Source: Thiobacillus sp. (lineage in GTDB: Bacteria; Pseudomonadota; Gammaproteobacteria; Burkholderiales; Thiobacillaceae). From it: DNA of 64,000 nucleotides. Below the pieces are notes generated by a model. It did no database searches. It was not told where the DNA came from and saw only the letters and a list, made by a program, of their open reading frames with translations. How positions within the stretch are numbered: position 1 is the stretch's first letter; each line of letters starts with the position of its first letter. The stretch lies in assembly GCF_018780105.1 (NCBI RefSeq), contig NZ_JADMKC010000004.1, positions 62,001 to 126,000 of the forward strand, in the 5' to 3' direction. This document shows, piece by piece, positions 1-64,000 of the stretch. The position numbers and the translations under genes were made by a program.

Positions 1-10
1 GGGGGACTGA

Positions 11-1267
11 GTGCTGCGCATCGTCTGGGCGTGGCTTTTTTGTCACCTGGCGGCGCCTGCTGCCATGGCAATCGATTACCACGCAGGCCCGGACGATTAT
101 CGGGCGTATCTGCAGCGCCTGCAGCCAGGTGACCGTTTGCTGCTGCAGCCGGGCGATTACCATCATGGTTTGCCATTGCATCGTCTGTCGGGTGAGGCGG
201 GACAGCCCATCGTCATCGCCGCCGCCAACTCTGCCGCACCACCCCGGTTCATTGCCCGGCCGCGCGCCAATACGCTCAGCCTGGTCGATGTGCGGCATAT
301 CAGCGTGCGCGATCTGGAGCTCGATGGACAGAACCTGCCGGTGGACGCGGTCAAGGCTGAAGGCCACAGCCGCTTTGCCGATTTCATTACGCTGGAGCGG
401 CTGCATATCCATGACCACGCTGCATCGCAACAGAATGTGGGGATATCGACCAAGTGTCCGGCATACGGCTGGGAGATCCGGGATAACCGTATCGAGCGGG
501 TTGGCACCGGCATGTATCTGGGTGACTCGGATGGTTCGGATGCCTTCATCGGCGGACGTATCGAGGGCAACCGGATTACGCATACGCTGGGATATTCCCT
601 GCAGATCAAACATCAGAAAAGCCGGCCGGCGGAGTTTTCCGGGCGCCATGACACGCTGATTCGCTACAACATATTTTCCAAGCAGGGCAGCTTGCCCGGC
701 CCGCAGGCACGCCCCAATGTTTTGCTGGGGCACTTCCCGTTGAGCGGTGCGGGGAGCGAGGATCGCTATCTGATCCAGGGCAACCTGTTTGCGCACAATT
801 CCAGCGAAGCGCTGTTGCAGGCTGAGGGGCGGATCGCGCTGTACGACAATCTGTTCGTCAATGGCAACGGCGACGCGATTCATATTCAGCCGCATAACGA
901 TGTGCCGCGCGATATGGCCATTTTTTCCAACACCGTATTGTCCTCGGGGACCGGGATACAGGTGCGCAGCACCGGGGGTACGGCCTATCGCCAGCGGGTG
1001 GTCGGCAATCTCGTGGTAGCGGCGCAGCCCTTGCAGGGGGGAGCGACGAGCCACAACCAGACGCTGGCGTATCGCGCCGCCTGCCTGGATGTTCATCCAG
1101 CCGAATTGAACCGCTGCCTGCTTGCCGGAAGTCGGCCGCCGCCTCGCTTGCCGAGTGAACTCGCGCGCGAGCTGGCAGCTTACCCGGAGTGGAATCCGGC
1201 AACCGCTTCGTACGGCGCCCGGATCCCTGCGGGCTTGTTGCTGACGCTCGATAAGGCCGGGCCATGA
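11..1267 (+). CDS. Secreted right-handed parallel beta-helix protein
   Basis: The 418-aa product starts with a typical Sec signal peptide (about residues 1-20, ending near AAPAAMA). The rest is rich in short N/G/D-containing rungs such as IEGNRITHT, RYNIFS, IQGNLFAHN and LYDNLF, the pattern of pectate-lyase-like right-handed beta-helix proteins that bind or cleave polysaccharide. The start is GTG; GGGGG lies at bases 1-5, and a TGA at 8-10 touches the GTG, so an upstream gene probably ends just before it. Its stop overlaps the ATG of the VanZ gene (ATGA), so the two are translationally coupled. The likely role is extracytoplasmic processing or binding of an exopolysaccharide. Substrate and catalytic residues cannot be assigned from sequence alone. 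Confidence 0.8.
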   Translation: MLRIVWAWLFCHLAAPAAMAIDYHAGPDDYRAYLQRLQPGDRLLLQPGDYHHGLPLHRLSGEAGQPIVIAAANSAAPPRFIARPRANTLSLVDVRHISVRDLELDGQNLPVDAVKAEGHSRFADFITLERLHIHDHAASQQNVGISTKCPAYGWEIRDNRIERVGTGMYLGDSDGSDAFIGGRIEGNRITHTLGYSLQIKHQKSRPAEFSGRHDTLIRYNIFSKQGSLPGPQARPNVLLGHFPLSGAGSEDRYLIQGNLFAHNSSEALLQAEGRIALYDNLFVNGNGDAIHIQPHNDVPRDMAIFSNTVLSSGTGIQVRSTGGTAYRQRVVGNLVVAAQPLQGGATSHNQTLAYRAACLDVHPAELNRCLLAGSRPPPRLPSELARELAAYPEWNPATASYGARIPAGLLLTLDKAGP

Positions 1268-3570
1268 GTCGCCAGGCAGATCGATTCGCTTCGCTTCAAG
1301 GGCTGCTGTGGCTGGGTGCGCTGGCTTACACGGCGTTCGTGATTTACGGCAGTCTGGTGCCGCTGGATTTCAGGACTTTGCCGTGGGAAGAGGCCGTTGC
1401 CCGCTTTAGCCGGATTCCTTTCCTCAAACTCGGTATCGGGTCGCGCGCCGACTGGATGGCCAACCTGCTGTTGTTCATTCCGCTGGCATTTTTGTGGATG
1501 GGCGCGTTGTCGGCCGGTTCCGGCACGCTGGCAAAAGGGCTGGCCACTCTGGCGCTGATTCCCGCGGCCACCGCCCTGAGTGTGGGCATCGAGTTTACCC
1601 AGCTGTATTTCCCACAGCGCACCGTGTCGCAAAACGACATCCTGGCCGAAACCCTGGGCGGTCTCATCGGGGTGCTGACCTGGTGGGTGGCCGGCGACCG
1701 TTTTCTGGCGTGGCTGCAATCGTGGCAGCACCAGCACGCGCAGGCGGCCCTGGCGGAAAGGCTGGCCTGGGTGTATTGGGCGGCCGTGCTTGTTTACAAC
1801 GTTCTGCCGCTCGATCTGACCATCAGCCTGGTCGAGATTTTTCACAAATGGCAGAGCGGCATGGTCAATCTGATTCCGTTCGGCCGCTTGCCGGATGATG
1901 CCGCCTATGCGCTGTACGAAATCGCCACCGATGCCTTGATCTGGTTTCCGCTTGCTCTGCTGTGGCGGCTCGATGGCACGCGCAGTGCTTGGCGGGCGTG
2001 GGGCATGACGCTGGCGACCGCCGTGTTGCTGGAATGCATGCAGCTGTTCGTGTTTTCACGGGTGAGCGATGTCACCGACCTGTTCACTGCGGCAGCCGGC
2101 GCGGCACTGGGCGGTCTTGCGGGCGGACGTCTGGTTGCCCGCGCAATACCGCACGATGAAGCGCTGCCGTGGGCCAGATGGCTGTCATTCGTTCTGGCGG
2201 CAGCCTGGATGGCTGTCTTGTGTTTCGTGTTCTGGTTCCCCTTCGACTTTCGCACTGATGGCGCTTTCATCAAGAGCCGGCTCGACTTTGTGCAGCGGGT
2301 GCCGTTCGAGGTGTATTACTTTGGCACCGAATACCGCGCCATCACCGAGGTGCTGCGCAAAACCCTGTTCTTTGCCCCGCTCGGCGGCTTGCTGGCCTGG
2401 GGCGTCGCGCGCCAGCCGTGGCGCTGGCGCAGTCCGTTGTTTGGATTGTCGATGCTGGTGCTGATGGGGATGCCTGCCCTGATCGAGTTCGGGCAACTGA
2501 TGTTGCCGCACAAAATCGTGGACACCACAGACTGGCTGCTGGCCTGGCTGGGCGGGCTGGCGGGCTATGCGGTCGCGCGCCGCATGCTGCGGGCACCACG
2601 TCAGCCCTTCGCAGCGGTGGAATCGGCCGCACCACGCACCCGGGCCGCTGCCCCGGCGTTCGCCGCGCGTGGCTATTTCATCGGTGTGGTGCTGGGCCTG
2701 AGTGGCTTGTTCTGGGGCATGGCGCATATGCCTTTCGTGCCCTACAACGTGCGCGAACTGCTGGGGCAGGATACGGGCGGATGGGCAGCGCCCTTGCTTG
2801 CGCTGGCTTGTGTCTGGCTGGCGGTGTGGCCGGTGTGGCTGGCGCGGCGTCAGGTGTCGGGGCGTGTACGTATGCTGCAACTGCCCTTCGGCTTGCTGGT
2901 GTATGGCATGGTGCTGTTCGGCCTGTTGCAGGCGGCGGTGCCGGATGAAAGCCTGCACGATCTGGTCGGCAGCCCGGTGCTGGGCTGGTCGGGACAATGG
3001 GAAACCGGTGTGCGCTGGGTCGCGTTGGCGGCGATGCCCGGCGCCTTGTTGTATCTGGCCGCACAAACTGCGCGTCGCTGGCGCGGCTTGCGCCTCGGTG
3101 TGCTGCATTTTTGGGCGGCGCTTCCGGTGCTGCTGTTTGCATACTGGGGCGTGGTGGTCGCCGCGGCGACCGACAACTTGATCGAGCTGATCGCAGCTCC
3201 GCAGCCGCTGGCGTTTACCGCATTGTGCGCCTGGCTGTACAGCCTGTTTCTCGCTGCTGCCCTACTGGCTTCGCCGGTTGACGCGGCATTGCGACGGACG
3301 CGATGGGTCGTCCTGGCCGCTTCGCTGCCCTTGGCCATTGGCTTGCTGCAGCTTGGGCTGGCAGGCGAAATCGACAAATACGGCCAGCGGTTTTCGGCCC
3401 TGCAGTTCCTGCTGAGCAGCGATCGCCAGCACTACGCCGCACTGCCTGTCATCTGGCTGCGCTACAGTGCGCTGCACATGCTTGTCATTGCTGCGCTTGC
3501 CTTCATACAATGGCCCACCTTCCGTTCTCCGCGAACCGCTCGCTCCGCACCGACCCATGGCACTGATTGA
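1264..3570 (+). CDS. VanZ-like polytopic membrane protein with three VanZ-type repeats
   Basis: This 768-aa protein has many hydrophobic segments. Three stretches resemble one another and the VanZ fold: one near residues 15-145 (VIYGSLVPLDFRT...), one near 160-280 (VLVYNVLPLDLTI...) and one near 300-440 (VFWFPFDFRTDGAF...). Each begins with an aromatic/PLDF-type motif after a TM helix and ends in an E-[FC]-x-QL segment (GIEFTQLYF, LLECMQLF, LIEFGQLML). A further block of TM helices fills the C-terminal 300 residues. VanZ-family proteins sit in the inner membrane and often accompany exopolysaccharide/exosortase loci; their biochemical function is poorly defined. The gene overlaps its neighbours on both sides (4 nt upstream, 14 nt downstream), so it belongs to one transcription unit. 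Confidence 0.8.
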   Translation: MSRQADRFASLQGLLWLGALAYTAFVIYGSLVPLDFRTLPWEEAVARFSRIPFLKLGIGSRADWMANLLLFIPLAFLWMGALSAGSGTLAKGLATLALIPAATALSVGIEFTQLYFPQRTVSQNDILAETLGGLIGVLTWWVAGDRFLAWLQSWQHQHAQAALAERLAWVYWAAVLVYNVLPLDLTISLVEIFHKWQSGMVNLIPFGRLPDDAAYALYEIATDALIWFPLALLWRLDGTRSAWRAWGMTLATAVLLECMQLFVFSRVSDVTDLFTAAAGAALGGLAGGRLVARAIPHDEALPWARWLSFVLAAAWMAVLCFVFWFPFDFRTDGAFIKSRLDFVQRVPFEVYYFGTEYRAITEVLRKTLFFAPLGGLLAWGVARQPWRWRSPLFGLSMLVLMGMPALIEFGQLMLPHKIVDTTDWLLAWLGGLAGYAVARRMLRAPRQPFAAVESAAPRTRAAAPAFAARGYFIGVVLGLSGLFWGMAHMPFVPYNVRELLGQDTGGWAAPLLALACVWLAVWPVWLARRQVSGRVRMLQLPFGLLVYGMVLFGLLQAAVPDESLHDLVGSPVLGWSGQWETGVRWVALAAMPGALLYLAAQTARRWRGLRLGVLHFWAALPVLLFAYWGVVVAAATDNLIELIAAPQPLAFTALCAWLYSLFLAAALLASPVDAALRRTRWVVLAASLPLAIGLLQLGLAGEIDKYGQRFSALQFLLSSDRQHYAALPVIWLRYSALHMLVIAALAFIQWPTFRSPRTARSAPTHGTD

Positions 3571-4513
3571 CGTTTTTAATGGCGATGCCGATGGCATCTG
3601 CGCCTTGCACCAGTTGCGCCTGAGCGCCCCCGCCGATTCCGAGCTTGTGACCGGCCCCAAGCGCGATATCAGCCTGTTGAAACGGGTGCGGGCGCAGGCG
3701 GGCGACGAGGTCACGGTGCTCGATATCGCGTTGTCGAAAAACCGCGATGCGCTCGACCGTCTGCTCGAAGCGGGCGCGCGGGTCCGTTACTTCGATCATC
3801 ACCAGCCGGGCGACATTCCGGTTCACCCTCATTTCGAACCGCATATCGACACCGATGCCAATGTCTGCAGCAGCCTGCTGGTGGACCAGTATCTGGGCGG
3901 CAAGCAGCGCGTATGGGCGGTGACCGCGGCATTCGGCGACAATCTGGCCGATGCCGCGCGGCAGGCAGCGGCGCCGTTGAATTTGTCTGCCAGCCAGCTG
4001 GCGCAGTTGCAGTCGCTCGGCGAATGTCTCAACTACAACGGCTACGGTGAAACGCTCGACGATCTGTTCTTCGACCCGGCCGAGCTGTATCGCCAGCTGC
4101 GCCCCTACGCTGACCCGTTCGCTTTTATCGCCGAGTCGGCGGCCTATCCAACCCTGAATACCGGCTATCAGAGCGATATGGCACGCGCGGTGGCGGTGCC
4201 CGCGGCAGAGGCGCGCAGCAGCGGACGCATCTTCATGCTGCCGGCGGAAAAATGGGCGCGACGGATTTCCGGCGTGTTCGGTAACCAACTCGCGGTCGAG
4301 TCGCCCGCACAGGCGCATGCCGTGTTGACTGCCAAACCGGAAGGCGGCTACGTCGTGAGCGTGCGTGCGCCGCTCGCCAATAAGTCAGGCGCCGATACCT
4401 TGTGCAGTCAGTTCGAAACCGGCGGCGGGCGCAAGGGCGCAGCCGGTATCAATCATTTGCCCGAAGCTGAACTGGCCCGCTTCAATGCCGCTTTCTTCGA
4501 CATTTATCGCTGA
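3557..4513 (+). CDS. DHH-family phosphoesterase-like protein
   Basis: The ORF track starts this gene too early, at 3467. The ATG at 3557 gives a 318-aa protein that opens directly on the family motif MALIDVFNGDADGICALHQL. The first metal-binding motif is FNGDADG (about residues 7-13), and the signature DHH appears in RYFDHHQPGDIP (about residue 82). A C-terminal GGGRKGAAGINHLP segment resembles the DHHA1 substrate-binding domain. DHH proteins are Mn-dependent phosphodiesterases acting on linear nucleotides, cyclic dinucleotides or pyrophosphate. Which of these applies cannot be told here. The start overlaps the VanZ gene by 14 nt, and the sat-cysC-like gene follows 16 nt downstream, so it is co-transcribed with the surface-polysaccharide genes. 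Confidence 0.8.
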   Translation: MALIDVFNGDADGICALHQLRLSAPADSELVTGPKRDISLLKRVRAQAGDEVTVLDIALSKNRDALDRLLEAGARVRYFDHHQPGDIPVHPHFEPHIDTDANVCSSLLVDQYLGGKQRVWAVTAAFGDNLADAARQAAAPLNLSASQLAQLQSLGECLNYNGYGETLDDLFFDPAELYRQLRPYADPFAFIAESAAYPTLNTGYQSDMARAVAVPAAEARSSGRIFMLPAEKWARRISGVFGNQLAVESPAQAHAVLTAKPEGGYVVSVRAPLANKSGADTLCSQFETGGGRKGAAGINHLPEAELARFNAAFFDIYR

Positions 4514-4529
4514 ACTTTCCGGACCCGAC

Positions 4530-6158
4530 ATGAACCAGCTCATCGCACCTTACGGCGGCACTCTCGTTAACCTGATCGACCCCGAGAAAGGCGAGTCGCT
4601 CAAGCAGGAGGCCCTGGGCCTGCCTTCGCTTGACCTCGACTGGAGGCAGCAATGCGAGCTGGAAATGCTGATGACCGGCGCCTATTCGCCGCTTGCCGGT
4701 TTCATGACACAGGCCCAGTGCGCGCGAGTCGAAGCCGAACAGCAGCTTGATGACGGCAGCTTCTGGCCACTACCGGTCAGTCTCGTCAGCCGGCAGAAAG
4801 CCGCAGCCGAACTCAAGGCCGGCGACCGGGTGGCGCTGCGCGATGGCGAGGGCTTCATGCTCGCCGTGTTGACGGTCAGCGATGCCTGGGAAAATCGGGG
4901 CGTCTGGCATTTGGGTGGTGCGGTCGAGGGCGTGGCCTTGCCGCCGCACCCGGATTTCGTCGCCCTGCGCGCCACCCCGCTTGAATTGCGCGCCCTGTTT
5001 GCCAAGCGCGGCTGGCGCCGGGTGGTCGCCTGGCAGGCGCGCCAGCCGATGCACCGTGCGCAATTCGAGTTCTGCCTGAAAAGTGCGATCGAAAACGAAG
5101 CTAACTTGCTGCTGCACCCACAGGCCGGCGGCGATATCACCGATGCGCCGGCTTATTTTGGCCTGGTGCGCAGTTTCATTGCCATTCGCGAACGTTTTCC
5201 GGTGGCCTCCACCCAGTTGTCCCTACTGCCTGCACCGCCGCGCGAGGCAAGCGCCCAGGCCCTGCTCCTGCGCGCCATCGTTGCGCGCAACTACGGTTGC
5301 GGATTGTTGATTGCCGGCGGCGAACACCAGACCGATGGTGAATACCGGCGCGGCATCGACCTCGATCAACCGGAGGGCGCGGCTTCGCTGACCAGGCTGT
5401 CCGAGGCGATCGGCGTGCGCCTGATTGCTTATCCGCGCATGGTGTATGTGGAAGATCGCGCCGAACACCTGCCCGAGTCCGAAGCTCCGACGGGTGCCCG
5501 GCAGCTGACGCTGAGTGGCGAAGAATTCCAGCGCCGTATGCAGTCCGGTCTGAAAATCCCGGACTGGTACAGTTTTCCCGAGGTGCTGGCGGAACTGCAC
5601 CGTCAGAGTCCACCGCGTGAACGGCAGGGCTTTACGGTGTTTTTTACCGGCCTGTCCGGCGCGGGCAAATCCACCCTCGCGCGCTCGCTTGCGGCGCGCC
5701 TGATGGAAATGGGCGGACGCTGCGTCACCCTGCTCGACGGCGATATCGTGCGCCGCCATCTATCGTCTGAACTCGGGTTTACCAAGGCGCATCGCGACAT
5801 CAACGTGCGCCGCATCGGCTTCGTGGCGAGCGAAATTACCAAGAACCGCGGCATTGCCATCTGCGCCCCGATCGCACCCTATCGTCAGACCCGCCGCGAC
5901 GTGCGCGCCATGATCGAGTCGGTAGGCGGCTTCGTTGAAATCCACGTTGCCACGCCGATCGAAACTTGCGAAGGCCGCGACCGCAAAGGCTTGTATGCCA
6001 AAGCGCGGGCGGGGTTGATCCCCGAGTTCACCGGCGTGTCTGATCCCTACGAGGTGCCGGAAAAACCGGAACTGGCGATCGACACCACCGGACTCGGCAT
6101 CGACGAAGCCGTGCAGCAGATTCTGCTCAAGCTGGAGCACGAGGGTTATCTGCGTTGA
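4530..6158 (+). CDS. ATP-sulfurylase-like/APS kinase fusion
   Basis: The ATG at 4530 gives 542 aa beginning MNQLIAPYGGTLVNL, the usual Sat N-terminus; the ORF-track start at 4365 lies inside the DHH gene. Residues 1-150 resemble the PUA-like Sat domain, 150-355 the Sat catalytic domain, and 365-542 APS kinase (CysC). The kinase half is complete: P-loop GLSGAGKS at about 374-381, a DGD motif, and the ITKNRGIAICAPIAPY and GLYAKARAG segments. The sulfurylase half is degenerate at its signatures: the canonical QTRNPxHRAH reads QARQPMHRAQ (about 169-178), and GRDHAG reads GGEHQT (about 263-268). APS kinase makes PAPS, the sulfate donor. With VanZ and beta-helix neighbours, a role in sulfating a surface polysaccharide is an inference. 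A bidirectional terminator follows. Confidence 0.88.
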   Translation: MNQLIAPYGGTLVNLIDPEKGESLKQEALGLPSLDLDWRQQCELEMLMTGAYSPLAGFMTQAQCARVEAEQQLDDGSFWPLPVSLVSRQKAAAELKAGDRVALRDGEGFMLAVLTVSDAWENRGVWHLGGAVEGVALPPHPDFVALRATPLELRALFAKRGWRRVVAWQARQPMHRAQFEFCLKSAIENEANLLLHPQAGGDITDAPAYFGLVRSFIAIRERFPVASTQLSLLPAPPREASAQALLLRAIVARNYGCGLLIAGGEHQTDGEYRRGIDLDQPEGAASLTRLSEAIGVRLIAYPRMVYVEDRAEHLPESEAPTGARQLTLSGEEFQRRMQSGLKIPDWYSFPEVLAELHRQSPPRERQGFTVFFTGLSGAGKSTLARSLAARLMEMGGRCVTLLDGDIVRRHLSSELGFTKAHRDINVRRIGFVASEITKNRGIAICAPIAPYRQTRRDVRAMIESVGGFVEIHVATPIETCEGRDRKGLYAKARAGLIPEFTGVSDPYEVPEKPELAIDTTGLGIDEAVQQILLKLEHEGYLR

Positions 6159-6176
6159 CCGGGTCTGATCGGACGT

Positions 6177-6208
6177 AAAAAAAGCCGACGCATGCGTCGG
6201 CTTTTTTT
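6177..6208. terminator. Bidirectional Rho-independent terminator
   Basis: A 9-bp GC-rich self-complementary stem (GCCGACGCA/TGCGTCGGC) is flanked by seven A on the left and seven T on the right. It can therefore end the rightward sulfurylase/kinase transcript and the leftward PEP-CTERM transcript, whose stop codons lie at 6158 and 6226. Confidence 0.9.
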
Positions 6209-6225
6209 GTGCTGCGAAGGGGCTA

Positions 6226-6975
6226 TCAGGCGGCTTTGCGGCGACGCATGGCTGCCAGACCAGCCATGCCGATGCCCAGCAGAGCCAGGGAAGCGGGTTC
6301 AGGCACGCCATTGGTGGGCGGCAGGCTGCCTTGATCCAGCAGTGCGTATTTAATTTCGCCTCCGGCGACCAACACCTCACCTGATCCGGTCCCCCAGAAT
6401 TGGACTTTCGTGAAGTCGCCCGAGTCATCAAAAGCGGCTACGAAAATCTCGTGCACGATGCTGCCGGCAGCATTCGGGAACTGGCCTTCTGTTTCAGTCG
6501 ATGCAGAGGCCACCAGGATTGGGGCGCCGTCGTCGAACGAGATGTACAGATCTGTAGTCGGGTTGAAGCAGCAGGTCGCCCAATCGCCAACTTCAAATCC
6601 GAATGAGTTCACAGGGTTGTTGAAGGTGAAGGTGATGCCGCTGGCAATGGTCCCATTCGACCCAGGAAAGTTGCCATCAGGATTGATGCTGATAACTTGG
6701 CCAGACATTGAGCCGTAGGTGGTCGGGAAAAGGCTGCCACCGTTGTTGCGCGTAATGGTGTAATCCGTGCGGACGATGCTGGTGCCACCAGACGGCAGCG
6801 CAGCCCAAACGTCTGAAACAACTGTACCGCCTGCGCCGGTCACGGTGGCGTCAAACGAAGCCGAGCCGGTGGGGATGCCATCAAAAACGGTCAGGATGGT
6901 TGCATTGGCGATGCCGCTGAACAGCACGGTGGCTGCGATGGAAGCGGGAATAAGGTGCTTGAGTTTGAGGGTCAT
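6226..6975 (-). CDS. PEP-CTERM sorting-domain protein (surface/exported)
   Basis: The 249-aa protein has a signal peptide (MTLKLKHLIPASIAATVLFSGIANA region) and ends with a classical PEP-CTERM tail: VPEPASLALLGIGMAGL followed by a short Arg-rich end. That tail is recognised by exosortase (XrtA/EpsH type) in the inner membrane and removed during export. The middle is a beta-rich, Gly/Thr/Ser-rich low-Lys region with one CC pair, of no assignable function. AGGAGAT lies just before the ATG. No exosortase gene is visible in this window. The gene is single, flanked by a terminator and by its own candidate sigma-54 promoter at 7085-7100. Confidence 0.88.
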   Translation of the reverse strand: MTLKLKHLIPASIAATVLFSGIANATILTVFDGIPTGSASFDATVTGAGGTVVSDVWAALPSGGTSIVRTDYTITRNNGGSLFPTTYGSMSGQVISINPDGNFPGSNGTIASGITFTFNNPVNSFGFEVGDWATCCFNPTTDLYISFDDGAPILVASASTETEGQFPNAAGSIVHEIFVAAFDDSGDFTKVQFWGTGSGEVLVAGGEIKYALLDQGSLPPTNGVPEPASLALLGIGMAGLAAMRRRKAA

Positions 6976-7084
6976 GCCAATCTCCTGAAGGTTGAATACA
7001 TCGGATTCAAAAACTTGAAGCGAAAGAAGGCAGATACAAAGTTCAAGCCCGTTTACCCAATTTCACTTGCTTGCCAGGAGATAA

Positions 7085-7100
7085 AGCACTAGTCGTGCCA
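7085..7100 (-). promoter_or_regulatory. Candidate sigma-54 promoter of the PEP-CTERM gene
   Basis: Read on the minus strand this is TGGCACGACTAGTGCT, one mismatch from the sigma-54 consensus TGGCAC-N5-TTGCW, with the invariant GG and GC correctly spaced. Transcription would start near 7073, leaving a leader of roughly 95-100 nt. The same TGGMAC-N5-KTGCTTTA pattern occurs twice upstream of the other PEP-CTERM gene (61269 and 61461). Confidence 0.7.
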
Positions 7101-7177
7101 AATGGACTTGTGTTTCAAAATATCAATTTTAAACAATGGGTTGCCTGTTGTTTTCCAAGCCGCGCCTATGCCGCGAT

Positions 7178-8629
7178 TCAGGCGGGCGTAAAGTTTTTCG
7201 ACACGCGGCTTTGCTGTTGACGAATGAATCCGCCGGCCAGCATGCCCGCTGCACTTGCAATCAGGCCGACGAACTGCGGCGGCAAGCTTGCTTCCGGTGC
7301 GATGAACTCCATCGCGATCCAGGCTATCAGACCCAGCGCAATCGACAGGCCGGCGCCGGCATTGTTGGCGCGTTTCCAGTAGAGCCCCGCCACCAGCGGT
7401 ACAAACGCGCAGGCGAGGGTGATCTTGTAGGCGTTGGCGACCATGGTGTGGATGCTGGTTTCGCTTTGCAGCGACCACAGCGAATAATCGACGACCAGCA
7501 GGGTGAACGCGACTACGACGCTGCGGGTGATCCACAGCAGTTTTTTCTGACTCATGCGATGGCGCGGCATGAGTTCCTTGATGATGTTTTCCGAAATGGT
7601 GACCGACGGCGCAAGCAGGGTGCCCGAGGCAGTGGACATGATGACCGAGAGCAGGGCACCGTAAAAAATGATCTGCGCATACAGCGGCAGGTGGGCCTTG
7701 ACGAAGGCGGGCAGCACTTGCTGGGCATCCTCGGCGAGCAGGGTCGCGGTCAGGGCCGGATCAACCAGGGTGGCGGCATAGGTCAGGTAGATCGGCACGG
7801 CGGCGAAGGCGAAATACAGCACGCCGCCGATGACTGTGCCCCACACGGCGACGCGCTCGTTTTTCGAGGCGTTGGCGCGCTGGAACACATCCTGCTGCGG
7901 GATCGAGCCCAGTCCCATGGTGAGCAGGCCGGCGACGAACGTGACAATGGCCGCCCACTCCAGCGGCGGCCAGAATTCGAACTTGCCGGCGGCGGCGGCG
8001 TGCTCGACCACCGGCGCGACGCCATTGACGGCGGGCATGTCGCCGACCAGCATCGCAATCCACAGCAGGCCGGCGACGATCACGGTCATCTGCACCAGGG
8101 TGGTCAGCGCTACCGACCACATGCCGCCGAACAAGGTGTAGAGCAGCACCACCGACGCGCCGATGTAGATACCCTGCTCCTGGGTAATGGCGCCGTCCGA
8201 CAGCACGTTGAACACCAGACCCAGCGCCACCACCTGCGCCGATACCCAGCCCAGATAGGACAGCGCAATGGCCAGTGAAATCACCATTTCGACTGGACGG
8301 TTGTAGCGTTCGCGAAAGTAATCACCCAGTGTAATCAGCTTCATGCGATACAGCGGGCGCGCAATAAACAGGCCGAACAGGATCAGCGCGAGCGAGGCGC
8401 CGAAAGGATCTGAAATCGTGGCGCCGAGGTTTTCGTCGAGGAAGGTGGCCGGGATGCCGAGCACGGTCTCGGCGCCGAACCAGGTGGCGAACACCATCGC
8501 CACCACCACGATCATCGGCAGCGAGCGTCCGGCCGTGATGTAGTCACTGGCGCTGTGCACCTTGGTGGCGGCATAAAAGCCGATGCCGAGTGAAATGACA
8601 AGATAGGCAATGACAAAACCGATCAGCAT
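7178..8629 (-). CDS. Sodium:solute symporter (SSS/PutP family)
   Basis: This 483-aa polytopic protein has about 13 hydrophobic segments and SSS-family features: N-terminal YLVISLGIGFYAATKV, a SDYITAGRSLP segment after TM1, and the FLDENLGATISDPFG and LYRMKLITLGDYFRERYN regions typical of the family. These permeases use a sodium gradient to import small solutes such as amino or organic acids. The substrate cannot be read from the sequence. The start lies 9 nt after the ubiB stop, so it is the fourth gene of the ubiE-ubiJ-ubiB transcription unit, an unusual companion for ubiquinone genes. Confidence 0.88.
   Translation of the reverse strand: MLIGFVIAYLVISLGIGFYAATKVHSASDYITAGRSLPMIVVVAMVFATWFGAETVLGIPATFLDENLGATISDPFGASLALILFGLFIARPLYRMKLITLGDYFRERYNRPVEMVISLAIALSYLGWVSAQVVALGLVFNVLSDGAITQEQGIYIGASVVLLYTLFGGMWSVALTTLVQMTVIVAGLLWIAMLVGDMPAVNGVAPVVEHAAAAGKFEFWPPLEWAAIVTFVAGLLTMGLGSIPQQDVFQRANASKNERVAVWGTVIGGVLYFAFAAVPIYLTYAATLVDPALTATLLAEDAQQVLPAFVKAHLPLYAQIIFYGALLSVIMSTASGTLLAPSVTISENIIKELMPRHRMSQKKLLWITRSVVVAFTLLVVDYSLWSLQSETSIHTMVANAYKITLACAFVPLVAGLYWKRANNAGAGLSIALGLIAWIAMEFIAPEASLPPQFVGLIASAAGMLAGGFIRQQQSRVSKNFTPA
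7187..7203. promoter_or_regulatory. Candidate enhancer (UAS) motif for the 7085 promoter
   Basis: CGTAAAGTTTTTCGACA differs at three of 17 positions from the motif copy at 61551-61567 and lies 86 bp upstream of the -24 element. It falls inside the last codons of the symporter gene, so its conservation is partly constrained by coding sequence and it is the weakest of the three copies. Confidence 0.45.
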
Positions 8630-8638
8630 GGCGAGTCC

Positions 8639-10165
8639 TTATCGCAAGATGAAATAGAGCGCAGCGGCCGTCAGGACGGCGAGCAGGCCGGCGATGACCG
8701 CCAGCCAGCGGTTGCGGGCGTGTTGTTGCTGCAGCATGAGGGTGAGGCCGGATTCCAGTTGCGTCAGGCGGTTTTCGTTCAAGGCCTGGTGCGCCAGCCG
8801 TGGTAGTTGCGGCAGCAGGGCGGCCCATTTGGGCGCTTCGGTCTGCAAGTTTTTCACCAGCGCGCGCCAACCCATCTGTTCGTTCATCCAGCGTTCGAGG
8901 AAGGGTTTGGCGGTTTTCCACAGATCGAGCTCGGGGTCGAGCTGACGGCCGAGGCCTTCGATGTTGAGCAGGGTTTTCTGCAATAAAACCAGCTGCGGCT
9001 GGATTTCCACGTTGAAGCGGCGCGAGGCCTGAAACAGCTGCAGCAGCACGCGGCCGAAGGAGATGTCCTTCAGCGGGCGGTCGAACACCGGTTCGCAGAC
9101 TGCGCGCACCGCTGCTTCGAGTTCGTCGATGCGGGTGTCGGCCGGCACCCAGCCGGATTCCAGGTGAGCCAGCGCCACGCCCTTGTAGTCGCGGCGGAAG
9201 AAGGCGAGGAAATTGCGTGCGAGGTACTGCTTGTCGACCTCGGTGAGCGTGCCCATGATGCCGAAATCCAGCGCGATGTACTGCTCGGAACCCGCGCGCA
9301 CCAGGATGTTTCCGGGGTGCATGTCGGCATGGAAAAAACCGTCGCGGAACACCTGGGTGAAGAAGATTTCCACCCCGGCCGCGGCGAGTTTGGGGATGTC
9401 GGTGCCGGATTCGCGCAAGCGCTCGATCTGGCTGATCGGCACGCCGTCCATGCGATCCATCACCATGACGTCGCGCGCGCAGTAGTCCCAATAGACCTGC
9501 GGCACCTGCAGCATCGGAGAATCCTTGAAGTTGCGGCGCAGCTGCGAGCAGTTGGCGGCTTCGCGCATCAGGTCGAGTTCGTCTTCCAGATGCTTTTCGA
9601 ATTCGGCCACCACTTCGCGCGGACGCAGGCGGCGGCCGTCGGCGAACAGTTTTTCGAGCAGTCCAGCGGCAGCGTAGAGCAGCGACACGTCGTGCGCGAT
9701 CACCGGCGCGATGCCGGGACGCAAGACTTTCACCGCGACGGCCGTGCCCTCATGCAGGCGCGCGAAATGCACCTGCGCCACCGAAGCCGATGCCACCGGC
9801 GTGGCGTCGAATTCGGCGAACACCTCGGCCAGCGGTTGGTGGTACGCGGCTTCCAGCGTGGCGATGGCTTCGTTCGAGGGGAAAGGCGGCACCCGGTCCT
9901 GCAGCAGAGCCAGTTCATCGGCGATGTCGAGCGGGATCAGGTCGCGCCGGGTAGAGAGCATCTGGCCGAACTTGACGAAGATCGGCCCCAGCGCTTCCAG
10001 CGCGAGACGCAGGCGTACCCCGCGCGGTTCGGTCAGCGGGCGCCAGAACAGCAGCGCACGCACCAGCCAGCGCAGCGGCCGCACCCGTTCGTGGCCGAGA
10101 AAAAACTCTTCGAGGCCGTAGCGCAGGCCGACGCTGAGTATGCGCAGCAGGCGCAGCAGTTTCAT
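8639..10165 (-). CDS. ubiB: Ubiquinone biosynthesis ABC1/ADCK-family ATPase UbiB
   Basis: The 508-aa protein carries the atypical kinase-like UbiB fold: the KxGQ motif [14 protein letters not shown] (about residue 65), an Ala-rich loop near [14 protein letters not shown], the catalytic-loop-like [12 protein letters not shown], and a DFG motif in ALDFGIMG. Two hydrophobic helices at the C-terminus (about 485-507) anchor it in the inner membrane. UbiB supports the hydroxylation and assembly steps of aerobic ubiquinone synthesis. Its start overlaps the ubiJ stop (ATGA), so the two are translationally coupled. Length and motif order match the bacterial family. Confidence 0.95.
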
Positions 10166-10740
10166 GGCTGGCGCGTTTCCAGCAGGCGTAGCCGCGCTTC
10201 CAGCCGCGCCGTATCGTCGGACAGGACATCGACCTCGCGGTTGAAGCGGCTAACATCGACGCCACGCGCCATCATGTCGGCTTCCTCCACCGCGTATTCG
10301 CTGGCATTGCGGCCCAAGGCTGCGGCGGCATCGGCAAGTCCGGCAAAGGCGCGGCGTCCGAAGGCGTGCAGGCGATGCGCGGCGATATCCCCGACCCACG
10401 GCGCGAGGTCGGCTTCGACATCCCATGACGCGGACTTGAATACGCGGTCGAGCGTGGCGAGCAATGCCGGGTCGCCGCTGTAATCGGCGTGGCGCAGCGC
10501 CTCGCGGCCAAAAAAGGGCAGACGGGCAATCAGCGCGGGCGTGGGTCGGATGGTGGCATCGGGGGTGTCGACGGGCGCTTCGGAAAAATAGCCGTCGTCG
10601 GCAATCCGGAAATCGGCCTGCGCCAGCGTCAGGTCGAAACGCACACCGGCACCCGCATGGCGCAACAGCGCGTCGGACGCGCCGGGCGTCTGGCGCAGCA
10701 GATGGTTCAGGCTGCGCTCGATCAGACCGGCTGTGATCAA
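10162..10740 (-). CDS. ubiJ: Ubiquinone biosynthesis accessory factor UbiJ (SCP2 domain)
   Basis: The 192-aa product begins with an SCP2-like lipid-binding domain (about 15-110), followed by a charged helical region ending in a likely coiled coil ([25 protein letters not shown], about 160-188). This architecture and its position between ubiE and ubiB identify UbiJ (formerly YigP), which binds ubiquinone intermediates and helps organise the Ubi enzyme complex with UbiK. It starts 16 nt after ubiE and overlaps ubiB by 4 nt. Sequence conservation in this family is low, so identification leans on domain type and synteny. Confidence 0.88.
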
Positions 10741-10756
10741 CCCTTGAAGCCCCGCG

Positions 10757-11491
10757 TCACAATTTAAAACCTCGGTGAAGCGCGACGACGCCTGCGGTCA
10801 GATTGTGATAACTGACCTTGGCGAAGCCCGCGGCTTCCATCATGGTCTTGAGTTCTTCCTGTCCCGGATGCATGCGGATCGATTCGGCCAGATATTGGTA
10901 GCTGCCGGCATCGTTGGCGACGAGCTTGCCCATCAGCGGCAGCAGCTTGAATGAATACAGGTCGTAGGCCGGCTCCAGCGGTTTCCACACCTTGGAGAAC
11001 TCCAGCACCAGCAGGCGCCCGCCGGGCTTCAGCACGCGGTGCATCTCGGCCAGCGCCTGATCCTTGTGCGTCATGTTTCTGAGGCCGAAGGCCACCGACA
11101 CGCAATCGAAATAGTTCGAGGGAAACGGCAGCCGCTCGCCGTCGCATTGCACGGCGGGCGGGGTTTTGCCTTCGTTCAGCATGCGGTCGCGGCCTTCGCG
11201 CAGCATCGAGAAATTGATGTCGGTCAGCAGTACGGTGCCCGTCGCGCCGACTTCCTTCAGGAACAGTCGGGTGAGGTCGGCGGTGCCGCCGGCCACGTCG
11301 AGCACTTTCATCCCCGGCCGCAGCCCCGCCTGCGCCACGGCAAAGCGCTTCCACAGACGGTGCAGGCCGGCCGACATCAGGTCGTTCATTACGTCGTACT
11401 GCGCCGCGACGGAGTGGAAGACTTCGGCGACCTTGGCGGCCTTGTCGGACTCGGCCACCTGCTGGTAGCCGAAATGAGTGGTTTTATCCAT
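10757..11491 (-). CDS. ubiE: Ubiquinone/menaquinone C-methyltransferase UbiE
   Basis: The ATG at 11491 gives 244 aa starting [18 protein letters not shown], the standard UbiE N-terminus. The longer ORF from 11581 adds unconserved residues and crosses the phoB regulatory region. The SAM-binding motif I is [11 protein letters not shown], followed by the UbiE signatures [17 protein letters not shown] and [16 protein letters not shown]. The enzyme methylates the benzoquinol ring of the ubiquinone precursor and demethylmenaquinol. It is the first gene of the minus-strand ubiE-ubiJ-ubiB-symporter unit and diverges from phoB across about 140 bp. Confidence 0.96.
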
Positions 11492-11567
11492 GGCAGACGG
11501 ACTCTGGGAAACAGCTTGGAATTCTACCAGCGCACGGGCTGGCGCGGGTTTGACGTGCCCGGCGCGG

Positions 11568-11607
11568 GTGTCATTAATCATTCATATTACTGTCATAGTA
11601 TGGCTAT
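11568..11607 (+). promoter_or_regulatory. Tandem Pho box upstream of phoB
   Basis: Four 7-mers sit at exact 11-bp intervals: GTGTCAT, CATTCAT, CTGTCAT and TGGCTAT. Against the Pho-box half-site CTGTCAT they match 6, 5, 7 and 3 of 7 positions, with AT-rich 4-bp spacers. This is the direct-repeat geometry bound by PhoB dimers. It ends 24 bp before the phoB ATG, implying autoregulation. It could also influence the divergent ubiE. Confidence 0.78.
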
Positions 11608-11631
11608 CTTTGAAACAGAGCTGGAGTCAGC

Positions 11632-12324
11632 ATGGCTGCCAATATTTTGCTGGTCGAAGATGAACCGGGTATTCAGGAACTCCTCAAATTCAATCTTGCG
11701 CAGGCCGGCCACTCGGTGACGGTGACGGGCGATGCCGAGAATGCGCTGAAATTTCTCAAAAGCAGCCTGCCCGACGTGATCCTGCTCGACTGGATGCTGC
11801 CCGGCATGTCGGGTATCGATCTCTGCAAGCGCCTGCGCAGCGACGAACGTTATCAGCCGATTCCGATCATCATGCTGACCGCGCGCGGCGAGGAACGCGA
11901 CAAGGTACTGGGTCTGGACACCGGCGCCGACGACTACATCACCAAGCCGTTTTCGCCGCGCGAACTGGTGTCGCGCATCAAGGCCGTGCTGCGCCGCCGC
12001 GCGCCGCAAATGACCGACGAACCGGTGGAGGTCAACGGCCTGCGGCTTGACCCGACCAGTCACCGGGTGATCGGCAAGGGCCAGTCGCTCGATCTGGGGC
12101 CGACCGAGTTCCGCCTGCTGCATTTCTTCATGACCCACACCGAGCGCGTCTATTCGCGTGCCCAACTGCTCGATCAGGTGTGGGGCGACGATGTATTTGT
12201 CGAGGAGCGCACGGTCGACGTGCACATTCGCCGCCTGCGACTGGCGCTCGAACCTTCCGGCCATTCCGAGCTGATCCAGACGGTGCGCGGCTCGGGCTAT
12301 CGCTTCTCGGCTGAAGTGGGATAA
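11632..12324 (+). CDS. phoB: Phosphate regulon response regulator PhoB
   Basis: The 230-aa OmpR/PhoB-type regulator has a receiver domain at 1-120 (acidic pair in LLVEDEPG, phospho-acceptor Asp53 in LLDWMLPG, conserved Lys in [10 protein letters not shown]) and a winged-helix DNA-binding domain at 130-228 ending in the family signature [11 protein letters not shown]. Length and the [22 protein letters not shown] segments match PhoB closely. GGAG precedes the ATG. phoR follows 33 nt downstream and a Pho box lies directly upstream. It would activate phosphate-scavenging genes on phosphate limitation; no pst or phoU genes lie in this window. Confidence 0.94.
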
Positions 12325-12357
12325 TCGCGGCACTCGGGGTTTCAAGGGGTGATCGAC

Positions 12358-13698
12358 ATGGGTTTCTGGTGGCGTCCGCTCAGCGTACTCGCTGGCGTGT
12401 TGCTGGTGGCACTGATGCTGTGGGCGGGCTCGGGTGCGGTGACCGCGCTGACGTTCCTGGTCGGTATCCAGGCCGCGGTGATGTTGCGCCGGTTGTGGCA
12501 GGAATACCGCCTGTCGCGCTGGCTGGAATCTCCCGATGAAGTGACCCCACCCGAAGCAATGGGCACCTGGGGCGATATTTTTTACCGCCTCGAAAAACTC
12601 CAACGCCGACAGCGCGACAGCCGCAGCGAACTCACCAACGCGCTGGAGCAGTTCGAGCACGCTGCCCAGGCGGTGCCCGACGGCATGGTCATCCTCAACG
12701 GCAACGACCAGATCGACTGGTGCAATCCCGCCTCGCGCAAATACATGGGCCTGGATTGCGAGCGCGACCGCGGCCAGTTCATTCGCTACCTGCTGCGTCA
12801 GGCGCACTTTCTGGAGTTTCTCGACGCCGCCGATTATTCACGGCGGTTGGTTTGCAAATCGCCGCTGAACCGCGAAATTACCCTGTCGCTACAACTGGTG
12901 CCGTTCGGCGAAGCCAAGAAATTGCTGGTGGCGCGCGACATCACCGAACTGGAACGCGTCGATGCCGTGCGGCGCGACTTCATCGCCAACGTCTCGCATG
13001 AACTGCGCACGCCGCTCACCGTCGTCGGCGGCTTCGTCGAAACCCTGGCCGATGCGACCACGCTGCCCGCCGCAGACACGCGCCGCTATTTTGCCCTGAT
13101 GCTCGACAACACCCGGCGCATGCAGCACTTGCTGGATGACTTGCTGACCCTGTCGCGGCTGGAAAGCGCCGATCACAGCCTGAAGGACGAATCGGTCAAC
13201 GTGCCGGAGCTGGCGCAGGCATTGGCGGCCGAGGCCGAATCGCTGAGCGGCGGCCGCCACCGGGTTCATCTCGAAGTCGCCAGCGATGCCAAACTGCGCG
13301 GCAGCCTGCAGGAAATCCGCAGCGCGCTCGGCAACCTGGTGTCCAATGCCGTGCGCTACACGCCGGACGGCGGCGACATCACGCTGTCCTGGCAGATGAA
13401 GGACAACGAAGGCGTGTTTGCCGTGACCGATACCGGTGAAGGCGTCGCCGCCGAACACATTCCACGCCTCACCGAGCGGTTTTACCGGGTGGACCGCAGT
13501 CGCTCGCGCGAAACCGGCGGCACCGGCCTCGGACTCGCCATCGTCAAGCACGTGCTCACGCGCCATAGCGCACGCCTGACCATCCAGTCGACCCCGGGCA
13601 AGGGCAGCACGTTTGCCGCGGTGTTCCCCAAATCGCGCCTGATCGAGGCGTCGCCTTCCGCTACGGTGATTCCGTTTCCGGCGCAAGCCGTCGGCTGA
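12358..13698 (+). CDS. phoR: Phosphate regulon sensor histidine kinase PhoR
   Basis: The ORF track starts at a GTG (12349), but the AAGGGG Shine-Dalgarno runs into that codon, so the ATG at 12358 is preferred (446 aa). Two N-terminal TM helices lie at about 7-45, followed by a PAS domain (about 100-195), HisKA with the phospho-acceptor His near 214 (FIANVSHELRTPLT), and HATPase_c with the N box (NLVSNAVRYTPDGG), DTGEGV and GTGLGLAIVKH. This is the PhoR layout without a large periplasmic sensor. The 3' end overlaps the convergent HIT-protein gene by 38 nt. Confidence 0.93.
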   Translation: MGFWWRPLSVLAGVLLVALMLWAGSGAVTALTFLVGIQAAVMLRRLWQEYRLSRWLESPDEVTPPEAMGTWGDIFYRLEKLQRRQRDSRSELTNALEQFEHAAQAVPDGMVILNGNDQIDWCNPASRKYMGLDCERDRGQFIRYLLRQAHFLEFLDAADYSRRLVCKSPLNREITLSLQLVPFGEAKKLLVARDITELERVDAVRRDFIANVSHELRTPLTVVGGFVETLADATTLPAADTRRYFALMLDNTRRMQHLLDDLLTLSRLESADHSLKDESVNVPELAQALAAEAESLSGGRHRVHLEVASDAKLRGSLQEIRSALGNLVSNAVRYTPDGGDITLSWQMKDNEGVFAVTDTGEGVAAEHIPRLTERFYRVDRSRSRETGGTGLGLAIVKHVLTRHSARLTIQSTPGKGSTFAAVFPKSRLIEASPSATVIPFPAQAVG

Positions 13699-14149
13699 GG
13701 GCCGTTGCCAGCTGCATGAGGTCGGGCGCAGCGTGGCGTTTGCCATGAAGCGTTTTCTGCCCCCACACCGGGTTGGGGAAATGCGGATCATCGGCAAAAC
13801 GCGGAATCACATGCCAGTGCAGATGCGGCACCACATTGCCGAGCGAGGCGAGGTTGATCTTGTCGGGCTGCATCACCTCCACCAGCGCCGCTTCGGTAGC
13901 GAACACCACGCGCATCAAAGTCGATTGATCGGCAGCGGACAGATCGGTCATTTCCTTCACGTGCGCATTCAGGATCACCCGCAAGAAGCCGGGGTAGTCC
14001 GGCTCGTCGGCCAGCACCACACGGCAGAAATCATTGCGCCACAACACCGTGCCAGCATCGGTCTGGCAGAGCGTGGTTCTTGACGCTTCAGCGTCTTTAG
14101 AACCACGGCCTACCCCTTGCGGGCAGAGCGGGCAAACGGGAAGCGTCAT
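13661..14149 (-). CDS. HIT-family hydrolase
   Basis: The ORF from 14548 is over-extended. The ATG at 14149, overlapping the preceding gene's stop as ATGA, yields 162 aa starting MTLPVCPLCPQG. The histidine triad appears as HLHWHVIPR near residue 110. A CxxC near the N-terminus (CPLC) resembles the zinc-binding cysteines of some HIT proteins. HIT proteins hydrolyse nucleotide phosphoramidates or dinucleoside polyphosphates. The specific substrate is unknown. The unit is Gcr-type gene then HIT, and the end overlaps convergent phoR. Confidence 0.87.
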   Translation of the reverse strand: MTLPVCPLCPQGVGRGSKDAEASRTTLCQTDAGTVLWRNDFCRVVLADEPDYPGFLRVILNAHVKEMTDLSAADQSTLMRVVFATEAALVEVMQPDKINLASLGNVVPHLHWHVIPRFADDPHFPNPVWGQKTLHGKRHAAPDLMQLATALSRRLAPETESP

Positions 14150-16143
14150 GGCGTCTCCTTGAACGAGGGGTCGATGCGCCGCCAGCGAAACGGCGCTTTC
14201 AGGATGGCCAGCAGCCCACGGCCCAGCAGCTCGCCGGAGCCGCGCGCCGATGTGCGGGTGGCGCGCAAGGCCATGTAGAACGCCAGCGAGAAGCTGACGC
14301 TGAGGTTGACCATGCCGATCAGCAGAACGCCGGCGATGGAGACCAGCACGACGTGCAGCGGCAGTTGCCAGTCGAGTATTTGCCAGGCGTAGCCAAGGTT
14401 GGCGGCCGAAAAGGCGATATGGCGGATGTCGAGCGGCAAACCGGCCAGCGCGCCGAAGGCACTGGTGAGGCCGAGATAGAAGCCGAAAAACACGTTGCCC
14501 ATGACGCCGCCGAGATGCTCGCGCAGATAGTCGACAACGCGCGCCCACAAGCGCGCGCCCATGAGGCGTGGGGGCAACTTAAGCCGTAGCAGCCGCTCGG
14601 GAATGCGCTGGTAAATGGTTTTGTTGTCGTAGTAGCCGCTGACGATGCCGGAGAGGAACAGGCCGACGCCGGCCACCGCAGCGTAAAACAGGGTGCCGGT
14701 GCCGAGCGGATGTATCTCGGCCAGCAGATGATGGGCCTTGTCGATGCTCACCGCGTGATGGCCCGAGAAATCGAGCGCCAGCGCGATCGCAACCGCCGTG
14801 GCAAACGCGAACAGCATGTTGCCGAGGATGGCCGCAGCCTGGGAGCGCCACACCTTGTCGGCGAATTCGTCGATCAGTTTCTGCCTTGCCGCGTGGCTGC
14901 GTACTTCGGCCAGCGTGTGGGCGAACAGGCTGGCGGTCATCGCCGGCTGCTTGGTGGCAATGGTCAGGTGCAGCACATAGATCAGCACGAAGCCGAGCGC
15001 GTAATTCAGGCTGACCAGCAGGGCTTCCTGCAGCGGTGCAAGGTGCAGTGCGAGCACACGCGATTTCAGCAGAGCCATGCCGGCGATGACGACGCCCGCG
15101 CCGCTGGCCGACCAGAACATCCGCTTCAGCGCCGCGCTGCCTTCGGCCACGTAGTGTTCGCCGGTCTGGCTGGCGAACAGGCTGATCTGGCGCGCAAGAC
15201 GGCCACCGGTGTCGCGCAGCAGGCTGCTGACGCGGTAGCGTTCGGCGCTGGTTTCGACCAGCTCGAAAAACAGCGCGACCAGCGGTGCGTAGTCGGCAAC
15301 CGCACCGGCGGCCGCTTCATCGATCAGGCCGATCAGCGTACGCATGCGTCGCATTTGCTGAGACAGCCGCAGCGACTGCAGAGTGAGTTCGATGCTGGTG
15401 CCGGTTTCGTTCTTGCGGCGGCGCACCCGGTCGAGCGCGGATTCGCATTGATCGATCAGGACGTCGATCTGCCGGGTGTCGCCTGCCTCGCCGCGCAGCC
15501 AGTCGTCTACCTCGTGGTGCAGCGCGAGAAACGGTGAATCGTATTCTTCCAGTGCGGGCTCGATGCGCAGCAACTCGGGATCGAGTCCGCCTGCTGCAAT
15601 GCGGTGGGCGAGCGAGCGGATGGCGTTGGTCAGTACCCCGGGCGGGTCGCGCTGGAACAGGCTATGCAACTGCAGCAATTCGCACAGGCGCGCCCACACG
15701 GCGGGATCGGAGTCGATCACCCACTCGCGGTCGCGCGGGGCGATTTGCGCATCGAGCCAGTCGCGTAGGTGGCTGGCGTCGTGCTCCGGCGGCAACAGCT
15801 TGAAGCCGATGCGGCGCTTGAGTTCGGCCGCAAACGAGCGGTAGGGCAGCAGACCCGCTTCGGTCAGCAGGCGGGTGGATTTCTTGGTGGCAAACAGGGT
15901 CGCCAGGTGTTCGCGCAACGCGTGGGTGTAGGCGGGCTGTTGCGTCAGGATGGTGACCAGCGTATCGAGCTTGGCGTGAGCGGCGGCGATCGGCTGGTTG
16001 GCGTGCAGACGCAGGTGAAACCACAGCCGCGTCAGCAGTGCGAGGTCGGCGGGTTGCGCCTCGGTCATGCGCTCCAGGGTCTGCGCGATGAAAGCGGCGG
16101 CTGGATTATCGAGGGCGGCGTCCCCGGGTTCGGCTACACCCAT
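14146..16143 (-). CDS. Gcr-type 'site-specific recombinase' family membrane protein
   Basis: The 665-aa protein resembles the family annotated in betaproteobacteria as site-specific recombinase (Gcr-like). The sequence shows no tyrosine- or serine-recombinase catalytic pattern that I can recognise. Instead it has a soluble, helical N-terminal half (about 1-330) and a C-terminal half with several TM helices (for example AGVVIAGMALLKS, YALGFVLIYVLHL, GVGLFLSGIVSGYYDN, VVLVSIAGVLLIGMVNLSVSF). The recombinase label should be treated cautiously; an inner-membrane protein of unknown function fits better. It is coupled to the HIT gene by a 4-nt overlap, and a MITE-like repeat lies 6 bp upstream of its ATG. 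Confidence 0.78.
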   Translation of the reverse strand: MGVAEPGDAALDNPAAAFIAQTLERMTEAQPADLALLTRLWFHLRLHANQPIAAAHAKLDTLVTILTQQPAYTHALREHLATLFATKKSTRLLTEAGLLPYRSFAAELKRRIGFKLLPPEHDASHLRDWLDAQIAPRDREWVIDSDPAVWARLCELLQLHSLFQRDPPGVLTNAIRSLAHRIAAGGLDPELLRIEPALEEYDSPFLALHHEVDDWLRGEAGDTRQIDVLIDQCESALDRVRRRKNETGTSIELTLQSLRLSQQMRRMRTLIGLIDEAAAGAVADYAPLVALFFELVETSAERYRVSSLLRDTGGRLARQISLFASQTGEHYVAEGSAALKRMFWSASGAGVVIAGMALLKSRVLALHLAPLQEALLVSLNYALGFVLIYVLHLTIATKQPAMTASLFAHTLAEVRSHAARQKLIDEFADKVWRSQAAAILGNMLFAFATAVAIALALDFSGHHAVSIDKAHHLLAEIHPLGTGTLFYAAVAGVGLFLSGIVSGYYDNKTIYQRIPERLLRLKLPPRLMGARLWARVVDYLREHLGGVMGNVFFGFYLGLTSAFGALAGLPLDIRHIAFSAANLGYAWQILDWQLPLHVVLVSIAGVLLIGMVNLSVSFSLAFYMALRATRTSARGSGELLGRGLLAILKAPFRWRRIDPSFKETP

Positions 16144-16149
16144 GCTTTA

Positions 16150-16308
16150 GGGCTCGTAAACGAATAACTTGCACGATTCTGGCCGCACTGACGGGCGCGC
16201 TGCCGCGTTGACAAACACTTGCATGGGACGGACATGCGGCGTGTTTGTCGCCTTGCATCGCATCCCGCCAGCACACCCATAATCGGCAAGCTATTCATTT
16301 ACGAACCC
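16150..16308. mobile_element. MITE-like element with terminal inverted repeats
   Basis: The ends are imperfect inverted repeats: GGGCTCGTAAACGAATAACT at the left and, read inward from the right end, GGGTTCGTAAATGAATAGCT. The wider arms (16149-16172 and 16286-16309) pair at 21 of 24 positions. The element is about 159 bp, non-coding, and bounded on both sides by TTA, consistent with a 3-bp target duplication. Inside is a second nested palindrome at 16210-16249 (GACAAACAC/GTGTTTGTC enclosing GCATG/CATGC). Insertion falls exactly at the TAA stop of the oxidoreductase gene, leaving that gene intact. The size and TNA-type duplication would suit a non-autonomous derivative of an IS5-like transposon; this is inference. 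Confidence 0.6.
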
Positions 16309-19300
16309 TTACAGCAGCACCCGCTCGATTCCGCCGTTGCCGACTTTGGCCAGATAACTTTCCATCCAGTTGTCGCCCAGCAACTGCTTTGCCAGTTCGA
16401 TCACGATGTAATCCGGTGTGGTGCCGGCGTCGTCGCTGTAGCGCGCCAGTCCCTGCAAGCAGGACGGGCAGGAGGTGAGGAGCTTGATCGGCGCCCCACC
16501 CGTGCCCAGCGCGGTGACACTGGAGCGGATTTCCTCTTCCTTGCGGAAGCGGATCTGCGTCGAGATGTCCGGGCGGGTGACGGCGAGCGTGCCGGATTCG
16601 CCGCAGCAGCGGTCGGACAAGGTTACACCGCCGCCGAGCAGGGCGTTGGCTACTTTCATCGGCGCGTGGGTCTTCATCGGCGTGTGACAGGGATCGTGAT
16701 AAAGAAATTTCTCGCCGGCCACATTGTCGAGCTTGACGCCTTTTTCCATCAGGTATTCGTGGATGTCGAGCAGGCGGCAGCCGGGGAATATCTTCTCGAA
16801 TTCGTATTTCAGCAGCTGGTCCATGCAGGTGCCGCACGACACGATCACGGTCTTGATGTCGAGATAGTTCAGCGTGTTGGCGACGCGGTGGAACAGCACG
16901 CGGTTGGCCGCGGTGATCGCCTCACCCTTGTCGGCCTGGCCGCCCGCGGTCTGCGGATAGCCACAGCACAGGTAGCCGGGCGGCAGCACGGTCTGTGCGC
17001 CGAGTTCGAACAGCATCGCCTGGGTGGCAAGGCCGACTTGCGAGAACAGCCGTTCCGAACCGCAGCCGGGGAAATAGAACACGGCGTCGGCGTCGTCCGA
17101 CAGCTTGGCCGGGTTGCGCAGCACCGGCACGATCGACGCATCTTCCAGGCCCAGCAGCGCGCGTGAGGTCTTCTTCGGCAGGCCGCCCGGCATCGGCTTG
17201 TTGACCAGGTGGATCACCTGCGCCACCAGTTTGGGCTTGCCCAGCGAGGCGGGCGGGTTTTTGATCTGCGCCTGGATCAGCCCCAGGCGCTTGAACAGCG
17301 TGTTGCCCAGGCGCTGGCCGGCATAGCCCCACTCGATCAGCGGCTTGCGGATCGCCTTGATGGTGGTGGGATCGGTCGCGTTGAGGAAAGCCATCGACGC
17401 CCAGGTGCCGGGATTGAATTTCTTCTTGCCCTGCTTGCGCAGCATGTTGCGCATGGCGATCGAGACATCGCCGAAGTCGATGTCGACCGGGCAGGGGTTT
17501 TTGCACTTGTGGCACACCGTGCAGTGGTCGGCGACGTCGCTGAACTCGTCGAAATGCTTGATCGACACCCCGCGCCGGGTCTGTTCCTCGTACAGGAAGG
17601 CCTCAATCAGCAGCGAGGTGGCGAGAATCTTGTTGCGCGGGCTGTATAAAAGATTGGCGCGCGGGATATGGGTGTTGCACACCGGCTTGCACTTGCCGCA
17701 GCGCAGGCAGTCCTTGATCGAATCGGCGATGGCCTTGGTTTCGGAGGCTTCGAGGATGATCGACTCGGCTTCAAGCAGGCCGAACGAGGGTGTGTAGGCG
17801 TTGCGCAGATCGGCGCCGTGCAGCAGCTTGCCCTTGTTGAAGCGGCCTTGCGGATCGACCTTGGATTTGTAGTCGGCGAAGATCGCGATGGCGGCTTCGT
17901 CGAGGAATTCCAGCTTGGTCAAGCCGATGCCGTGCTCGCCCGAGATTACGCCGCCCAGATCGGTTGCCAGCGCCATGATGCGCGCGACCGCTGCATTGGC
18001 GGCCTGCAGCATGGCGTAGTCGTCGGAGTTGACCGGAATGTTGGTGTGCACGTTGCCGTCGCCGGCATGCATGTGCAGCGCGACGAAGACGCGGCTCTTC
18101 AATACGTCCTTGTGGAGGCTGTCGCAGGCTTCGAGGATGCGGGTGTATTCGCGGCCAACGAACAGCTGGTGCAGCTCGCGCCGCACTTCGCGCTTCCACG
18201 ACACCCGGATGTGCTTGTCGCGCAGGGCCTCGAAGGTGGTGAGGGGTGAGGGGGAAGCGGTGAGGGGTTCGGCAGGGGCATCCAAATGATCGAGATAGCC
18301 CGCCCAACGTGATTGAACAGAGGCGATCAGCGCCTGCGCCTGCGCCTGCTTTTCCGCGACTTTGTCCGGGTCGGCGATGGTGTCTTCGTCTTCCAGCAAG
18401 GGCAGCGGCGCGGCGAAGAACCCGGCCAGCGCGTCGAGCAGCTTCAATTTGTTGGTGATCGACAGCTCGATGTTGATGCGCTCGATGCCGTCGGTGTAAT
18501 CGCCCAGGCGCGGCAGCGGAATCACCACATCCTCGTTGATCTTGAAGGCATTGGTGTGCGCTGCGATGGCGGCGGTGCGGGCGCGGTCGAGCCAGAATTT
18601 CCTGCGGGTCTCGGCCGACACCGCGATGAAGCCTTCGCCGCCGCGCGCGTTGGCGAGCTGGACAATTTTGGATGCCGCTTCGCCGACCGCGATTGCGTTG
18701 TCCGACACCACGTCGATCAGCAGCACCATGTTTGGCCGCGTGCTGCGCGGCGCCTTGGTGGCGTAGCCGACCGCTTTCACGTAGCGCGCGTCGAGATGTT
18801 CCAGTCCGGCGAGCAGAACGTCGGGGTGGGCGTCGCAATAGTCCTTGATTTCGACAATTGCCGGCGTGGCTTCGCGTGCGCTGCCGAAAAACTCCAGGCA
18901 CACGGTGCGGCCGTGCGCCGGCAGGCGATGCAGGATGAAGCGTGCGGAGGTGATCAGGCCGTCGCAGCCTTCCTTCTGGATGCCGGGCAGGCCGGCGAGG
19001 AATTTGTCGGTGACGTCCTTGCCGAGACCGGTTTTGCGGAACCGGCTGCCGGGGATGATGAGGATTTCCGGCGAACCTTTCGGCGTCTTGCCGTCGGCGG
19101 CGAAACGGCGAATTTCGAACGTGGCCGAGACGACATCGTGGATCTTGCCGAGGTTGTGGTCGAGCCGGCTGACTTCGATCCAGTCGGCGTCCGGCGTCAC
19201 CATCTTCCACGACACCAGGTTGTCGAGCGCAGTGCCCCACAGCACCGCCTTCTTGCCGCCGGCGTTCATCGACACGTTGCCGCCAATGGTCGAGGCGTCG

Positions 19301-20100
19301 GCCGAGGTCGGGTCGACTGCGAACACTCGCCCGGCGGCGTCGGCCGCTTCCATCACCCGCTTGGTCACCACGCCGGCGCCGCAGTGGATGGTGGCAACCT
19401 CGAACTCGCAGCCCGGCAGGTGCTGCATTTCCACCGCGCTCATGAATTCCAGCTTTTCGGTGTTGATCACCGCAGCACTAGCGGTCAGCGGAATGGCGCC
19501 GCCGGTGTAGCCGGTGCCGCCGCCGCGCGGGATGATGGTGAGATCGAGCTCGACCAGCCCGGCCACCAGCGCCGCCATTTCGGTTTCGGTGTCGGGTGTC
19601 AGCACCACGAAGGGATATTCGACGCGCCAGTCGGTGGCGTCCGTAACGTGCGAGACGCGCGCCAGGCCGTCGAAGCCGATGTTGTCGCGGCGGGTGACGC
19701 CTGCCAGACGGCGCAGGATGCGCGCGCGCAGATCGGCAGTGTCGGCGAACCAGGCCTCGAATTCGCGGACGGCGCGTTCGGCGGCCGCCAGCAACTGACC
19801 CACCAGTTCGTTACCCTGGCGGCGCGTTTCGATGGCATGCAGCCGATGACGCAAGGCGTCGACCAGCATCTTGCGCCGCTTGGGATTGGCCAGCAGGTCG
19901 TCTTCCAGATAAGGGTTGCGCCGTACCACCCAGATGTCGCCCAGCACCTCGAACAGCATGCGTGCCGAACGCCCGGTCTTGCGCTCGCCGCGCAGCGTAT
20001 TGAGCACGTTCCACGCGTCGCTGCCCAACAGGCGGATGACGATCTCGCGGTCGGAAAACGAGGTGTAGTTGTAGGGGATTTCGCGCAGGCGTGCGGTCAT
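16309..20100 (-). CDS. DUF3683/FAD-linked oxidase/Fe-S/CCG-domain oxidoreductase fusion
   Basis: The ATG at 20100 gives 1263 aa ([19 protein letters not shown]); the longer ORF adds unconserved residues. The order is: an N-terminal DUF3683-like region (1-190), an FAD-binding type-4 domain with the [16 protein letters not shown] loop (about 200-400), a glycolate/lactate-oxidase C-terminal domain (to about 800), two Cys clusters of a 4Fe-4S dicluster ferredoxin ([22 protein letters not shown]), and CCG cysteine-rich domains ([35 protein letters not shown]). It thus fuses GlcD-like and GlcF-like parts and probably passes electrons from a 2-hydroxyacid to the quinone pool. E. coli YdiJ is a shorter analogue. 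The substrate (D-lactate, glycolate or D-2-hydroxyglutarate) is undetermined. Confidence 0.88.
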
Positions 20101-20378
20101 GCTGGCTGGGGTTCGGGCGTCGCGGGACGCGGCCGAATCGAACTGCTTCAAAGCAGCTATTTTACGGGATATGGACGCAAGCCGTGAGCCTCTGCCATCG
20201 TTAAAACCATCTGCGGCATAAGGGAAAAACGCCGCAGACCCCGTTGAATCCTTGAAAACTGGCTTTTGGCCAGCCAAAACGGCGATGTTTTAGGCTTGCG
20301 GCAGTAATTTCTCCGTCACACCATTCATTTGACCAAGCGTATGGCCGTATTAGAACAACGGGTACTAAGGAGATTGAT
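20101..20378. other. Intergenic region between divergent oxidoreductase and GGDEF genes
   Basis: This 278-bp stretch has no convincing ORF. It contains an 8-bp perfect stem at 20210-20238 (TCTGCGGC/GCCGCAGA, 13-nt loop) and a smaller TGGCT/AGCCA hairpin near 20262-20277. A TTGACC hexamer at 20329 could be part of a promoter for the GGDEF gene, but no convincing -10 box is seen. Promoters for both divergent genes should lie here. Confidence 0.4.
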
Positions 20379-21668
20379 TTGCGCTGGGGTTTGAGCACCA
20401 AGCTCATCGCTTACGTCACGGTTGGTGTGGTGGTCACGTCCGCCGGGATTGGCGTGCTGCGCGTACAGAATGAGCGTGGCCCCTTGGGCAAGCTGATTGA
20501 CGAGGCCGGGCAGAGTGTTGCCAATGCCGCTGCTTCGGGTGCGGCTTCGCTGGTCGCCGGGTTTGACTATGGCAATCTGGAAATTCTGGCCCGGAACGTG
20601 TCCGCTCAGGCCCATGTGAAATACGTCACCATCCGCAACCAGGATGGTCGCGTCATGTCCGAGGCTGCAGGCAAAGATGGCCGGACGGCGGTCAAGAGAT
20701 TCGAATCCCCGGTGGTGTTCGAGGGTCAGCCTATCGGCACGGTCACCGTCGACGTGTCCACCGAAACTTTGGACCGCGCGCTCGAAGCGCTCTACTGGCG
20801 GGTCTTTGTCGAGCAGCTTGGGTTTGGCGCCATTCTCGGCCTGATGGTGTACTTTTTTACCGCGCGCGGCATTGTCTCGCCGATCCGCAGACTCACCGCG
20901 ACCATGGAGGAAACGGTCGCAAATGGAGGCTCCTACATCGCGCGCGATCTCGATGTGGGCAGCGCGGACGAGATCGGCCGGCTCGTGTCGGTATTCAATT
21001 CACTGAACAAGTCGCTCGCCAGTTACCACCAGCAGTTGCATAGCAAGATCGATTTTGCCAACGAGGAGCTTCGCGAAAAGAATATCCAGTTGGGTGGCCG
21101 CACGCGCGAGCTCGAGCATGCACTCGATCTGCTGAGCACCATGGCGACGACGGACTGGCTGACCGAACTGCCCAATCGCCGAAAATTTGATGAAACCCTG
21201 CTGCAGATGTTTCATCAATCCGAGCGTTTCTCGGAAACCATTACGCTGGTGCTGTTCGATCTCGATCACTTCAAGCAGGTTAACGACAGCCATGGCCACA
21301 GTGCGGGGGATGCGGTGCTGCGCGACATCGGCACGCTATTGCGCCTGCAGGTCCGCAAGTCCGATCTGCCGGCGCGTCTGGGCGGGGACGAATTTGGCAT
21401 CGTGCTGTATCGCACCAATGCCGTGCAGGCTGAGTTGTTCGTCAAGGATTGGCTGGAGAGTGTGCGAAAGCATGCGTTTGTCCACGAGGGCAGCCGGCTC
21501 AAGGTCAGCATCAGCGTGGGAATTGCGCAGTACGATGCTTCGATGACGGTGCCACGTGCGCTCTACCATGCGGCTGATGAAGCGCTCTACCATGCAAAGA
21601 ACGCTGGGCGCGACCGTTACAGTGTGTATTCGGAGGCCACCTGGCTGCCCGAGAGAAAAACATCATGA
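20379..21668 (+). CDS. Membrane diguanylate cyclase (periplasmic sensor, HAMP, GGDEF)
   Basis: The start is TTG, supported by AAGGAG at about 20367-20372 with a 6-nt spacer. The 429-aa protein has TM1 (about 7-25), a periplasmic region of about 120 residues, TM2 (about 145-163), a HAMP-like linker with ENRL-type DEIGRLVSVFN (about 165-220), a short coiled coil, and a GGDEF domain. The active site is intact, RLGGDEFGIV (335-339), and an RxxD inhibitory site (RKSD, 326-329) lies exactly five residues upstream. It should synthesise c-di-GMP with product feedback. The stop overlaps the ATG of the PhnD-like gene, which suggests that the binding protein modulates the periplasmic sensor domain. Confidence 0.9.
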   Translation: MRWGLSTKLIAYVTVGVVVTSAGIGVLRVQNERGPLGKLIDEAGQSVANAAASGAASLVAGFDYGNLEILARNVSAQAHVKYVTIRNQDGRVMSEAAGKDGRTAVKRFESPVVFEGQPIGTVTVDVSTETLDRALEALYWRVFVEQLGFGAILGLMVYFFTARGIVSPIRRLTATMEETVANGGSYIARDLDVGSADEIGRLVSVFNSLNKSLASYHQQLHSKIDFANEELREKNIQLGGRTRELEHALDLLSTMATTDWLTELPNRRKFDETLLQMFHQSERFSETITLVLFDLDHFKQVNDSHGHSAGDAVLRDIGTLLRLQVRKSDLPARLGGDEFGIVLYRTNAVQAELFVKDWLESVRKHAFVHEGSRLKVSISVGIAQYDASMTVPRALYHAADEALYHAKNAGRDRYSVYSEATWLPERKTS

Positions 21669-22510
21669 ACCGAATCAAACTCATGCAAACCCTGGCGACG
21701 GCGTTACTGACCGGCGCGTTGCTGGCCCCCGCCTGGGCTGCGCCCTCGCCCAAAGCCGCCGAGGTGACGATGGGGTCGGTTGCCATGGATATCCCGGTCG
21801 AAATGATCAAGCGCATGAGTGTGCTCACCAACTATCTGGCGTTGAGCACCCAGCACAATGTGCGCTTCCGGCCCTCGCCCAACATGGGGTCGGCGGTGGA
21901 TGACCTGGGCAAGGGGCAGACGCAGATTGCCTATCTCACCCCGGTGGCCTACATCGAGGCGCACAAGAAATATGGGGTGATCCCGCTGGTTGCGCCGACG
22001 ACACAAGGACGCCCACATTTTTCTCTGGTCATCGGCGTCAAGGCCGGTTCGGGCATCACCACTCCGGCCATGCTCAAGGGCAAGCGCTTCGCCTTTGGCG
22101 ATGAAAAGGCCCTGCTGCAAAAGGCTGCGGTCGAATCGATGGGGCTGGTGTCCACTGATTTTTCGACTTTCGCCTACCTCAAACATTACGACAACATTGC
22201 CAAGGCCGTGCTGGCGGGAGATTTCGAGGGCGGGATATTGAAAGACTCCGTGGCTGAAGCGTTCAAACCCAGCGGGATTAACGTGATCGGCAGCACCGCA
22301 CCGCTGCCGGGTTACGTATTTGCTGTCCATCCCAGCATGCCAATGCCGCTGCGCAATTCATTGCGGGATGCGCTTCTGGCCTTGAAAAAGACGACTCCGG
22401 ACATGGCCGCCACGCTGGAGGCCTTCGATGCGGCTTACGATGGCTTCGTCACCGTGGATGACCCGGCCTATGATCCGGTGCGCAAGCTGATCCAGCCTTA
22501 TCAAAAATAG
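21665..22510 (+). CDS. PhnD-like periplasmic substrate-binding protein
   Basis: The 281-aa product has a signal peptide (about 1-26, ending APAWAAP) and the PhnD/phosphonate-binding fold: VTMGSVAMD near the mature start, FRPSPNMGSAVDDLGKGQTQIAYLTPVAYIEA, and KGKRFAFGDE. PhnD-type proteins bind phosphonates, phosphite or related anions. No ABC permease or ATPase gene accompanies it. Instead it is translationally coupled (ATGA) to a diguanylate cyclase, so a ligand-sensing role for that enzyme is more likely than transport; this is inference from context. The ligand is unknown. Confidence 0.85.
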   Translation: MNRIKLMQTLATALLTGALLAPAWAAPSPKAAEVTMGSVAMDIPVEMIKRMSVLTNYLALSTQHNVRFRPSPNMGSAVDDLGKGQTQIAYLTPVAYIEAHKKYGVIPLVAPTTQGRPHFSLVIGVKAGSGITTPAMLKGKRFAFGDEKALLQKAAVESMGLVSTDFSTFAYLKHYDNIAKAVLAGDFEGGILKDSVAEAFKPSGINVIGSTAPLPGYVFAVHPSMPMPLRNSLRDALLALKKTTPDMAATLEAFDAAYDGFVTVDDPAYDPVRKLIQPYQK

Positions 22511-22523
22511 TTTGCTTTGGGGT

Positions 22524-23432
22524 TCAGGCGGGTTTGAGCAACCGTTTTGTTGCGCTGATTGCACCCAATACCAAGGCGCCGATTCCGATGCCGATGAGCG
22601 CGTCGGCCAGTAGCGGAACCAACACGGCGAGTACCCCGCTTGCTGGGGCGATGGCTGCGACTGCGTGATGCAGAACGGGGAGGCCGTGAACCAGGATGCC
22701 GCCGCCGACCAGGAACATCGCGGCGGTGCCCAGCACGGTCAACAGTTTCATCAGTTTGGGCGCGGCGGCCAGCAGCACCCGGCCGAATGCGCGTGCCGCC
22801 GCGTTGGCGCGCTGGCTCAGATACAACCCGGCGTCGTCGAGCTTGACGATGCCGGCGACCAGTCCGTAGACGCCGATGGTCATGACGATGGCGATGCCGG
22901 TGAGCACGGCGACCTGCTTGCCGAACGACGCGGCAGCCACGGTGCCGAGGGTGATGACGATGATCTCGGCCGACAGGATGAAGTCGGTGCGGATGGCGCC
23001 CTTGATCTTGTCCTTTTCCAGCGCCAGCAGATCGACCGTCGGGTCGGCCACGGCATGCATCAGTTCGACGCGGTGCACGCTGTCTTCGGTTTCGCTGTGC
23101 AGGTATTTGTGCGCCAGTTTTTCGAAGCCTTCATAACAGAGGAACGCACCCCCCAGCATCAGCAGCGGCGTGACCAGCCACGGCGCAAACGCGCTGATGG
23201 CGAGCGCCGCCGGCACCAGAATGGCCTTGTTGATGAATGAACCCTTGGCGACCGCCCACACCACCGGCAGTTCGCGATCGGCTTTGACGCCGGCTACCTG
23301 CTGGGCGTTGAGCGCAAGATCGTCGCCCAGCACCCCGGCGGTTTTTTTGGCGGCGACCTGGGTCATCGCCGATACATCGTCGAGGATGGTGGCGATGTCG
23401 TCGAGCAGCGCAAGCAAACTGGCTCCGGCCAT
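22524..23432 (-). CDS. DUF808/YedI-family inner-membrane protein
   Basis: The 302-aa protein begins MAGASLLALLDDIATILDDVS, the characteristic opening of DUF808 (E. coli YedI). A cytoplasmic segment KKTAGVLGDDLALNAQQV is followed by several TM helices and a VHRVELMHAVADPTVDLLALEKDKIKGAIRTDFILSAEI-type loop conserved in the family. Function is not established. It starts 5 nt after the nadA stop and is presumably co-transcribed with it; the combination has no obvious metabolic logic. Confidence 0.85.
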   Translation of the reverse strand: MAGASLLALLDDIATILDDVSAMTQVAAKKTAGVLGDDLALNAQQVAGVKADRELPVVWAVAKGSFINKAILVPAALAISAFAPWLVTPLLMLGGAFLCYEGFEKLAHKYLHSETEDSVHRVELMHAVADPTVDLLALEKDKIKGAIRTDFILSAEIIVITLGTVAAASFGKQVAVLTGIAIVMTIGVYGLVAGIVKLDDAGLYLSQRANAAARAFGRVLLAAAPKLMKLLTVLGTAAMFLVGGGILVHGLPVLHHAVAAIAPASGVLAVLVPLLADALIGIGIGALVLGAISATKRLLKPA

Positions 23433-23437
23433 ACGCT

Positions 23438-24520
23438 TCAGTCCCCGAGCTGGATGTGGCCGGCTTTTTCGGCAGCGGCGAAATCCAGCATGCGCTGGAT
23501 CGACAGCCGGGCCTTGGCGCGCACGGATTCTTCGATGAGGATTTCGTTGGCGCCTGGCGTGCCCGCTTCAGCGGATTCCAGCACGGCGGCCAGGTTGCGC
23601 AGGCCGTTCATCGCCATCCACGGGCAATGCGCGCACGACTGGCAGGTCGCGCCTTCGCCGGCGGTCGGCGCTTCGAGCAGCAGTTTGCCTGGCGCGGCGG
23701 CACGCATCTTGTGAAAAATGCCGTTGTCGGTGGCGACGATGAATTCGGGGTTCGGCAGGTTTTTCACCGCATCGATCAACTGCGTGGTCGACCCGACCAC
23801 ATCGGCCAGCGCGATCACCGCGGCGGGCGATTCGGGGTGCACCAGCACGGCGGCGGCAGGGTGTTCGGCATGCAGTTTTTTCAGCGCTTCGGCCTTGAAG
23901 GCTTCGTGCACGACGCATGAGCCCTGCCACAGCAGCATGTCGGCACCGCTGACGCGCTGCACGTAATCGCCGAGGTGGCGATCCGGCGCCCACAACAGCT
24001 TGTGGCCCTGCTGGTGCAGGTATTTGACGATCTTGACGGCGATGCCGGAGGTGACGACCCAGTCGGCACGCGCCTTCACCGCCGCACTGGTATTGGCGTA
24101 GACGACCGACAGGCGATCCGGATGGGCATCGCAAAAGGCTGCGAATTCGTCGGCCGGGCAGGCCAGATCGAGCGAGCAGTCGGCTTTGAGGTCGGGCATC
24201 AGCACGCGCTTTTCCGGATTGAGGATCTTGGCCGTTTCGCCCATGAACTTGACCCCGGCGACGATCAGCGTCTTCGCCGGATGAGCGTGGCCGAAGCGCG
24301 CCATTTCCAGCGAATCCGACACGCAACCGCCGGTTTCTTCGGCCAGATCCTGCAGGTCGGCCGAGGTGTAGTAATGCGCCACCAGCACCGCGTCCTGCTG
24401 TTTCATCAGCGTCTTGATACGCGCCTTCAGCGCAGCGCGCTCTTCGGCGCCGAGCACTTCCTCCACCATTGGCGGCGGCTGGATCAGGTGTTTAAGGGGA
24501 ACGGGGAAAGCGAGGCTCAT
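23438..24520 (-). CDS. nadA: Quinolinate synthase NadA
   Basis: The ATG at 24520 ([17 protein letters not shown], 360 aa) is preferred over the upstream TTG at 24544. Family hallmarks include [62 protein letters not shown]-type substrate motifs, and the C-terminal cysteine cluster [10 protein letters not shown]. One Cys of that cluster with two upstream Cys residues ligates the 4Fe-4S centre. NadA condenses iminoaspartate with dihydroxyacetone phosphate to quinolinate in NAD synthesis. nadB and nadC are not nearby. Confidence 0.95.
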
Positions 24521-24672
24521 CGAATCGAACGCAGGGAGCGGCAAAACGCAAAGTATAGCCGTGCATGGCGGTCGCCCATACGCCCGGAGCGGGCGATTTC
24601 ACCCGGCCATCCGGTCTGTGGCACGCCTCCGGACACCCCGCTCGGGGACAAGTGCTTTATCCTTGCGCCCCT

Positions 24673-25320
24673 ATGCGTCAGCTCCTGCTCGATATCCGCC
24701 CGCCCGCCCGCCCCGATCTCGCCCGTTTCGTGGCGGGCCGCAATGGCGAGCTCGTCGCGCAGCTCGGCGCCATGCTCGATGGCACGGCAGATGAGCGCAT
24801 GGTGTATGTGTGGGGCGCGCCGGGGAGCGGCAAGAGCTATCTGCTGGCGGCGTGGACGGCTGCGTGCGAGGCGCGCGGCCGCAAGGTGGTGCAGGGCGGC
24901 GCGGCGGCTGGCGAGGTGGTGGTGGCGGATGCGGTGGAAAGCTGGGACGCTGCCCGGCAACAGGCCGGATTTGCGGCTTTCAATCAGGTGCGCGAGCAGG
25001 GCGGACTGTGGCTGGCGGCAGGCAGCGCGCCGCCCGCCGTGCTGCCGTTGATGCCGGAGCTGAAAACCCGCTTGGGCTGGGGACTGGTGTTCCAGATGCA
25101 GCCGCTGAACGATGCGGAAAAGCGCACTGCCTTGCAGCAGCACGCCGAAACCCTGGGCTTCAAGCTTGATCCGCAGGTGGCGGATTATCTGCTGACCCGC
25201 GCTGCGCGGGACATGCAAAGCCTGCTGGCAGTGCTGGAAGCGCTCGACCGGGTCAGTCTGGAAACGCGCCGCCCGATCACGCTGCCGCTGGCGCGGCAGC
25301 TGCTCAATCAATCTGCCTGA
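24673..25320 (+). CDS. hda: DnaA regulatory inactivator Hda
   Basis: The ATG at 24673 gives 215 aa beginning MRQLLLDIRPP. The QLLLDI hexapeptide is the expected beta-clamp-binding motif of Hda. A DnaA-like AAA+ domain follows, with Walker A WGAPGSGKSYLL (about 48-59). The C-terminal region (DPQVADYLLTRAARDMQSLLAVLEALDRVSL) carries an arginine-containing lid. There is no DnaA-box-binding domain IV, which separates Hda from DnaA. With the loaded clamp it stimulates DnaA-ATP hydrolysis to limit initiation. The ORF-track start at 24565 is over-extended. It converges on the thioredoxin-like gene with 3 nt between stops. Confidence 0.92.
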   Translation: MRQLLLDIRPPARPDLARFVAGRNGELVAQLGAMLDGTADERMVYVWGAPGSGKSYLLAAWTAACEARGRKVVQGGAAAGEVVVADAVESWDAARQQAGFAAFNQVREQGGLWLAAGSAPPAVLPLMPELKTRLGWGLVFQMQPLNDAEKRTALQQHAETLGFKLDPQVADYLLTRAARDMQSLLAVLEALDRVSLETRRPITLPLARQLLNQSA

Positions 25321-25323
25321 GAC

Positions 25324-25698
25324 TCAGGCCTGGGACTGCGTTTGCTGCTCGGCGATGTCCTTGTGGACCTGCGCCATGTCCAGACCCATCACCTGTTCGA
25401 TCAGACCGTCGAGTGCATGGGCGGGCAGCGAGCCAGATTCGGAGTACAGAATGACCTGTTCGCGGAACACCATCAGGGTGGGGATGGAGCGAATCTGGAA
25501 GAAACCGGCCAGTTCCTGTTCGACTTCGGTATTGACCTTGGCGAACACGATGTTGGCGTGTTTCTCGGCAGCCGCCTCGAAAATGGGAGCAAAACCGCGA
25601 CAGGGGCCGCACCAGGGTGCCCAGAAGTCGACGACGACAACATCGTTGTTCTGGATGGTGGACTCGAAATTTGCCTGAGTAAGTTCGATGACGGCCAT
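25324..25698 (-). CDS. Thioredoxin-family protein
   Basis: The ATG at 25698 (AGGAAT about 5 nt upstream) gives 124 aa: MAVIELTQANFESTI, the active site DFWAPWCGPCRGF (about 25-37), and the cis-Pro in IRSIPTLMVFR. This is a classical WCGPC thioredoxin fold with a C-terminal tail of about 20 residues (HKDIAEQQTQSQA) not seen in minimal TrxA. It would reduce protein disulfides in the cytoplasm. Whether it is the main thioredoxin cannot be told. A strong terminator lies 30 bp upstream, so it has its own promoter. Confidence 0.9.
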   Translation of the reverse strand: MAVIELTQANFESTIQNNDVVVVDFWAPWCGPCRGFAPIFEAAAEKHANIVFAKVNTEVEQELAGFFQIRSIPTLMVFREQVILYSESGSLPAHALDGLIEQVMGLDMAQVHKDIAEQQTQSQA

Positions 25699-25719
25699 GC
25701 TGATTCCTGATGATGAAGA

Positions 25720-25751
25720 AAAGAAAGGGCGCAAGGACGAGTCCTTGCGCC
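25720..25751 (-). terminator. Rho-independent terminator (minus strand)
   Basis: GGCGCAAGGAC/GTCCTTGCGCC is a perfect 11-bp palindrome (25728-25751, 2-nt centre). On the minus strand it is followed by a T-rich CTTTCTTTTC tract. It would end transcription of the small 85-aa gene before the thioredoxin-like gene. Confidence 0.75.
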
Positions 25752-25878
25752 ACAGTTCGCCACCCTATCATGGATGGCGCGCCGCCGCCAATGCGGGGCT
25801 TATCGTAAAGGCAGATCAGGCCTGGCTGCCTGCTACCTGGGTACGACCGAAGCCGGTCGCCCGAAAAGTGGTGTCAGA

Positions 25879-26136
25879 TCAAACGTGAAAGAAACCGTGG
25901 CGGGTGGTTTGTTGCTGGCCGCTGCGCACCATGTTCTGGCTGTGCTTGAGGTTGTTGCGCACTTCGGCGCGGTTGACGGCCATGATGAGTTCGGTCGCCA
26001 GCACGCGGGCCTGATGCGGCGTCAGACTGAGTTCGCAGCCCTGCTGAGATGCGAGCGCCAGGATCACGCTGTCGCGGCCTTGGGCATCTTCTTTCAGGGT
26101 GACGTCCAGTGAACCGCCCTGGTTGAGTTCAATCAT
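25879..26136 (-). CDS. Small conserved-looking hypothetical protein
   Basis: The ORF starts at 26184 in the track, but the ATG at 26136 has AAGGAG seven nt upstream and gives 85 aa (MIELNQGGSLDVTLKEDAQG...). The protein is soluble, with no signal peptide or TM helix. The core SQQGCELSLTPHQARVLATELIMAVNRAEVRNNLKHS looks like a helix-rich domain, and the C-terminus is Gln/Arg/His-rich. I do not recognise the family. It is a single-gene unit bounded by a downstream terminator. Confidence 0.65.
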   Translation of the reverse strand: MIELNQGGSLDVTLKEDAQGRDSVILALASQQGCELSLTPHQARVLATELIMAVNRAEVRNNLKHSQNMVRSGQQQTTRHGFFHV

Positions 26137-26248
26137 GTTGTCTGCTCCTTGCGTTGGGTATGCCAAGGTATATGCAGTGTCCATGCCAGCCTCCGGATTG
26201 CGCGAAATCGCGTGAAAACCGAATTAAATCAGGGAGGTTTGACAGCCT

Positions 26249-26308
26249 GATGAATGCGGCGCGCACTTGCCTTGACGAAGCCTCGTCAGGGCAAGTGGCG
26301 AATTCATC
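26249..26308. other. Long imperfect inverted repeat 3' of the RND gene
   Basis: The arms GATGAATGCGGCGCGCACTT... and its partner form a 60-nt imperfect stem-loop just beyond the RND pump stop (26313). The inner arms CACTTGCCTTGACGA/TCGTCAGGGCAAGTG pair well. No U-tract follows on the minus strand, so it may be a transcript-stabilising or Rho-associated structure, not an intrinsic terminator. Confidence 0.5.
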
Positions 26309-26312
26309 ATTT

Positions 26313-29300
26313 CTATTGCTGGGGGGTGGGTACCGCAGCCGCGGCGCGGGCAGTCGGGTTGCGTGTCAGCAGGGTGTAGGCGACCGGAATCACGAACAGT
26401 GTCAACAAGGTGCCGAGCAGCAGGCCGCCGACGATGACCCAGCCGATCGGCGAGCGCGATTCCGCCCCGGCGCCGGCGGCCAGCGCCAGCGGCACCGCGC
26501 CCAGCACCATCGCCGCGGTGGTCATCAGAATGGGGCGCAGACGCAGGCTGGCCGCCTCGATCACCGCTTCCATCTTGTTTTTGCCGCGCGCGCGCAACTG
26601 ATTGGCGAATTCGACGATCAGAATGCCGTGCTTGGTGATCAGGCCGACCAGCATCACCAGCCCGATCTGGCTATATACATTGAGCGTGGCGCCGGTCAGT
26701 TTCAGCGCCAGCAGGGCGCCGGTGGCGGCGAGCGGCACGGTAAGCAAGATGATGAAGGGCGCGACGAAGCTTTCGAACTGCGCCGCCAGTACCAGATAGA
26801 TGATGATCAGCGCCAGCGCGAAGGTGATCGCCAGCGTCTGGCCGGATTCGCCGAACTCGCGCGACTGGCCGTCGAGCGCGGTGCGCGCGCTGGGCGGCAG
26901 CGTTTCCTTGGCCGCCTGGTCCATGAAGACGAGCGCCTCGCCCAAGGTGTAGCCGGGGGCGATGTTGGCCGAGATGATGGCGGCACGCTGGCGGTTGAAG
27001 TGGTTGAGTTCCTTCGGCGCGACGGTTTCGGTGACGGCGACCAGATTGGACAGCGCGGTGAGGTTGCCGCCTTCGCCGCGCACGTACAGCGCGGTGAGGT
27101 CGCGCGGGGTGGCGCGCACGGCAGGGTCGAGCTGGACGACGACGTTGTATTGTTCGCCTGCCTGCTTGTAGCGCGTGACTTCGCGGCCGCCGAGCAGGGT
27201 TTCCAGAGTGCGGCCGATGGTGTCGACGCCGACGCCCATCTGTGCCGCCTTGTCGCGGTTGATGGCGACCTTGAGCTGCGGCTTGTTGAGCTTGAGGTCG
27301 CTGTCGGCGTTGACTAGCCCCGGATAGGCGCGCACCTTGGCCATCAGCGCTTCGACCGACTTGTCGAGTTCGGCATAGTTCGGCGCCTGCACCACGAACT
27401 GCAGCGGCGGGTTGCGGAAACTCTGGCCGAGCGAGGGCGGGTTGATCGGGAAGGCCAGCACGCCCGGCATCCCCATGAACATTTGCGGGCCGAGGGCGGC
27501 GGTGATGTCCATCTGGCTGCGGCTGCGTTCTTCCCACGGCTTCAGCATCACGAAGGAGAGTGAGCTGTTCACCGGGTTGGGGCGCTCCAGGCCGGGCGCG
27601 ACGACAACGAAAGCGGTATTCACCTCGGGCACGCCTTGATACAGGCCTTCGAGTTGGCGCGCATAGCTGTCGGTGTATTGCAGGGTGGACCCTTCGGGCG
27701 CCAGCATGAAACCGATGAAAAAGCCGCGATCCTCGGTCGGCGCGAGTTCCGATTTCAGCGACTTCAGCAGGCCGTAAGCGGCGCCCGCCACCAGCACGAA
27801 CACCAGCGCGACGATCAACGGATGCTTCACCACGCGGGTGAGGCCACGGGTATAGGCGCTGTTGAGACCGTGCAACACGCGTTCGCCCAAGTTGAACAGA
27901 GCGTTGTGGCGGGTTTCATGGCGCAGGATGCGGCTCGCCATCATCGGCGTCAGCGTCAGCGCGACAAAGCCGGACACCAGCACCGCCGCCGCCACCGTGA
28001 GGGCGAATTCGGTGAACAGCTTGCCGGTGTTGCCCTCGGCGAAGGCCAGCGGGGCGAACACGGCAGCCAGCGTCAGGGTCATCGCCACCACCGCGAAGCC
28101 GATTTCCTGTGCGCCCTTGATCGCCGCGTCGAACGGCGGCATGCCTTCCTCGATATGGCGGTAGATGTTTTCCAGCATCACGATGGCGTCGTCGACGACG
28201 AGGCCGATGGCGAGCACCAGCCCGAGCAGGGTCAGCACATTGATGGTGAAGCCCATCGCGTAGAGGAAGATGAAGGCGCCGATCAGCGACACCGGGATGG
28301 TGACGAAGGGAATCAGGGTGGCGCGCCAGTTGCGCAGGAACAGGAAAATCACGCCGACCACCAGCACCATGGCCTCGATCATGGTTTTGTACACGGCCTC
28401 GATCGATTTTTCGATGAAGATCGAGCTGTCGAAGCCGACCTTGATCTGCATTCCGGGCGGCAGCGCGCCCTGCAGGCGCGGCAGTTCGGCCTTCACGGCG
28501 CGGGCGACTTCCAGCGTGTTGGCAGTCGACTGCTTGACGATGCCCAGGCCCACCGCGGCGCGGCCGTTGACGCGCACGATGTTGCGCTCGTCCTCGGCGC
28601 CGACCTCGGCGCGGCCGATGTCGGCCAGCCGCACCAGCGCGCCGCCGCTGTCGCGGATGATGACCTGCTCGAATTCAGCCGGGCTTTTCAGATCGGTTTC
28701 GGCCAGCACCGAAAATTCGCGCATCTGGCCCTCGATTCGCCCTGACGGCAGCTCGGTGTTCTGGCTGCGCAGCGCGGTTTCCACGTCCTGCACCGTCACC
28801 CCCAGCGCCGCCATGCGGTCGGGGTCGAGCCACACCCGCATGGCGTAGCGGCGTTCGCCGCCGATGATGACCGAAGCGACGCCGGGCAGGGTTTTCAGCT
28901 GGTCGGCCACCACGCGGTCGGCGTAGTCGGTGATTTCCAGCGGAGACTGGCGGTCGCTGGAAAACGCCAGCCAGATGATGGCCTGGGCATCAGCCTCGAT
29001 CTTGGCCACTACCGGGTCTTCGGCTTCGTTGGGCAACTGGCCGCGTACCCGCGCCACGCGGTCGCGGGCGTCGTTGGCAGCGGCCTCGGGGTCGCGCGAC
29101 TGCACAAATTCCACCGTGATCTGGCTGACTTCCTCGCGGCTGACCGACTTGATGGTGCGGATGCCCTCGATGCCGGACAGCGAATCTTCCAGCGGCTTGG
29201 TGATCTGGCTTTCCATCACCTCGGCCGAGGCGCCAGGGTAGACCGTGCGCACCGATACCACCGGCGCGTCGATGTTGGGGTATTCGCGTACCGGCAGGCG

Positions 29301-29390
29301 GTCGAAGGCAATCAGGCCGATCAGCATGATCAGCAGGCTCATCACGGTGGCCAGCACCGGGCGGCGGATAGAGAGGTCGGAAAGGATCAT
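26313..29390 (-). CDS. RND-family (HAE1-type) multidrug efflux permease
   Basis: The 1025-aa protein has the two-fold RND layout: TM1 (about 12-30), a large periplasmic loop (about 35-330), TM2-6, a second TM7 (about 525) and periplasmic loop, then TM8-12. Family signatures include PGASAEVMESQITKPLEDSL, the TM4 proton-relay pair in GLVLAIGLVVDDAIVMLENI, and GLITKHGILIVEFANQLR. It is most like MdtC/AcrB-type HAE1 pumps, which export hydrophobic compounds using the proton gradient. The adaptor gene lies 29 nt upstream; no outer-membrane channel is encoded here, so TolC from elsewhere would be needed. The substrate is unknown. Confidence 0.93.
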   Translation of the reverse strand: MILSDLSIRRPVLATVMSLLIMLIGLIAFDRLPVREYPNIDAPVVSVRTVYPGASAEVMESQITKPLEDSLSGIEGIRTIKSVSREEVSQITVEFVQSRDPEAAANDARDRVARVRGQLPNEAEDPVVAKIEADAQAIIWLAFSSDRQSPLEITDYADRVVADQLKTLPGVASVIIGGERRYAMRVWLDPDRMAALGVTVQDVETALRSQNTELPSGRIEGQMREFSVLAETDLKSPAEFEQVIIRDSGGALVRLADIGRAEVGAEDERNIVRVNGRAAVGLGIVKQSTANTLEVARAVKAELPRLQGALPPGMQIKVGFDSSIFIEKSIEAVYKTMIEAMVLVVGVIFLFLRNWRATLIPFVTIPVSLIGAFIFLYAMGFTINVLTLLGLVLAIGLVVDDAIVMLENIYRHIEEGMPPFDAAIKGAQEIGFAVVAMTLTLAAVFAPLAFAEGNTGKLFTEFALTVAAAVLVSGFVALTLTPMMASRILRHETRHNALFNLGERVLHGLNSAYTRGLTRVVKHPLIVALVFVLVAGAAYGLLKSLKSELAPTEDRGFFIGFMLAPEGSTLQYTDSYARQLEGLYQGVPEVNTAFVVVAPGLERPNPVNSSLSFVMLKPWEERSRSQMDITAALGPQMFMGMPGVLAFPINPPSLGQSFRNPPLQFVVQAPNYAELDKSVEALMAKVRAYPGLVNADSDLKLNKPQLKVAINRDKAAQMGVGVDTIGRTLETLLGGREVTRYKQAGEQYNVVVQLDPAVRATPRDLTALYVRGEGGNLTALSNLVAVTETVAPKELNHFNRQRAAIISANIAPGYTLGEALVFMDQAAKETLPPSARTALDGQSREFGESGQTLAITFALALIIIYLVLAAQFESFVAPFIILLTVPLAATGALLALKLTGATLNVYSQIGLVMLVGLITKHGILIVEFANQLRARGKNKMEAVIEAASLRLRPILMTTAAMVLGAVPLALAAGAGAESRSPIGWVIVGGLLLGTLLTLFVIPVAYTLLTRNPTARAAAAVPTPQQ

Positions 29391-29419
29391 GGCTCAGTCT
29401 TTATCAAGGTGTGGCCAGA

Positions 29420-30466
29420 TCAGCGCGGCTTGCCGGTCTGCATTTTCTTCATCATCTGCGCCGCCTGTTCCAGCGTGACGACGGGCACCCCGGGGCGCAG
29501 CTTGATCTGGCCGTCGAGCACGACGGTATCGCCGACCGCCACGCCGGAGACGATCTCGACCCGGCCCGGCTCGCGTTTGCCCAGTTTGACCTTGCGTAGT
29601 TCGGCCTTGCCGTCGACGGCAAGGAACACATAGCTGCCATCCGGTTTGGGCACGATCACCTGCTCGGGCAGCAGGATCGTGCTGGTCTTGCCACCCAGAT
29701 TGGCGGTGGCGCGGGCGAACATGCCGGGTTTGAGCTGCCCCTTCGGGTTGGCGATGCGCGCGCGCACCCGCACGTTGCGGCTGGCCGGATCGACCACCGG
29801 GTCGATGGCGTGCACCTTGCCGCTGAACGTCTGTCCGGGCAGGGCATCGATGGTCAGGGTGATCGGCAGACCGATGCGCACCAGCGGCAGATAGGTTTCC
29901 GGTACCGGCACTTCGAGCTTCAGGCTGCCGAGTGCGTCCAGCTGCACCAGATCGTCGCCCTTGTTGACGTAGGCGCCGGGGCTGACGTTGCGCAAGCCGG
30001 CTACCGCATTGAAGGGTGCGCGGATCCGGGTTTTGTCGAGCGCTACCTGTTCCTGCTGCAGGCGTGCACGCAGGATGTCGAGGTTGGCGCGTGCCTCGTC
30101 GAGCGCCTGTTTCGAGATGAAATTCTGCGCGAGCAGTTCTTCGTTGCGTTTGTAGCGGCTTTGCGCCAGCGTCATGTCGGCCTGGGCGGCCGCCACACGC
30201 GCGCGCTGTTCGGCGGAGTCGAGCACCACCAGCACCGCGCCCTTTTTCACCGGCTGGCCTTCCTTGAACAGCAGCGTCTCGATGCGGCCGTCGATTTCCG
30301 GACGCAGCACCACGCTGTCTTCGGCGATCAGCGCGCCCACGGCGTTGACCGTGCTGGACACCGGCGAGGCGGTGACCTTCATCATGTTGACCGGAATGAA
30401 AGGCGGACCGCCGGCCTGGGCAAAAGCAAGGAGCGGAACGAACAGCAGGATGAACAGGGCGCGCAT
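29420..30466 (-). CDS. RND efflux periplasmic adaptor (membrane fusion protein)
   Basis: The ATG at 30466 begins directly on a signal peptide (MRALFILLFVPLLAFAQAGG), giving 348 aa. Order: a biotinyl-lipoyl-like domain (GRIETLLFKEGQPVKKGAVL), a short coiled-coil hairpin (EQRARVAAAQADMTLAQSRYKRNEELL...LQQEQVALDKTRI), the second lipoyl half (APFNAVAGLRNVSPGAYVNKGD), and beta-barrel/membrane-proximal domains. It lacks the lipobox of AcrA-type adaptors, so it is probably a soluble or N-terminally anchored adaptor. It is the first gene of the two-gene efflux operon. Confidence 0.9.
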   Translation of the reverse strand: MRALFILLFVPLLAFAQAGGPPFIPVNMMKVTASPVSSTVNAVGALIAEDSVVLRPEIDGRIETLLFKEGQPVKKGAVLVVLDSAEQRARVAAAQADMTLAQSRYKRNEELLAQNFISKQALDEARANLDILRARLQQEQVALDKTRIRAPFNAVAGLRNVSPGAYVNKGDDLVQLDALGSLKLEVPVPETYLPLVRIGLPITLTIDALPGQTFSGKVHAIDPVVDPASRNVRVRARIANPKGQLKPGMFARATANLGGKTSTILLPEQVIVPKPDGSYVFLAVDGKAELRKVKLGKREPGRVEIVSGVAVGDTVVLDGQIKLRPGVPVVTLEQAAQMMKKMQTGKPR

Positions 30467-30577
30467 GGGGGGATTCCGCAGAAAGAACAGTGATATACGA
30501 TGGCTCTGCACCATATCAGTTCCGTACGAAAACCAAAATCTTGGAGCGGACGTGATATCCGCGTCAGGCATACGCAT

Positions 30578-30605
30578 AAAAAAAACGGGGGCCAGGCCCC
30601 CGTTT
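30578..30605 (-). terminator. Rho-independent terminator of the histone-like gene
   Basis: The stem AAACGGGGGCC/GGCCCCCGTTT is followed on the minus strand by eight consecutive T, about 25 nt beyond the stop of the Lys/Ala-rich protein gene. It separates that gene from the efflux operon, which runs in the same direction. Confidence 0.85.
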
Positions 30606-30628
30606 CAGATTGGGTCGTACCCGATCTG

Positions 30629-31225
30629 TCAGAGCCCGAAAGGCTTGATTACCGGTGCAGCCGGTGCCGGTGCGGCGGCAGGAGCCGGGGCGGGTTTGGC
30701 CACAGGAGCGGCTTTCTTCGCGACCGGCTTTTTCACGGCGGGTTTGGCTGCAACCTTGGGTGCTGCCGGCTTCGCTGCGACTTTCTTGACGACGGGCTTT
30801 TTGGCAGCGGGCTTGGCGACTGCTTTTTTAGCGACGGGCTTGGCTGCGACTTTCTTGACAGCGGCTTTGGCGACGGGCTTTTTGGCAGCGGGCTTGGCTG
30901 CTGCTTTTTTAGCGACGGGCTTGGCTGCGACTTTCTTGACTGCGGCCTTGGCGACGGGCTTTTTGGCAGCGGGCTTGGCTGCTGCTTTTTTAGCGACGGG
31001 CTTGGCTGCGACTTTCTTGACTGCGGCCTTGGCGACGGGCTTTTTGGCAGCGGGCTTGGCGACCGCTTTTTTAACGGCAGGCTTGGCTACTGCTTTTTTG
31101 GCTGCCGGTTTGGCTGCGGCCTTTTTAACTGCTGGTTTGGCTGCGGCCTTTTTAACTGCAGGTTTGGCAGCGGGGGCTGCCTTCTTGACCGCCGGTTTGG
31201 CGGCGGGTTTTTTTACTGTTGCCAT
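30629..31225 (-). CDS. Histone H1-like / AlgP-like Lys-Ala-Pro repeat protein
   Basis: The 198-aa product consists almost entirely of K, A, P and V in PAAKKPVAKAAVKK-type repeats, ending in a short hydrophobic/Pro tail (PAAPVIKPFGL). It resembles bacterial H1-like and AlgP-type nucleoid proteins, which bind DNA through the Lys-rich arms and can affect expression of alginate or virulence genes. The central part is encoded by three 81-bp tandem copies (30821-31063). Homopolymeric composition makes the exact reading robust in this frame, but copy number may vary among strains. It has its own terminator; promoter elements should lie in 31226-31522. Confidence 0.88.
   Translation of the reverse strand: MATVKKPAAKPAVKKAAPAAKPAVKKAAAKPAVKKAAAKPAAKKAVAKPAVKKAVAKPAAKKPVAKAAVKKVAAKPVAKKAAAKPAAKKPVAKAAVKKVAAKPVAKKAAAKPAAKKPVAKAAVKKVAAKPVAKKAVAKPAAKKPVVKKVAAKPAAPKVAAKPAVKKPVAKKAAPVAKPAPAPAAAPAPAAPVIKPFGL
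30821..31063. repeat. Three tandem 81-bp repeats within the histone-like gene
   Basis: The decamer tgctttttta recurs at 30821, 30902 and 30983, an exact 81-bp period. The unit encodes 27 residues (KKPVAKAAVKKVAAKPVAKK plus AAAKPAA) with only a few substitutions between copies. A degenerate partial copy continues toward 31140. The in-frame unit allows length change without frameshift. Confidence 0.85.
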
Positions 31226-31522
31226 TTGTCACTCCTTAGAAGTTGAACACATCACTTAACTACTACAGCTTGAAGCCACGTGCAGTCAGAAATTGCACTT
31301 CCAAAGCGTGGTACCGACAGGCCAATTTGCCCGAAACCCGCGTGTTACGGGCGATACCGAGGCTCCGCTTGGTGAGCCTCATTCTAGTGAGTTTTTTCGG
31401 TGGTTCAATGAATAGGTAGAGAGGGGCAAAAATAATTCGCTGAAAAATGTAGCGATCAAACAAAACGTAGCGAGTCGATACCACATTGGGTGGATTTATC
31501 CGTCACCCGATTGTTCATGAAT
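31226..31522. other. AT-rich intergenic region upstream of the histone-like gene
   Basis: No gene is supported in these 297 bp. A minus-strand ORF (73 aa) lacks a ribosome site and family resemblance. The region contains a perfect 7-bp stem at 31359-31380 (GAGGCTC/GAGCCTC). The segment 31390-31500 is noticeably A/T-rich and likely holds the promoter of the histone-like gene. An unrecognised small RNA cannot be excluded. Confidence 0.35.
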
Positions 31523-32767
31523 TCAATCAGGGAGCCGCTCTCCAGCCATCATGCCGGTTTGCGTTTCGCGTTCGCGGATGAGGTGAATTTCATTCTTGTC
31601 GATCAGGATTTCTGCTGCGCGAGGCCGTGAATTGTAGTTTGACGCCATACTCATGCCGTATGCACCAGCCGAAAGCAGTGCGAGCAGGTCGCCTTCCCCG
31701 ATCGCCAGGTCGCGCGCAAAGCCAAGAAAGTCGCCGGTTTCGCAGATCGGGCCGACCACGTCGTAGCGCTTGGCCGGCGTGTCGCGCTCGCTGACGGCGA
31801 CGATGTCGTGATACGCCTCGTATAGCGCCGGACGCATCAGGTCATTCATCGCCGCATCGACGATGGCGAAATTTTTATCCTCGCCCGGCTTCAGGTATTC
31901 GACCCGGGTCAGCAGCAGGCCGGCGTTGCCGACCAGCGAGCGCCCCGGTTCCAGCAGCAGTTTTTCGCTGCGGCCCTTAAAGCGTGCTGCCAGCACGCGG
32001 CCGTAGGCGACGAGGTCGGGTGGGGTTTCGTCGTGGTAGCGGATGCCGACGCCGCCGCCCAGATCAATGTGATGCAGCATGATGCCCTCGGCCGCCAGCG
32101 TATCGACCAGCGCCAGCACGCGGTCGGCCGCATCGGCCAGCGGCGACAGGTCGGTCAGCTGGGAGCCGATGTGGCAGTCGATGCCGGTGACGGTGAGGTT
32201 GGGCAGGCTGGCGGCCAGCCGGTACAGCGCGGGCGCGTCGGCGATCGGTATGCCGAATTTGTTTTCCTTGAGCCCGGTCGAGATATAGGGGTGCGTTTTA
32301 GGATCGACGTCCGGATTGACCCGGAACGAAACCGGCGCGCGCTTGCCCGTTTCGCCAGCGACCTGGTTGAGCCGGTGCAGTTCGCTGACCGACTCGACGT
32401 TGAAACAGAGAATGCCGGCTTGCAGGGCGGCGCGCATTTCGCTTGCCGTTTTGCCGACGCCGGAGAACACCACTTTGGCCGGGTCGCCGCCGGCAGCCAG
32501 CACGCGTGCCAGTTCGCCGCCGGAGACGATGTCGAACCCTGCGCCCAGGCGGGCGAACAGATTGAGGATGGCCAGACTGGAATTGGCCTTGACGGCGTAG
32601 CAGACCAGATGCGGAGTGTCGGCAAACGCCTCGGCATAGGCCTGGTAAGCGGATTCAAGTGCCTGCCGGGAATAGACGTAAAGCGGCGTACCGAAACGTT
32701 CGGCGAGTTCGTTGAGCGCCACGCCTTCGAGATGAAGCTGGCCGTCGAGTCTGTGCAGGGTATTCAA
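31523..32767 (-). CDS. lysA: Diaminopimelate decarboxylase LysA
   Basis: The TTG at 32767 is preferred: it overlaps the lptM stop as TTGA and gives 414 aa starting LNTLHRLDGQLHLEG. The track's 442-aa ORF starts upstream inside lptM. PLP-enzyme features: the Schiff-base Lys in LVCYAVKANSSLAILN, GFDIVSGGELARVL, the HIGSQ motif (IDCHIGSQLTD), the phosphate-binding glycines in HIDLGGGVGI, and the catalytic Cys of PICETGDFLG. It performs the last step of lysine synthesis, converting meso-DAP to lysine. It forms an operon with lptM, divergent from cyaY. Start choice is moderately sure; identity is not in doubt. Confidence 0.95.
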   Translation of the reverse strand: MNTLHRLDGQLHLEGVALNELAERFGTPLYVYSRQALESAYQAYAEAFADTPHLVCYAVKANSSLAILNLFARLGAGFDIVSGGELARVLAAGGDPAKVVFSGVGKTASEMRAALQAGILCFNVESVSELHRLNQVAGETGKRAPVSFRVNPDVDPKTHPYISTGLKENKFGIPIADAPALYRLAASLPNLTVTGIDCHIGSQLTDLSPLADAADRVLALVDTLAAEGIMLHHIDLGGGVGIRYHDETPPDLVAYGRVLAARFKGRSEKLLLEPGRSLVGNAGLLLTRVEYLKPGEDKNFAIVDAAMNDLMRPALYEAYHDIVAVSERDTPAKRYDVVGPICETGDFLGFARDLAIGEGDLLALLSAGAYGMSMASNYNSRPRAAEILIDKNEIHLIRERETQTGMMAGERLPD

Positions 32768-32889
32768 TTGGAGGTCCGTTGCGGTGCGGGGGGATTTTCG
32801 GGAAGATACAGGGGGCCCTTGATGCCGCAGGCGGTCAAACCCAGTCCGCACAGCAGCAGGGACACTATATATATGGTGCGCAATTTCAT
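32764..32889 (-). CDS. lptM: LPS-transport-associated small lipoprotein LptM (YifL)
   Basis: The 41-aa ORF is hidden in the track inside a longer spurious frame. It reads MKLRTIYIVSLLLCGLGLTACGIKGPLYLP: a lipoprotein signal peptide with lipobox LTAC, then the family-defining CGIKGPLYLPE. LptM/YifL helps assembly of the LptD-LptE LPS translocon in the outer membrane. It precedes lysA in many proteobacteria, with cyaY divergent, exactly as here. The stop is fused to the lysA TTG. The divergent cyaY ATG is only 25 bp away, so promoters must overlap coding sequence. Confidence 0.88.
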   Translation of the reverse strand: MKLRTIYIVSLLLCGLGLTACGIKGPLYLPENPPAPQRTSN

Positions 32890-32914
32890 GCGCGAAATGT
32901 TAGCACGGGACCCC

Positions 32915-33238
32915 ATGACACCTATTGAATCAAGCGAGGCCGACTTCAACCGGGCCGCCGGCGCAACGCTGGCACACATCGAGCAGGCGCTGGAAGCAGC
33001 CGACCTCGATTTCGAAACGCCCGCCGACGGCATTATCGAGGTCGAGTTCGAGGATGGCAGCAAGCTCATCATCAACCGCCATGGCGTGGCCCGCGAAATC
33101 TGGGTGGCCGCGCGTTCGGGCGGCTTTCATTTCAAACCGCAGAACGGCGACTGGGTCGATACCAAGGACGGTACGCCGCTTTATACCAAGCTGACTGCGC
33201 TGGTTGCAGCCCAGGGCGGCGGTACGATCCAGCTGTAA
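32915..33238 (+). CDS. cyaY: Frataxin-like iron-sulfur assembly protein CyaY
   Basis: The ATG at 32915 yields 107 aa (MTPIESSEADFNRAAGATLAHIEQALEAADLDFE...). Frataxin features: an acidic first helix, the alternating beta sheet with VEFEDGSKLIINRHG, REIWVAARSGGFHF, and a C-terminal helix. The Trp in EIWVA and the acidic ridge are conserved in bacterial CyaY, an iron-binding regulator of IscS-dependent Fe-S assembly. The MarR-type gene starts 6 nt downstream. Confidence 0.93.
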   Translation: MTPIESSEADFNRAAGATLAHIEQALEAADLDFETPADGIIEVEFEDGSKLIINRHGVAREIWVAARSGGFHFKPQNGDWVDTKDGTPLYTKLTALVAAQGGGTIQL

Positions 33239-33244
33239 TCCGCA

Positions 33245-33832
33245 GTGAAAAGCCAGGCGCTCACCCTGTTTGATCTGGTCGAGCGTCTGTCTTTGCTGAC
33301 GCGTGCGGGCTTGCGGCAGGCGGGCGCCGCGCAGGGCTTGCAGCCGGTCCATCTGCACGTACTGTTTTATCTCAATCAGGCCAATCGCTTCAGCAACACG
33401 CCGCTGGCAATCACCGATTATCTGGGACTGACCAAGGGCACGGTGTCGCAGACCATCCTGGTGCTGGCGCGTCGCCGGCTGCTGTCGCGCTATGCCGACC
33501 CGCAGGATGGCCGGGTCGTGCGCCTGGTACTGACCGAAGCGGGCGGCGCCCTGTTGAACACCCTGAATTCGGCCGGCGCTTGGCGCGAAGCGGTGCGAAC
33601 CGCCAGTCCGGCGCGCGTGACCTCTGCAATGGTCGTGCTGCGGCAGGTGCTGACGCAGGTGCAGTCACAGAGCGGAAAACGCAGCTTCGGCGTGTGTTCG
33701 ACCTGCCGCCATAACCAGCGGCTCGGGCCGCGCAGTTACTTTTGCGGACTGATGCAGGAAAAACTGAGCAGCCCCGAGGTGCGGCGCATCTGTCGCGAGC
33801 ATGCGGCCCCAGTCGCGGCCGGAGCCATTTGA
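33245..33832 (+). CDS. MarR-family regulator with C-terminal cysteine cluster
   Basis: The start is GTG, 6 nt after cyaY. The 195-aa protein has a MarR-like winged helix (about 30-105): LHVLFYLNQANRF, ITDYLGLTKGTVSQTILVLARRRLLSR as the HTH/recognition helix, and YADPQDGRVVRLVLTEAG as the wing. A C-terminal extension (about 145-185) carries four Cys in CSTCRHN, YFCGLM and RRICREH (C-X2-C-X12-C-X15-C), suggesting a metal or Fe-S site. It is probably co-transcribed with cyaY, so an iron or redox-responsive regulator is a reasonable guess; its targets are unknown. Confidence 0.85.
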   Translation: MKSQALTLFDLVERLSLLTRAGLRQAGAAQGLQPVHLHVLFYLNQANRFSNTPLAITDYLGLTKGTVSQTILVLARRRLLSRYADPQDGRVVRLVLTEAGGALLNTLNSAGAWREAVRTASPARVTSAMVVLRQVLTQVQSQSGKRSFGVCSTCRHNQRLGPRSYFCGLMQEKLSSPEVRRICREHAAPVAAGAI

Positions 33833-33931
33833 CGCGTCCGCGATCCTGTCTTGATGGGAGGACAAACTCACTTTCCCCTGTGGGCGGTATGGAGTAGGCT
33901 TGGCTTCCTTTTACGTACCGAAGGATCAGCC

Positions 33932-34039
33932 ATGATCGCCGCACGTTTTGCCCCCTTTCTCTTCGCTGTGTTCGTTGTCTTGCCCGGTCTTTCGATGGTG
34001 GACAGCACGCGTGCAGCCAGCACGAAAATAACAAATTGA
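33932..34039 (+). CDS. Possible 35-aa secreted peptide or gene remnant
   Basis: AAGGATC lies about 5 nt before the ATG. The short frame reads MIAARFAPFLFAVFVVLPGLSM followed by a polar STRAASTKITN tail and TGA. It is a good Sec signal peptide with almost nothing after it. It may be a small exported peptide, a leader for the DUF3300 gene 66 nt downstream, or a remnant of a longer gene. Only the signal-like segment and the ribosome site support it. Confidence 0.35.
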   Translation: MIAARFAPFLFAVFVVLPGLSMVDSTRAASTKITN

Positions 34040-34105
34040 ACTGAAACATCAGTGTGACACCCTGCGCGGACCGCTGCGCACTCGCTTTATCGACGGAGAC
34101 TGAAT

Positions 34106-35506
34106 ATGACCTTCCTGAGTTTTTCGCACCGACCATCGAGCCGGGTCGCGCGGCGGCTTTTGCCATGCCTGGCCGGCATCGTGTTTGCGTGCGCGGTGCC
34201 GTGGGCTCACGCGGCGGAAAGCGCGACAAGCACTGCGAGCACTGTTGCCCCCACCTTCAGCACCGAAGAGTTGGACCAGATGCTGGCACCCATCGCCTTG
34301 TATCCTGACTCGCTGCTGGCGCAGGTATTGATGGCGTCGACTTACCCGGCCGACGTGGCCGAGGCGGCGAAATGGTCGAAAGCGAATCCGAAAATGGAAG
34401 GCGATGCTGCGGTGACGGCGGTGCAGTCCAAAAACTGGGACCCGAGCGTGCAGTCACTGGCGGCGTTTCCGCAAGTGCTCGCCATGATGGGCGAGAAGCC
34501 GGGCGATGTGCAGCGCCTGGGCGATGCCTTCCTGGCTGATCCGGCACGGGTGATGGACCGGGTGCAGTTCATGCGCAAGAAAGCGCAGGAGGCCGGCAAT
34601 CTCAAAACCACCGAGCAGCAGAAAGTCAGTACGCAGACGGATAACGGCCAGACGGCGATCATCATCGAGCCGGCGCAGCCGGAGAAGGTTTACGTTCCGG
34701 TCTACCAGCCGACAGTGGTGTACGGTGCCTGGTGGTATCCCGCCTATCCGCCTTACTACTGGGCGCCGCCGCCGTATTACTACCCTGCTTACTACAGCGG
34801 CGGTGCCTTCGTAGCGGGGGTATTCTGGGGCGCGGCGGTTGTCGGTATCAGCAACGGCCTGTGGGGCGGCTGCAACTGGGGGCATGGCGACGTCGACATC
34901 AACGTCAACCGCTACAACAACATCAACGTCAACAACAAGCTCAACAATGTGAGCGGGAATACCAACTGGAATCACAACGCCGCCAACCGCAAGGGCGTGC
35001 CCTACCGCGACGAGAAGACGCGGCAACAACACGACCGCAAGTCTGCCGGCGCCGACAACCGGAGCGACTATCGGGGACGCGACACCCAGCGCGACGCCAG
35101 CCGCGACAAGGCGCAGGCCACCATGAAGGATCGCGGGATCGATCCGGCAGCCGGGCGCGACCAGTTGCGTAACGACCCGCAAACCCGTGATCGCGTCAAT
35201 CAGGCTACGCGAGACACGAATCGCGGCCAGGCCGACCGTGGGCAGATGGATCGCAGCCAGGACCGTGCCCAAGCGCAAAACATGGAGCGCAGCCAGGCCA
35301 GTCGCTCCAATGCGTCGTCGAACTGGGGCGGCGATAACGCGTTCAAGGGCGCGGGCAACGCCGGCCAGAGCCGGGACAGCATCAACCGCGGCAGCTCGAG
35401 CCGTCAGTCGGCCGCCAGTTACGGTGGCGGCAGTCGCTCCATGAGTAGTGGCGGGGCGCGCTCGGGTGGCGGCGCGCGCGCTGGTGGCGGCGGACGTAGA
35501 CGTTAA
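34106..35506 (+). CDS. DUF3300-family exported protein
   Basis: The 466-aa product has a signal peptide (about 1-36, cleavage near AHAAES). The DUF3300 core (about 50-220) contains the motif LDQMLAPIALYPDSLLAQVLMASTYP and a Pro/Tyr-rich tract YPAYPPYYWAPPPYYYPAYY that probably sits at a membrane or wall surface. A Asn/Asp/Arg/Gln-rich, low-complexity tail (about 290-430) ends in a Gly/Ser/Arg-rich segment. The family is exported but functionally uncharacterised. It is followed by DUF2950 17 nt downstream, a pairing that looks like an operon. Confidence 0.85.
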   Translation: MTFLSFSHRPSSRVARRLLPCLAGIVFACAVPWAHAAESATSTASTVAPTFSTEELDQMLAPIALYPDSLLAQVLMASTYPADVAEAAKWSKANPKMEGDAAVTAVQSKNWDPSVQSLAAFPQVLAMMGEKPGDVQRLGDAFLADPARVMDRVQFMRKKAQEAGNLKTTEQQKVSTQTDNGQTAIIIEPAQPEKVYVPVYQPTVVYGAWWYPAYPPYYWAPPPYYYPAYYSGGAFVAGVFWGAAVVGISNGLWGGCNWGHGDVDINVNRYNNINVNNKLNNVSGNTNWNHNAANRKGVPYRDEKTRQQHDRKSAGADNRSDYRGRDTQRDASRDKAQATMKDRGIDPAAGRDQLRNDPQTRDRVNQATRDTNRGQADRGQMDRSQDRAQAQNMERSQASRSNASSNWGGDNAFKGAGNAGQSRDSINRGSSSRQSAASYGGGSRSMSSGGARSGGGARAGGGGRRR

Positions 35507-35522
35507 GGCGGGGGGAACGAAT

Positions 35523-36425
35523 ATGGTGATCAAGAAAATGCGTATGAATTTGAAGGGATTGCTGGGCGCGGCGTTGACTGGCGCGGCCCTGCTCGCACCG
35601 CTTGCGGCGGCAGCTCAACAGGCTTTTCCTACTCCGGATGCGGCGGCGACTGCGCTGGTCGATGCGATTGTGCAGATCGATGAGGATGCACAGCGCAAGA
35701 TACTGGGGCAAGACTGGAGGAAATTCATTCCAACCGAGACCCTGGATCGTCGCGATATTGATGCCTTTCTGGGGGGCTGGGCGACTTCGCACAAGATCGT
35801 GATCGATCCGGCGCATACGGCCCATCTGGCAGTCGGCGCGCAGGAATGGGTGCTACCGATTCCGATGGTCGAGAAAAACGGGGCATGGCATTTCGATGCG
35901 CGCGCGGCTGCGGACGAGATCCGGACCCGCCGCATCGGCCGCAATGAGCTCGCTGCAATGCAGGCGACATTTGCCTACTACGATGCGCAAAAGGAATACG
36001 CCAGCAAAGACCACAACGGCGATGGTGTGCTCGAATACGCGTACAAGCTCATCAGCACCCCCGGCAAGCAGGATGGACTCTACTGGGCGGCGCTGGATGG
36101 CGAGACCGAGAGCCCCTTGGGCCCTCTGTTCGGCGACGGCGAACCGAGTGGACGCGGTTACTACGGTTACCATTACCGCATCCTGACCGCGCAAGGCAGT
36201 AAAGCGCCCGGCGGCGCCTACGATTACCTGATCAAGAACCGCCTGTCCGCTGGATTCGCCCTGGTGGCATGGCCCGTCAAATATGGCGACAGCGGCGTCA
36301 TGAGTTTTATCGTCAGTCATGACGGTGTGCTGTACGAAAAAGACCTGGGGCCCAAATCCAGCGCCACCGCGCGCGCCATGAGCCAATTCAACCCGGATGA
36401 CAGCTGGAAAAAGGTGAACCCATGA
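35523..36425 (+). CDS. DUF2950-family exported protein
   Basis: The ATG at 35523 follows a GGGGGAAC ribosome site; the track start at 35448 lies inside the DUF3300 gene. The 300-aa product has a signal peptide (about 1-33, ending AAAAQQ), then the conserved DUF2950 region QAFPTPDAAATALVDAIVQIDEDAQRKILG and FAYYDAQKEYASKDHNGDGVLEYAYKLIS. The DHNGDGVLEY segment resembles a calcium-binding loop. The function is unknown; it is presumably periplasmic and accompanies DUF3300 in this operon. The stop overlaps the ATG of the next lipoprotein gene. Confidence 0.85.
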   Translation: MVIKKMRMNLKGLLGAALTGAALLAPLAAAAQQAFPTPDAAATALVDAIVQIDEDAQRKILGQDWRKFIPTETLDRRDIDAFLGGWATSHKIVIDPAHTAHLAVGAQEWVLPIPMVEKNGAWHFDARAAADEIRTRRIGRNELAAMQATFAYYDAQKEYASKDHNGDGVLEYAYKLISTPGKQDGLYWAALDGETESPLGPLFGDGEPSGRGYYGYHYRILTAQGSKAPGGAYDYLIKNRLSAGFALVAWPVKYGDSGVMSFIVSHDGVLYEKDLGPKSSATARAMSQFNPDDSWKKVNP

Positions 36426-36769
36426 ACGCACGTATTGCATCCCTCGCGCTGGTCGTCGCGCTGCTCGGCAGCTGCACCTACTACCAGACTGCGCCCGGCA
36501 CCTATTCGACGACGCCGGTCAGCAGTTTCGACCGTTCGTGGGGCGCCGCGCAAGCCGCCCTGGCCGATCAGGGCGTGCCCGTTGCGCGGGCGGATCGCGC
36601 AGCGGGCGTGGTGAGCGGCACCCGCGATGGCATTACCGTGACGGCCAACGTGCGCACCCAGGCCGATGGCAGCGTACGGGTGGAATTCAGGACCGATGGC
36701 GCAACCTCACGCGACCCGGACCTCATCAATCGGGTCATCGCGGCCTACAACCGCAACATGGGGCGCTGA
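36422..36769 (+). CDS. Small putative lipoprotein
   Basis: The 115-aa product starts MNARIASLALVVALLGSCTYY, a lipoprotein signal with lipobox LLGSC. The mature part has a beta-rich fold: SSFDRSWGAAQAALADQGVPVARADRAAGVVSGTRDGITVTANVRTQADGSVRVEFRTDG, similar in character to small DUF3568-like lipoproteins. It is translationally coupled (ATGA) to the DUF2950 gene and ends the DUF3300-DUF2950 unit. The function is unknown. Confidence 0.8.
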   Translation: MNARIASLALVVALLGSCTYYQTAPGTYSTTPVSSFDRSWGAAQAALADQGVPVARADRAAGVVSGTRDGITVTANVRTQADGSVRVEFRTDGATSRDPDLINRVIAAYNRNMGR

Positions 36770-36946
36770 ACCGCCGCTATTTTCCGCAGCAGAGCCGTCC
36801 TGCACGCAAGGGTCAGGACACGCCCCGTGTGAGATTTTCTGCGCGCACTATTTACTGGCACGGTTTAATCGTGCGTCTTGCCCACTCAATCCGTAAATCA
36901 GCGCCGCACTTAAAACTTGAGTCCGCTCAGGAAGGTAACTTTTTCG
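36770..36946. other. Intergenic region upstream of the arylsulfatase gene
   Basis: Within 177 bp are two small hairpins: GTCCTG/CAGGAC (about 36808-36830) and GCACG/CGTGC (about 36863-36880). A TGGCAC occurs in the second, but the sigma-54 -12 GC is not at the right spacing, so that reading is rejected. The sulfatase promoter probably lies here. Confidence 0.35.
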
Positions 36947-39316
36947 ATGATGAATAAACACAGTCATTTTCCCGGCCTGATGGCCTTGATACTCATCAGT
37001 TTGCCGGCCGTGGCCGTTGGGGTAGCGGACGGGCTGGATCGCACAGTGCTGCCAATCCACGTCCCGGATGCGCCGCTCTACGACGAACTGGATGCGCGCA
37101 ATGCGACACCGCCGCCCCGCGTCGAGATCAAGGCGCCGAAGAATGCCCCCAATGTGCTGATCATCCTGCTCGACGACATGGGGTTCGGCGTGCCCAGCAC
37201 CTTCGGCGGCCCGGCCCGAATGCCCACACTGGATCGTCTGGCGAACGAGGGTTTGCGCTTCAACCAGTTCCATACCACCGCGTTGTGCGCACCCACGCGC
37301 ACGGCGCTGCTTAGCGGGCGCAATCACCACATGAACAACATGGGGTCGATCACCGAAACCGCGACCGCCTTTCCCGGCAATACCGGCCAGCGTCCGGACA
37401 ACGTGGCGCCTTTGGCTGCGATGTTGCGCTACAACGGCTACAGCACCGCGCATATTGGTAAGAACCACGAAACCGCCGCGTGGGAGATCAGCCCCTCCGG
37501 ACCCACCGATCGCTGGCCGATACGTAACGGCTTCGACAAGTTCTACGGCTTTTTCGGTGGTGAAACCAATCAATGGTCGCCGCTGGTGTATGACGGCATG
37601 ACGCCGGTGGAATTGCCGAACGATCCGAAGTACAACTTCATGACCGACATGACCAACAGGGCCGTGGAATGGGTGAACTATCAACAGGCGCTGACGCCGG
37701 ACAAACCGTTCTTCATGTACTTTGCGCCGGGCGCCACGCACGCCCCGCACCACGTGCCGCCGGAGTGGATTGCCAAATACAAGGGCAAATTCGATCAGGG
37801 CTGGGACAAGCTGCGCGAAGAAACCCTGGCGCGCCAGATCAAGCTCGGCGTGGTGCCTAAAGGCACCCAACTCGCACCGATGCCGGATGCCATCAAGCAG
37901 TGGGCGTCGCTGTCGGCCAACGAGAAAAAACTGTTTGCGCGGCAGATGGAAACCTTTGCCGCGTTTGCGGAATATGCCGATGCTGAGATTGGTCGTCTGC
38001 TCAAGGCCGTCGACGATCTGGGCGAACTCGACAACACGCTGGTTTTCTACATTGCCGGCGACAACGGCACCAGCGCCGAAGGCGGCATGAACGGCATGTT
38101 CAACGAATACACCTACCTCAACGGCGTGCCGGAAACCGTCGAAGATCAGCTCCAGCATTTCGATCACTGGGGCGACGCCACCACCTATCCGCACATGGCT
38201 GCCGGCTGGGCCATCGCCGGTGATACGCCGTTTGCCTGGTCGAAACAAATCGGTTCCGATTTTGGCGGCACCCGCAATGGCATGGTGGTGCGCTGGCCGA
38301 AGGGCATCAAGGCCAAGGGCGAACTGCGCAGCCAGTTCACCCATGTCATCGACGTCACGCCGACCATTCTCGAAGCCGCCGGGCTACCCGAGCCGACCGA
38401 GGTCAATGGCATCAAGCAAGTACCCATCCAGGGCAAGAGCATGCTGAGCGCCTTTGCCGATGGCAAAGCGCCGATGCGCAGTTCCCAGTATTTCGAAATC
38501 ATCGGCAATCGTGCGATCTATCGCGACGGCTGGTTTGCCCGCGTCATTCACAAAGCCCCCTGGGAACAGGCGCCCCGCGCCAAACTGAAGGAAGATACCT
38601 GGGAGCTGTTCGACACGCGTAACGACTTTAGTCTGGTCAACAATCTCGCGGCCAAAAATCCGCAGAAGCTGAAAGCGTTGCAGGAACTGTTCATGCGGGA
38701 AGCCAGGGTCAACCACGTGCTGCCGATTGACGATCGCGGCATCGAACGGCTGAATCCGCAACTCGCGGGCCGGCCTGATCTGATGGGCGGCCGTACTTCA
38801 CTGACGCTGTACAGCGGCATGAAAGACCTGAGCGAAAACGTGTTCATCAACATCAAGAACAAATCGCACGCGATCATCGCCGAGGTGGACATTCCTGCCA
38901 GTGGCGCGGAGGGCGTGGTGCTGGCGCAAGGCGGGCGTTTCGGTGGCTGGTCTTTCCATGTCAAGGACGGCAAACCGAGTTACACCTACAATTTCCTCGG
39001 CATGAATCGGAGCACGATCGGTGCCAACAAGGTGCTGCCGGCCGGCAAACATACCCTGCGCTATGAATTCACCTACGATGGCGGCGGTATTGGGAAAGGC
39101 GGCACCGGCAAGATTCTGGTCGATGGTAAAACCGTGGCGGAAGGCCGCATCGAGCGCACCCAGGGGATGATCTTCTCGCTCGATGAAAGCGCCGATGTGG
39201 GCATGGACAACGCTACTCCGGTGCTGGAAGACTACAAAGCGTCGCATGGCGTGTTTGCCGGAAAAGTCAACAAAGTTACGGTGGACGTGACGCCTGCAAA
39301 CAAGAATGCTCTTTGA
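36947..39316 (+). CDS. Periplasmic arylsulfatase (formylglycine type)
   Basis: Of the two adjacent ATGs (36947, 36950) the first sits closer to AGGAAGG. The 789-aa protein has an N-terminal signal/anchor (about 8-27) and a type-I sulfatase domain: metal site NVLIILLDDMGFG (about 69-81), the modification motif CAPTR with Cys114, and DNGTSAEGG for the second metal/sulfate cluster. The extra C-terminal beta-rich domain (about 620-789) may bind a polysaccharide. The Cys must be converted to formylglycine by an external enzyme. It hydrolyses sulfate esters, so it may act on sulfated surface polymer. A 14-bp-stem hairpin follows, then an HD-GYP gene. Confidence 0.92.
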   Translation: MMNKHSHFPGLMALILISLPAVAVGVADGLDRTVLPIHVPDAPLYDELDARNATPPPRVEIKAPKNAPNVLIILLDDMGFGVPSTFGGPARMPTLDRLANEGLRFNQFHTTALCAPTRTALLSGRNHHMNNMGSITETATAFPGNTGQRPDNVAPLAAMLRYNGYSTAHIGKNHETAAWEISPSGPTDRWPIRNGFDKFYGFFGGETNQWSPLVYDGMTPVELPNDPKYNFMTDMTNRAVEWVNYQQALTPDKPFFMYFAPGATHAPHHVPPEWIAKYKGKFDQGWDKLREETLARQIKLGVVPKGTQLAPMPDAIKQWASLSANEKKLFARQMETFAAFAEYADAEIGRLLKAVDDLGELDNTLVFYIAGDNGTSAEGGMNGMFNEYTYLNGVPETVEDQLQHFDHWGDATTYPHMAAGWAIAGDTPFAWSKQIGSDFGGTRNGMVVRWPKGIKAKGELRSQFTHVIDVTPTILEAAGLPEPTEVNGIKQVPIQGKSMLSAFADGKAPMRSSQYFEIIGNRAIYRDGWFARVIHKAPWEQAPRAKLKEDTWELFDTRNDFSLVNNLAAKNPQKLKALQELFMREARVNHVLPIDDRGIERLNPQLAGRPDLMGGRTSLTLYSGMKDLSENVFINIKNKSHAIIAEVDIPASGAEGVVLAQGGRFGGWSFHVKDGKPSYTYNFLGMNRSTIGANKVLPAGKHTLRYEFTYDGGGIGKGGTGKILVDGKTVAEGRIERTQGMIFSLDESADVGMDNATPVLEDYKASHGVFAGKVNKVTVDVTPANKNAL

Positions 39317-39323
39317 ATGAGCG

Positions 39324-39356
39324 CAGCATGCGCACCGTGTTGCGGTGCGCATGCTG
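39324..39356. other. Strong hairpin between arylsulfatase and HD-GYP genes
   Basis: CAGCATGCGCACCG and CGGTGCGCATGCTG form a perfect 14-bp stem with a 5-nt loop, starting 7 nt after the sulfatase stop. No U-tract follows, so intrinsic termination is uncertain; it may protect the upstream mRNA 3' end. Confidence 0.6.
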
Positions 39357-39393
39357 GCCGATGCAGGCACATTTCCAATTGAACGATTGCACG

Positions 39394-40737
39394 ATGGATT
39401 CCATCCCGTCCCCTCAATACTGGCCCCTCCACAAACTGCTGATTCTTCGCATCGGCTTGACCGCGCTACTGCTTGCCGGACTGGCCGCGGCGACGGTGTA
39501 TTGGGTCGAGCGCCAGCAACTGCATCGGGCGGCAGTGGAACTGGCGCAGCAACGCGCGGCTGAATTCGTCGCAGTAGCAGGCGATGTGCTCGATGCGCCA
39601 GGGTCTGAGACGAATGGCGCGGTGCAGGCGCGGCTGGACCGGTTTGTTCGCGGCCGTTCGATGCCGCGCGATGGCGGGCTGGTCGCCGCCACGATTTTCG
39701 ATGCCGGCGGCGTCGCGGTTGCGCACGTTGAACACCCCGACTATGCCGGGCATGCAGACGCACTGACCCGGTTGGCTTCGCAATCCGTGGCGGCAGGCCG
39801 CAATGCCAGGACGGACGCGAGCCCGGAGCAGATCGATGGTGCGCGGGTCTACTTCCTGCAGGTTCCGCTCGAGAAGGCTGACAGGCGTGCGCTCGGCCGG
39901 GTCGCCGCACTGTACGCGCCGAGCGCCGCCTATCTGGCGGAATTCGATCGCCGTCTGGCGCGCGCCATCCTGTTTGCCTTCATCGCGGTGCTGCTGACCG
40001 CAGCGATTCTTTATCCCGTCATTCAGCGCCTGATGCGCCGGGTGATCGAGCTGTCCGCCAGCCTGCGCGATGCCAACCTCGAAATGCTGAGCGTGCTCGG
40101 CAGCGCCATTGCCAAGCGCGACGCCGATACCGATGCCCACAATTACCGGGTCACCCTCTACTCGGTGTGTCTGGCCGAGACGGTCGGGGTCGATCTCAAG
40201 ACCATGCAGGCGCTGATCAAGGGCGCGTTCCTGCATGACGTCGGCAAGATCGGCATTCCCGATCACATTCTGCTCAAGCCCGGCAAGCTGGATGAGGAGG
40301 AGTACGCCCAGATGAAGCAGCACGTGGCGCACGGTCTTGATATCGTGCGCCGTGCCGCCTGGCTGGCCGACGCCGAGGCGGTGGTGGGCGGCCACCATGA
40401 GAAATTCGACGGCGGCGGCTATGACGGCCACCACAAGGCGGGGGAAATCCCCGTCGTCGCGCGCATTTTCGCCATCGCCGACGTCTTCGATGCGCTGACT
40501 TCGCACCGCCCCTACAAGGCGCCGCTGAGCTTCGACGCCTCGATGGAAATCCTTTCGCGCGACCGCGGCACCCATTTCGACCCGCAACTGCTCGATGCCT
40601 TTGCGGCGATTGCGCGGCCGCTGCACGAAGCGCTGACCACGCGTGGCGAAGACTATTCGCATCGGGAGCTGCAGCGCGTGCTGACGCGCTACTTCCGGAT
40701 GGATATCGAAACGCTGCTGGCTCGCGTTCCGAGCTGA
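39394..40737 (+). CDS. Membrane HD-GYP-type c-di-GMP phosphodiesterase
   Basis: The start is ambiguous (candidates at 39328, 39361, 39394); ATG 39394 is chosen because the earlier ones fall within or next to the strong hairpin. The 447-aa protein has TM1 (about 15-35), a periplasmic region, TM2 (about 190-212), and an HD-GYP domain. The metal pair is FLHDVGKIGIP (about 281-282) and the signature is HHEKFDGGGYDGHHKAGEIP (about 334-353). The canonical HHExxDGxGYP has P after GY; here it is D. The ADVFDALTSHRPYK segment is intact. It should hydrolyse c-di-GMP, with the variant residue a caveat. Confidence 0.85.
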   Translation: MDSIPSPQYWPLHKLLILRIGLTALLLAGLAAATVYWVERQQLHRAAVELAQQRAAEFVAVAGDVLDAPGSETNGAVQARLDRFVRGRSMPRDGGLVAATIFDAGGVAVAHVEHPDYAGHADALTRLASQSVAAGRNARTDASPEQIDGARVYFLQVPLEKADRRALGRVAALYAPSAAYLAEFDRRLARAILFAFIAVLLTAAILYPVIQRLMRRVIELSASLRDANLEMLSVLGSAIAKRDADTDAHNYRVTLYSVCLAETVGVDLKTMQALIKGAFLHDVGKIGIPDHILLKPGKLDEEEYAQMKQHVAHGLDIVRRAAWLADAEAVVGGHHEKFDGGGYDGHHKAGEIPVVARIFAIADVFDALTSHRPYKAPLSFDASMEILSRDRGTHFDPQLLDAFAAIARPLHEALTTRGEDYSHRELQRVLTRYFRMDIETLLARVPS

Positions 40738-40851
40738 TGGGCGCATTTACGCGCTGCACTGCAAACTGCCCGGCCCAGCGGATCGTAAGGATGCATCCGG
40801 TTCACTAAACTTCGAGTATCTAACCCTCCCATTTCGCCAGTCGTGCGCCCG
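40738..40851. other. Intergenic region upstream of the cytochrome gene
   Basis: About 114 bp with a short palindrome GGATGCATCC near 40791. No recognisable promoter or RNA gene. Confidence 0.3.
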
Positions 40852-43149
40852 ATGAAAACATCCGCTTCCAAACCCCTTCCCGATCCTGATGCTGGAACCC
40901 AAGCCCCGCCCCGTCGCATAGCGCGCTGGGGATGGGCCGTGCTTGCGCTGGTCGCATTGGGCTTGCTGCTGGCATCGTGGAGCCTGTCCGGTGTGGGCGA
41001 TGCTGAAACCGCATCCGTCGATTCGCCCGCCACAACGCGCGTGCAGCAGGCCCGCTTCGTGGGGGGCAAGGCTTGCATCAGCTGCCACGCAAGCGCGGTG
41101 CGCGAGTGGAAAGGCTCGCATCACGATCTGGCGATGCAGGACGTCAGCGAGCAAACCGTGCTCGGCGATTTCAACCAGGCGCGCTTCAATTACGCGGGCG
41201 TGACCTCCACATTCTTCAAGCGCGACGGCCGGTTTTTCGTCAACACCGACGGACCCGACGGCAAGCTGGCGGATTTCCAGATCCGCTATGCCTTCGGCGT
41301 CAGCCCCTTGCAGCAGTACCTGATCGAATTGCCCGGCGGCAGATTGCAGGCCTTGTCGATCGCTTGGGACAGCCGGGCCCGGGAAGCGGGCGGCCAGCGC
41401 TGGTTCCATCTGTATCCGGGTGAAAAGGTGGACCACAAGGACGTGCTGCACTGGACCCGGCGTTCGCAGAACTGGAACCACATGTGTGCCGAGTGCCATT
41501 CGACCGACCTGCGCAAAAACTACGACGCCAGCACGCAGCGCTTTCACACCACGTGGACCGACATCAATGTGTCGTGCGAGGCCTGCCATGGCCCGGGCTC
41601 GAATCATCTGGCCTGGGCGAAGCGCGCAGGCGGCTGGAACGCCATCCCGGACAAGGGGCTGGCCGTGCGGTTCGACGAACGCCGCAATGTGCACTGGACC
41701 ATCGACCCGGCCAGTGGTAATGCAAAGCGCAGTGCCAGGCGCACTACCCAGAAGGAAATCGAAACCTGCGCCCGCTGCCATTCGCGGCGCAGCCAGTTGT
41801 CCGAAGACTTCGTGCACGGCCGTCCGTTGATGGACACCCATGCGCCCGCTGCCCTGCAAAGCGGCCTGTATCACGTCGATGGCCAGATCCGGGACGAAGT
41901 GTATGAATACGCCTCGTTCAGGCAGAGCAAGATGTATTCGAAAGGTGTGACGTGCAGCGACTGCCACAATCCGCATTCACTCAAGCTGAAAGCCAGCGGC
42001 AGCGCGGTCTGCATGCAGTGTCACGCAGCAGTCAAATACACCAGCACGGCGCATCACCACCACAGGGCAGGCAGTGCGGGATCGGATTGCCTCGCCTGCC
42101 ACATGCCGACGAAAACCTACATGGGCGTCGATGTGCGGCGCGACCACAGCTTGCGCGTGCCGCGCCCCGACCAGTCGGTCAGTCTCGGCACCCCCAATGC
42201 CTGTACCGCCTGTCATACCGACAAATCCGCTGTCTGGGCGGCTGCAGCCGTGCGCGGCTGGCTCGGACGCGATGCCCGCGGTTTCCAGACCTTCGCGCCG
42301 GCGCTCGCCGCTGCGCGCAAACGTGCGCCCAATGCCGAAGCCGGCCTGCTGGCCTTGCTCGATGATCCGCTGCAGCCGGCCGTGGTGCGTGCCATCGCCG
42401 CGGAAGAGCTCGGCGCCTGGTTGTCGCCGCAGTCGGTTCCGGCGCTGGCGCGTGCGCTGAACGACCCCGATCCGCAAGTGCGCGGCGGCGCACTGGCCGG
42501 ACTGATAGACCTGCCGCTGGAACAGCGCTGGCGTCTGGCCGCGCCACTGTTGCACGACGACGTGCGCACGCTGCGTATCGAAGCGGCGGGCCAGTTTGCC
42601 GGCGTGCCGCTTGAACAGATGACGCCGCAACAGCGTGCCGACATGGAACGCGCCAGTGCCGAGTACCTGGCGGCGCAAAAGCAGTATGCCGATACGCCGG
42701 AAGGCCAGGTCAATCTGGGCAACTACTATGCCGCGCGCGGCGAGTTCGCCGCCGCCGAGGCGGCCTACCGGACAGCCGCCGTGCGCGACCCCGACTGGGT
42801 TCCCGCGTACGTGAATCTGGCCGACCTGCAGCGCCAGATGCAGCGCGACGACGCGGCCGAACAAACCCTGCGCGCCGGGCTCAAGCAGCAAGCGGACGCC
42901 GCTGTGCTGCACTACAGCCTGGGATTGTTGCAGGTACGCGCCAAGCAGATGGAAGCAGCGCTGGCCTCGCTTGAGCGGGCGGCCAAACTGGAACCGGAGA
43001 ACGCGAACTACAGCTACGTTTATGTAGTGGCCCTGCATAGCAATGGCCAGACCCGGGCAGCGCAGGCCGCGCTCAGACAGGCGCTGTCGCGGATGCCGGG
43101 CGAACCTGTCCTGATCGAGCTGAAAGGGCAGCTGGCAGCCACGCCCTGA
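40852..43149 (+). CDS. Octaheme c-type cytochrome with HEAT-like and TPR segments
   Basis: ATG at 40852 is preferred over GTG 40843. The 765-aa protein has one N-terminal TM anchor (about 25-47) and eight CXXCH heme sites: CISCH, CAECH, CEACH, CARCH, CSDCH, CMQCH, CLACH, CTACH, all within about residues 75-465. The C-terminal third contains HEAT-like helices (LLDDPLQPAVVRAIAAEELGAWL) and three or more TPRs (EGQVNLGNYYAARGEFAAAEAAYRTA). It resembles multiheme cytochromes of the octaheme/c554 type. Periplasmic electron transfer is likely; the TPR part may dock a partner. The redox substrate is unknown. Confidence 0.9.
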   Translation: MKTSASKPLPDPDAGTQAPPRRIARWGWAVLALVALGLLLASWSLSGVGDAETASVDSPATTRVQQARFVGGKACISCHASAVREWKGSHHDLAMQDVSEQTVLGDFNQARFNYAGVTSTFFKRDGRFFVNTDGPDGKLADFQIRYAFGVSPLQQYLIELPGGRLQALSIAWDSRAREAGGQRWFHLYPGEKVDHKDVLHWTRRSQNWNHMCAECHSTDLRKNYDASTQRFHTTWTDINVSCEACHGPGSNHLAWAKRAGGWNAIPDKGLAVRFDERRNVHWTIDPASGNAKRSARRTTQKEIETCARCHSRRSQLSEDFVHGRPLMDTHAPAALQSGLYHVDGQIRDEVYEYASFRQSKMYSKGVTCSDCHNPHSLKLKASGSAVCMQCHAAVKYTSTAHHHHRAGSAGSDCLACHMPTKTYMGVDVRRDHSLRVPRPDQSVSLGTPNACTACHTDKSAVWAAAAVRGWLGRDARGFQTFAPALAAARKRAPNAEAGLLALLDDPLQPAVVRAIAAEELGAWLSPQSVPALARALNDPDPQVRGGALAGLIDLPLEQRWRLAAPLLHDDVRTLRIEAAGQFAGVPLEQMTPQQRADMERASAEYLAAQKQYADTPEGQVNLGNYYAARGEFAAAEAAYRTAAVRDPDWVPAYVNLADLQRQMQRDDAAEQTLRAGLKQQADAAVLHYSLGLLQVRAKQMEAALASLERAAKLEPENANYSYVYVVALHSNGQTRAAQAALRQALSRMPGEPVLIELKGQLAATP

Positions 43150-43505
43150 GGCCGCGTTAAGCGGGCAGGTTTTAGTCTGACGGGGCGTGCCTGTCTTTAT
43201 CCTGGTCTTCCACACCCGCCTCGTCAGCCGCGGGCCTTCGACAAAAATGTGCGTGGTTTTGCTGTCGGACTTGCGGTGTGCCTCTGGTAGCAACGCCGGC
43301 AGCGGGCGGTGGTTCAGGCAGCCAAACGGGGTAGAACAGTCGTGGACAGGGCGCGGGAATGGAAAAGCGCTATCCCCGGCAGGTGCATTGATCGCTTTGA
43401 ATGGCCGTATCATCTGCCCCGCGACCCCGTCGGCGTGGGCGCCAGAGCGTTTTCCGCCGGCCCTGAAACGCGCCAATTTTCAATTCTGGATACAAGGAAT
43501 ACTCA
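43150..43505. other. 356-bp region with no supported gene
   Basis: Between the cytochrome gene and the parvulin gene lie several overlapping short ORFs with atypical composition and no homologous-looking motifs. I see no tRNA cloverleaf, riboswitch box or strong terminator. The last 20 bp (ATACAAGGAATACTCA) provide the ribosome-binding site for the downstream gene. Confidence 0.4.
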
Positions 43506-44354
43506 ATGATCTCGATCCCTACCCGAATGCTGCTGGTTGGCGCCTGTGCGCTGCTGACGCTGAGCGCGTGCGACTCGAAAGACAAAGCTGCCACACCGGC
43601 AGTGAAAGAAGAAGTCGTCGCCACGGTCAACGGCAAGACCATCAGCAAGAGCCGGGTTGACATGATTCTTCAGCAGAGCGGTCACGCCGGCCAGGCAGAC
43701 AGCCCCGAAGCCAGGCAGGCAGTGACCGACCAGCTGATCATGCAGATGCTGATTGCCGAAGAGGCCACCAAAAAGGGGCTCGACAAATCGAAGGAAGTGG
43801 TCGAGCAGCTCGATCTCGTCAAGCTGACTGTTCTGTCCAATGCCTATGTCATGGATTACATCAAAACCCATCAGCCCAGCGATCAGGAACTGAAAGCCGA
43901 ATACGACCGGATCAAGGCCAGCATTGGCGCGGGCGAATACAAGGCGCGCCATATCCTGGTGGCAACCGAGGCCGAGGCCAGCGACATCATCGCGAAGCTC
44001 AAGCAGGCGCCGGGCGATTTTGAAAAACTGGCCAAGGAAAAATCGATGGACCCGGGCTCCAGGGAAAATGGGGGCGATCTGGGCTGGTTCGAGCAGGGCC
44101 GGATGGTCCCGGAGTTCAGCACCGCTCTGGCCAAAATGGCGAAGGGGCAATTCAGCGAAGTGCCGGTCAAGACACAGTACGGCTATCACGTCATTCTGCT
44201 GGAAGACACCAAGCCGATCGAGGCGCCCGCGTTTGAAGTGGTCAAACCCCAGCTGGCAGAAGGTCTGCAACAGCAGAATCTGAAAAAGCAGATGGACGAG
44301 ATCAAGGCCAAGGCCAAGATCGAAATGCCCGCCGCAGCTGCGCCCGCCAAGTAA
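43506..44354 (+). CDS. Parvulin-type peptidyl-prolyl isomerase lipoprotein
   Basis: The 282-aa protein has a lipoprotein signal (TLSAC lipobox, about residue 22), an N-terminal SurA/PrsA-like helical region (about 35-150) and a PpiC parvulin domain (about 140-235) with the motifs YKARHILVATEAEA, SMDPGSRENGGDLGWFEQGRMVPEF and TQYGYHVILLE. It catalyses prolyl isomerisation and chaperones exported proteins in the periplasm. The C-terminal tail is a coiled-coil helix rich in Lys, then Ala/Pro. EpsD-type parvulins occur in PEP-CTERM exopolysaccharide loci; whether this is one cannot be told. Confidence 0.9.
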   Translation: MISIPTRMLLVGACALLTLSACDSKDKAATPAVKEEVVATVNGKTISKSRVDMILQQSGHAGQADSPEARQAVTDQLIMQMLIAEEATKKGLDKSKEVVEQLDLVKLTVLSNAYVMDYIKTHQPSDQELKAEYDRIKASIGAGEYKARHILVATEAEASDIIAKLKQAPGDFEKLAKEKSMDPGSRENGGDLGWFEQGRMVPEFSTALAKMAKGQFSEVPVKTQYGYHVILLEDTKPIEAPAFEVVKPQLAEGLQQQNLKKQMDEIKAKAKIEMPAAAAPAK

Positions 44355-44399
44355 GCCGGGCGCGGCTACGCCGGAGTCGTTAGCGGGGCTGACAGGGGG

Positions 44400-45173
44400 T
44401 CAAGCTGGCAGGCTGATCTCCGCCACCACCGGCGCGTGATCCGATGGCCGTTCCAGCTTGCGCATGTCACGGTCGATGGTCGATGCGGTGCAGGCGGCTG
44501 CCAGCGGCGCGGTCAGCAGGATGTGGTCGATGCGCAGCCCCTGGTTGCGGCGGAAGCCCATCATGCGGTAATCCCACCAGCTGAAGGTTTTTTCGGGTTG
44601 CTCGAACAGGCGGAAGCTGTCCTGCAGGCCCAGCGCGAGCAGGCTTTGAAAGCGGCTGCGCTCGGGTTCCGACACCAGCACGCAGTCTTTCCAGACGGCG
44701 GGATCGTGCACGTCGCGGTCGTCCGGTGCGATGTTGTAGTCACCGAGCAGGGCCAGCCTGGGGTGGCGTGTGAGTTCGTCTTTCAGCCAGCCGATGAGCG
44801 CGTCGAACCAGGCGAGCTTGTAGGGGTACTTGTCGGAATCCAGGCTTTGTCCGTTGGGGCAATACACGCACACCACCCGCACCCCGTCGACCGTGGCGGC
44901 GAGGAAGCGTTTCTGCTCATCAGCAAAACCGGGAATGCCGGCGACGACGTCGCTGGCTTCGCTGCGGCTGACGATGGCGACGCCGTTGTAGGTTTTCTGC
45001 CCGGCGAACACCACGCGATAGCCCGCTGCCTCGATTTCGGCACGCGGGAAGTTGTCGTCGGTGAGTTTGGTTTCCTGCAGGCACACCGTGTCGGGCTGAC
45101 GGGTGGCGAGAAAGTCCAGCAGTTGCGGCAGGCGGACTTTGAGTGAATTGACGTTCCAGGCGGCGATTTTCAT
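44400..45173 (-). CDS. xthA: Exodeoxyribonuclease III
   Basis: The 257-aa protein begins MKIAAWNVNSLKVRLPQLLDFL, the typical exonuclease III opening. It carries the EEP-fold catalytic elements LQETKLTD, VYCPNGQSLDSDKYPYKLAW, LLGDYNIAPDDRDVHDP, FSWWDYR, GLRIDHILLT and the terminal SDHAPVVAEI His. It removes AP sites and 3' blocks and degrades dsDNA 3'-5'. Length and motif order are those of XthA. It is convergent with the parvulin gene. Confidence 0.93.
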   Translation of the reverse strand: MKIAAWNVNSLKVRLPQLLDFLATRQPDTVCLQETKLTDDNFPRAEIEAAGYRVVFAGQKTYNGVAIVSRSEASDVVAGIPGFADEQKRFLAATVDGVRVVCVYCPNGQSLDSDKYPYKLAWFDALIGWLKDELTRHPRLALLGDYNIAPDDRDVHDPAVWKDCVLVSEPERSRFQSLLALGLQDSFRLFEQPEKTFSWWDYRMMGFRRNQGLRIDHILLTAPLAAACTASTIDRDMRKLERPSDHAPVVAEISLPA

Positions 45174-45224
45174 GCCGCGAAGTTTACCGCAGCCCGGTTT
45201 TCCGGGGCGGGCTGCAGGCTGCTG

Positions 45225-45758
45225 CTATTTGGGTGCGGCCGGTGCACCCGCCGTGGGGGCGGGCGCGGCGGCTGCAGGCTTGCTGCCCGGCGGGGCGGAC
45301 TTGGGATAGCCTGCACGGTCGAGTGCGGCGTTCCATTGCCCGGCCTCAAAACCATCGATTTTGTCGCTGCCGATAGCAAGCACCGGTACGCTGAGCCTGC
45401 CGGTGAGCTTTTTGAGCGCGGCCTGGGCCTCGGGGCTGGATTGCGGATCCTTGTTGCTGAACGGAATGCCGCGCGCGGTGAGCAGCGCGCGCGCTTCGTC
45501 GCACGGGATGCCGCAGGCGCTGGCGTACAGGGTGACGGGATATTTTTCGCGTGCGGTTTTGGTCGCGTAGGACTCGCCCGTTTCGATGAGGTTACCCTTG
45601 AACGATTTTTGCTGGGCATTGGCGACGTTGGGCGGGGGCGGCTGGTCGCTGTACATGGTGCGACCCTGCGCATCTTTCCACTGGTACAGCTGGGCAGCGG
45701 CAAGCGGCGCGCTGGCCGTAGCGATGCAGACTGCGATCAAGATGAGCCTGGTTTTCAT
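45225..45758 (-). CDS. DUF4124 and glutaredoxin-like secreted protein
   Basis: The ATG at 45758 has AGGGAG 7 nt upstream and gives 177 aa. A signal peptide (about 1-22) is followed by a DUF4124 domain (QLYQWKDAQGRTMYSDQPPPP, about 23-45) and then a glutaredoxin-like domain (PVTLYASACGIPCDEARALLTARGIP...SVPVLAIG). The active-site Cys pair is spaced as CGIPC, not CPYC, and a cis-Pro is present. The C-terminal 30 residues are Pro/Ala-rich. DUF4124-glutaredoxin fusions are periplasmic; a redox role is inferred. It stands alone on the minus strand. Confidence 0.83.
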   Translation of the reverse strand: MKTRLILIAVCIATASAPLAAAQLYQWKDAQGRTMYSDQPPPPNVANAQQKSFKGNLIETGESYATKTAREKYPVTLYASACGIPCDEARALLTARGIPFSNKDPQSSPEAQAALKKLTGRLSVPVLAIGSDKIDGFEAGQWNAALDRAGYPKSAPPGSKPAAAAPAPTAGAPAAPK

Positions 45759-45855
45759 GCGGTACTCCCTAACGATTGAATCATCGGTGACGTAATCAAC
45801 CGCACTAACGGCCATGGGCGGCAAAAGTTTAAGCCTGGCAGGCGCGCTGGCAGGG

Positions 45856-48450
45856 CTAGCTGCGTTGCCGGGTGGCTTGTGCGAAGACCGCGAAAGCGTC
45901 CGGGGAAAGCGGCTTGCTGTAGTAATAGCCTTGCACTTCGTCGCATCCCTGTTCGCGCAGAAAATCCAGCTGGCCTTCGGTTTCCACGCCTTCTGCAATG
46001 GTGGCGAGGCCGAGACTTTTCGCCATCTGGATGATGGCGCTGACGATGGCTTTATCTTCCGGGTCGGTACGGATGTCGCGCACGAAGGACTGGTCGATCT
46101 TGAGTTTGTACACGTTGAATTTCTTCAGGTATCCAAGCGACGAATAGCCGGTGCCAAAATCGTCGATGGACATGCGCACGCCGCGTTCGTGCAGCTTGTT
46201 CATCACCGCGATGGCGCCTTGCGGGTCGTGCATCGCCACGCTTTCGGTGAGCTCCAGTTCGAGGTATTCGGGCGGCAGGCCGGCTTCGTCGAGGATGCGG
46301 GCGACCAGGTCGGGCAGAGTGGGATGGCGAAACTGCACGGCGGACAGGTTTACCGCCATGACAAGCGGCGGCAGGCCGGCCTCCAGCCATGTTTTGGCCT
46401 GCTGTACCGCATGCCGCAGCACCCACTCCCCGATATGCAGGATGAAGCCGTTGTCTTCGGCGACCGGGATGAATTCCGCGGGCGACACCTGGCCGAGTTC
46501 GGGATGCTGCCAGCGCAGCAAGGCTTCGGCGCCGACGACGCAACCGTCTTCCAGCGTCAGTTGCGGCTGGTACTGCACGCTGAACTCCTGGCGTTCCAGC
46601 GCATGGCGCAAGGCGTTGCCCAGTTGCAGGTGGCGCGCCGAGCGCGCCTGCATCTCCGTGGTGAAAAAACGATAGCTGTTGCGGCCTTCCTGCTTGGCGC
46701 GATACATCGCGGTATCGGCTCTTTGGGACAGCGATGCCAGATCCTCGCCATCGCCGGGAAAAAGGGCGATGCCGATCGAGGCGGTCACGCAGAGGTCGTG
46801 GTGGTCGACGACATACGGCACGCTGATGGCGTCGAGCAGTTTTTGCGCAACATGGGCGGCGCTGCGCTCATCCTGATCGGGCAGCATGACGAAAAACTCG
46901 TCCCCGCCCGAACGGGATACCACGTCTTCTTCGCGCAGCACCGTGAACAGGCGCTTGGCCAGTTCGATCAACAAGGCGTCGCCGATGCTGTGGCCGAGGG
47001 TGTCGTTGATGTCCTTGAAATGGTCGAGATCGATGAACATCAGGGCCAGGCGTCCGTTGCGGCGCTTCGCCACGCTGATGGCATATTTCACGTGATCGTC
47101 CAGCTGGGTACGGTTGGGCAGCCCGGTCAGGACGTCGAAATTGGCCAGGTACTGGATGTGTTCCTCGGCCTGCCGGCTGGCCGTGATATCGAGCAGATGG
47201 CCGAGATAGTGCGTGACCTGCCCTTGTGAATCGCGAATCACCAGCGAGTGATCCAGCAGCCAAACCACTGACCCGTCGCGCCGCGTGATCCGGTAAGGCT
47301 CGTGTTCGACGTTGATGACATGCGCTTCGCTGGCGGCGTTGATTTCCAGCATCACCCGCTCGATGTCGTCCGGATGCACCAGTGCGCTGTAGCCGATGCG
47401 CCCGCTCAGGAAATCGTCTGCCGGATACCCCAGCAGCTTTTCCACATTGGGCGAAACGATCTCCACAGGCCAGCCCGGCGCATTGCGCCACTTGAACAAC
47501 ACGACTGCGCCGCTGATGAACAGGTCGCGCTGCTGGCGGATTTCGTTTGCCATCTTTTCGCGTTCGGTCTCGATCCGGCTCAGCTTGTTCTGGGTTTCCG
47601 ACAGCCAGCCCATCACGCTGTTTTCCATGCCCGGCGCAACCGGAATGGCGGATGAAATGTCGCCGCTGCCGAGACGGGCAATGCGTTCATACAGGGCGCC
47701 CGCCGAGTCGCCAAGCGTGGTTTTCAGCGTGCGATAGGCGCGCCACAGGGTGAGCAGCAACACCAGAACGAGTCCGACGAACAGCGCGCGAAACAGCGTG
47801 GCGATCGTCTCGCGCCCCTCTACGGTTGCCCGGGTGCGCGTCTCCACCCGGGTATAGAACGCATCGATCGGCTGCATGATGGCCCGCTTGGCCTGATGGT
47901 AGGACGAGTCATGCAGCATCAAGGTAGCCCGGTTGCGGACTGCGCCCGTCACCGGGGCCGCGGACTCGATCAGGTCCATGGCAGCATACTCGGTCCGGGT
48001 CAGCGCATCGGAATGGGCTTTGGCCTGTTCCAGCAGGGCAAATTCTTCAGCGGTGAATCCGGCTTGGCGCATCCGTTGCAGCAGGGAAACGGATGGTCCG
48101 GTCGCGCGCTCGCGCGGCTGGCCGGGCAGTATCAGATCCCAGTAGATATTCTGGTAATTGGGCGGACGCGGCAGCTTGCCGTCGCGGATGGCGAGCACTT
48201 CCTCGTATTGCTGCTTGTAGATGGGGTCGCTGGTGGCCACATAGGTGCGCACCATGCGGGTCAGGTCGTCGGACGACTGCCGCAGTTCGTCCGCCAGCAA
48301 GAAAGACTGCAGGCGGGATTCGTGGGCGCGGTCGATCTGTTTTTCGGCGCGCACATACACCGCGAAAGCAAGCGCAACGGCCACCAGCGCGGCCAGACTC
48401 AACCAGAGCTCGCGGGTAAAGCGGGACGGGTGCGGTCTGTCGGGTGTCAT
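45856..48450 (-). CDS. Membrane PAS-GGDEF-EAL c-di-GMP enzyme
   Basis: The ATG at 48450 gives 864 aa; the ORF track's earlier start lies in the MoaD-like gene. TM1 is at about 15-33, a periplasmic helical sensor lies between, and TM2 is at about 230-248. A HAMP-like stretch and a PAS domain (about 325-430) follow, then GGDEF (about 445-600) with RSGGDEFFVML and EAL (about 615-860) with EALLRWQ, ESVAMHD, FGTGYSSL, KIDQSFV and QGYYYSKPL. Both active-site motifs look intact, so it may be bifunctional, with direction set by the sensor. It starts 28 nt after the MoaD-like gene and is likely co-transcribed with it. Confidence 0.9.
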   Translation of the reverse strand: MTPDRPHPSRFTRELWLSLAALVAVALAFAVYVRAEKQIDRAHESRLQSFLLADELRQSSDDLTRMVRTYVATSDPIYKQQYEEVLAIRDGKLPRPPNYQNIYWDLILPGQPRERATGPSVSLLQRMRQAGFTAEEFALLEQAKAHSDALTRTEYAAMDLIESAAPVTGAVRNRATLMLHDSSYHQAKRAIMQPIDAFYTRVETRTRATVEGRETIATLFRALFVGLVLVLLLTLWRAYRTLKTTLGDSAGALYERIARLGSGDISSAIPVAPGMENSVMGWLSETQNKLSRIETEREKMANEIRQQRDLFISGAVVLFKWRNAPGWPVEIVSPNVEKLLGYPADDFLSGRIGYSALVHPDDIERVMLEINAASEAHVINVEHEPYRITRRDGSVVWLLDHSLVIRDSQGQVTHYLGHLLDITASRQAEEHIQYLANFDVLTGLPNRTQLDDHVKYAISVAKRRNGRLALMFIDLDHFKDINDTLGHSIGDALLIELAKRLFTVLREEDVVSRSGGDEFFVMLPDQDERSAAHVAQKLLDAISVPYVVDHHDLCVTASIGIALFPGDGEDLASLSQRADTAMYRAKQEGRNSYRFFTTEMQARSARHLQLGNALRHALERQEFSVQYQPQLTLEDGCVVGAEALLRWQHPELGQVSPAEFIPVAEDNGFILHIGEWVLRHAVQQAKTWLEAGLPPLVMAVNLSAVQFRHPTLPDLVARILDEAGLPPEYLELELTESVAMHDPQGAIAVMNKLHERGVRMSIDDFGTGYSSLGYLKKFNVYKLKIDQSFVRDIRTDPEDKAIVSAIIQMAKSLGLATIAEGVETEGQLDFLREQGCDEVQGYYYSKPLSPDAFAVFAQATRQRS

Positions 48451-48478
48451 GGCGTTCCGGCGTGCGACGGGGTGAGGC

Positions 48479-48730
48479 TCATGCCATCGCAAATCCGACC
48501 AGCGCGATTTCGTCGCCGTCCTTGACCGGCGCAGATTTTTCGACGAACTGCTTGTTGATCGTGATGTTGAGCTTGGGATTGCCCAGCAGCATTTTTTTCC
48601 ACATTTCGCCGCGCCGCGACAGCATGAAAAGCAGACGTTCGACATCGGTGATGTCGGCCGGCAGTTCGACTTCGTCGCTGGCCATGCCCAGCGCATCGAC
48701 CAGATCGCCGAAAAACAAAATCTTCACCAT
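48479..48730 (-). CDS. MoaD/ThiS-like small protein lacking the C-terminal diglycine
   Basis: The ATG at 48730 follows GGGGGCAGG and gives 83 aa (MVKILFFGDLVDALGMASDEVELP...). The sequence follows the beta-grasp pattern of MoaD, including the penultimate KDGDEIALVGF segment, but ends FAMA. Classical sulfur carriers end in GG, which must be adenylated and thiocarboxylated. This protein therefore looks like a beta-grasp protein that cannot act as a standard MoaD. It precedes the GGDEF-EAL gene with a 28-bp gap; it diverges from uvrD across 46 bp. Confidence 0.72.
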   Translation of the reverse strand: MVKILFFGDLVDALGMASDEVELPADITDVERLLFMLSRRGEMWKKMLLGNPKLNITINKQFVEKSAPVKDGDEIALVGFAMA

Positions 48731-48776
48731 CCTGCCCCCTTTATAATTCACGATTGCCGCCCGATTCTACCCCCGT

Positions 48777-50900
48777 ATGTTTGCCGACTTGCTGGAAAAT
48801 CTGAACCCCGAACAGCGTGCGGCGGTGACGCTGCCGCATGAATCCGCGCTGATTCTGGCGGGCGCGGGCTCGGGCAAGACGCGTGTGCTGACCACCCGCA
48901 TGGTGTGGCTGATCCAGAGCGGGCAGGTGTCGCCGCACGGCATCCTCGCGGTGACCTTCACCAACAAGGCGGCGAAGGAAATGATGACGCGCATTGCGGC
49001 GATGCTGCCGATCAATACGCGCGGCATGTGGGTGGGCACCTTTCACGGTCTCGCCAACCGGCTGCTGCGCACGCATTACCGCGAGGCGGGATTGCCGCAG
49101 TCGTTCCAGATTCTGGACAGCCAGGATCAGCTGTCGGCGATCAAGCGCCTGATGAAGTCGATGAACATCGACACCGAAAAGTATGAGCCAAAGAAAGTGC
49201 AGCGCTTCATCGGCGCCAACAAGGAGGCCGGACTGCGGGCGCGCGACGTCGAGGCGTTCGACGCCTACTCGACCCGGCTGGTGGAGATTTTCGAGGCCTA
49301 CGACGCGCAATGCCAGCGCGAGGGCGTCGCCGATTTCACCGAGCTGCTGCTGCGCTCGTATGAGCTGCTGTATCGCAACGAGCCCTTGCGCGAACACTAC
49401 CGCGACCGTTTCAAGCACATCCTGGTCGATGAGTTCCAGGACACCAATACGCTGCAATACCGCTGGCTCAAGCTGTTTGCCGGGCCCGGCACCGCGTTGT
49501 TCGCAGTGGGCGACGACGACCAGTCGATCTATGCGTTTCGCGGTGCCAATACCGCCAACATGGCCGAGTTCGAGCGCGAGTTCGCGCACGGCAACGTGAT
49601 CAAGCTGGAGCAGAACTACCGCAGCCACGGCCACATTCTCACCGCCGCCAACACGCTCATTTCGCAGAACGCGCACCGTCTCGGCAAGAACCTGTGGACG
49701 GCCGAGGGCGAGGGCGAGCCGATTCGCGTCTACGACGCCTATTCGGATCAGGACGAAGCCAGCTTCGTGGTCGACGAGGTGAGGGCGCTCAACCGCGAAG
49801 GCATCAATCTGTCGGACATGGCGCTGCTGTACCGCTCCAACGCGCAGTCGCGGGTGCTGGAGCACGCGCTGTTTTCCGCCAGCGTGCCGTATCGCGTGTA
49901 CGGCGGGCTGCGCTTTTTCGAGCGTCTGGAAATCAAGCACGCGCTGGCCTACCTGCGCCTGCTGACCAATCCGGAGGACGACGGCGCTTTTATCCGCGTG
50001 GTGAACTTCCCCGCGCGCGGGATCGGTGCGCGCACGCTGGAATTGCTGGCGGCCAGCGCGGCGCAGTCCGGCGCCAGCCTGTGGCAGGCGGCCTGTACCG
50101 CCAGCGGCAAGGTCGCCGGATTCGCCAAGTTGATCGAGGCGATCAAACAGGCCACCCGCGAACTGCCGCTGGCCGAGGTGATCGACCACGTGATCGAAGC
50201 CAGCGGGCTGGCGGACTATTACCGCGCCGACAAGGACGGCACCGACCGCCTGGAGAACCTCAATGAACTGGTCAATGCTGCGGCGCTGTTTGCTCAGGAG
50301 GCCGAAGAAAACACGCTGGATGCCTTCCTCGCCCATGCTGCGCTGGAAGCGGGCGAACATCAGGCGGGCGCCGGGCACGATGCCCTGCAGCTAATGACGG
50401 TGCACGCCGCCAAGGGGCTGGAATTTCACGCGGTGTTCATCACCGGGCTGGAAGAAAGCCTGTTTCCGCACGAGCAGAGTGCGAACGAGGAAAACGGCCT
50501 GGAAGAAGAGCGGCGGTTGATGTATGTGGCGATCACCCGCGCGCGACGGCGTTTGTATCTGTCGCACGCGCAGTCGCGCATGCTGCACGGCCAAGTCCGC
50601 TACGGCCTGCCATCGCGCTTTCTCGACGAATTGCCGGAGCAGGTGCTGAGCCCGCTCAACCGCCGCAACAGCGCGCCCCCGCCGCAAGGATTTGGCGCTA
50701 CGCCGCCTGCCCGTCCGGCTGCGTCGCAAGGCAATGACACCGGTTACCGCATCGGGCAGAGCGTCGCCCACGCCAAGTTCGGCAGCGGCATCATCATCGA
50801 TTTTGAAGGGCGCGGCGCCGACGCGCGGGTGCAGGTGATATTCCGCGACGCCGGTACCAAGTGGCTGGCGCTGGCTTACGCCAATTTGTCGGCTGCTTGA
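48777..50900 (+). CDS. uvrD: DNA helicase UvrD (helicase II)
   Basis: The 707-aa SF1A helicase begins MFADLLENLNPEQRAAVTLP. Motifs: Walker A in LAGAGSGKTRVLTTR (about 28-42), Ia VTFTNKAAKEM, II VDEFQDTNTLQ, III VGDDDQSIYAFRGA, IV/V in TVHAAKGLEFHAVFITGLEE and VI VAITRARRRLYLSHA. The C-terminal segment (YRIGQSVAHAKFGSGIIIDFEGRGADARVQVIF) is the UvrD-type tudor-like tail, which separates it from Rep. It unwinds DNA in nucleotide excision and mismatch repair. Its 3' end overlaps the convergent membrane-protein gene by 25 nt. Confidence 0.95.
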   Translation: MFADLLENLNPEQRAAVTLPHESALILAGAGSGKTRVLTTRMVWLIQSGQVSPHGILAVTFTNKAAKEMMTRIAAMLPINTRGMWVGTFHGLANRLLRTHYREAGLPQSFQILDSQDQLSAIKRLMKSMNIDTEKYEPKKVQRFIGANKEAGLRARDVEAFDAYSTRLVEIFEAYDAQCQREGVADFTELLLRSYELLYRNEPLREHYRDRFKHILVDEFQDTNTLQYRWLKLFAGPGTALFAVGDDDQSIYAFRGANTANMAEFEREFAHGNVIKLEQNYRSHGHILTAANTLISQNAHRLGKNLWTAEGEGEPIRVYDAYSDQDEASFVVDEVRALNREGINLSDMALLYRSNAQSRVLEHALFSASVPYRVYGGLRFFERLEIKHALAYLRLLTNPEDDGAFIRVVNFPARGIGARTLELLAASAAQSGASLWQAACTASGKVAGFAKLIEAIKQATRELPLAEVIDHVIEASGLADYYRADKDGTDRLENLNELVNAAALFAQEAEENTLDAFLAHAALEAGEHQAGAGHDALQLMTVHAAKGLEFHAVFITGLEESLFPHEQSANEENGLEEERRLMYVAITRARRRLYLSHAQSRMLHGQVRYGLPSRFLDELPEQVLSPLNRRNSAPPPQGFGATPPARPAASQGNDTGYRIGQSVAHAKFGSGIIIDFEGRGADARVQVIFRDAGTKWLALAYANLSAA

Positions 50901-51664
50901 TCGGCCTCGTCCGCCCACACCGCAAAAATCGCCTGGTAAGAGGCGTACAGCGAGCCGAACAGGACCGGCATCGCCACCAGCAGGCCGAGCAGCATCGGCA
51001 CCAGCGCGGCAAAGAACAGCATCACCCCCAGTACCAGTCCGTTGACCAGCAGCGCCGCCCAGTTCTTGAGTACGGCCTTGAGGCTGACGCCGAGCGCGGT
51101 GCCGAGGCGCGCGCCGCCGAACAGGATCAGTGCCGGCGCATACCAGGTGGCCATGATGAGCGGGGTGAACAGCAGCAAGCCGGTGAGCACGGCGGGCAGC
51201 GACTGATTCATCAAGGCTTGCAGTTCGGCCGGGTTGGCCTTTTCGTTTTGCGCGGCCGCCATGATGACTTCGGGATCGAAACCCATGCTGTGCATGACCT
51301 GACCGATGGCGAGAGTGCCGAGCAGCTGCACGGCACCCATGGCCATCAGGGGAACTGCCGGCCCTGCCAGCAGGGGGCGTTTGACGCCGGCCAGGAAGTG
51401 CGGCAGTTCGAGGTCTTCGCCGTTGTCCAGCGCGCGGAAGGCCGCCATGAAACCCGCCACCATCAGCGGCGAGGCCAGCTCGGAGAGGGTGCCGCCGATA
51501 CCGGGAATCAGGTTGAGCGCCATCACCAGCCCGAACAGCATGCCGAACGCGGCAGACAGCAGGAGCGGGTTTTTGCGGTACAGACGAAAGCCTTCGACAG
51601 CCCAGCGCCAGCCCTGGCTGGCCGCGACGGTACGCGGAATGTCTTGATTGGATGCGGAGGTCAT
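50876..51664 (-). CDS. BPSS1780-type inner-membrane protein
   Basis: The 262-aa protein starts with the conserved cytoplasmic N-terminus RTVAASQGWRWAVEGFRLYRKNPLLL (about 11-36), which marks the BPSS1780 family. About five to six TM helices follow (for example AAFGMLFGLVMALNLIPGIG, LMVAGFMAAFRAL, VPLMAMGAVQLLGTLAIGQVM). Function unknown. It begins 16 nt after the DUF2782 gene on the minus strand, and its end overlaps uvrD. Confidence 0.8.
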   Translation of the reverse strand: MTSASNQDIPRTVAASQGWRWAVEGFRLYRKNPLLLSAAFGMLFGLVMALNLIPGIGGTLSELASPLMVAGFMAAFRALDNGEDLELPHFLAGVKRPLLAGPAVPLMAMGAVQLLGTLAIGQVMHSMGFDPEVIMAAAQNEKANPAELQALMNQSLPAVLTGLLLFTPLIMATWYAPALILFGGARLGTALGVSLKAVLKNWAALLVNGLVLGVMLFFAALVPMLLGLLVAMPVLFGSLYASYQAIFAVWADEADQAADKLA

Positions 51665-51680
51665 CAGCTAAGCAGAAAAA

Positions 51681-52001
51681 TCAGAAATCCTTGATCACCC
51701 ATTGCGGCGGCTGCAGGCCGGGCAGGGTTTCCATGCGGTTGAAGCGGCCATTGCCGCTGGGGTCGACCAGGTAATAGGGCTTGCCGATTTTGGGGGTGAC
51801 TTTGAGCATGTAGACTTGGCCGCCGGAACGGAATTCCTCGACGGCCCCCTCGTTGGTCGACTTGATGGTCACGGTGGGTGTGTCGTCGGCGCCGGGCGGG
51901 CCATCCGGAACCGGCGTGAGTTCGGGGGGCTGGTCGGACGGCGCGGCGGCCAGGGCTGCGCCGCTCAACAACAGGGTCAATAACAGGACGGGATAGCGCA
52001 T
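51681..52001 (-). CDS. DUF2782-family small periplasmic protein
   Basis: The ATG at 52001 (CGGAGA upstream) gives 106 aa: a signal peptide (about 1-20), then a Pro-rich stretch (QPPELTPVPDGPPGADD) and the DUF2782 core NEGAVEEFRSGGQVYMLKVTPKIGKPYYLVDPSGNG. It is a small exported protein of unknown function that typically sits next to polA in betaproteobacteria, as here. It is the first or middle gene of the minus-strand LOG-DUF2782-membrane-protein unit. Confidence 0.85.
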   Translation of the reverse strand: MRYPVLLLTLLLSGAALAAAPSDQPPELTPVPDGPPGADDTPTVTIKSTNEGAVEEFRSGGQVYMLKVTPKIGKPYYLVDPSGNGRFNRMETLPGLQPPQWVIKDF

Positions 52002-52069
52002 GGCGGTCTCCGAAAAACAGGGTTGGTTGGTGTGGATACGGCCGCGCTGCAGGCGGCCATGCATCCGGT

Positions 52070-52798
52070 CTACAGATTGAGCTGGATTTCGCGTTCGGCC
52101 AGCGATGGCATGAAACCGCGTTTTTCGTAGTGGCTGAAGATGGCGTCGACCACCTGATCGGGTTCGTCGATGACCTGCATCAGGTCGAGATCCTCGGCTG
52201 CGATCATGCCCTCGTCCACCAGGGTGGTCTTGAACCAGTCGAGTAGTCCGCGCCAGAACTGCGAGCCGACCAGCACGATCGGAATGCGCGGAATCTTGCC
52301 GGTCTGCACCAGCGTCAGCGCCTCGCTCAGCTCGTCGAGCGTGCCGAAGCCGCCGGGCATCACGACATAGGCCGCGGCGAATTTGACGAACATGACCTTG
52401 CGCGCGAAAAAATGCTGGAAGGTCTGGCTGATGTCCTGATAGGGGTTGCCGGCCTGTTCGTGCGGCAGCTGAATGTTGAGGCCGACGCTGGGCGACTTGC
52501 CGAAATAGGCGCCCTTGTTGGCGGCTTCCATGATGCCGGGGCCGCCGCCGGAGATGACCGAGAAGCCGGCATCCGACAGCTTGCGTGCAATCTCCTCGGT
52601 GAGCATGTAATAGGCATGGTCGGGCGGCGTGCGCGCGCTGCCGAAGATCGAGACCGCCGGGCGAATCGAAGCCAGGCGTTCAGTTGCCTCGACGAACTCT
52701 GCCATAATTCCCAGCATGCGCCACGACTCGCGCGCCGAGTAGTCGATCTCGGCGGTGCGACCCGGATCGGCGGTAATCGGTAATTTATCCCCATGCAT
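52070..52798 (-). CDS. LOG-family (TIGR00730) Rossmann-fold protein
   Basis: The 242-aa protein contains ISGGGPGIMEAANKGAYF and PGGFGTLDELSEALTLVQTGKI, the PGGxGTxxE signature of LOG-family nucleoside-monophosphate phosphoribohydrolases. The N-terminal SIFGSARTPPDHAYY belongs to the same Rossmann fold. The relatives release free bases from nucleotides such as AMP or cytokinin monophosphates. The physiological substrate here is not known. It diverges from polA across 58 bp. Confidence 0.88.
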   Translation of the reverse strand: MHGDKLPITADPGRTAEIDYSARESWRMLGIMAEFVEATERLASIRPAVSIFGSARTPPDHAYYMLTEEIARKLSDAGFSVISGGGPGIMEAANKGAYFGKSPSVGLNIQLPHEQAGNPYQDISQTFQHFFARKVMFVKFAAAYVVMPGGFGTLDELSEALTLVQTGKIPRIPIVLVGSQFWRGLLDWFKTTLVDEGMIAAEDLDLMQVIDEPDQVVDAIFSHYEKRGFMPSLAEREIQLNL

Positions 52799-52856
52799 GT
52801 TTCGAGCGCCTCGTGATTGGTCTTAGTGTGAATCAAGTCCGTATGAATGCCCCCGT

Positions 52857-55568
52857 ATGAGCGAGCCCCAAAAAACCCTGCTGCTGGTGGACGGTTCGTC
52901 CTATCTGTATCGCGCGTTCCATGCGCTGCCCGATCTACGCAACGCGGCGGGCGAGCCGACCAATGCGATCAAGGGCGTGCTGTCGATGTTGCGCAAGCTG
53001 CAGAAAGACTATGCGGCGGATTATATCGCCTGCGTGTTCGACGCGAAGGGCAAAACCTTTCGCGACGATCTCTACCCCGACTATAAAGCGCACCGCCCGC
53101 CGATGCCGGACGACCTGCGTTGCCAGATCGAGCCGCTGCACGAGCTGATCCGCGCCGAGGGCTGGCCGCTGGTGGTGATCGACGGCGTTGAAGCCGACGA
53201 CGTGATCGGCACGCTGGTGGTGGAGGCCGCGCGCCACAACGTTCGCAGCATTGTGTCCACCGGCGACAAGGACATGGCGCAGCTGGTCAATGACCATGTG
53301 ACGCTGGTCAACACCATGAGCGAGGAAACGCTCGACATCCCCGGCGTCAACGCCAAATTCGGCGTGCCGCCGGAGCGCATCATCGATTACCTCACGCTGA
53401 TCGGTGACAGCGTCGACAACGTGCCCGGCGTGGCCAAGGTGGGGCCGAAAACTGCGGTGAAGTGGCTCGCCGAATTCGGCACGTTGGACAACCTGGTGGC
53501 GCATGCCGACGAAGTAAAGGGCGTGGTGGGCGAGAACCTGCGCGCAGCAGCCGACTGGCTGCCGCAGGCACGCGTGCTGATCACCATCAAGACCGACGTG
53601 GCGCTGCCGTTCACGCTCGATGCGCTGACCCTGCAGGCGCGCGACCTGGCCGCGCAGCGTAGTTTGTTCGAGCGTTTCGGCTTCCGTTCCTGGCTGCGCG
53701 AGCTGGATGCGGCGACGACGGATTTGCCGGCCATTCCCGAGCAGGACTGCAGCGGCGATCACCGCGCACACTACGCAACCCTCCTGACCAACGCCCAGCT
53801 GGACGACTGGATCGCGCGCCTCACTGTCGCACCGGCGTATGCGCTCGACACCGAAACCACCGGGCTCGATCCGATGCAGGCCGAGCTGGTCGGCATGTCC
53901 TTCGCCATCACCCCTGGCGAGGCCGCCTATCTGCCGCTGGCGCATTGTTACGCCGGGGCGCCGGCACAGCTGGATCGCGCCGCCACGCTGGCCAAATTAA
54001 AGCTGCTGCTGGAAAACCCTGCGCCCAAAATCATCGGCCAGAACCTCAAGTTCGATCGCCACATCTTTGCCAATGCCGGTATCGCGCTGGGCGGGGCCGT
54101 CGACGACACGCTGCTGCAGTCCTACGTGATCGAGGCGCACCAGTCGCACGAACTGGGCAATCTGGCGCTGCGCCATCTGGGGCTGGCGACCATCAGCTAC
54201 GATGACGTCACCGGCAAGGGGGCTGCGCGCATCGGCTTCGAGCAGGTGGCGATCGAGCGCGCCAGTGAATACGCAGCCGAAGACGCCGACGTGACCCTGC
54301 GCGTGCGCGACGCGCTGGCGCCGCAGATCGCCGCCTCCGACAAGCTCGATTACGTCTATCGCCAGATCGAACTGCCGGTGGCGGGCATTCTGTTCCGCAT
54401 GGAGCGCACTGGCGTGTTGCTGGACAAGCAATTGCTCGCGGTGCAAAGCGGCGAACTCGGCAGGAAGATGCTGGAACTCGAACAGCGCGCCTATCAGGAG
54501 GCCGGACAACCCTTCAACATGAGCTCGCCCAAGCAGATCGGCGACATCCTGTTTACTCAAAAGGGCCTGCCGGTCATCAAGAAAACACCGGGCGGCGCGC
54601 CGTCCACCGACGAAGACACACTGGAACAACTGGCGCTCGACCACCCCATCGCGCGCGCGATCCTCGACTACCGCGGCATGGCCAAGCTGAAGTCGACCTA
54701 TACCGACAAGCTGCCGCAGATGATCCATCCGGTCACCGGGCGCGTCCACACCAGCTATTCGCAGGCCACCGCCGTCACCGGGCGCCTGTCCAGTTCCGAG
54801 CCGAATCTGCAGAACATTCCCGCGCGTACCGCCGAGGGTCGCCGTATCCGCGAAGCCTTCATCGCTCCGCCCGGGCATCAGCTGGTGTCGGCCGATTACT
54901 CGCAGATTGAACTGCGCATCATGGCCCACCTGTCGGACGACGCCGGTTTGCTGACCGCGTTTGCCGAAGATCGCGACATCCACACCGCTACTGCCGCCGA
55001 AGTGTTCGGCGTGCCGCTGCTTGATGTGAACAGCGAACAGCGGCGCATGGCCAAGGTCATCAACTTCGGCCTGATCTACGGCATGTCGGCCTTCGGTCTG
55101 GCGTCGCAGCTCAATCTGGAACGCTCGGCCGCGCAGGCCTATATCGATCGCTATTTCGCGCGCTATCCGGGGGTGGCCGACTACATGCAGCGTACCCGCG
55201 AAGCCGCGCGCCGCCAGGGCTATGTCGAAACCGTGTTCGGCCGCCGGCTCTATCTGCCGGAGATCAACGCCAAAAATCCGCAACGCCGCCAGGGTGCCGA
55301 GCGCGCCGCGATCAATGCGCCGATGCAGGGTACCGCCGCCGACCTTATCAAGTTGGCGATGATTGCCGTGCAGGGCTGGCTCGACCGCGAGAAACTGGCC
55401 AGCCGCCTGCTGCTGCAAGTGCACGACGAACTGATCCTCGAAGTGCCCGAGCACGAACTCGACCGCGTGCGCACCGAATTGCCGGCGTACATGTGCAATG
55501 TCGCCGCGCTCAAGGTGCCGTTGCGGGTGGGCGTGGGGGCGGGACATAATTGGGAAGCTGCACACTAA
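52857..55568 (+). CDS. polA: DNA polymerase I
   Basis: The 903-aa protein has three domains. The 5'-nuclease occupies about 1-290 (LLLVDGSSYLYRAFHAL, GVEADDVIGTL, LTLIGDSVDNVPGVAKVGPK). A proofreading exonuclease occupies about 310-490 with the DxE motif in YALDTETTGLDPM, so it appears active. The polymerase occupies about 520-903: motif A SADYSQIELRIMAHLS, motif B RRMAKVINFGLIYGMSAFGLA region, motif C LQVHDELILEVP. It performs Okazaki-fragment maturation and repair synthesis. A 10-bp-stem hairpin separates it from prsT. Confidence 0.97.
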   Translation: MSEPQKTLLLVDGSSYLYRAFHALPDLRNAAGEPTNAIKGVLSMLRKLQKDYAADYIACVFDAKGKTFRDDLYPDYKAHRPPMPDDLRCQIEPLHELIRAEGWPLVVIDGVEADDVIGTLVVEAARHNVRSIVSTGDKDMAQLVNDHVTLVNTMSEETLDIPGVNAKFGVPPERIIDYLTLIGDSVDNVPGVAKVGPKTAVKWLAEFGTLDNLVAHADEVKGVVGENLRAAADWLPQARVLITIKTDVALPFTLDALTLQARDLAAQRSLFERFGFRSWLRELDAATTDLPAIPEQDCSGDHRAHYATLLTNAQLDDWIARLTVAPAYALDTETTGLDPMQAELVGMSFAITPGEAAYLPLAHCYAGAPAQLDRAATLAKLKLLLENPAPKIIGQNLKFDRHIFANAGIALGGAVDDTLLQSYVIEAHQSHELGNLALRHLGLATISYDDVTGKGAARIGFEQVAIERASEYAAEDADVTLRVRDALAPQIAASDKLDYVYRQIELPVAGILFRMERTGVLLDKQLLAVQSGELGRKMLELEQRAYQEAGQPFNMSSPKQIGDILFTQKGLPVIKKTPGGAPSTDEDTLEQLALDHPIARAILDYRGMAKLKSTYTDKLPQMIHPVTGRVHTSYSQATAVTGRLSSSEPNLQNIPARTAEGRRIREAFIAPPGHQLVSADYSQIELRIMAHLSDDAGLLTAFAEDRDIHTATAAEVFGVPLLDVNSEQRRMAKVINFGLIYGMSAFGLASQLNLERSAAQAYIDRYFARYPGVADYMQRTREAARRQGYVETVFGRRLYLPEINAKNPQRRQGAERAAINAPMQGTAADLIKLAMIAVQGWLDREKLASRLLLQVHDELILEVPEHELDRVRTELPAYMCNVAALKVPLRVGVGAGHNWEAAH

Positions 55569-55579
55569 TGATGATGATT

Positions 55580-55605
55580 GAAGGCGCTGTTGGCGCAGCG
55601 CCTTC
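55580..55605. other. Hairpin between polA and prsT
   Basis: GAAGGCGCTG and CAGCGCCTTC form a perfect 10-bp stem with a 6-nt loop, 11 nt after the polA stop. No U-run follows. It may partially terminate the polA transcript or set the prsT 5' end. Confidence 0.55.
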
Positions 55606-55623
55606 TCAATGGAGCCGAGATAA

Positions 55624-58404
55624 ATGACCAAACACCCCGTTGCCCTGGCGATTGCACTTGCCCTGTCTGTCGCCGTCGCGCTTCCTGGCTGCGACAGCAC
55701 GGCCAACCTGACCGAGCAGGAACACATCCAGCGCGCCAAGGACTTCGAGGACAAGGGCAATCTCAAGGCCAGCATCGTCGAGCTGAAAAATGCGATCCAG
55801 AAAAACCCGGACAGCCCGCAGGCGCGTTTGCTGCTGGGGCAGGTTTATCTGAAAGCAGGCATGGGGGCCGAAGCGGAAAAGGAACTCAGCCAGGCCGAAA
55901 AGCTGGGGGTGAACCCGGAGTCGATCAAACCCCAGCTTGGCGAAGCCTTGTTACTGATGGGCGAATACAAGCGGCTGCTCGACACGATCCAGCCCGGCGA
56001 GCAAACCTCGAAAACCAATCTGGCGCGCATTCTGCAACTGCGCGCCGACGCAATGCTCAGACAGGGCGGCATGCTGAAGGAGGCCTGCAACCTGTTCCAG
56101 CAATCCCTCGATACCGCCACGGGCAATCCGCCGACTTACTGGGGCCTGGCGCAATGCGCGATTGCCGTGCGGGACATGCCCAAAGCCCGGAAATGGCTTG
56201 ATGATGCGCTCAAGATCAAGGAGCGCCAGGCGCAGACATGGGGTTATATCGGCGACTGGGAGCAGCTCAGCAAGAATCAGCCCGCGGCCCTGGTTGCCTA
56301 CGGCAAGGCGCTGGAAATCGAACCCAACAATCTCAAGGCGCTGCAGGACCGCGCCACGCTGAGCATTGCGATGGGGAAACTGGAACAGGCCCGGCTGGAC
56401 ATCGAGAAGACCCACAAGCTTGCACCGAAAGCGCTTGGTAGCATTTATCTGCAAGCCCTGTACGACTTCCAGCAGAAAAAATTCCCCGAAACGCGCGATG
56501 GCCTGCAGGAAGTGCTCAAGATTTCGCCCGATCACATGCCGAGCGTGCTGCTCGCCGGGACGACTGCCTACGCGATGGAGGCTTATCAGCAGTCGGAAAG
56601 CTATCTGCAGCGTTTTTTGGCGCGCTATCCTGCGCATGCGTTTGCGCGCAGGATCATGGCCGCCACCCAGATCAAACTGAATCAGCCCGACAAGGCGCTG
56701 GAAACCCTGGCGCCGCTGATCACGCTTGACTCGCAGGATGCGCAGGCCCTGGCGATGGCCAGTGATGCCTATCGCATCAAGGGAGAGAACATGAATGCGG
56801 CGGCCCTGCTCGAACGCGCCGCGCTGATCGACCCGACTAATGCCGCCATTCAAACCCAGCTCGGGATCACCCATCTGACGACGGGCGACAGCCTGCAGGC
56901 GATTACCAAGCTGGAATCGGCCGCAGCACTGGATGCCCATCAATACAAGGCAGAAAGCCTGCTGGTTCAGACTTACCTGGGCCGCCGCGAGTTCGACAAG
57001 GCGCTGAGCGCAATCGATGCGCTCGAGAAGAAGTTGCCGGACAGCGCGATCACGCACAATCTGCGCGGCAATGCCTATCTGGGGAAACGAGATCCAACCA
57101 ATGCCCGCAAGAGCTTCGAGCAAGCGGTCAAGGTTGATCCGCGCTTTTTCCCGGCGGTGGCCAGTCTGGCTCAACTCGATCTCGCAGACAAAAAGCCCGA
57201 TGCCGCCCGCAAGCGCTTCGAGCACGTGCTTGAGAGCGACAAGAACAACCTGCAGGCCATGATGGCGCTGGCCGCGTTGGCTGGCCTGGAAAAGCGGGAT
57301 CAGGACTATGTCGGCTGGCTGGAAAAGGCTCAAAAAGCCCACACTCAGGCCATTCCGCCGCGCACGGCACTGGTCGCCCATTACCTCGCCAAGCGCGCCT
57401 TTCCCGACGCGCTCAAGGTGGCGAGCGAGGCCGTCAATCTCAACCCGGAGAGCACCGCAGCGCTGGTCTTGCTGGGCAACACCCAGATGGCCGTGGGCGA
57501 GCGGGCCAAGGCCGTGCAGACGTTCTCCAAGCTGGCACAAAAATCGGAGCACGCGCCGGATGCCTTCCTGCAGCTTGCCATGGCCCAGATTGCCAACAAG
57601 CAATATAAGGAGGCCCGCATCAGCCTGCAGAAGTCGCTCAAGCTCAAGGCCGATTACCTGCCCAGCCAGGAGGCCTTGATTCGGCTGGAAATGACCGAGA
57701 ACAAGCCCGAGGCCGCCCTGCAGGTGGCCCGCAGCATGCAGGTGCAACAACCGAAGTCACCGCTGGGATTCGACCGCGAAGGCGATCTCCAGCTTGCGCT
57801 CAACCACGTGCCCGAGGCCGTTGCGGCGTATCGGCTGGCACTTGAAAAAGGCGCGGGCGGAGCCGGCCTCGTCAAGCTGTTCCGCGCCCAGGTCATCGTG
57901 CAGCCGAAGGTTGCCGAGCAGGGGCTGCAGGACTGGATACGAAAATACCCGAGAGATGCGGCGGTGCGTGCGTTTGCCGCCGAGTTTTACATGCGCAATG
58001 GGCGCAACCAGGAGGCCATCGCCGAGTACGAAGCGGTCAATCGGCTGGTGCCTAACAAGGTCCTTTTGCTGAACAACCTTGCCAATCTGTATGCGCGTGA
58101 AAAGGACCCGCGCGCGCTGGCAACGGCTGAGCAGGCGATCAAACTGGCACCCGACAACCCGGGCGTACAGGACACGCTGGGCTGGATTCTGGTGGGGCAG
58201 GGTCAGGCGTCGAAGGGGCTCGTCTGGTTGAACAAGGCGTTGGCCAAAGCGCCGAAAAATCCGGCAGTACGCTACCACCATGCGGCCGCCCTGGCGCTCA
58301 CCGGCAACCCGGCGCAGGCGCGCAAGGAAATCCAGGCCTTGCTGGCAGACAAACCGCAGTTTTCCGAACTGGCCGATGCACAAGCCCTGCTCAAGCGACT
58401 TTAA
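55624..58404 (+). CDS. prsT: PEP-CTERM/XrtA-system TPR lipoprotein PrsT
   Basis: The 926-aa protein has a lipoprotein signal with LPGC lipobox (near residue 23), then about twenty-plus TPR units through to the C-terminus (for example GNLKASIVELKNAIQKNPDSPQARLLLGQVYL, LLERAALIDPTNAAIQTQLGITHLTTGDSLQAI). Length, lipobox and array match PrsT, which goes with exosortase XrtA and exopolysaccharide synthesis, probably as an outer-membrane scaffold. It lies 55 bp after polA and heads a unit with the hydrolase and ThiF genes (gaps 62 and 33 bp). No exosortase gene is in view. Confidence 0.86.
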   Translation: MTKHPVALAIALALSVAVALPGCDSTANLTEQEHIQRAKDFEDKGNLKASIVELKNAIQKNPDSPQARLLLGQVYLKAGMGAEAEKELSQAEKLGVNPESIKPQLGEALLLMGEYKRLLDTIQPGEQTSKTNLARILQLRADAMLRQGGMLKEACNLFQQSLDTATGNPPTYWGLAQCAIAVRDMPKARKWLDDALKIKERQAQTWGYIGDWEQLSKNQPAALVAYGKALEIEPNNLKALQDRATLSIAMGKLEQARLDIEKTHKLAPKALGSIYLQALYDFQQKKFPETRDGLQEVLKISPDHMPSVLLAGTTAYAMEAYQQSESYLQRFLARYPAHAFARRIMAATQIKLNQPDKALETLAPLITLDSQDAQALAMASDAYRIKGENMNAAALLERAALIDPTNAAIQTQLGITHLTTGDSLQAITKLESAAALDAHQYKAESLLVQTYLGRREFDKALSAIDALEKKLPDSAITHNLRGNAYLGKRDPTNARKSFEQAVKVDPRFFPAVASLAQLDLADKKPDAARKRFEHVLESDKNNLQAMMALAALAGLEKRDQDYVGWLEKAQKAHTQAIPPRTALVAHYLAKRAFPDALKVASEAVNLNPESTAALVLLGNTQMAVGERAKAVQTFSKLAQKSEHAPDAFLQLAMAQIANKQYKEARISLQKSLKLKADYLPSQEALIRLEMTENKPEAALQVARSMQVQQPKSPLGFDREGDLQLALNHVPEAVAAYRLALEKGAGGAGLVKLFRAQVIVQPKVAEQGLQDWIRKYPRDAAVRAFAAEFYMRNGRNQEAIAEYEAVNRLVPNKVLLLNNLANLYAREKDPRALATAEQAIKLAPDNPGVQDTLGWILVGQGQASKGLVWLNKALAKAPKNPAVRYHHAAALALTGNPAQARKEIQALLADKPQFSELADAQALLKRL

Positions 58405-58466
58405 AGCGGCAGCCGGGGCATTGAAGCGCGGTCAGACCGGTTTCGCACGCAGAAACGAGGCATGAA

Positions 58467-59351
58467 ATGGCTGAGTCTGCCCGCGCAAGCACGCCGTCAT
58501 GGGACTCGCAGCCGCTCGACACCTGGACGGCCCGATACGCGCCAGGCCAGCTGATTTGCCTCAATGGCAAACAAACCCATTACGTGGTGAAAGGTACGGG
58601 CAAGCCGGTCATTCTGCTGCACGGCTTTTTCTTCGACGGCACGCTGTGGTGTCGCAATCTTGATGCACTTGCCCAGTCATTTAAAGTCTATGTGCTCGAT
58701 TTGTGGGGCTTTGGCTATAGCGAACGCATTACCGAGCCTAGCTATGAACGTTATGTAGAGCAGCTCGCAGCTTTCATGCAGGCGCTCGACATCGAGAAGG
58801 CCAGCCTGATTGGGCAGTCCCTGGGAGGCGGTGTGGCGATGCAGTTCAGCGTGCAATTTCCGGGCAAGGTCGACCAGCTGGTGCTGGTGGATAGCGCGGG
58901 TTTGCCCAATCCGGAGCCATTTTCTGCACGCCTGTTTAAAATCAGGGGCGTGGGCGAATGTTTGATGGCCATTCCGGGCAATGCGATACGCAGCCGAATG
59001 CTCAGGGACTTTTTTCTGTACCGGGCAGAAGCTGTTCCCCCGGACCTGTTCAGACGCCTGACCTGGTTCCAGCGGATCGCGGGAACATCGGCGGCCGCTC
59101 TGGCCTTGATGCGGCTTGGTTTTGCCGACAAGCTGGAAGCCGTCGTACAACGCCTGGCTGCGCTCGATCTGCCTGTCCTGGTGGTCTGGGGTGCGCAGGA
59201 TCGCGCGATTCCCCTGGCATTGGGGCGGCGCATTCACCAGATGCTGCCGCGTTCAGCACTTGCGGTCATTTCGGATGCGGGACATGTCCCCAACCTGGAG
59301 CAGCCCGATGCCTTCAATTCGCAGATCGTCCCCTTTTTGCGCGGACAGTGA
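58467..59351 (+). CDS. Alpha/beta hydrolase
   Basis: The 294-aa protein shows the alpha/beta hydrolase triad: nucleophile Ser in LIGQSLGGGVAM (about 115-120), Asp in VVWGAQDRAIPL, and His in SDAGHVPNLEQ, with the oxyanion HG motif in VILLHGFFFDG. It has no signal peptide, so it is cytoplasmic. It may be an esterase, thioesterase or lipase-like enzyme. It lies between prsT and the ThiF-like gene, which suggests a joint role in the PEP-CTERM-linked cluster. The substrate is unknown. Confidence 0.88.
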   Translation: MAESARASTPSWDSQPLDTWTARYAPGQLICLNGKQTHYVVKGTGKPVILLHGFFFDGTLWCRNLDALAQSFKVYVLDLWGFGYSERITEPSYERYVEQLAAFMQALDIEKASLIGQSLGGGVAMQFSVQFPGKVDQLVLVDSAGLPNPEPFSARLFKIRGVGECLMAIPGNAIRSRMLRDFFLYRAEAVPPDLFRRLTWFQRIAGTSAAALALMRLGFADKLEAVVQRLAALDLPVLVVWGAQDRAIPLALGRRIHQMLPRSALAVISDAGHVPNLEQPDAFNSQIVPFLRGQ

Positions 59352-59384
59352 TTCATCCGCGTCCCCACTTAACCGGACCCGAAC

Positions 59385-60260
59385 ATGACAGCATTCGATT
59401 ACAAGCAGGCCTTTTCGAGAAACATCGGCTGGGTGACCGCTGACGAACAGGAAAAGCTGCGGCACAAAAAAGTGGCCATCGCCGGCATGGGGGGGGTGGG
59501 CGGCAGTCACCTGATCGTGCTGGCGCGCCTGGGCATAGGCAAGTTCCACATCGCCGATCTGGACGTGTTCGAGCAGGCCAACTTCAATCGCCAGTTTGGC
59601 GCGTCCATGTCGACCCTCAATGCACCCAAGGCCGCGACGATGGCAGCCGCAGTCAAGGACATCAATCCGGAAGCCGATGTGACAAGCTTCGATCACGGTG
59701 TCACACTGGAAAATCTCGATGCTTTCCTGGACGGCGTGGATATCTATGTCGATAGCCTGGATATTTTCGCCCTGGATATCCGGCGGGCGGTGTTTGCCCG
59801 TTGTTATGCCAAAGGCATTCCGACCATTACCGCGGCGCCCATGGGTATGGGGACGGCCTTCCTGATCTTCATGCCAGGCAAGATGAGTTTCGAAGAGTAT
59901 TTCTGTCTGGACGGCTATGCATTCGAGGATCAGATCATCAAGTTCGTGATCGGCGTTTCGCCTTCGGTCCAGCAGCGCCATTATTTGGTTGACCGCAGTT
60001 CGGTCAATTTTCTGAAAAAGAAAGTACCGTCAACCGCCATGGGGATCGAATTGGCTGCAGGCGCCGCCTGCACCAATGTGTTGAAGATATTGCTGGGGCG
60101 CGGCGAAATCATCTGCGCACCCCGTAGCCTGCATTTCGATGCCTACCGTAACCGTTTGCTGAAATGCTGGCGGCCGTTCGGCAACCGCCATCCTATGCAG
60201 CGATTGATGTTCTGGTACGTCAAACGCTTGCTGGCGCGCGAGGCTGCCGGCAAGCGCTGA
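59385..60260 (+). CDS. ThiF/MoeB/HesA E1-like adenylyltransferase
   Basis: The 291-aa protein has the E1 nucleotide-binding loop GMGGVGGSHL (about 34-43), the conserved Asp in HIADLDVFEQANFNRQFGAS with the essential Arg-Gln, and a Mg-binding Asp in YVDSLDIFALDIRR. There is no C-terminal rhodanese domain and no CxxC zinc ribbon. A Cys in AAGAACTNVLKILLGRG could be a transfer cysteine. E1-like enzymes adenylate a C-terminal glycine of a small protein or, in some clusters, a free carboxylate. No carrier peptide ending in GG is visible nearby, so the substrate is open. A terminator follows. Confidence 0.87.
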   Translation: MTAFDYKQAFSRNIGWVTADEQEKLRHKKVAIAGMGGVGGSHLIVLARLGIGKFHIADLDVFEQANFNRQFGASMSTLNAPKAATMAAAVKDINPEADVTSFDHGVTLENLDAFLDGVDIYVDSLDIFALDIRRAVFARCYAKGIPTITAAPMGMGTAFLIFMPGKMSFEEYFCLDGYAFEDQIIKFVIGVSPSVQQRHYLVDRSSVNFLKKKVPSTAMGIELAAGAACTNVLKILLGRGEIICAPRSLHFDAYRNRLLKCWRPFGNRHPMQRLMFWYVKRLLAREAAGKR

Positions 60261-60292
60261 CACGCCCCAAGCGGGCTAGCTGACCAGCAGGT

Positions 60293-60322
60293 AAAAAAAA
60301 CGGCACCCGAAGGTGCCGTTTT
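60293..60322. terminator. Bidirectional Rho-independent terminator
   Basis: AAAACGGCACC and GGTGCCGTTTT pair over 11 bp with a CGAA tetraloop (60297-60322). Eight A on the left and a T-rich tail on the right let it end both the ThiF transcript and the leftward PEP-CTERM transcript. Confidence 0.9.
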
Positions 60323-60350
60323 GATTTTTCCACCACGAGGGTGGGAAGGT

Positions 60351-61208
60351 TTAAGCCTTCTTGTTGCGGCGAGCCATGCCACCCATCAGGATCAGCGAGC
60401 CGCCCAGCAGAGCCAGGGTGCCCGGTTCCGGCACCGAGAAGGTTGCGCTGCCATCGTGGTTCGAAGTCAGCTTGAAGGTGTCGGTAACAGGATCGTATGT
60501 GAAATCGCTCACGAAGATGTTGGTGTCGAAGCTGGCGAAGAACTGGATGTCGGTACCGGTACCGCAGTTCGTCCAGATGTCGAAGAAGCTGTCCGAACCC
60601 AGGCAGCTTTCGGTGCCCGAGTGGATCAGGTCGTTATAACCTGCATCAACGCTGGTGAAATCGGCTTTGCCCAGCAGGATGGTGCTGACGCCGGTTGCGC
60701 CGCCGCCGGTGATGGCAACGTCCATGAAGTTGTTAAACGTCACACCGTCAAAGGTCACGAACAGTTCCATCAGGCCGGGGCCGTAGGAGAAGGTCGGAAC
60801 ACCACCGCCCGTCACGCCGTTGACAATACCACCCAAGCCGCTCACCGAGAAGCTGATCAGGTAGTTGGAGGCACCATAACCATTGTTGCTGTTGGTGCCA
60901 AAAGCCTCGTTGGGGTTGAAGCCGTTGACTTGGTTGTTGCCCAAGCCGGCTATATTAAAGCCGCCGACCGCCAAGCCGCCGTCCGTGCTCAGCAGATCGC
61001 CAGCACCGATGGCGTTGTCGTTAACCGTATCGGAAATGGTGGTGGTGGATTGATAGGTGAAGGTGAATTCATCTTTCATCGAGGTACAGGTCGGGCACAC
61101 CTGGCCGCCTGCGGGGCCGTAGCTGGTGCCGATGTCCAGGTAGAACGGGTCGGCGGATGCGCTGCCAGCTGCCAGCAGGATTGACATCGTCAAAAGTGAT
61201 TTTTTCAT
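60351..61208 (-). CDS. PEP-CTERM sorting-domain protein
   Basis: The 285-aa protein has a signal peptide (MKKSLLTMSILLAAGSASA, about 1-19) and ends FSVPEPGTLALLGGSLILMG plus RRNKKA, a PEP-CTERM tail. The mature part is rich in Gly, Asn, Thr and Ser, with a CPTC pair near residue 38 and two further Cys (ESCLGS, TNCGTG), which could form disulfides. It would be exported and processed by an exosortase, then placed in the matrix or outer surface. Two candidate sigma-54 promoter/UAS modules precede it. It lies between the ThiF and methyltransferase genes. Confidence 0.9.
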   Translation of the reverse strand: MKKSLLTMSILLAAGSASADPFYLDIGTSYGPAGGQVCPTCTSMKDEFTFTYQSTTTISDTVNDNAIGAGDLLSTDGGLAVGGFNIAGLGNNQVNGFNPNEAFGTNSNNGYGASNYLISFSVSGLGGIVNGVTGGGVPTFSYGPGLMELFVTFDGVTFNNFMDVAITGGGATGVSTILLGKADFTSVDAGYNDLIHSGTESCLGSDSFFDIWTNCGTGTDIQFFASFDTNIFVSDFTYDPVTDTFKLTSNHDGSATFSVPEPGTLALLGGSLILMGGMARRNKKA

Positions 61209-61268
61209 TTCAAGACTCCTCTAAATAAAACCGGATTAAGGATATAAACGTTGTACCCACCAACTAAA

Positions 61269-61283
61269 GCAACATCCGTTCCA
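61269..61283 (-). promoter_or_regulatory. Proximal candidate sigma-54 promoter of the PEP-CTERM gene
   Basis: Minus-strand TGGAACGGATGTTGCT (reading one base past the stated interval) matches TGGCAC-N5-TTGCW with one mismatch. Predicted start near 61257, giving a leader of about 50 nt. The UAS motif begins 74 bp upstream of the -24 element. Confidence 0.65.
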
Positions 61284-61357
61284 CTACTTTTAACACTATG
61301 TAATGAAAAGGATTTTCGAATTTCGCGCTGCAAATGGCTTCGGTAATGAGTGAAAAC

Positions 61358-61374
61358 TGTAAAATTTACCGACA
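61358..61374. promoter_or_regulatory. Candidate UAS (copy near proximal promoter)
   Basis: TGTAAAATTTACCGACA; differs at one of 17 positions from the copy at 61551. The ends TGT and ACA are complementary, as in sites bound by NtrC-type dimers. Confidence 0.6.
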
Positions 61375-61460
61375 CTGCCCAACTCGAAGTTCTTAGCGTG
61401 TTGATGGAGTGGCTTAACTTGGGTGCTCTCAATCAAACCAACGCTATTGCCGAGCAATAA

Positions 61461-61476
61461 AGCACGTGGCGTGCCA
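61461..61476 (-). promoter_or_regulatory. Distal candidate sigma-54 promoter of the PEP-CTERM gene
   Basis: Minus-strand TGGCACGCCACGTGCT has the exact -24 TGGCAC and the -12 GC, one mismatch overall. Followed by TTAT, as in the promoter at 7085. Its start would give a leader near 240 nt, so it may be secondary or vestigial. Confidence 0.6.
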
Positions 61477-61550
61477 GCGTGTTGAGTGCATTGAAAATAA
61501 AGGTGAATTCATGTTTGAATAGTGGGATTGGCGAGATGTTTGAGATTTTT

Positions 61551-61567
61551 TGTAAAATTTTCCGACA
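61551..61567. promoter_or_regulatory. Candidate UAS (copy near distal promoter)
   Basis: TGTAAAATTTTCCGACA, with 74 bp between it and the distal -24 box, the same distance as in the proximal module. Confidence 0.6.
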
Positions 61568-61665
61568 GGCTGCTTGTGCTAAAAAACAGGTGGTAGCGTT
61601 CTGTCAAGATTGGTTTGGAATGGGCGTTAAGCCTTTACGATGCACTACACATTATTGAGGTCAGC

Positions 61666-62547
61666 ATGAATCTCCCCCGCATCTCATTACTGCCCACCTT
61701 CCTGCGGGAATTGTTGAGCGACCAGACTTTGCCGCGCGAGCCCGAGCCGGATGCCATCATGGAAGATGTTGATCAGGTGGCGGCATTTTCAGAAACAGGG
61801 CGTGCTGAAAGCACCTTGGCAGCATCCTATTTGTTTCACACCGCGCGAGCTTCGCAGGCCCTCCAGGGGTGTAAGAGGGTGGTCGATCTTGGGTGCGGCC
61901 CGGCAACCCAGTTGATTCAAATTGCAACGATCAATCCCGAGATCGAGTTTGTTGGCGTTGACATGTCGCAGGAGATGCTCAGGCATGCCCGCACCCACGC
62001 GGATGAAGCCGGTGTGCGCAATGTCAGCTTCATGACCGGTGACATTACGAAGCTGGATGCGTTTGAGCCGCAATCGGTGGATGGGGTCATCAGCACGGTT
62101 TCCTTGCATCACTTGCCGACGGCGGGGCATCTCGAAGGGTGTTTCCGCGAAATCCAGCGCATATTGAAGCCGGGGGGTGCGCTGTATCTGGCTGATTTCG
62201 GGCGCCTCAAGTCATTGAAATCAGTGATTTTCTTCGCTTATATGAATCGCGATCGCGACCCTCATCAACTGCTGCTTGATTACGAGCGCTCGTTGCGGGC
62301 CGCGTTTCTGCTTTCGGATTTCCAGAGGCTGGCGAAAGGGTTTCTGGGCGGGGCGGTCAATGTGTTCAGCACGTTCAAGGTGCCGTTGCTGATTGTGCTC
62401 AAAACCCCAGACAAGGATTTGCCCGCCGAGAAGATCGCGATCCTGAACCGTATGCGCGATGGCCTGAATCCCCGTTTCAAGTACGACCTGGACGACATGC
62501 GGACGTTTTTCAAGCTTGGCGGGCTCAAGAACGACGTTTTCCATTAG
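61666..62547 (+). CDS. SAM-dependent methyltransferase
   Basis: The ATG at 61666 (MNLPRISLLPTFLRELL, with GAGG 6 nt upstream) gives 293 aa. The class-I SAM motif is RVVDLGCGPATQLIQIA (about 72-88), with the acidic SAM-ribose residue in EFVGVDMSQEM and the post-motif segment RILKPGGALYLADFG. The N-terminal 70 residues and C-terminal extension (about 190-293) are family-specific. The target could be a lipid, quinone or peptide. It sits opposite the PEP-CTERM gene and converges on the FeeM-like gene. The longer ORF from 61615 lacks support. Confidence 0.85.
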   Translation: MNLPRISLLPTFLRELLSDQTLPREPEPDAIMEDVDQVAAFSETGRAESTLAASYLFHTARASQALQGCKRVVDLGCGPATQLIQIATINPEIEFVGVDMSQEMLRHARTHADEAGVRNVSFMTGDITKLDAFEPQSVDGVISTVSLHHLPTAGHLEGCFREIQRILKPGGALYLADFGRLKSLKSVIFFAYMNRDRDPHQLLLDYERSLRAAFLLSDFQRLAKGFLGGAVNVFSTFKVPLLIVLKTPDKDLPAEKIAILNRMRDGLNPRFKYDLDDMRTFFKLGGLKNDVFH

Positions 62548-62598
62548 CCGTGCCCCGCTGGCGGGAATAACGGCCTGATTTTCAGTCTTGGCGGCCTG

Positions 62599-63393
62599 TT
62601 ACCCGCCGTGCGTCACGCGATTGGTGATCCCGATCTCGTCCGTTTTGCTGAAGAAATAAGGGTAAAGTGAACGCTCGCCTTGGGCGCTCTCGGTCTTTCC
62701 GCCCAGCAATTCGATTTGCCGGTCAACGTAATCGAGTTCCAGTCGCAGCAGGACGGCCGGGGCATTCACACGGCTGCAGAGCCTTTCCGGCCCGAACTCG
62801 GTGAATCCCAGCATGCGTTTGTAGAATGCGGCATGGCGGGGATTCACCTCAATGACGACATCGGTGTAGCCCTGCATGACCCGACCATAAATATAGGCGA
62901 TGTGGAATAGCGAGGCCAGGATGTGCTTGGAGCCGTGGGTTTGGTCAACGGCCAGCTTGGTCAATTCGCAGACTTTGCGGCCGGCCTGACGCAGGTTGTC
63001 GATTTCCTGTTTGTATAACTCCTCGACCAAGAGTCCGTGAGGCGTATCCAGTCCCAAGGTGAGTGTCCCGATCACCTTGTCGTTCTGTGATGCCATCAGG
63101 GTGATGCGCTCGGGCGACTTGTTGAAATCATTGGTTTTATAGCCGCGTCCGGCATATTTACGCTGCACCAGCATGCTGGCTGAGCTAACCCGCTCGGTGG
63201 AATGTGCCAAACGAATCTTAAATGCCTGCTCTTCAATTTTTTCGCCCGATTGATGTGCAGCGCTCAGTGGTTCTGGCAGAACCAGATCCTTGAGTTGGTA
63301 GGGCGAGATGGCGACAATGGTTTTGTCCCATTCCTCTGCAGCTTTGCTGCGCTGCGTAAAGCCGGTGAAGCCTTTGGGGATGTTGACGGACAT
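62599..63393 (-). CDS. FeeM-type N-acyl amino acid synthase
   Basis: The 264-aa protein has a GNAT-like acyltransferase fold related to FeeM, marked by RKVCELTKLAVDQTHGSKHI, VVIEVNPRHAAFYKRMLGFTEFGPER and VNAPAVLLRLEL, which are typical of N-acyl amino acid synthases that join acyl-ACP to an amino acid (commonly tyrosine). The N-terminal 50 residues are unassigned. It is near prsT and the PEP-CTERM gene; PEP-CTERM systems often carry an associated acyltransferase, so a matrix-linked signal or lipid modification is plausible. The amino acid and acyl donor cannot be read out. Confidence 0.82.
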   Translation of the reverse strand: MSVNIPKGFTGFTQRSKAAEEWDKTIVAISPYQLKDLVLPEPLSAAHQSGEKIEEQAFKIRLAHSTERVSSASMLVQRKYAGRGYKTNDFNKSPERITLMASQNDKVIGTLTLGLDTPHGLLVEELYKQEIDNLRQAGRKVCELTKLAVDQTHGSKHILASLFHIAYIYGRVMQGYTDVVIEVNPRHAAFYKRMLGFTEFGPERLCSRVNAPAVLLRLELDYVDRQIELLGGKTESAQGERSLYPYFFSKTDEIGITNRVTHGG

Positions 63394-63501
63394 AAGTTAG
63401 CCGAAAAAAGAAGAAAACATAGGAGCACCCGTCATATTTGATTATCGCTGACCGCCCTCGCGCTGCATGCAGACCGGTCGGGGGCAGGCCCCCGTTTTAC
63501 A
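63394..63501. other. Intergenic region between FeeM-like gene and hemB
   Basis: 108 bp with AGGAGC-type A/G-rich sequence near 63421 and a 6-bp GC stem (CGGGGG/CCCCCG, 63479-63494) followed by TTTT on the plus strand. It would serve rightward transcripts, but no upstream rightward gene is adjacent, so its function is uncertain. Confidence 0.35.

Positions 63502-64000
<499 letters not shown>

Follow-up and report, generated by a model that had tools for sequence, protein, structure and literature searches.

Predicted PrsR-type sigma-54 promoter modules before PEP-CTERM genes of a Thiobacillus genome, and the phasing of their enhancer–promoter gaps

The window analysed here, a 64 kb (64 000-nucleotide) stretch of a Thiobacillus sp. 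genome, holds three modules in which a 17-nt putative activator site lies upstream of a sigma-54 element: two in tandem before one PEP-CTERM gene and one before a second. They add new members to a class already described, the PEP-CTERM regulatory site of Haft 2006 (PMC1569441). That work found the pair of motif 1 (17 nt, with TTTACA at its 3' end) and motif 2 (the sigma-54 box) upstream of 99 of 167 proteobacterial PEP-CTERM genes and proposed PrsR as the activator, so the core idea of a 17-mer plus a sigma-54 box before PEP-CTERM genes has been known since 2006. Each of our modules very probably belongs to the XrtA/PEP-CTERM regulon as a sigma-54 promoter that depends on an enhancer and is controlled by PrsR; we are less sure of the roles of the distal promoter (P2), the distal activator site (UAS B) and IHF than of this class assignment. 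Across many genomes, the gap between the two elements takes lengths that fall on a lattice with a step of 11.2 bp.

Three modules in the window

All three sigma-54 elements lie on the minus strand and have the form GG-N10-GC. At 61 kb, the proximal predicted promoter P1 (TGGAACGGATGTTGCT, 61268-61283) and the distal P2 (TGGCACGCCACGTGCT, 61461-61476), both conserved in two relatives (G073 and G056), have predicted starts at about 61257 and 61450, giving leaders of about 50 and 240 nt. The third, P3 (TGGCACGACTAGTGCT, 7085-7100), precedes the second gene. The matching 17-mers, also on the minus strand, are the proximal UAS A (TGTCGGTAAATTTTACA, 61358-61374) and distal UAS B (TGTCGGAAAATTTTACA, 61551-61567), which are predicted PrsR-type activator sites (Haft motif 1), and UAS C (TGTCGAAAAACTTTACG, 7187-7203). 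The gap from 17-mer to −24 is 74 bp in modules A and B and 86 bp in module C, and modules A and B are offset by 193 bp; the coordinates, spacings and offset given in the initial annotation are thereby confirmed. On the gene strand the 17-mer reads TGTCGG-N5-TTTACA and is asymmetric, with the TTTACA half towards the promoter; this end is exact in two of the three copies and TTTACG in the other. A first-order Markov null built on the window gives expectations per 64 kb of 0.0 for 17-mers scoring at least 22 and 0.3 for sigma-54 sites scoring at least 16, but the weight matrix was seeded with regulon sites including the window's own, so that these scores are not independent, and the sigma-54 weights are approximate literature values.

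The gene behind modules A and B (60351..61208, minus strand) encodes a PEP-CTERM protein of 285 aa, and that behind module C (6226..6975, minus strand) one of 249 aa. Both score above the cut-off of TIGR02595 and are its sole matches here, which bears out the earlier statement that they are the window's only PEP-CTERM genes. Over its full length, the 285-aa protein distantly resembles PepA, a flocculation protein, at 47 bits, which falls short of the cut-off of 80. Motif 2 lies about 60, 110 and 250 nt from the start codon in modules A, C and B, respectively. The interval 61180-61700 yielded no sigma-70 promoter, and its sole terminator-like match is the P2 box itself. Two other candidates were put down to chance: a weak UAS/sigma-54 pair at 1830/1974, which lies within an ORF and has an off-lattice gap of 127, and an isolated 17-mer-like site at 6174-6190.

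Extent of the regulon

Genome-wide tests used pattern searches, family searches and fetched stretches. With up to three mismatches allowed, the 17-mer has 22 matches in the genome against 6 for a reversed control, and 12 of the 22 lie directly upstream of PEP-CTERM genes, including all five with at most one mismatch. This search, with its control, is the independent test of the 17-mer, and it speaks against the motif occurring at random in the genome, an outcome that the initial annotation had named as one that would refute its proposal. The module is present at approximately 13 of 35 PEP-CTERM-like genes, and the predicted PrsR regulon therefore covers a subset of them. In 100 genomes of the family, the correct-orientation search returned hundreds of modules and the reversed-pattern control one. 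With the 17-mer in the opposite orientation, the 100 genomes gave 23 matches, none of promoter quality and several apparently in coding sequence; a reverse orientation was rejected, as it yielded no credible modules. Among proteins downstream of modules in other genomes, 32 of 50 matched TIGR02595.

The genes for PrsT, PrsR, PrsK and EpsB2 lie side by side roughly 12 kb to the left of the window (PrsK 920, PrsR approximately 752 and PrsT 958 bits). EpsH/exosortase, a further part of the system of Haft 2006, did not turn up among the few proteins scanned. The genome encodes a single PrsR above the cut-off (approx. 751 bits) among about a dozen NtrC-family proteins, together with one RpoN and an IHF-alpha, and a second PrsT (XrtA/PEP-CTERM TPR protein, 801 bits; 55624..58404, plus strand) lies near the 61-kb target gene. 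The assignment of PrsR to the motif is proposed on the basis of co-occurrence. That a single activator recognises the 17-mer at PEP-CTERM genes, as predicted earlier, finds support in Haft 2006, in the single PrsR, in the concentration of the 17-mer and in the conservation footprints on the four tandem elements described below.

Several further loci of the same genome were noted. About a dozen PEP-CTERM genes clustered on one contig (C11:54000-93000, L061-L063) have no 17-mer/sigma-54 module, and this cluster is probably under other control. Two 17-mers 145 bp (12.9 turns) apart (C24:346187-346203 and 346332-346348, L015) precede a PEP-CTERM gene at which a single sigma-54 box can be recognised, a repeated-enhancer form. 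At C9:9260-9367 (L067), the gene behind a module codes for a twin-arginine-like secreted protein; PqqD-like and HprK-related-kinase-A-like genes come next, and HPr-rel-A system models were confirmed in this genome. Modules before similar HPr-rel-A-type sequences, judged by eye, occur at L075, L076, L084 and L104, with gaps, L067 included, of 73-76. Judging by the sites before it, the HPr-rel-A operon is a likely PrsR target without PEP-CTERM. Finally, a module with a gap of 64 (C59:4563-4658, L068) precedes an ORF for a small membrane protein of 78 aa that matches no NCBIfam model, and a similar module is found in genome G087.

Helical phasing of the gap and IHF-like sites

In 133 non-redundant modules from several proteobacterial lineages, gaps fall into classes near 52, 63, 74, 85, 97 and 107 bp, of which 63 is the commonest. 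Those of the family itself occupy 50-54, 59-65, 72-77, 82-88, 94-101 and 106-109, with a single 103 between classes and a few scattered outside. The fitted lattice is 51.6 + 11.23n bp (step SE 0.10, residual sd 1.3), and 124 of the 133 modules lie within 2.5 bp of it, where the expected fraction is 0.44 (Rayleigh ln p approx. −80); similar spacers had been removed from this set by an 8-mer filter, which does not fully remove modules related by descent. All 16 modules of the genome itself are on the lattice, as are 48 of 62 modules outside the family (phylum sample, p = 2e-7), a set that includes some chance matches in coding sequence. Some genomes of the phylum sample (L109, L110, L113 and L117) show an additional class of gaps at 42-44 bp, shorter than any class of the family; directly behind the module in L110 and L113 lies a short ORF, of 75 and 91 aa respectively, that lacks PEP-CTERM.

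The 11.2-bp step agrees with the helical repeat of loops in living bacteria (11.0-11.6, from lac loops) rather than with 10.5. Spacer phasing and IHF go unmentioned in Haft 2006 (PMC1569441). The phasing principle is not new, because natural sigma-54 loop lengths also cluster approximately 11 bp apart in 61 Vibrio qrr enhancers (PMC4740811), although the PrsR set is larger. A NifA-type comparator (TGT-N10-ACA before TGGCACG-N4-TTGCW, n = 41) gave a non-significant R of 0.30 (null 95% 0.44), and this mixed set is neither support nor contrast for the phase rule.

An IHF site between enhancer and promoter is a feature of IHF-assisted sigma-54 promoters of the NifA and NtrC type. Candidate IHF-like sites lie between UAS and promoter in many of the modules described here. 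Scored with the E. coli consensus, a site lies 18-20 bp before −24 in 48 of 139 modules (3.0 in shuffled spacers) and 29-31 bp before it in 20 of 139 (2.8 shuffled). At either position (approx. 19 or 30 bp, one turn apart), the count is 67 of 139 against 6 for shuffled spacers, and about half of all modules lack a recognisable site at these two main positions. In the window, module C carries an IHF-like site (CAACCCATTGTTT, 7131-7143, minus strand) with one mismatch, 30 bp before −24. The sites of modules A (61291..61303, minus strand) and B (61484..61496, minus strand) both lie 7 bp before −24 and have three mismatches, where the orthologues have 1 and 2 (A) or 0 and 1 (B); in the other orientation, their best register is that of these 0-2 mismatch sites. 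Given how poorly these two sites match, the DNA of modules A and B may bend intrinsically or with the help of HU. The site matches across the class suggest that IHF may take part in PrsR modules; no paper in the literature searched linked IHF to PEP-CTERM.

The 61-kb tandem, a proposed mechanism and known systems

Two relatives (G073 and G056) carry orthologues of the 61-kb target gene (78 and 75% identity), and both modules are found in both, with gaps of 74-75 in all six modules. Across the three orthologous upstream regions, pairwise identity is 79-84% for the four tandem elements and 30-50% for spacers and inter-module DNA, and 13 of 17 columns are invariant in UAS A and likewise in UAS B. 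The suggestion that the two modules may be a duplication does not hold for a recent event: the 74-bp spacers of A and B share 24 of 74 bases, an identity at chance level (permutation p = 0.19). Because these spacers are unrelated and the arrangement is conserved in two relatives, the tandem is old. Module offsets are 193, 191 and 181 bp (17.2, 17.0 and 16.1 turns), and the offset appears, in three sequences only, to change by whole turns. UAS B is also nearly in whole-turn register with P1 (lattice n = 19.2, 19.1 and 18.1).

In the mechanism we propose, PrsK would phosphorylate PrsR, which would bind the asymmetric 17-mer, whose TTTACA half always faces the promoter. The intervening DNA would be bent, in many modules by IHF, allowing PrsR to contact the sigma-54 holoenzyme across the bend and open the promoter. 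The gap would be tolerated only in one-turn steps (52, 63, 74, 86 and 97 bp) because such short loops are twist-stiff. As there are two complete 74-bp modules offset by approximately whole turns, transcription could start at P1 or P2, and UAS B, in phase with P1, could be a second enhancer of P1.

The tandem could be read differently. The distal module may be a remote second enhancer only, in which case UAS B would act on P1, with the P2 box little used or used for another transcript. The near whole-turn phase of UAS B with P1 would fit, and repeated motif 1 with a single promoter has precedents, in Haft's set and at the C24 locus; however, the P2 box is about as strong as P1 and equally conserved, and we regard this as unlikely, though a serious contender. 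Less likely again is that one module works while the other is a decaying copy. P1 does lie about as far from the start codon as is usual (mean 71 nt in Haft's set) and P2 beyond Haft's reported maximum, but in the two relatives conservation is equal for the two UAS and the two sigma-54 boxes and does not extend to the surrounding DNA, and the gap stays at 74-75 in all six modules.

The class as a whole raises two more alternatives, both of which we consider very improbable. Common descent from a few ancestral promoters, rather than helical phasing, might account for the gap classes, given that some modules are orthologous and class 63 dominates. Yet the gap classes are still there in the 133 modules left once similar spacers are taken out, they reappear in other proteobacterial families and classes, and the inter-module distance in the orthologous tandem has shifted by about one turn (193/191 to 181). 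An NtrC-family activator other than PrsR might read the 17-mer, and the genome has about a dozen to choose from, but only one protein reaches the PrsR cut-off, and the motif, PrsR, PrsK and PrsT have one phylogenetic profile (Haft 2006, PMC1569441); if anything, this has the slimmer chance of the two.

The preferred reading is PrsR acting at phased distances. Its most extended form, in which an 11.2-bp lattice and phased IHF sites underlie the whole PrsR promoter class, the tandem modules are locked at whole turns and one enhancer serves both promoters, could in our judgement equally well prove right or wrong. If the lattice reading is true, it provides a natural read-out of the in vivo helical repeat. 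PrsR promoters form a natural set of uncommon size and cleanness in which to measure the helical-phase dependence of sigma-54 enhancers. The three-part rule (oriented 17-mer, phased gap and IHF site) allows regulon prediction, while the conserved tandem lets enhancer sharing be tested directly, and the sites before the HPr-rel-A operon do the same for targets other than PEP-CTERM genes.

With the site of Haft 2006 (PMC1569441), the window modules share the 17-nt motif 1, the GG/GC sigma-54 box and spacers within the reported range (32-92 nt, mean 62.8), as well as downstream PEP-CTERM genes and genomic PrsK, PrsR and PrsT. Motif 2 was placed there approximately 71 nt (23-221) from the start codon; modules A and C are inside this range whereas B (approx. 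250) is outside, and the two complete modules in tandem differ from Haft's description, which notes repeated motif 1 only. The link between sigma-54 and PEP-CTERM genes made in the initial annotation has experimental backing elsewhere, in the RpoN-dependent PEP-CTERM gene pepA of Aquincola tertiaricarbonis (PMC9850573), which has a single promoter with a mapped −24/−12 start, TGGCAC/CTGCTT boxes, a predicted upstream enhancer and prsT as a neighbour. A prsT gene also lies near the 61-kb target gene, whose product is distantly PepA-like (47 bits, cut-off 80), but the single promoter in Aquincola was mapped by experiment. The LuxO-sigma-54 qrr promoters of Vibrio (PMC4740811) share the clustering approximately 11 bp apart, but use another activator and control other genes, whereas the PrsR set is the larger one, comes from several proteobacterial lineages and carries IHF-like sites in phased positions.
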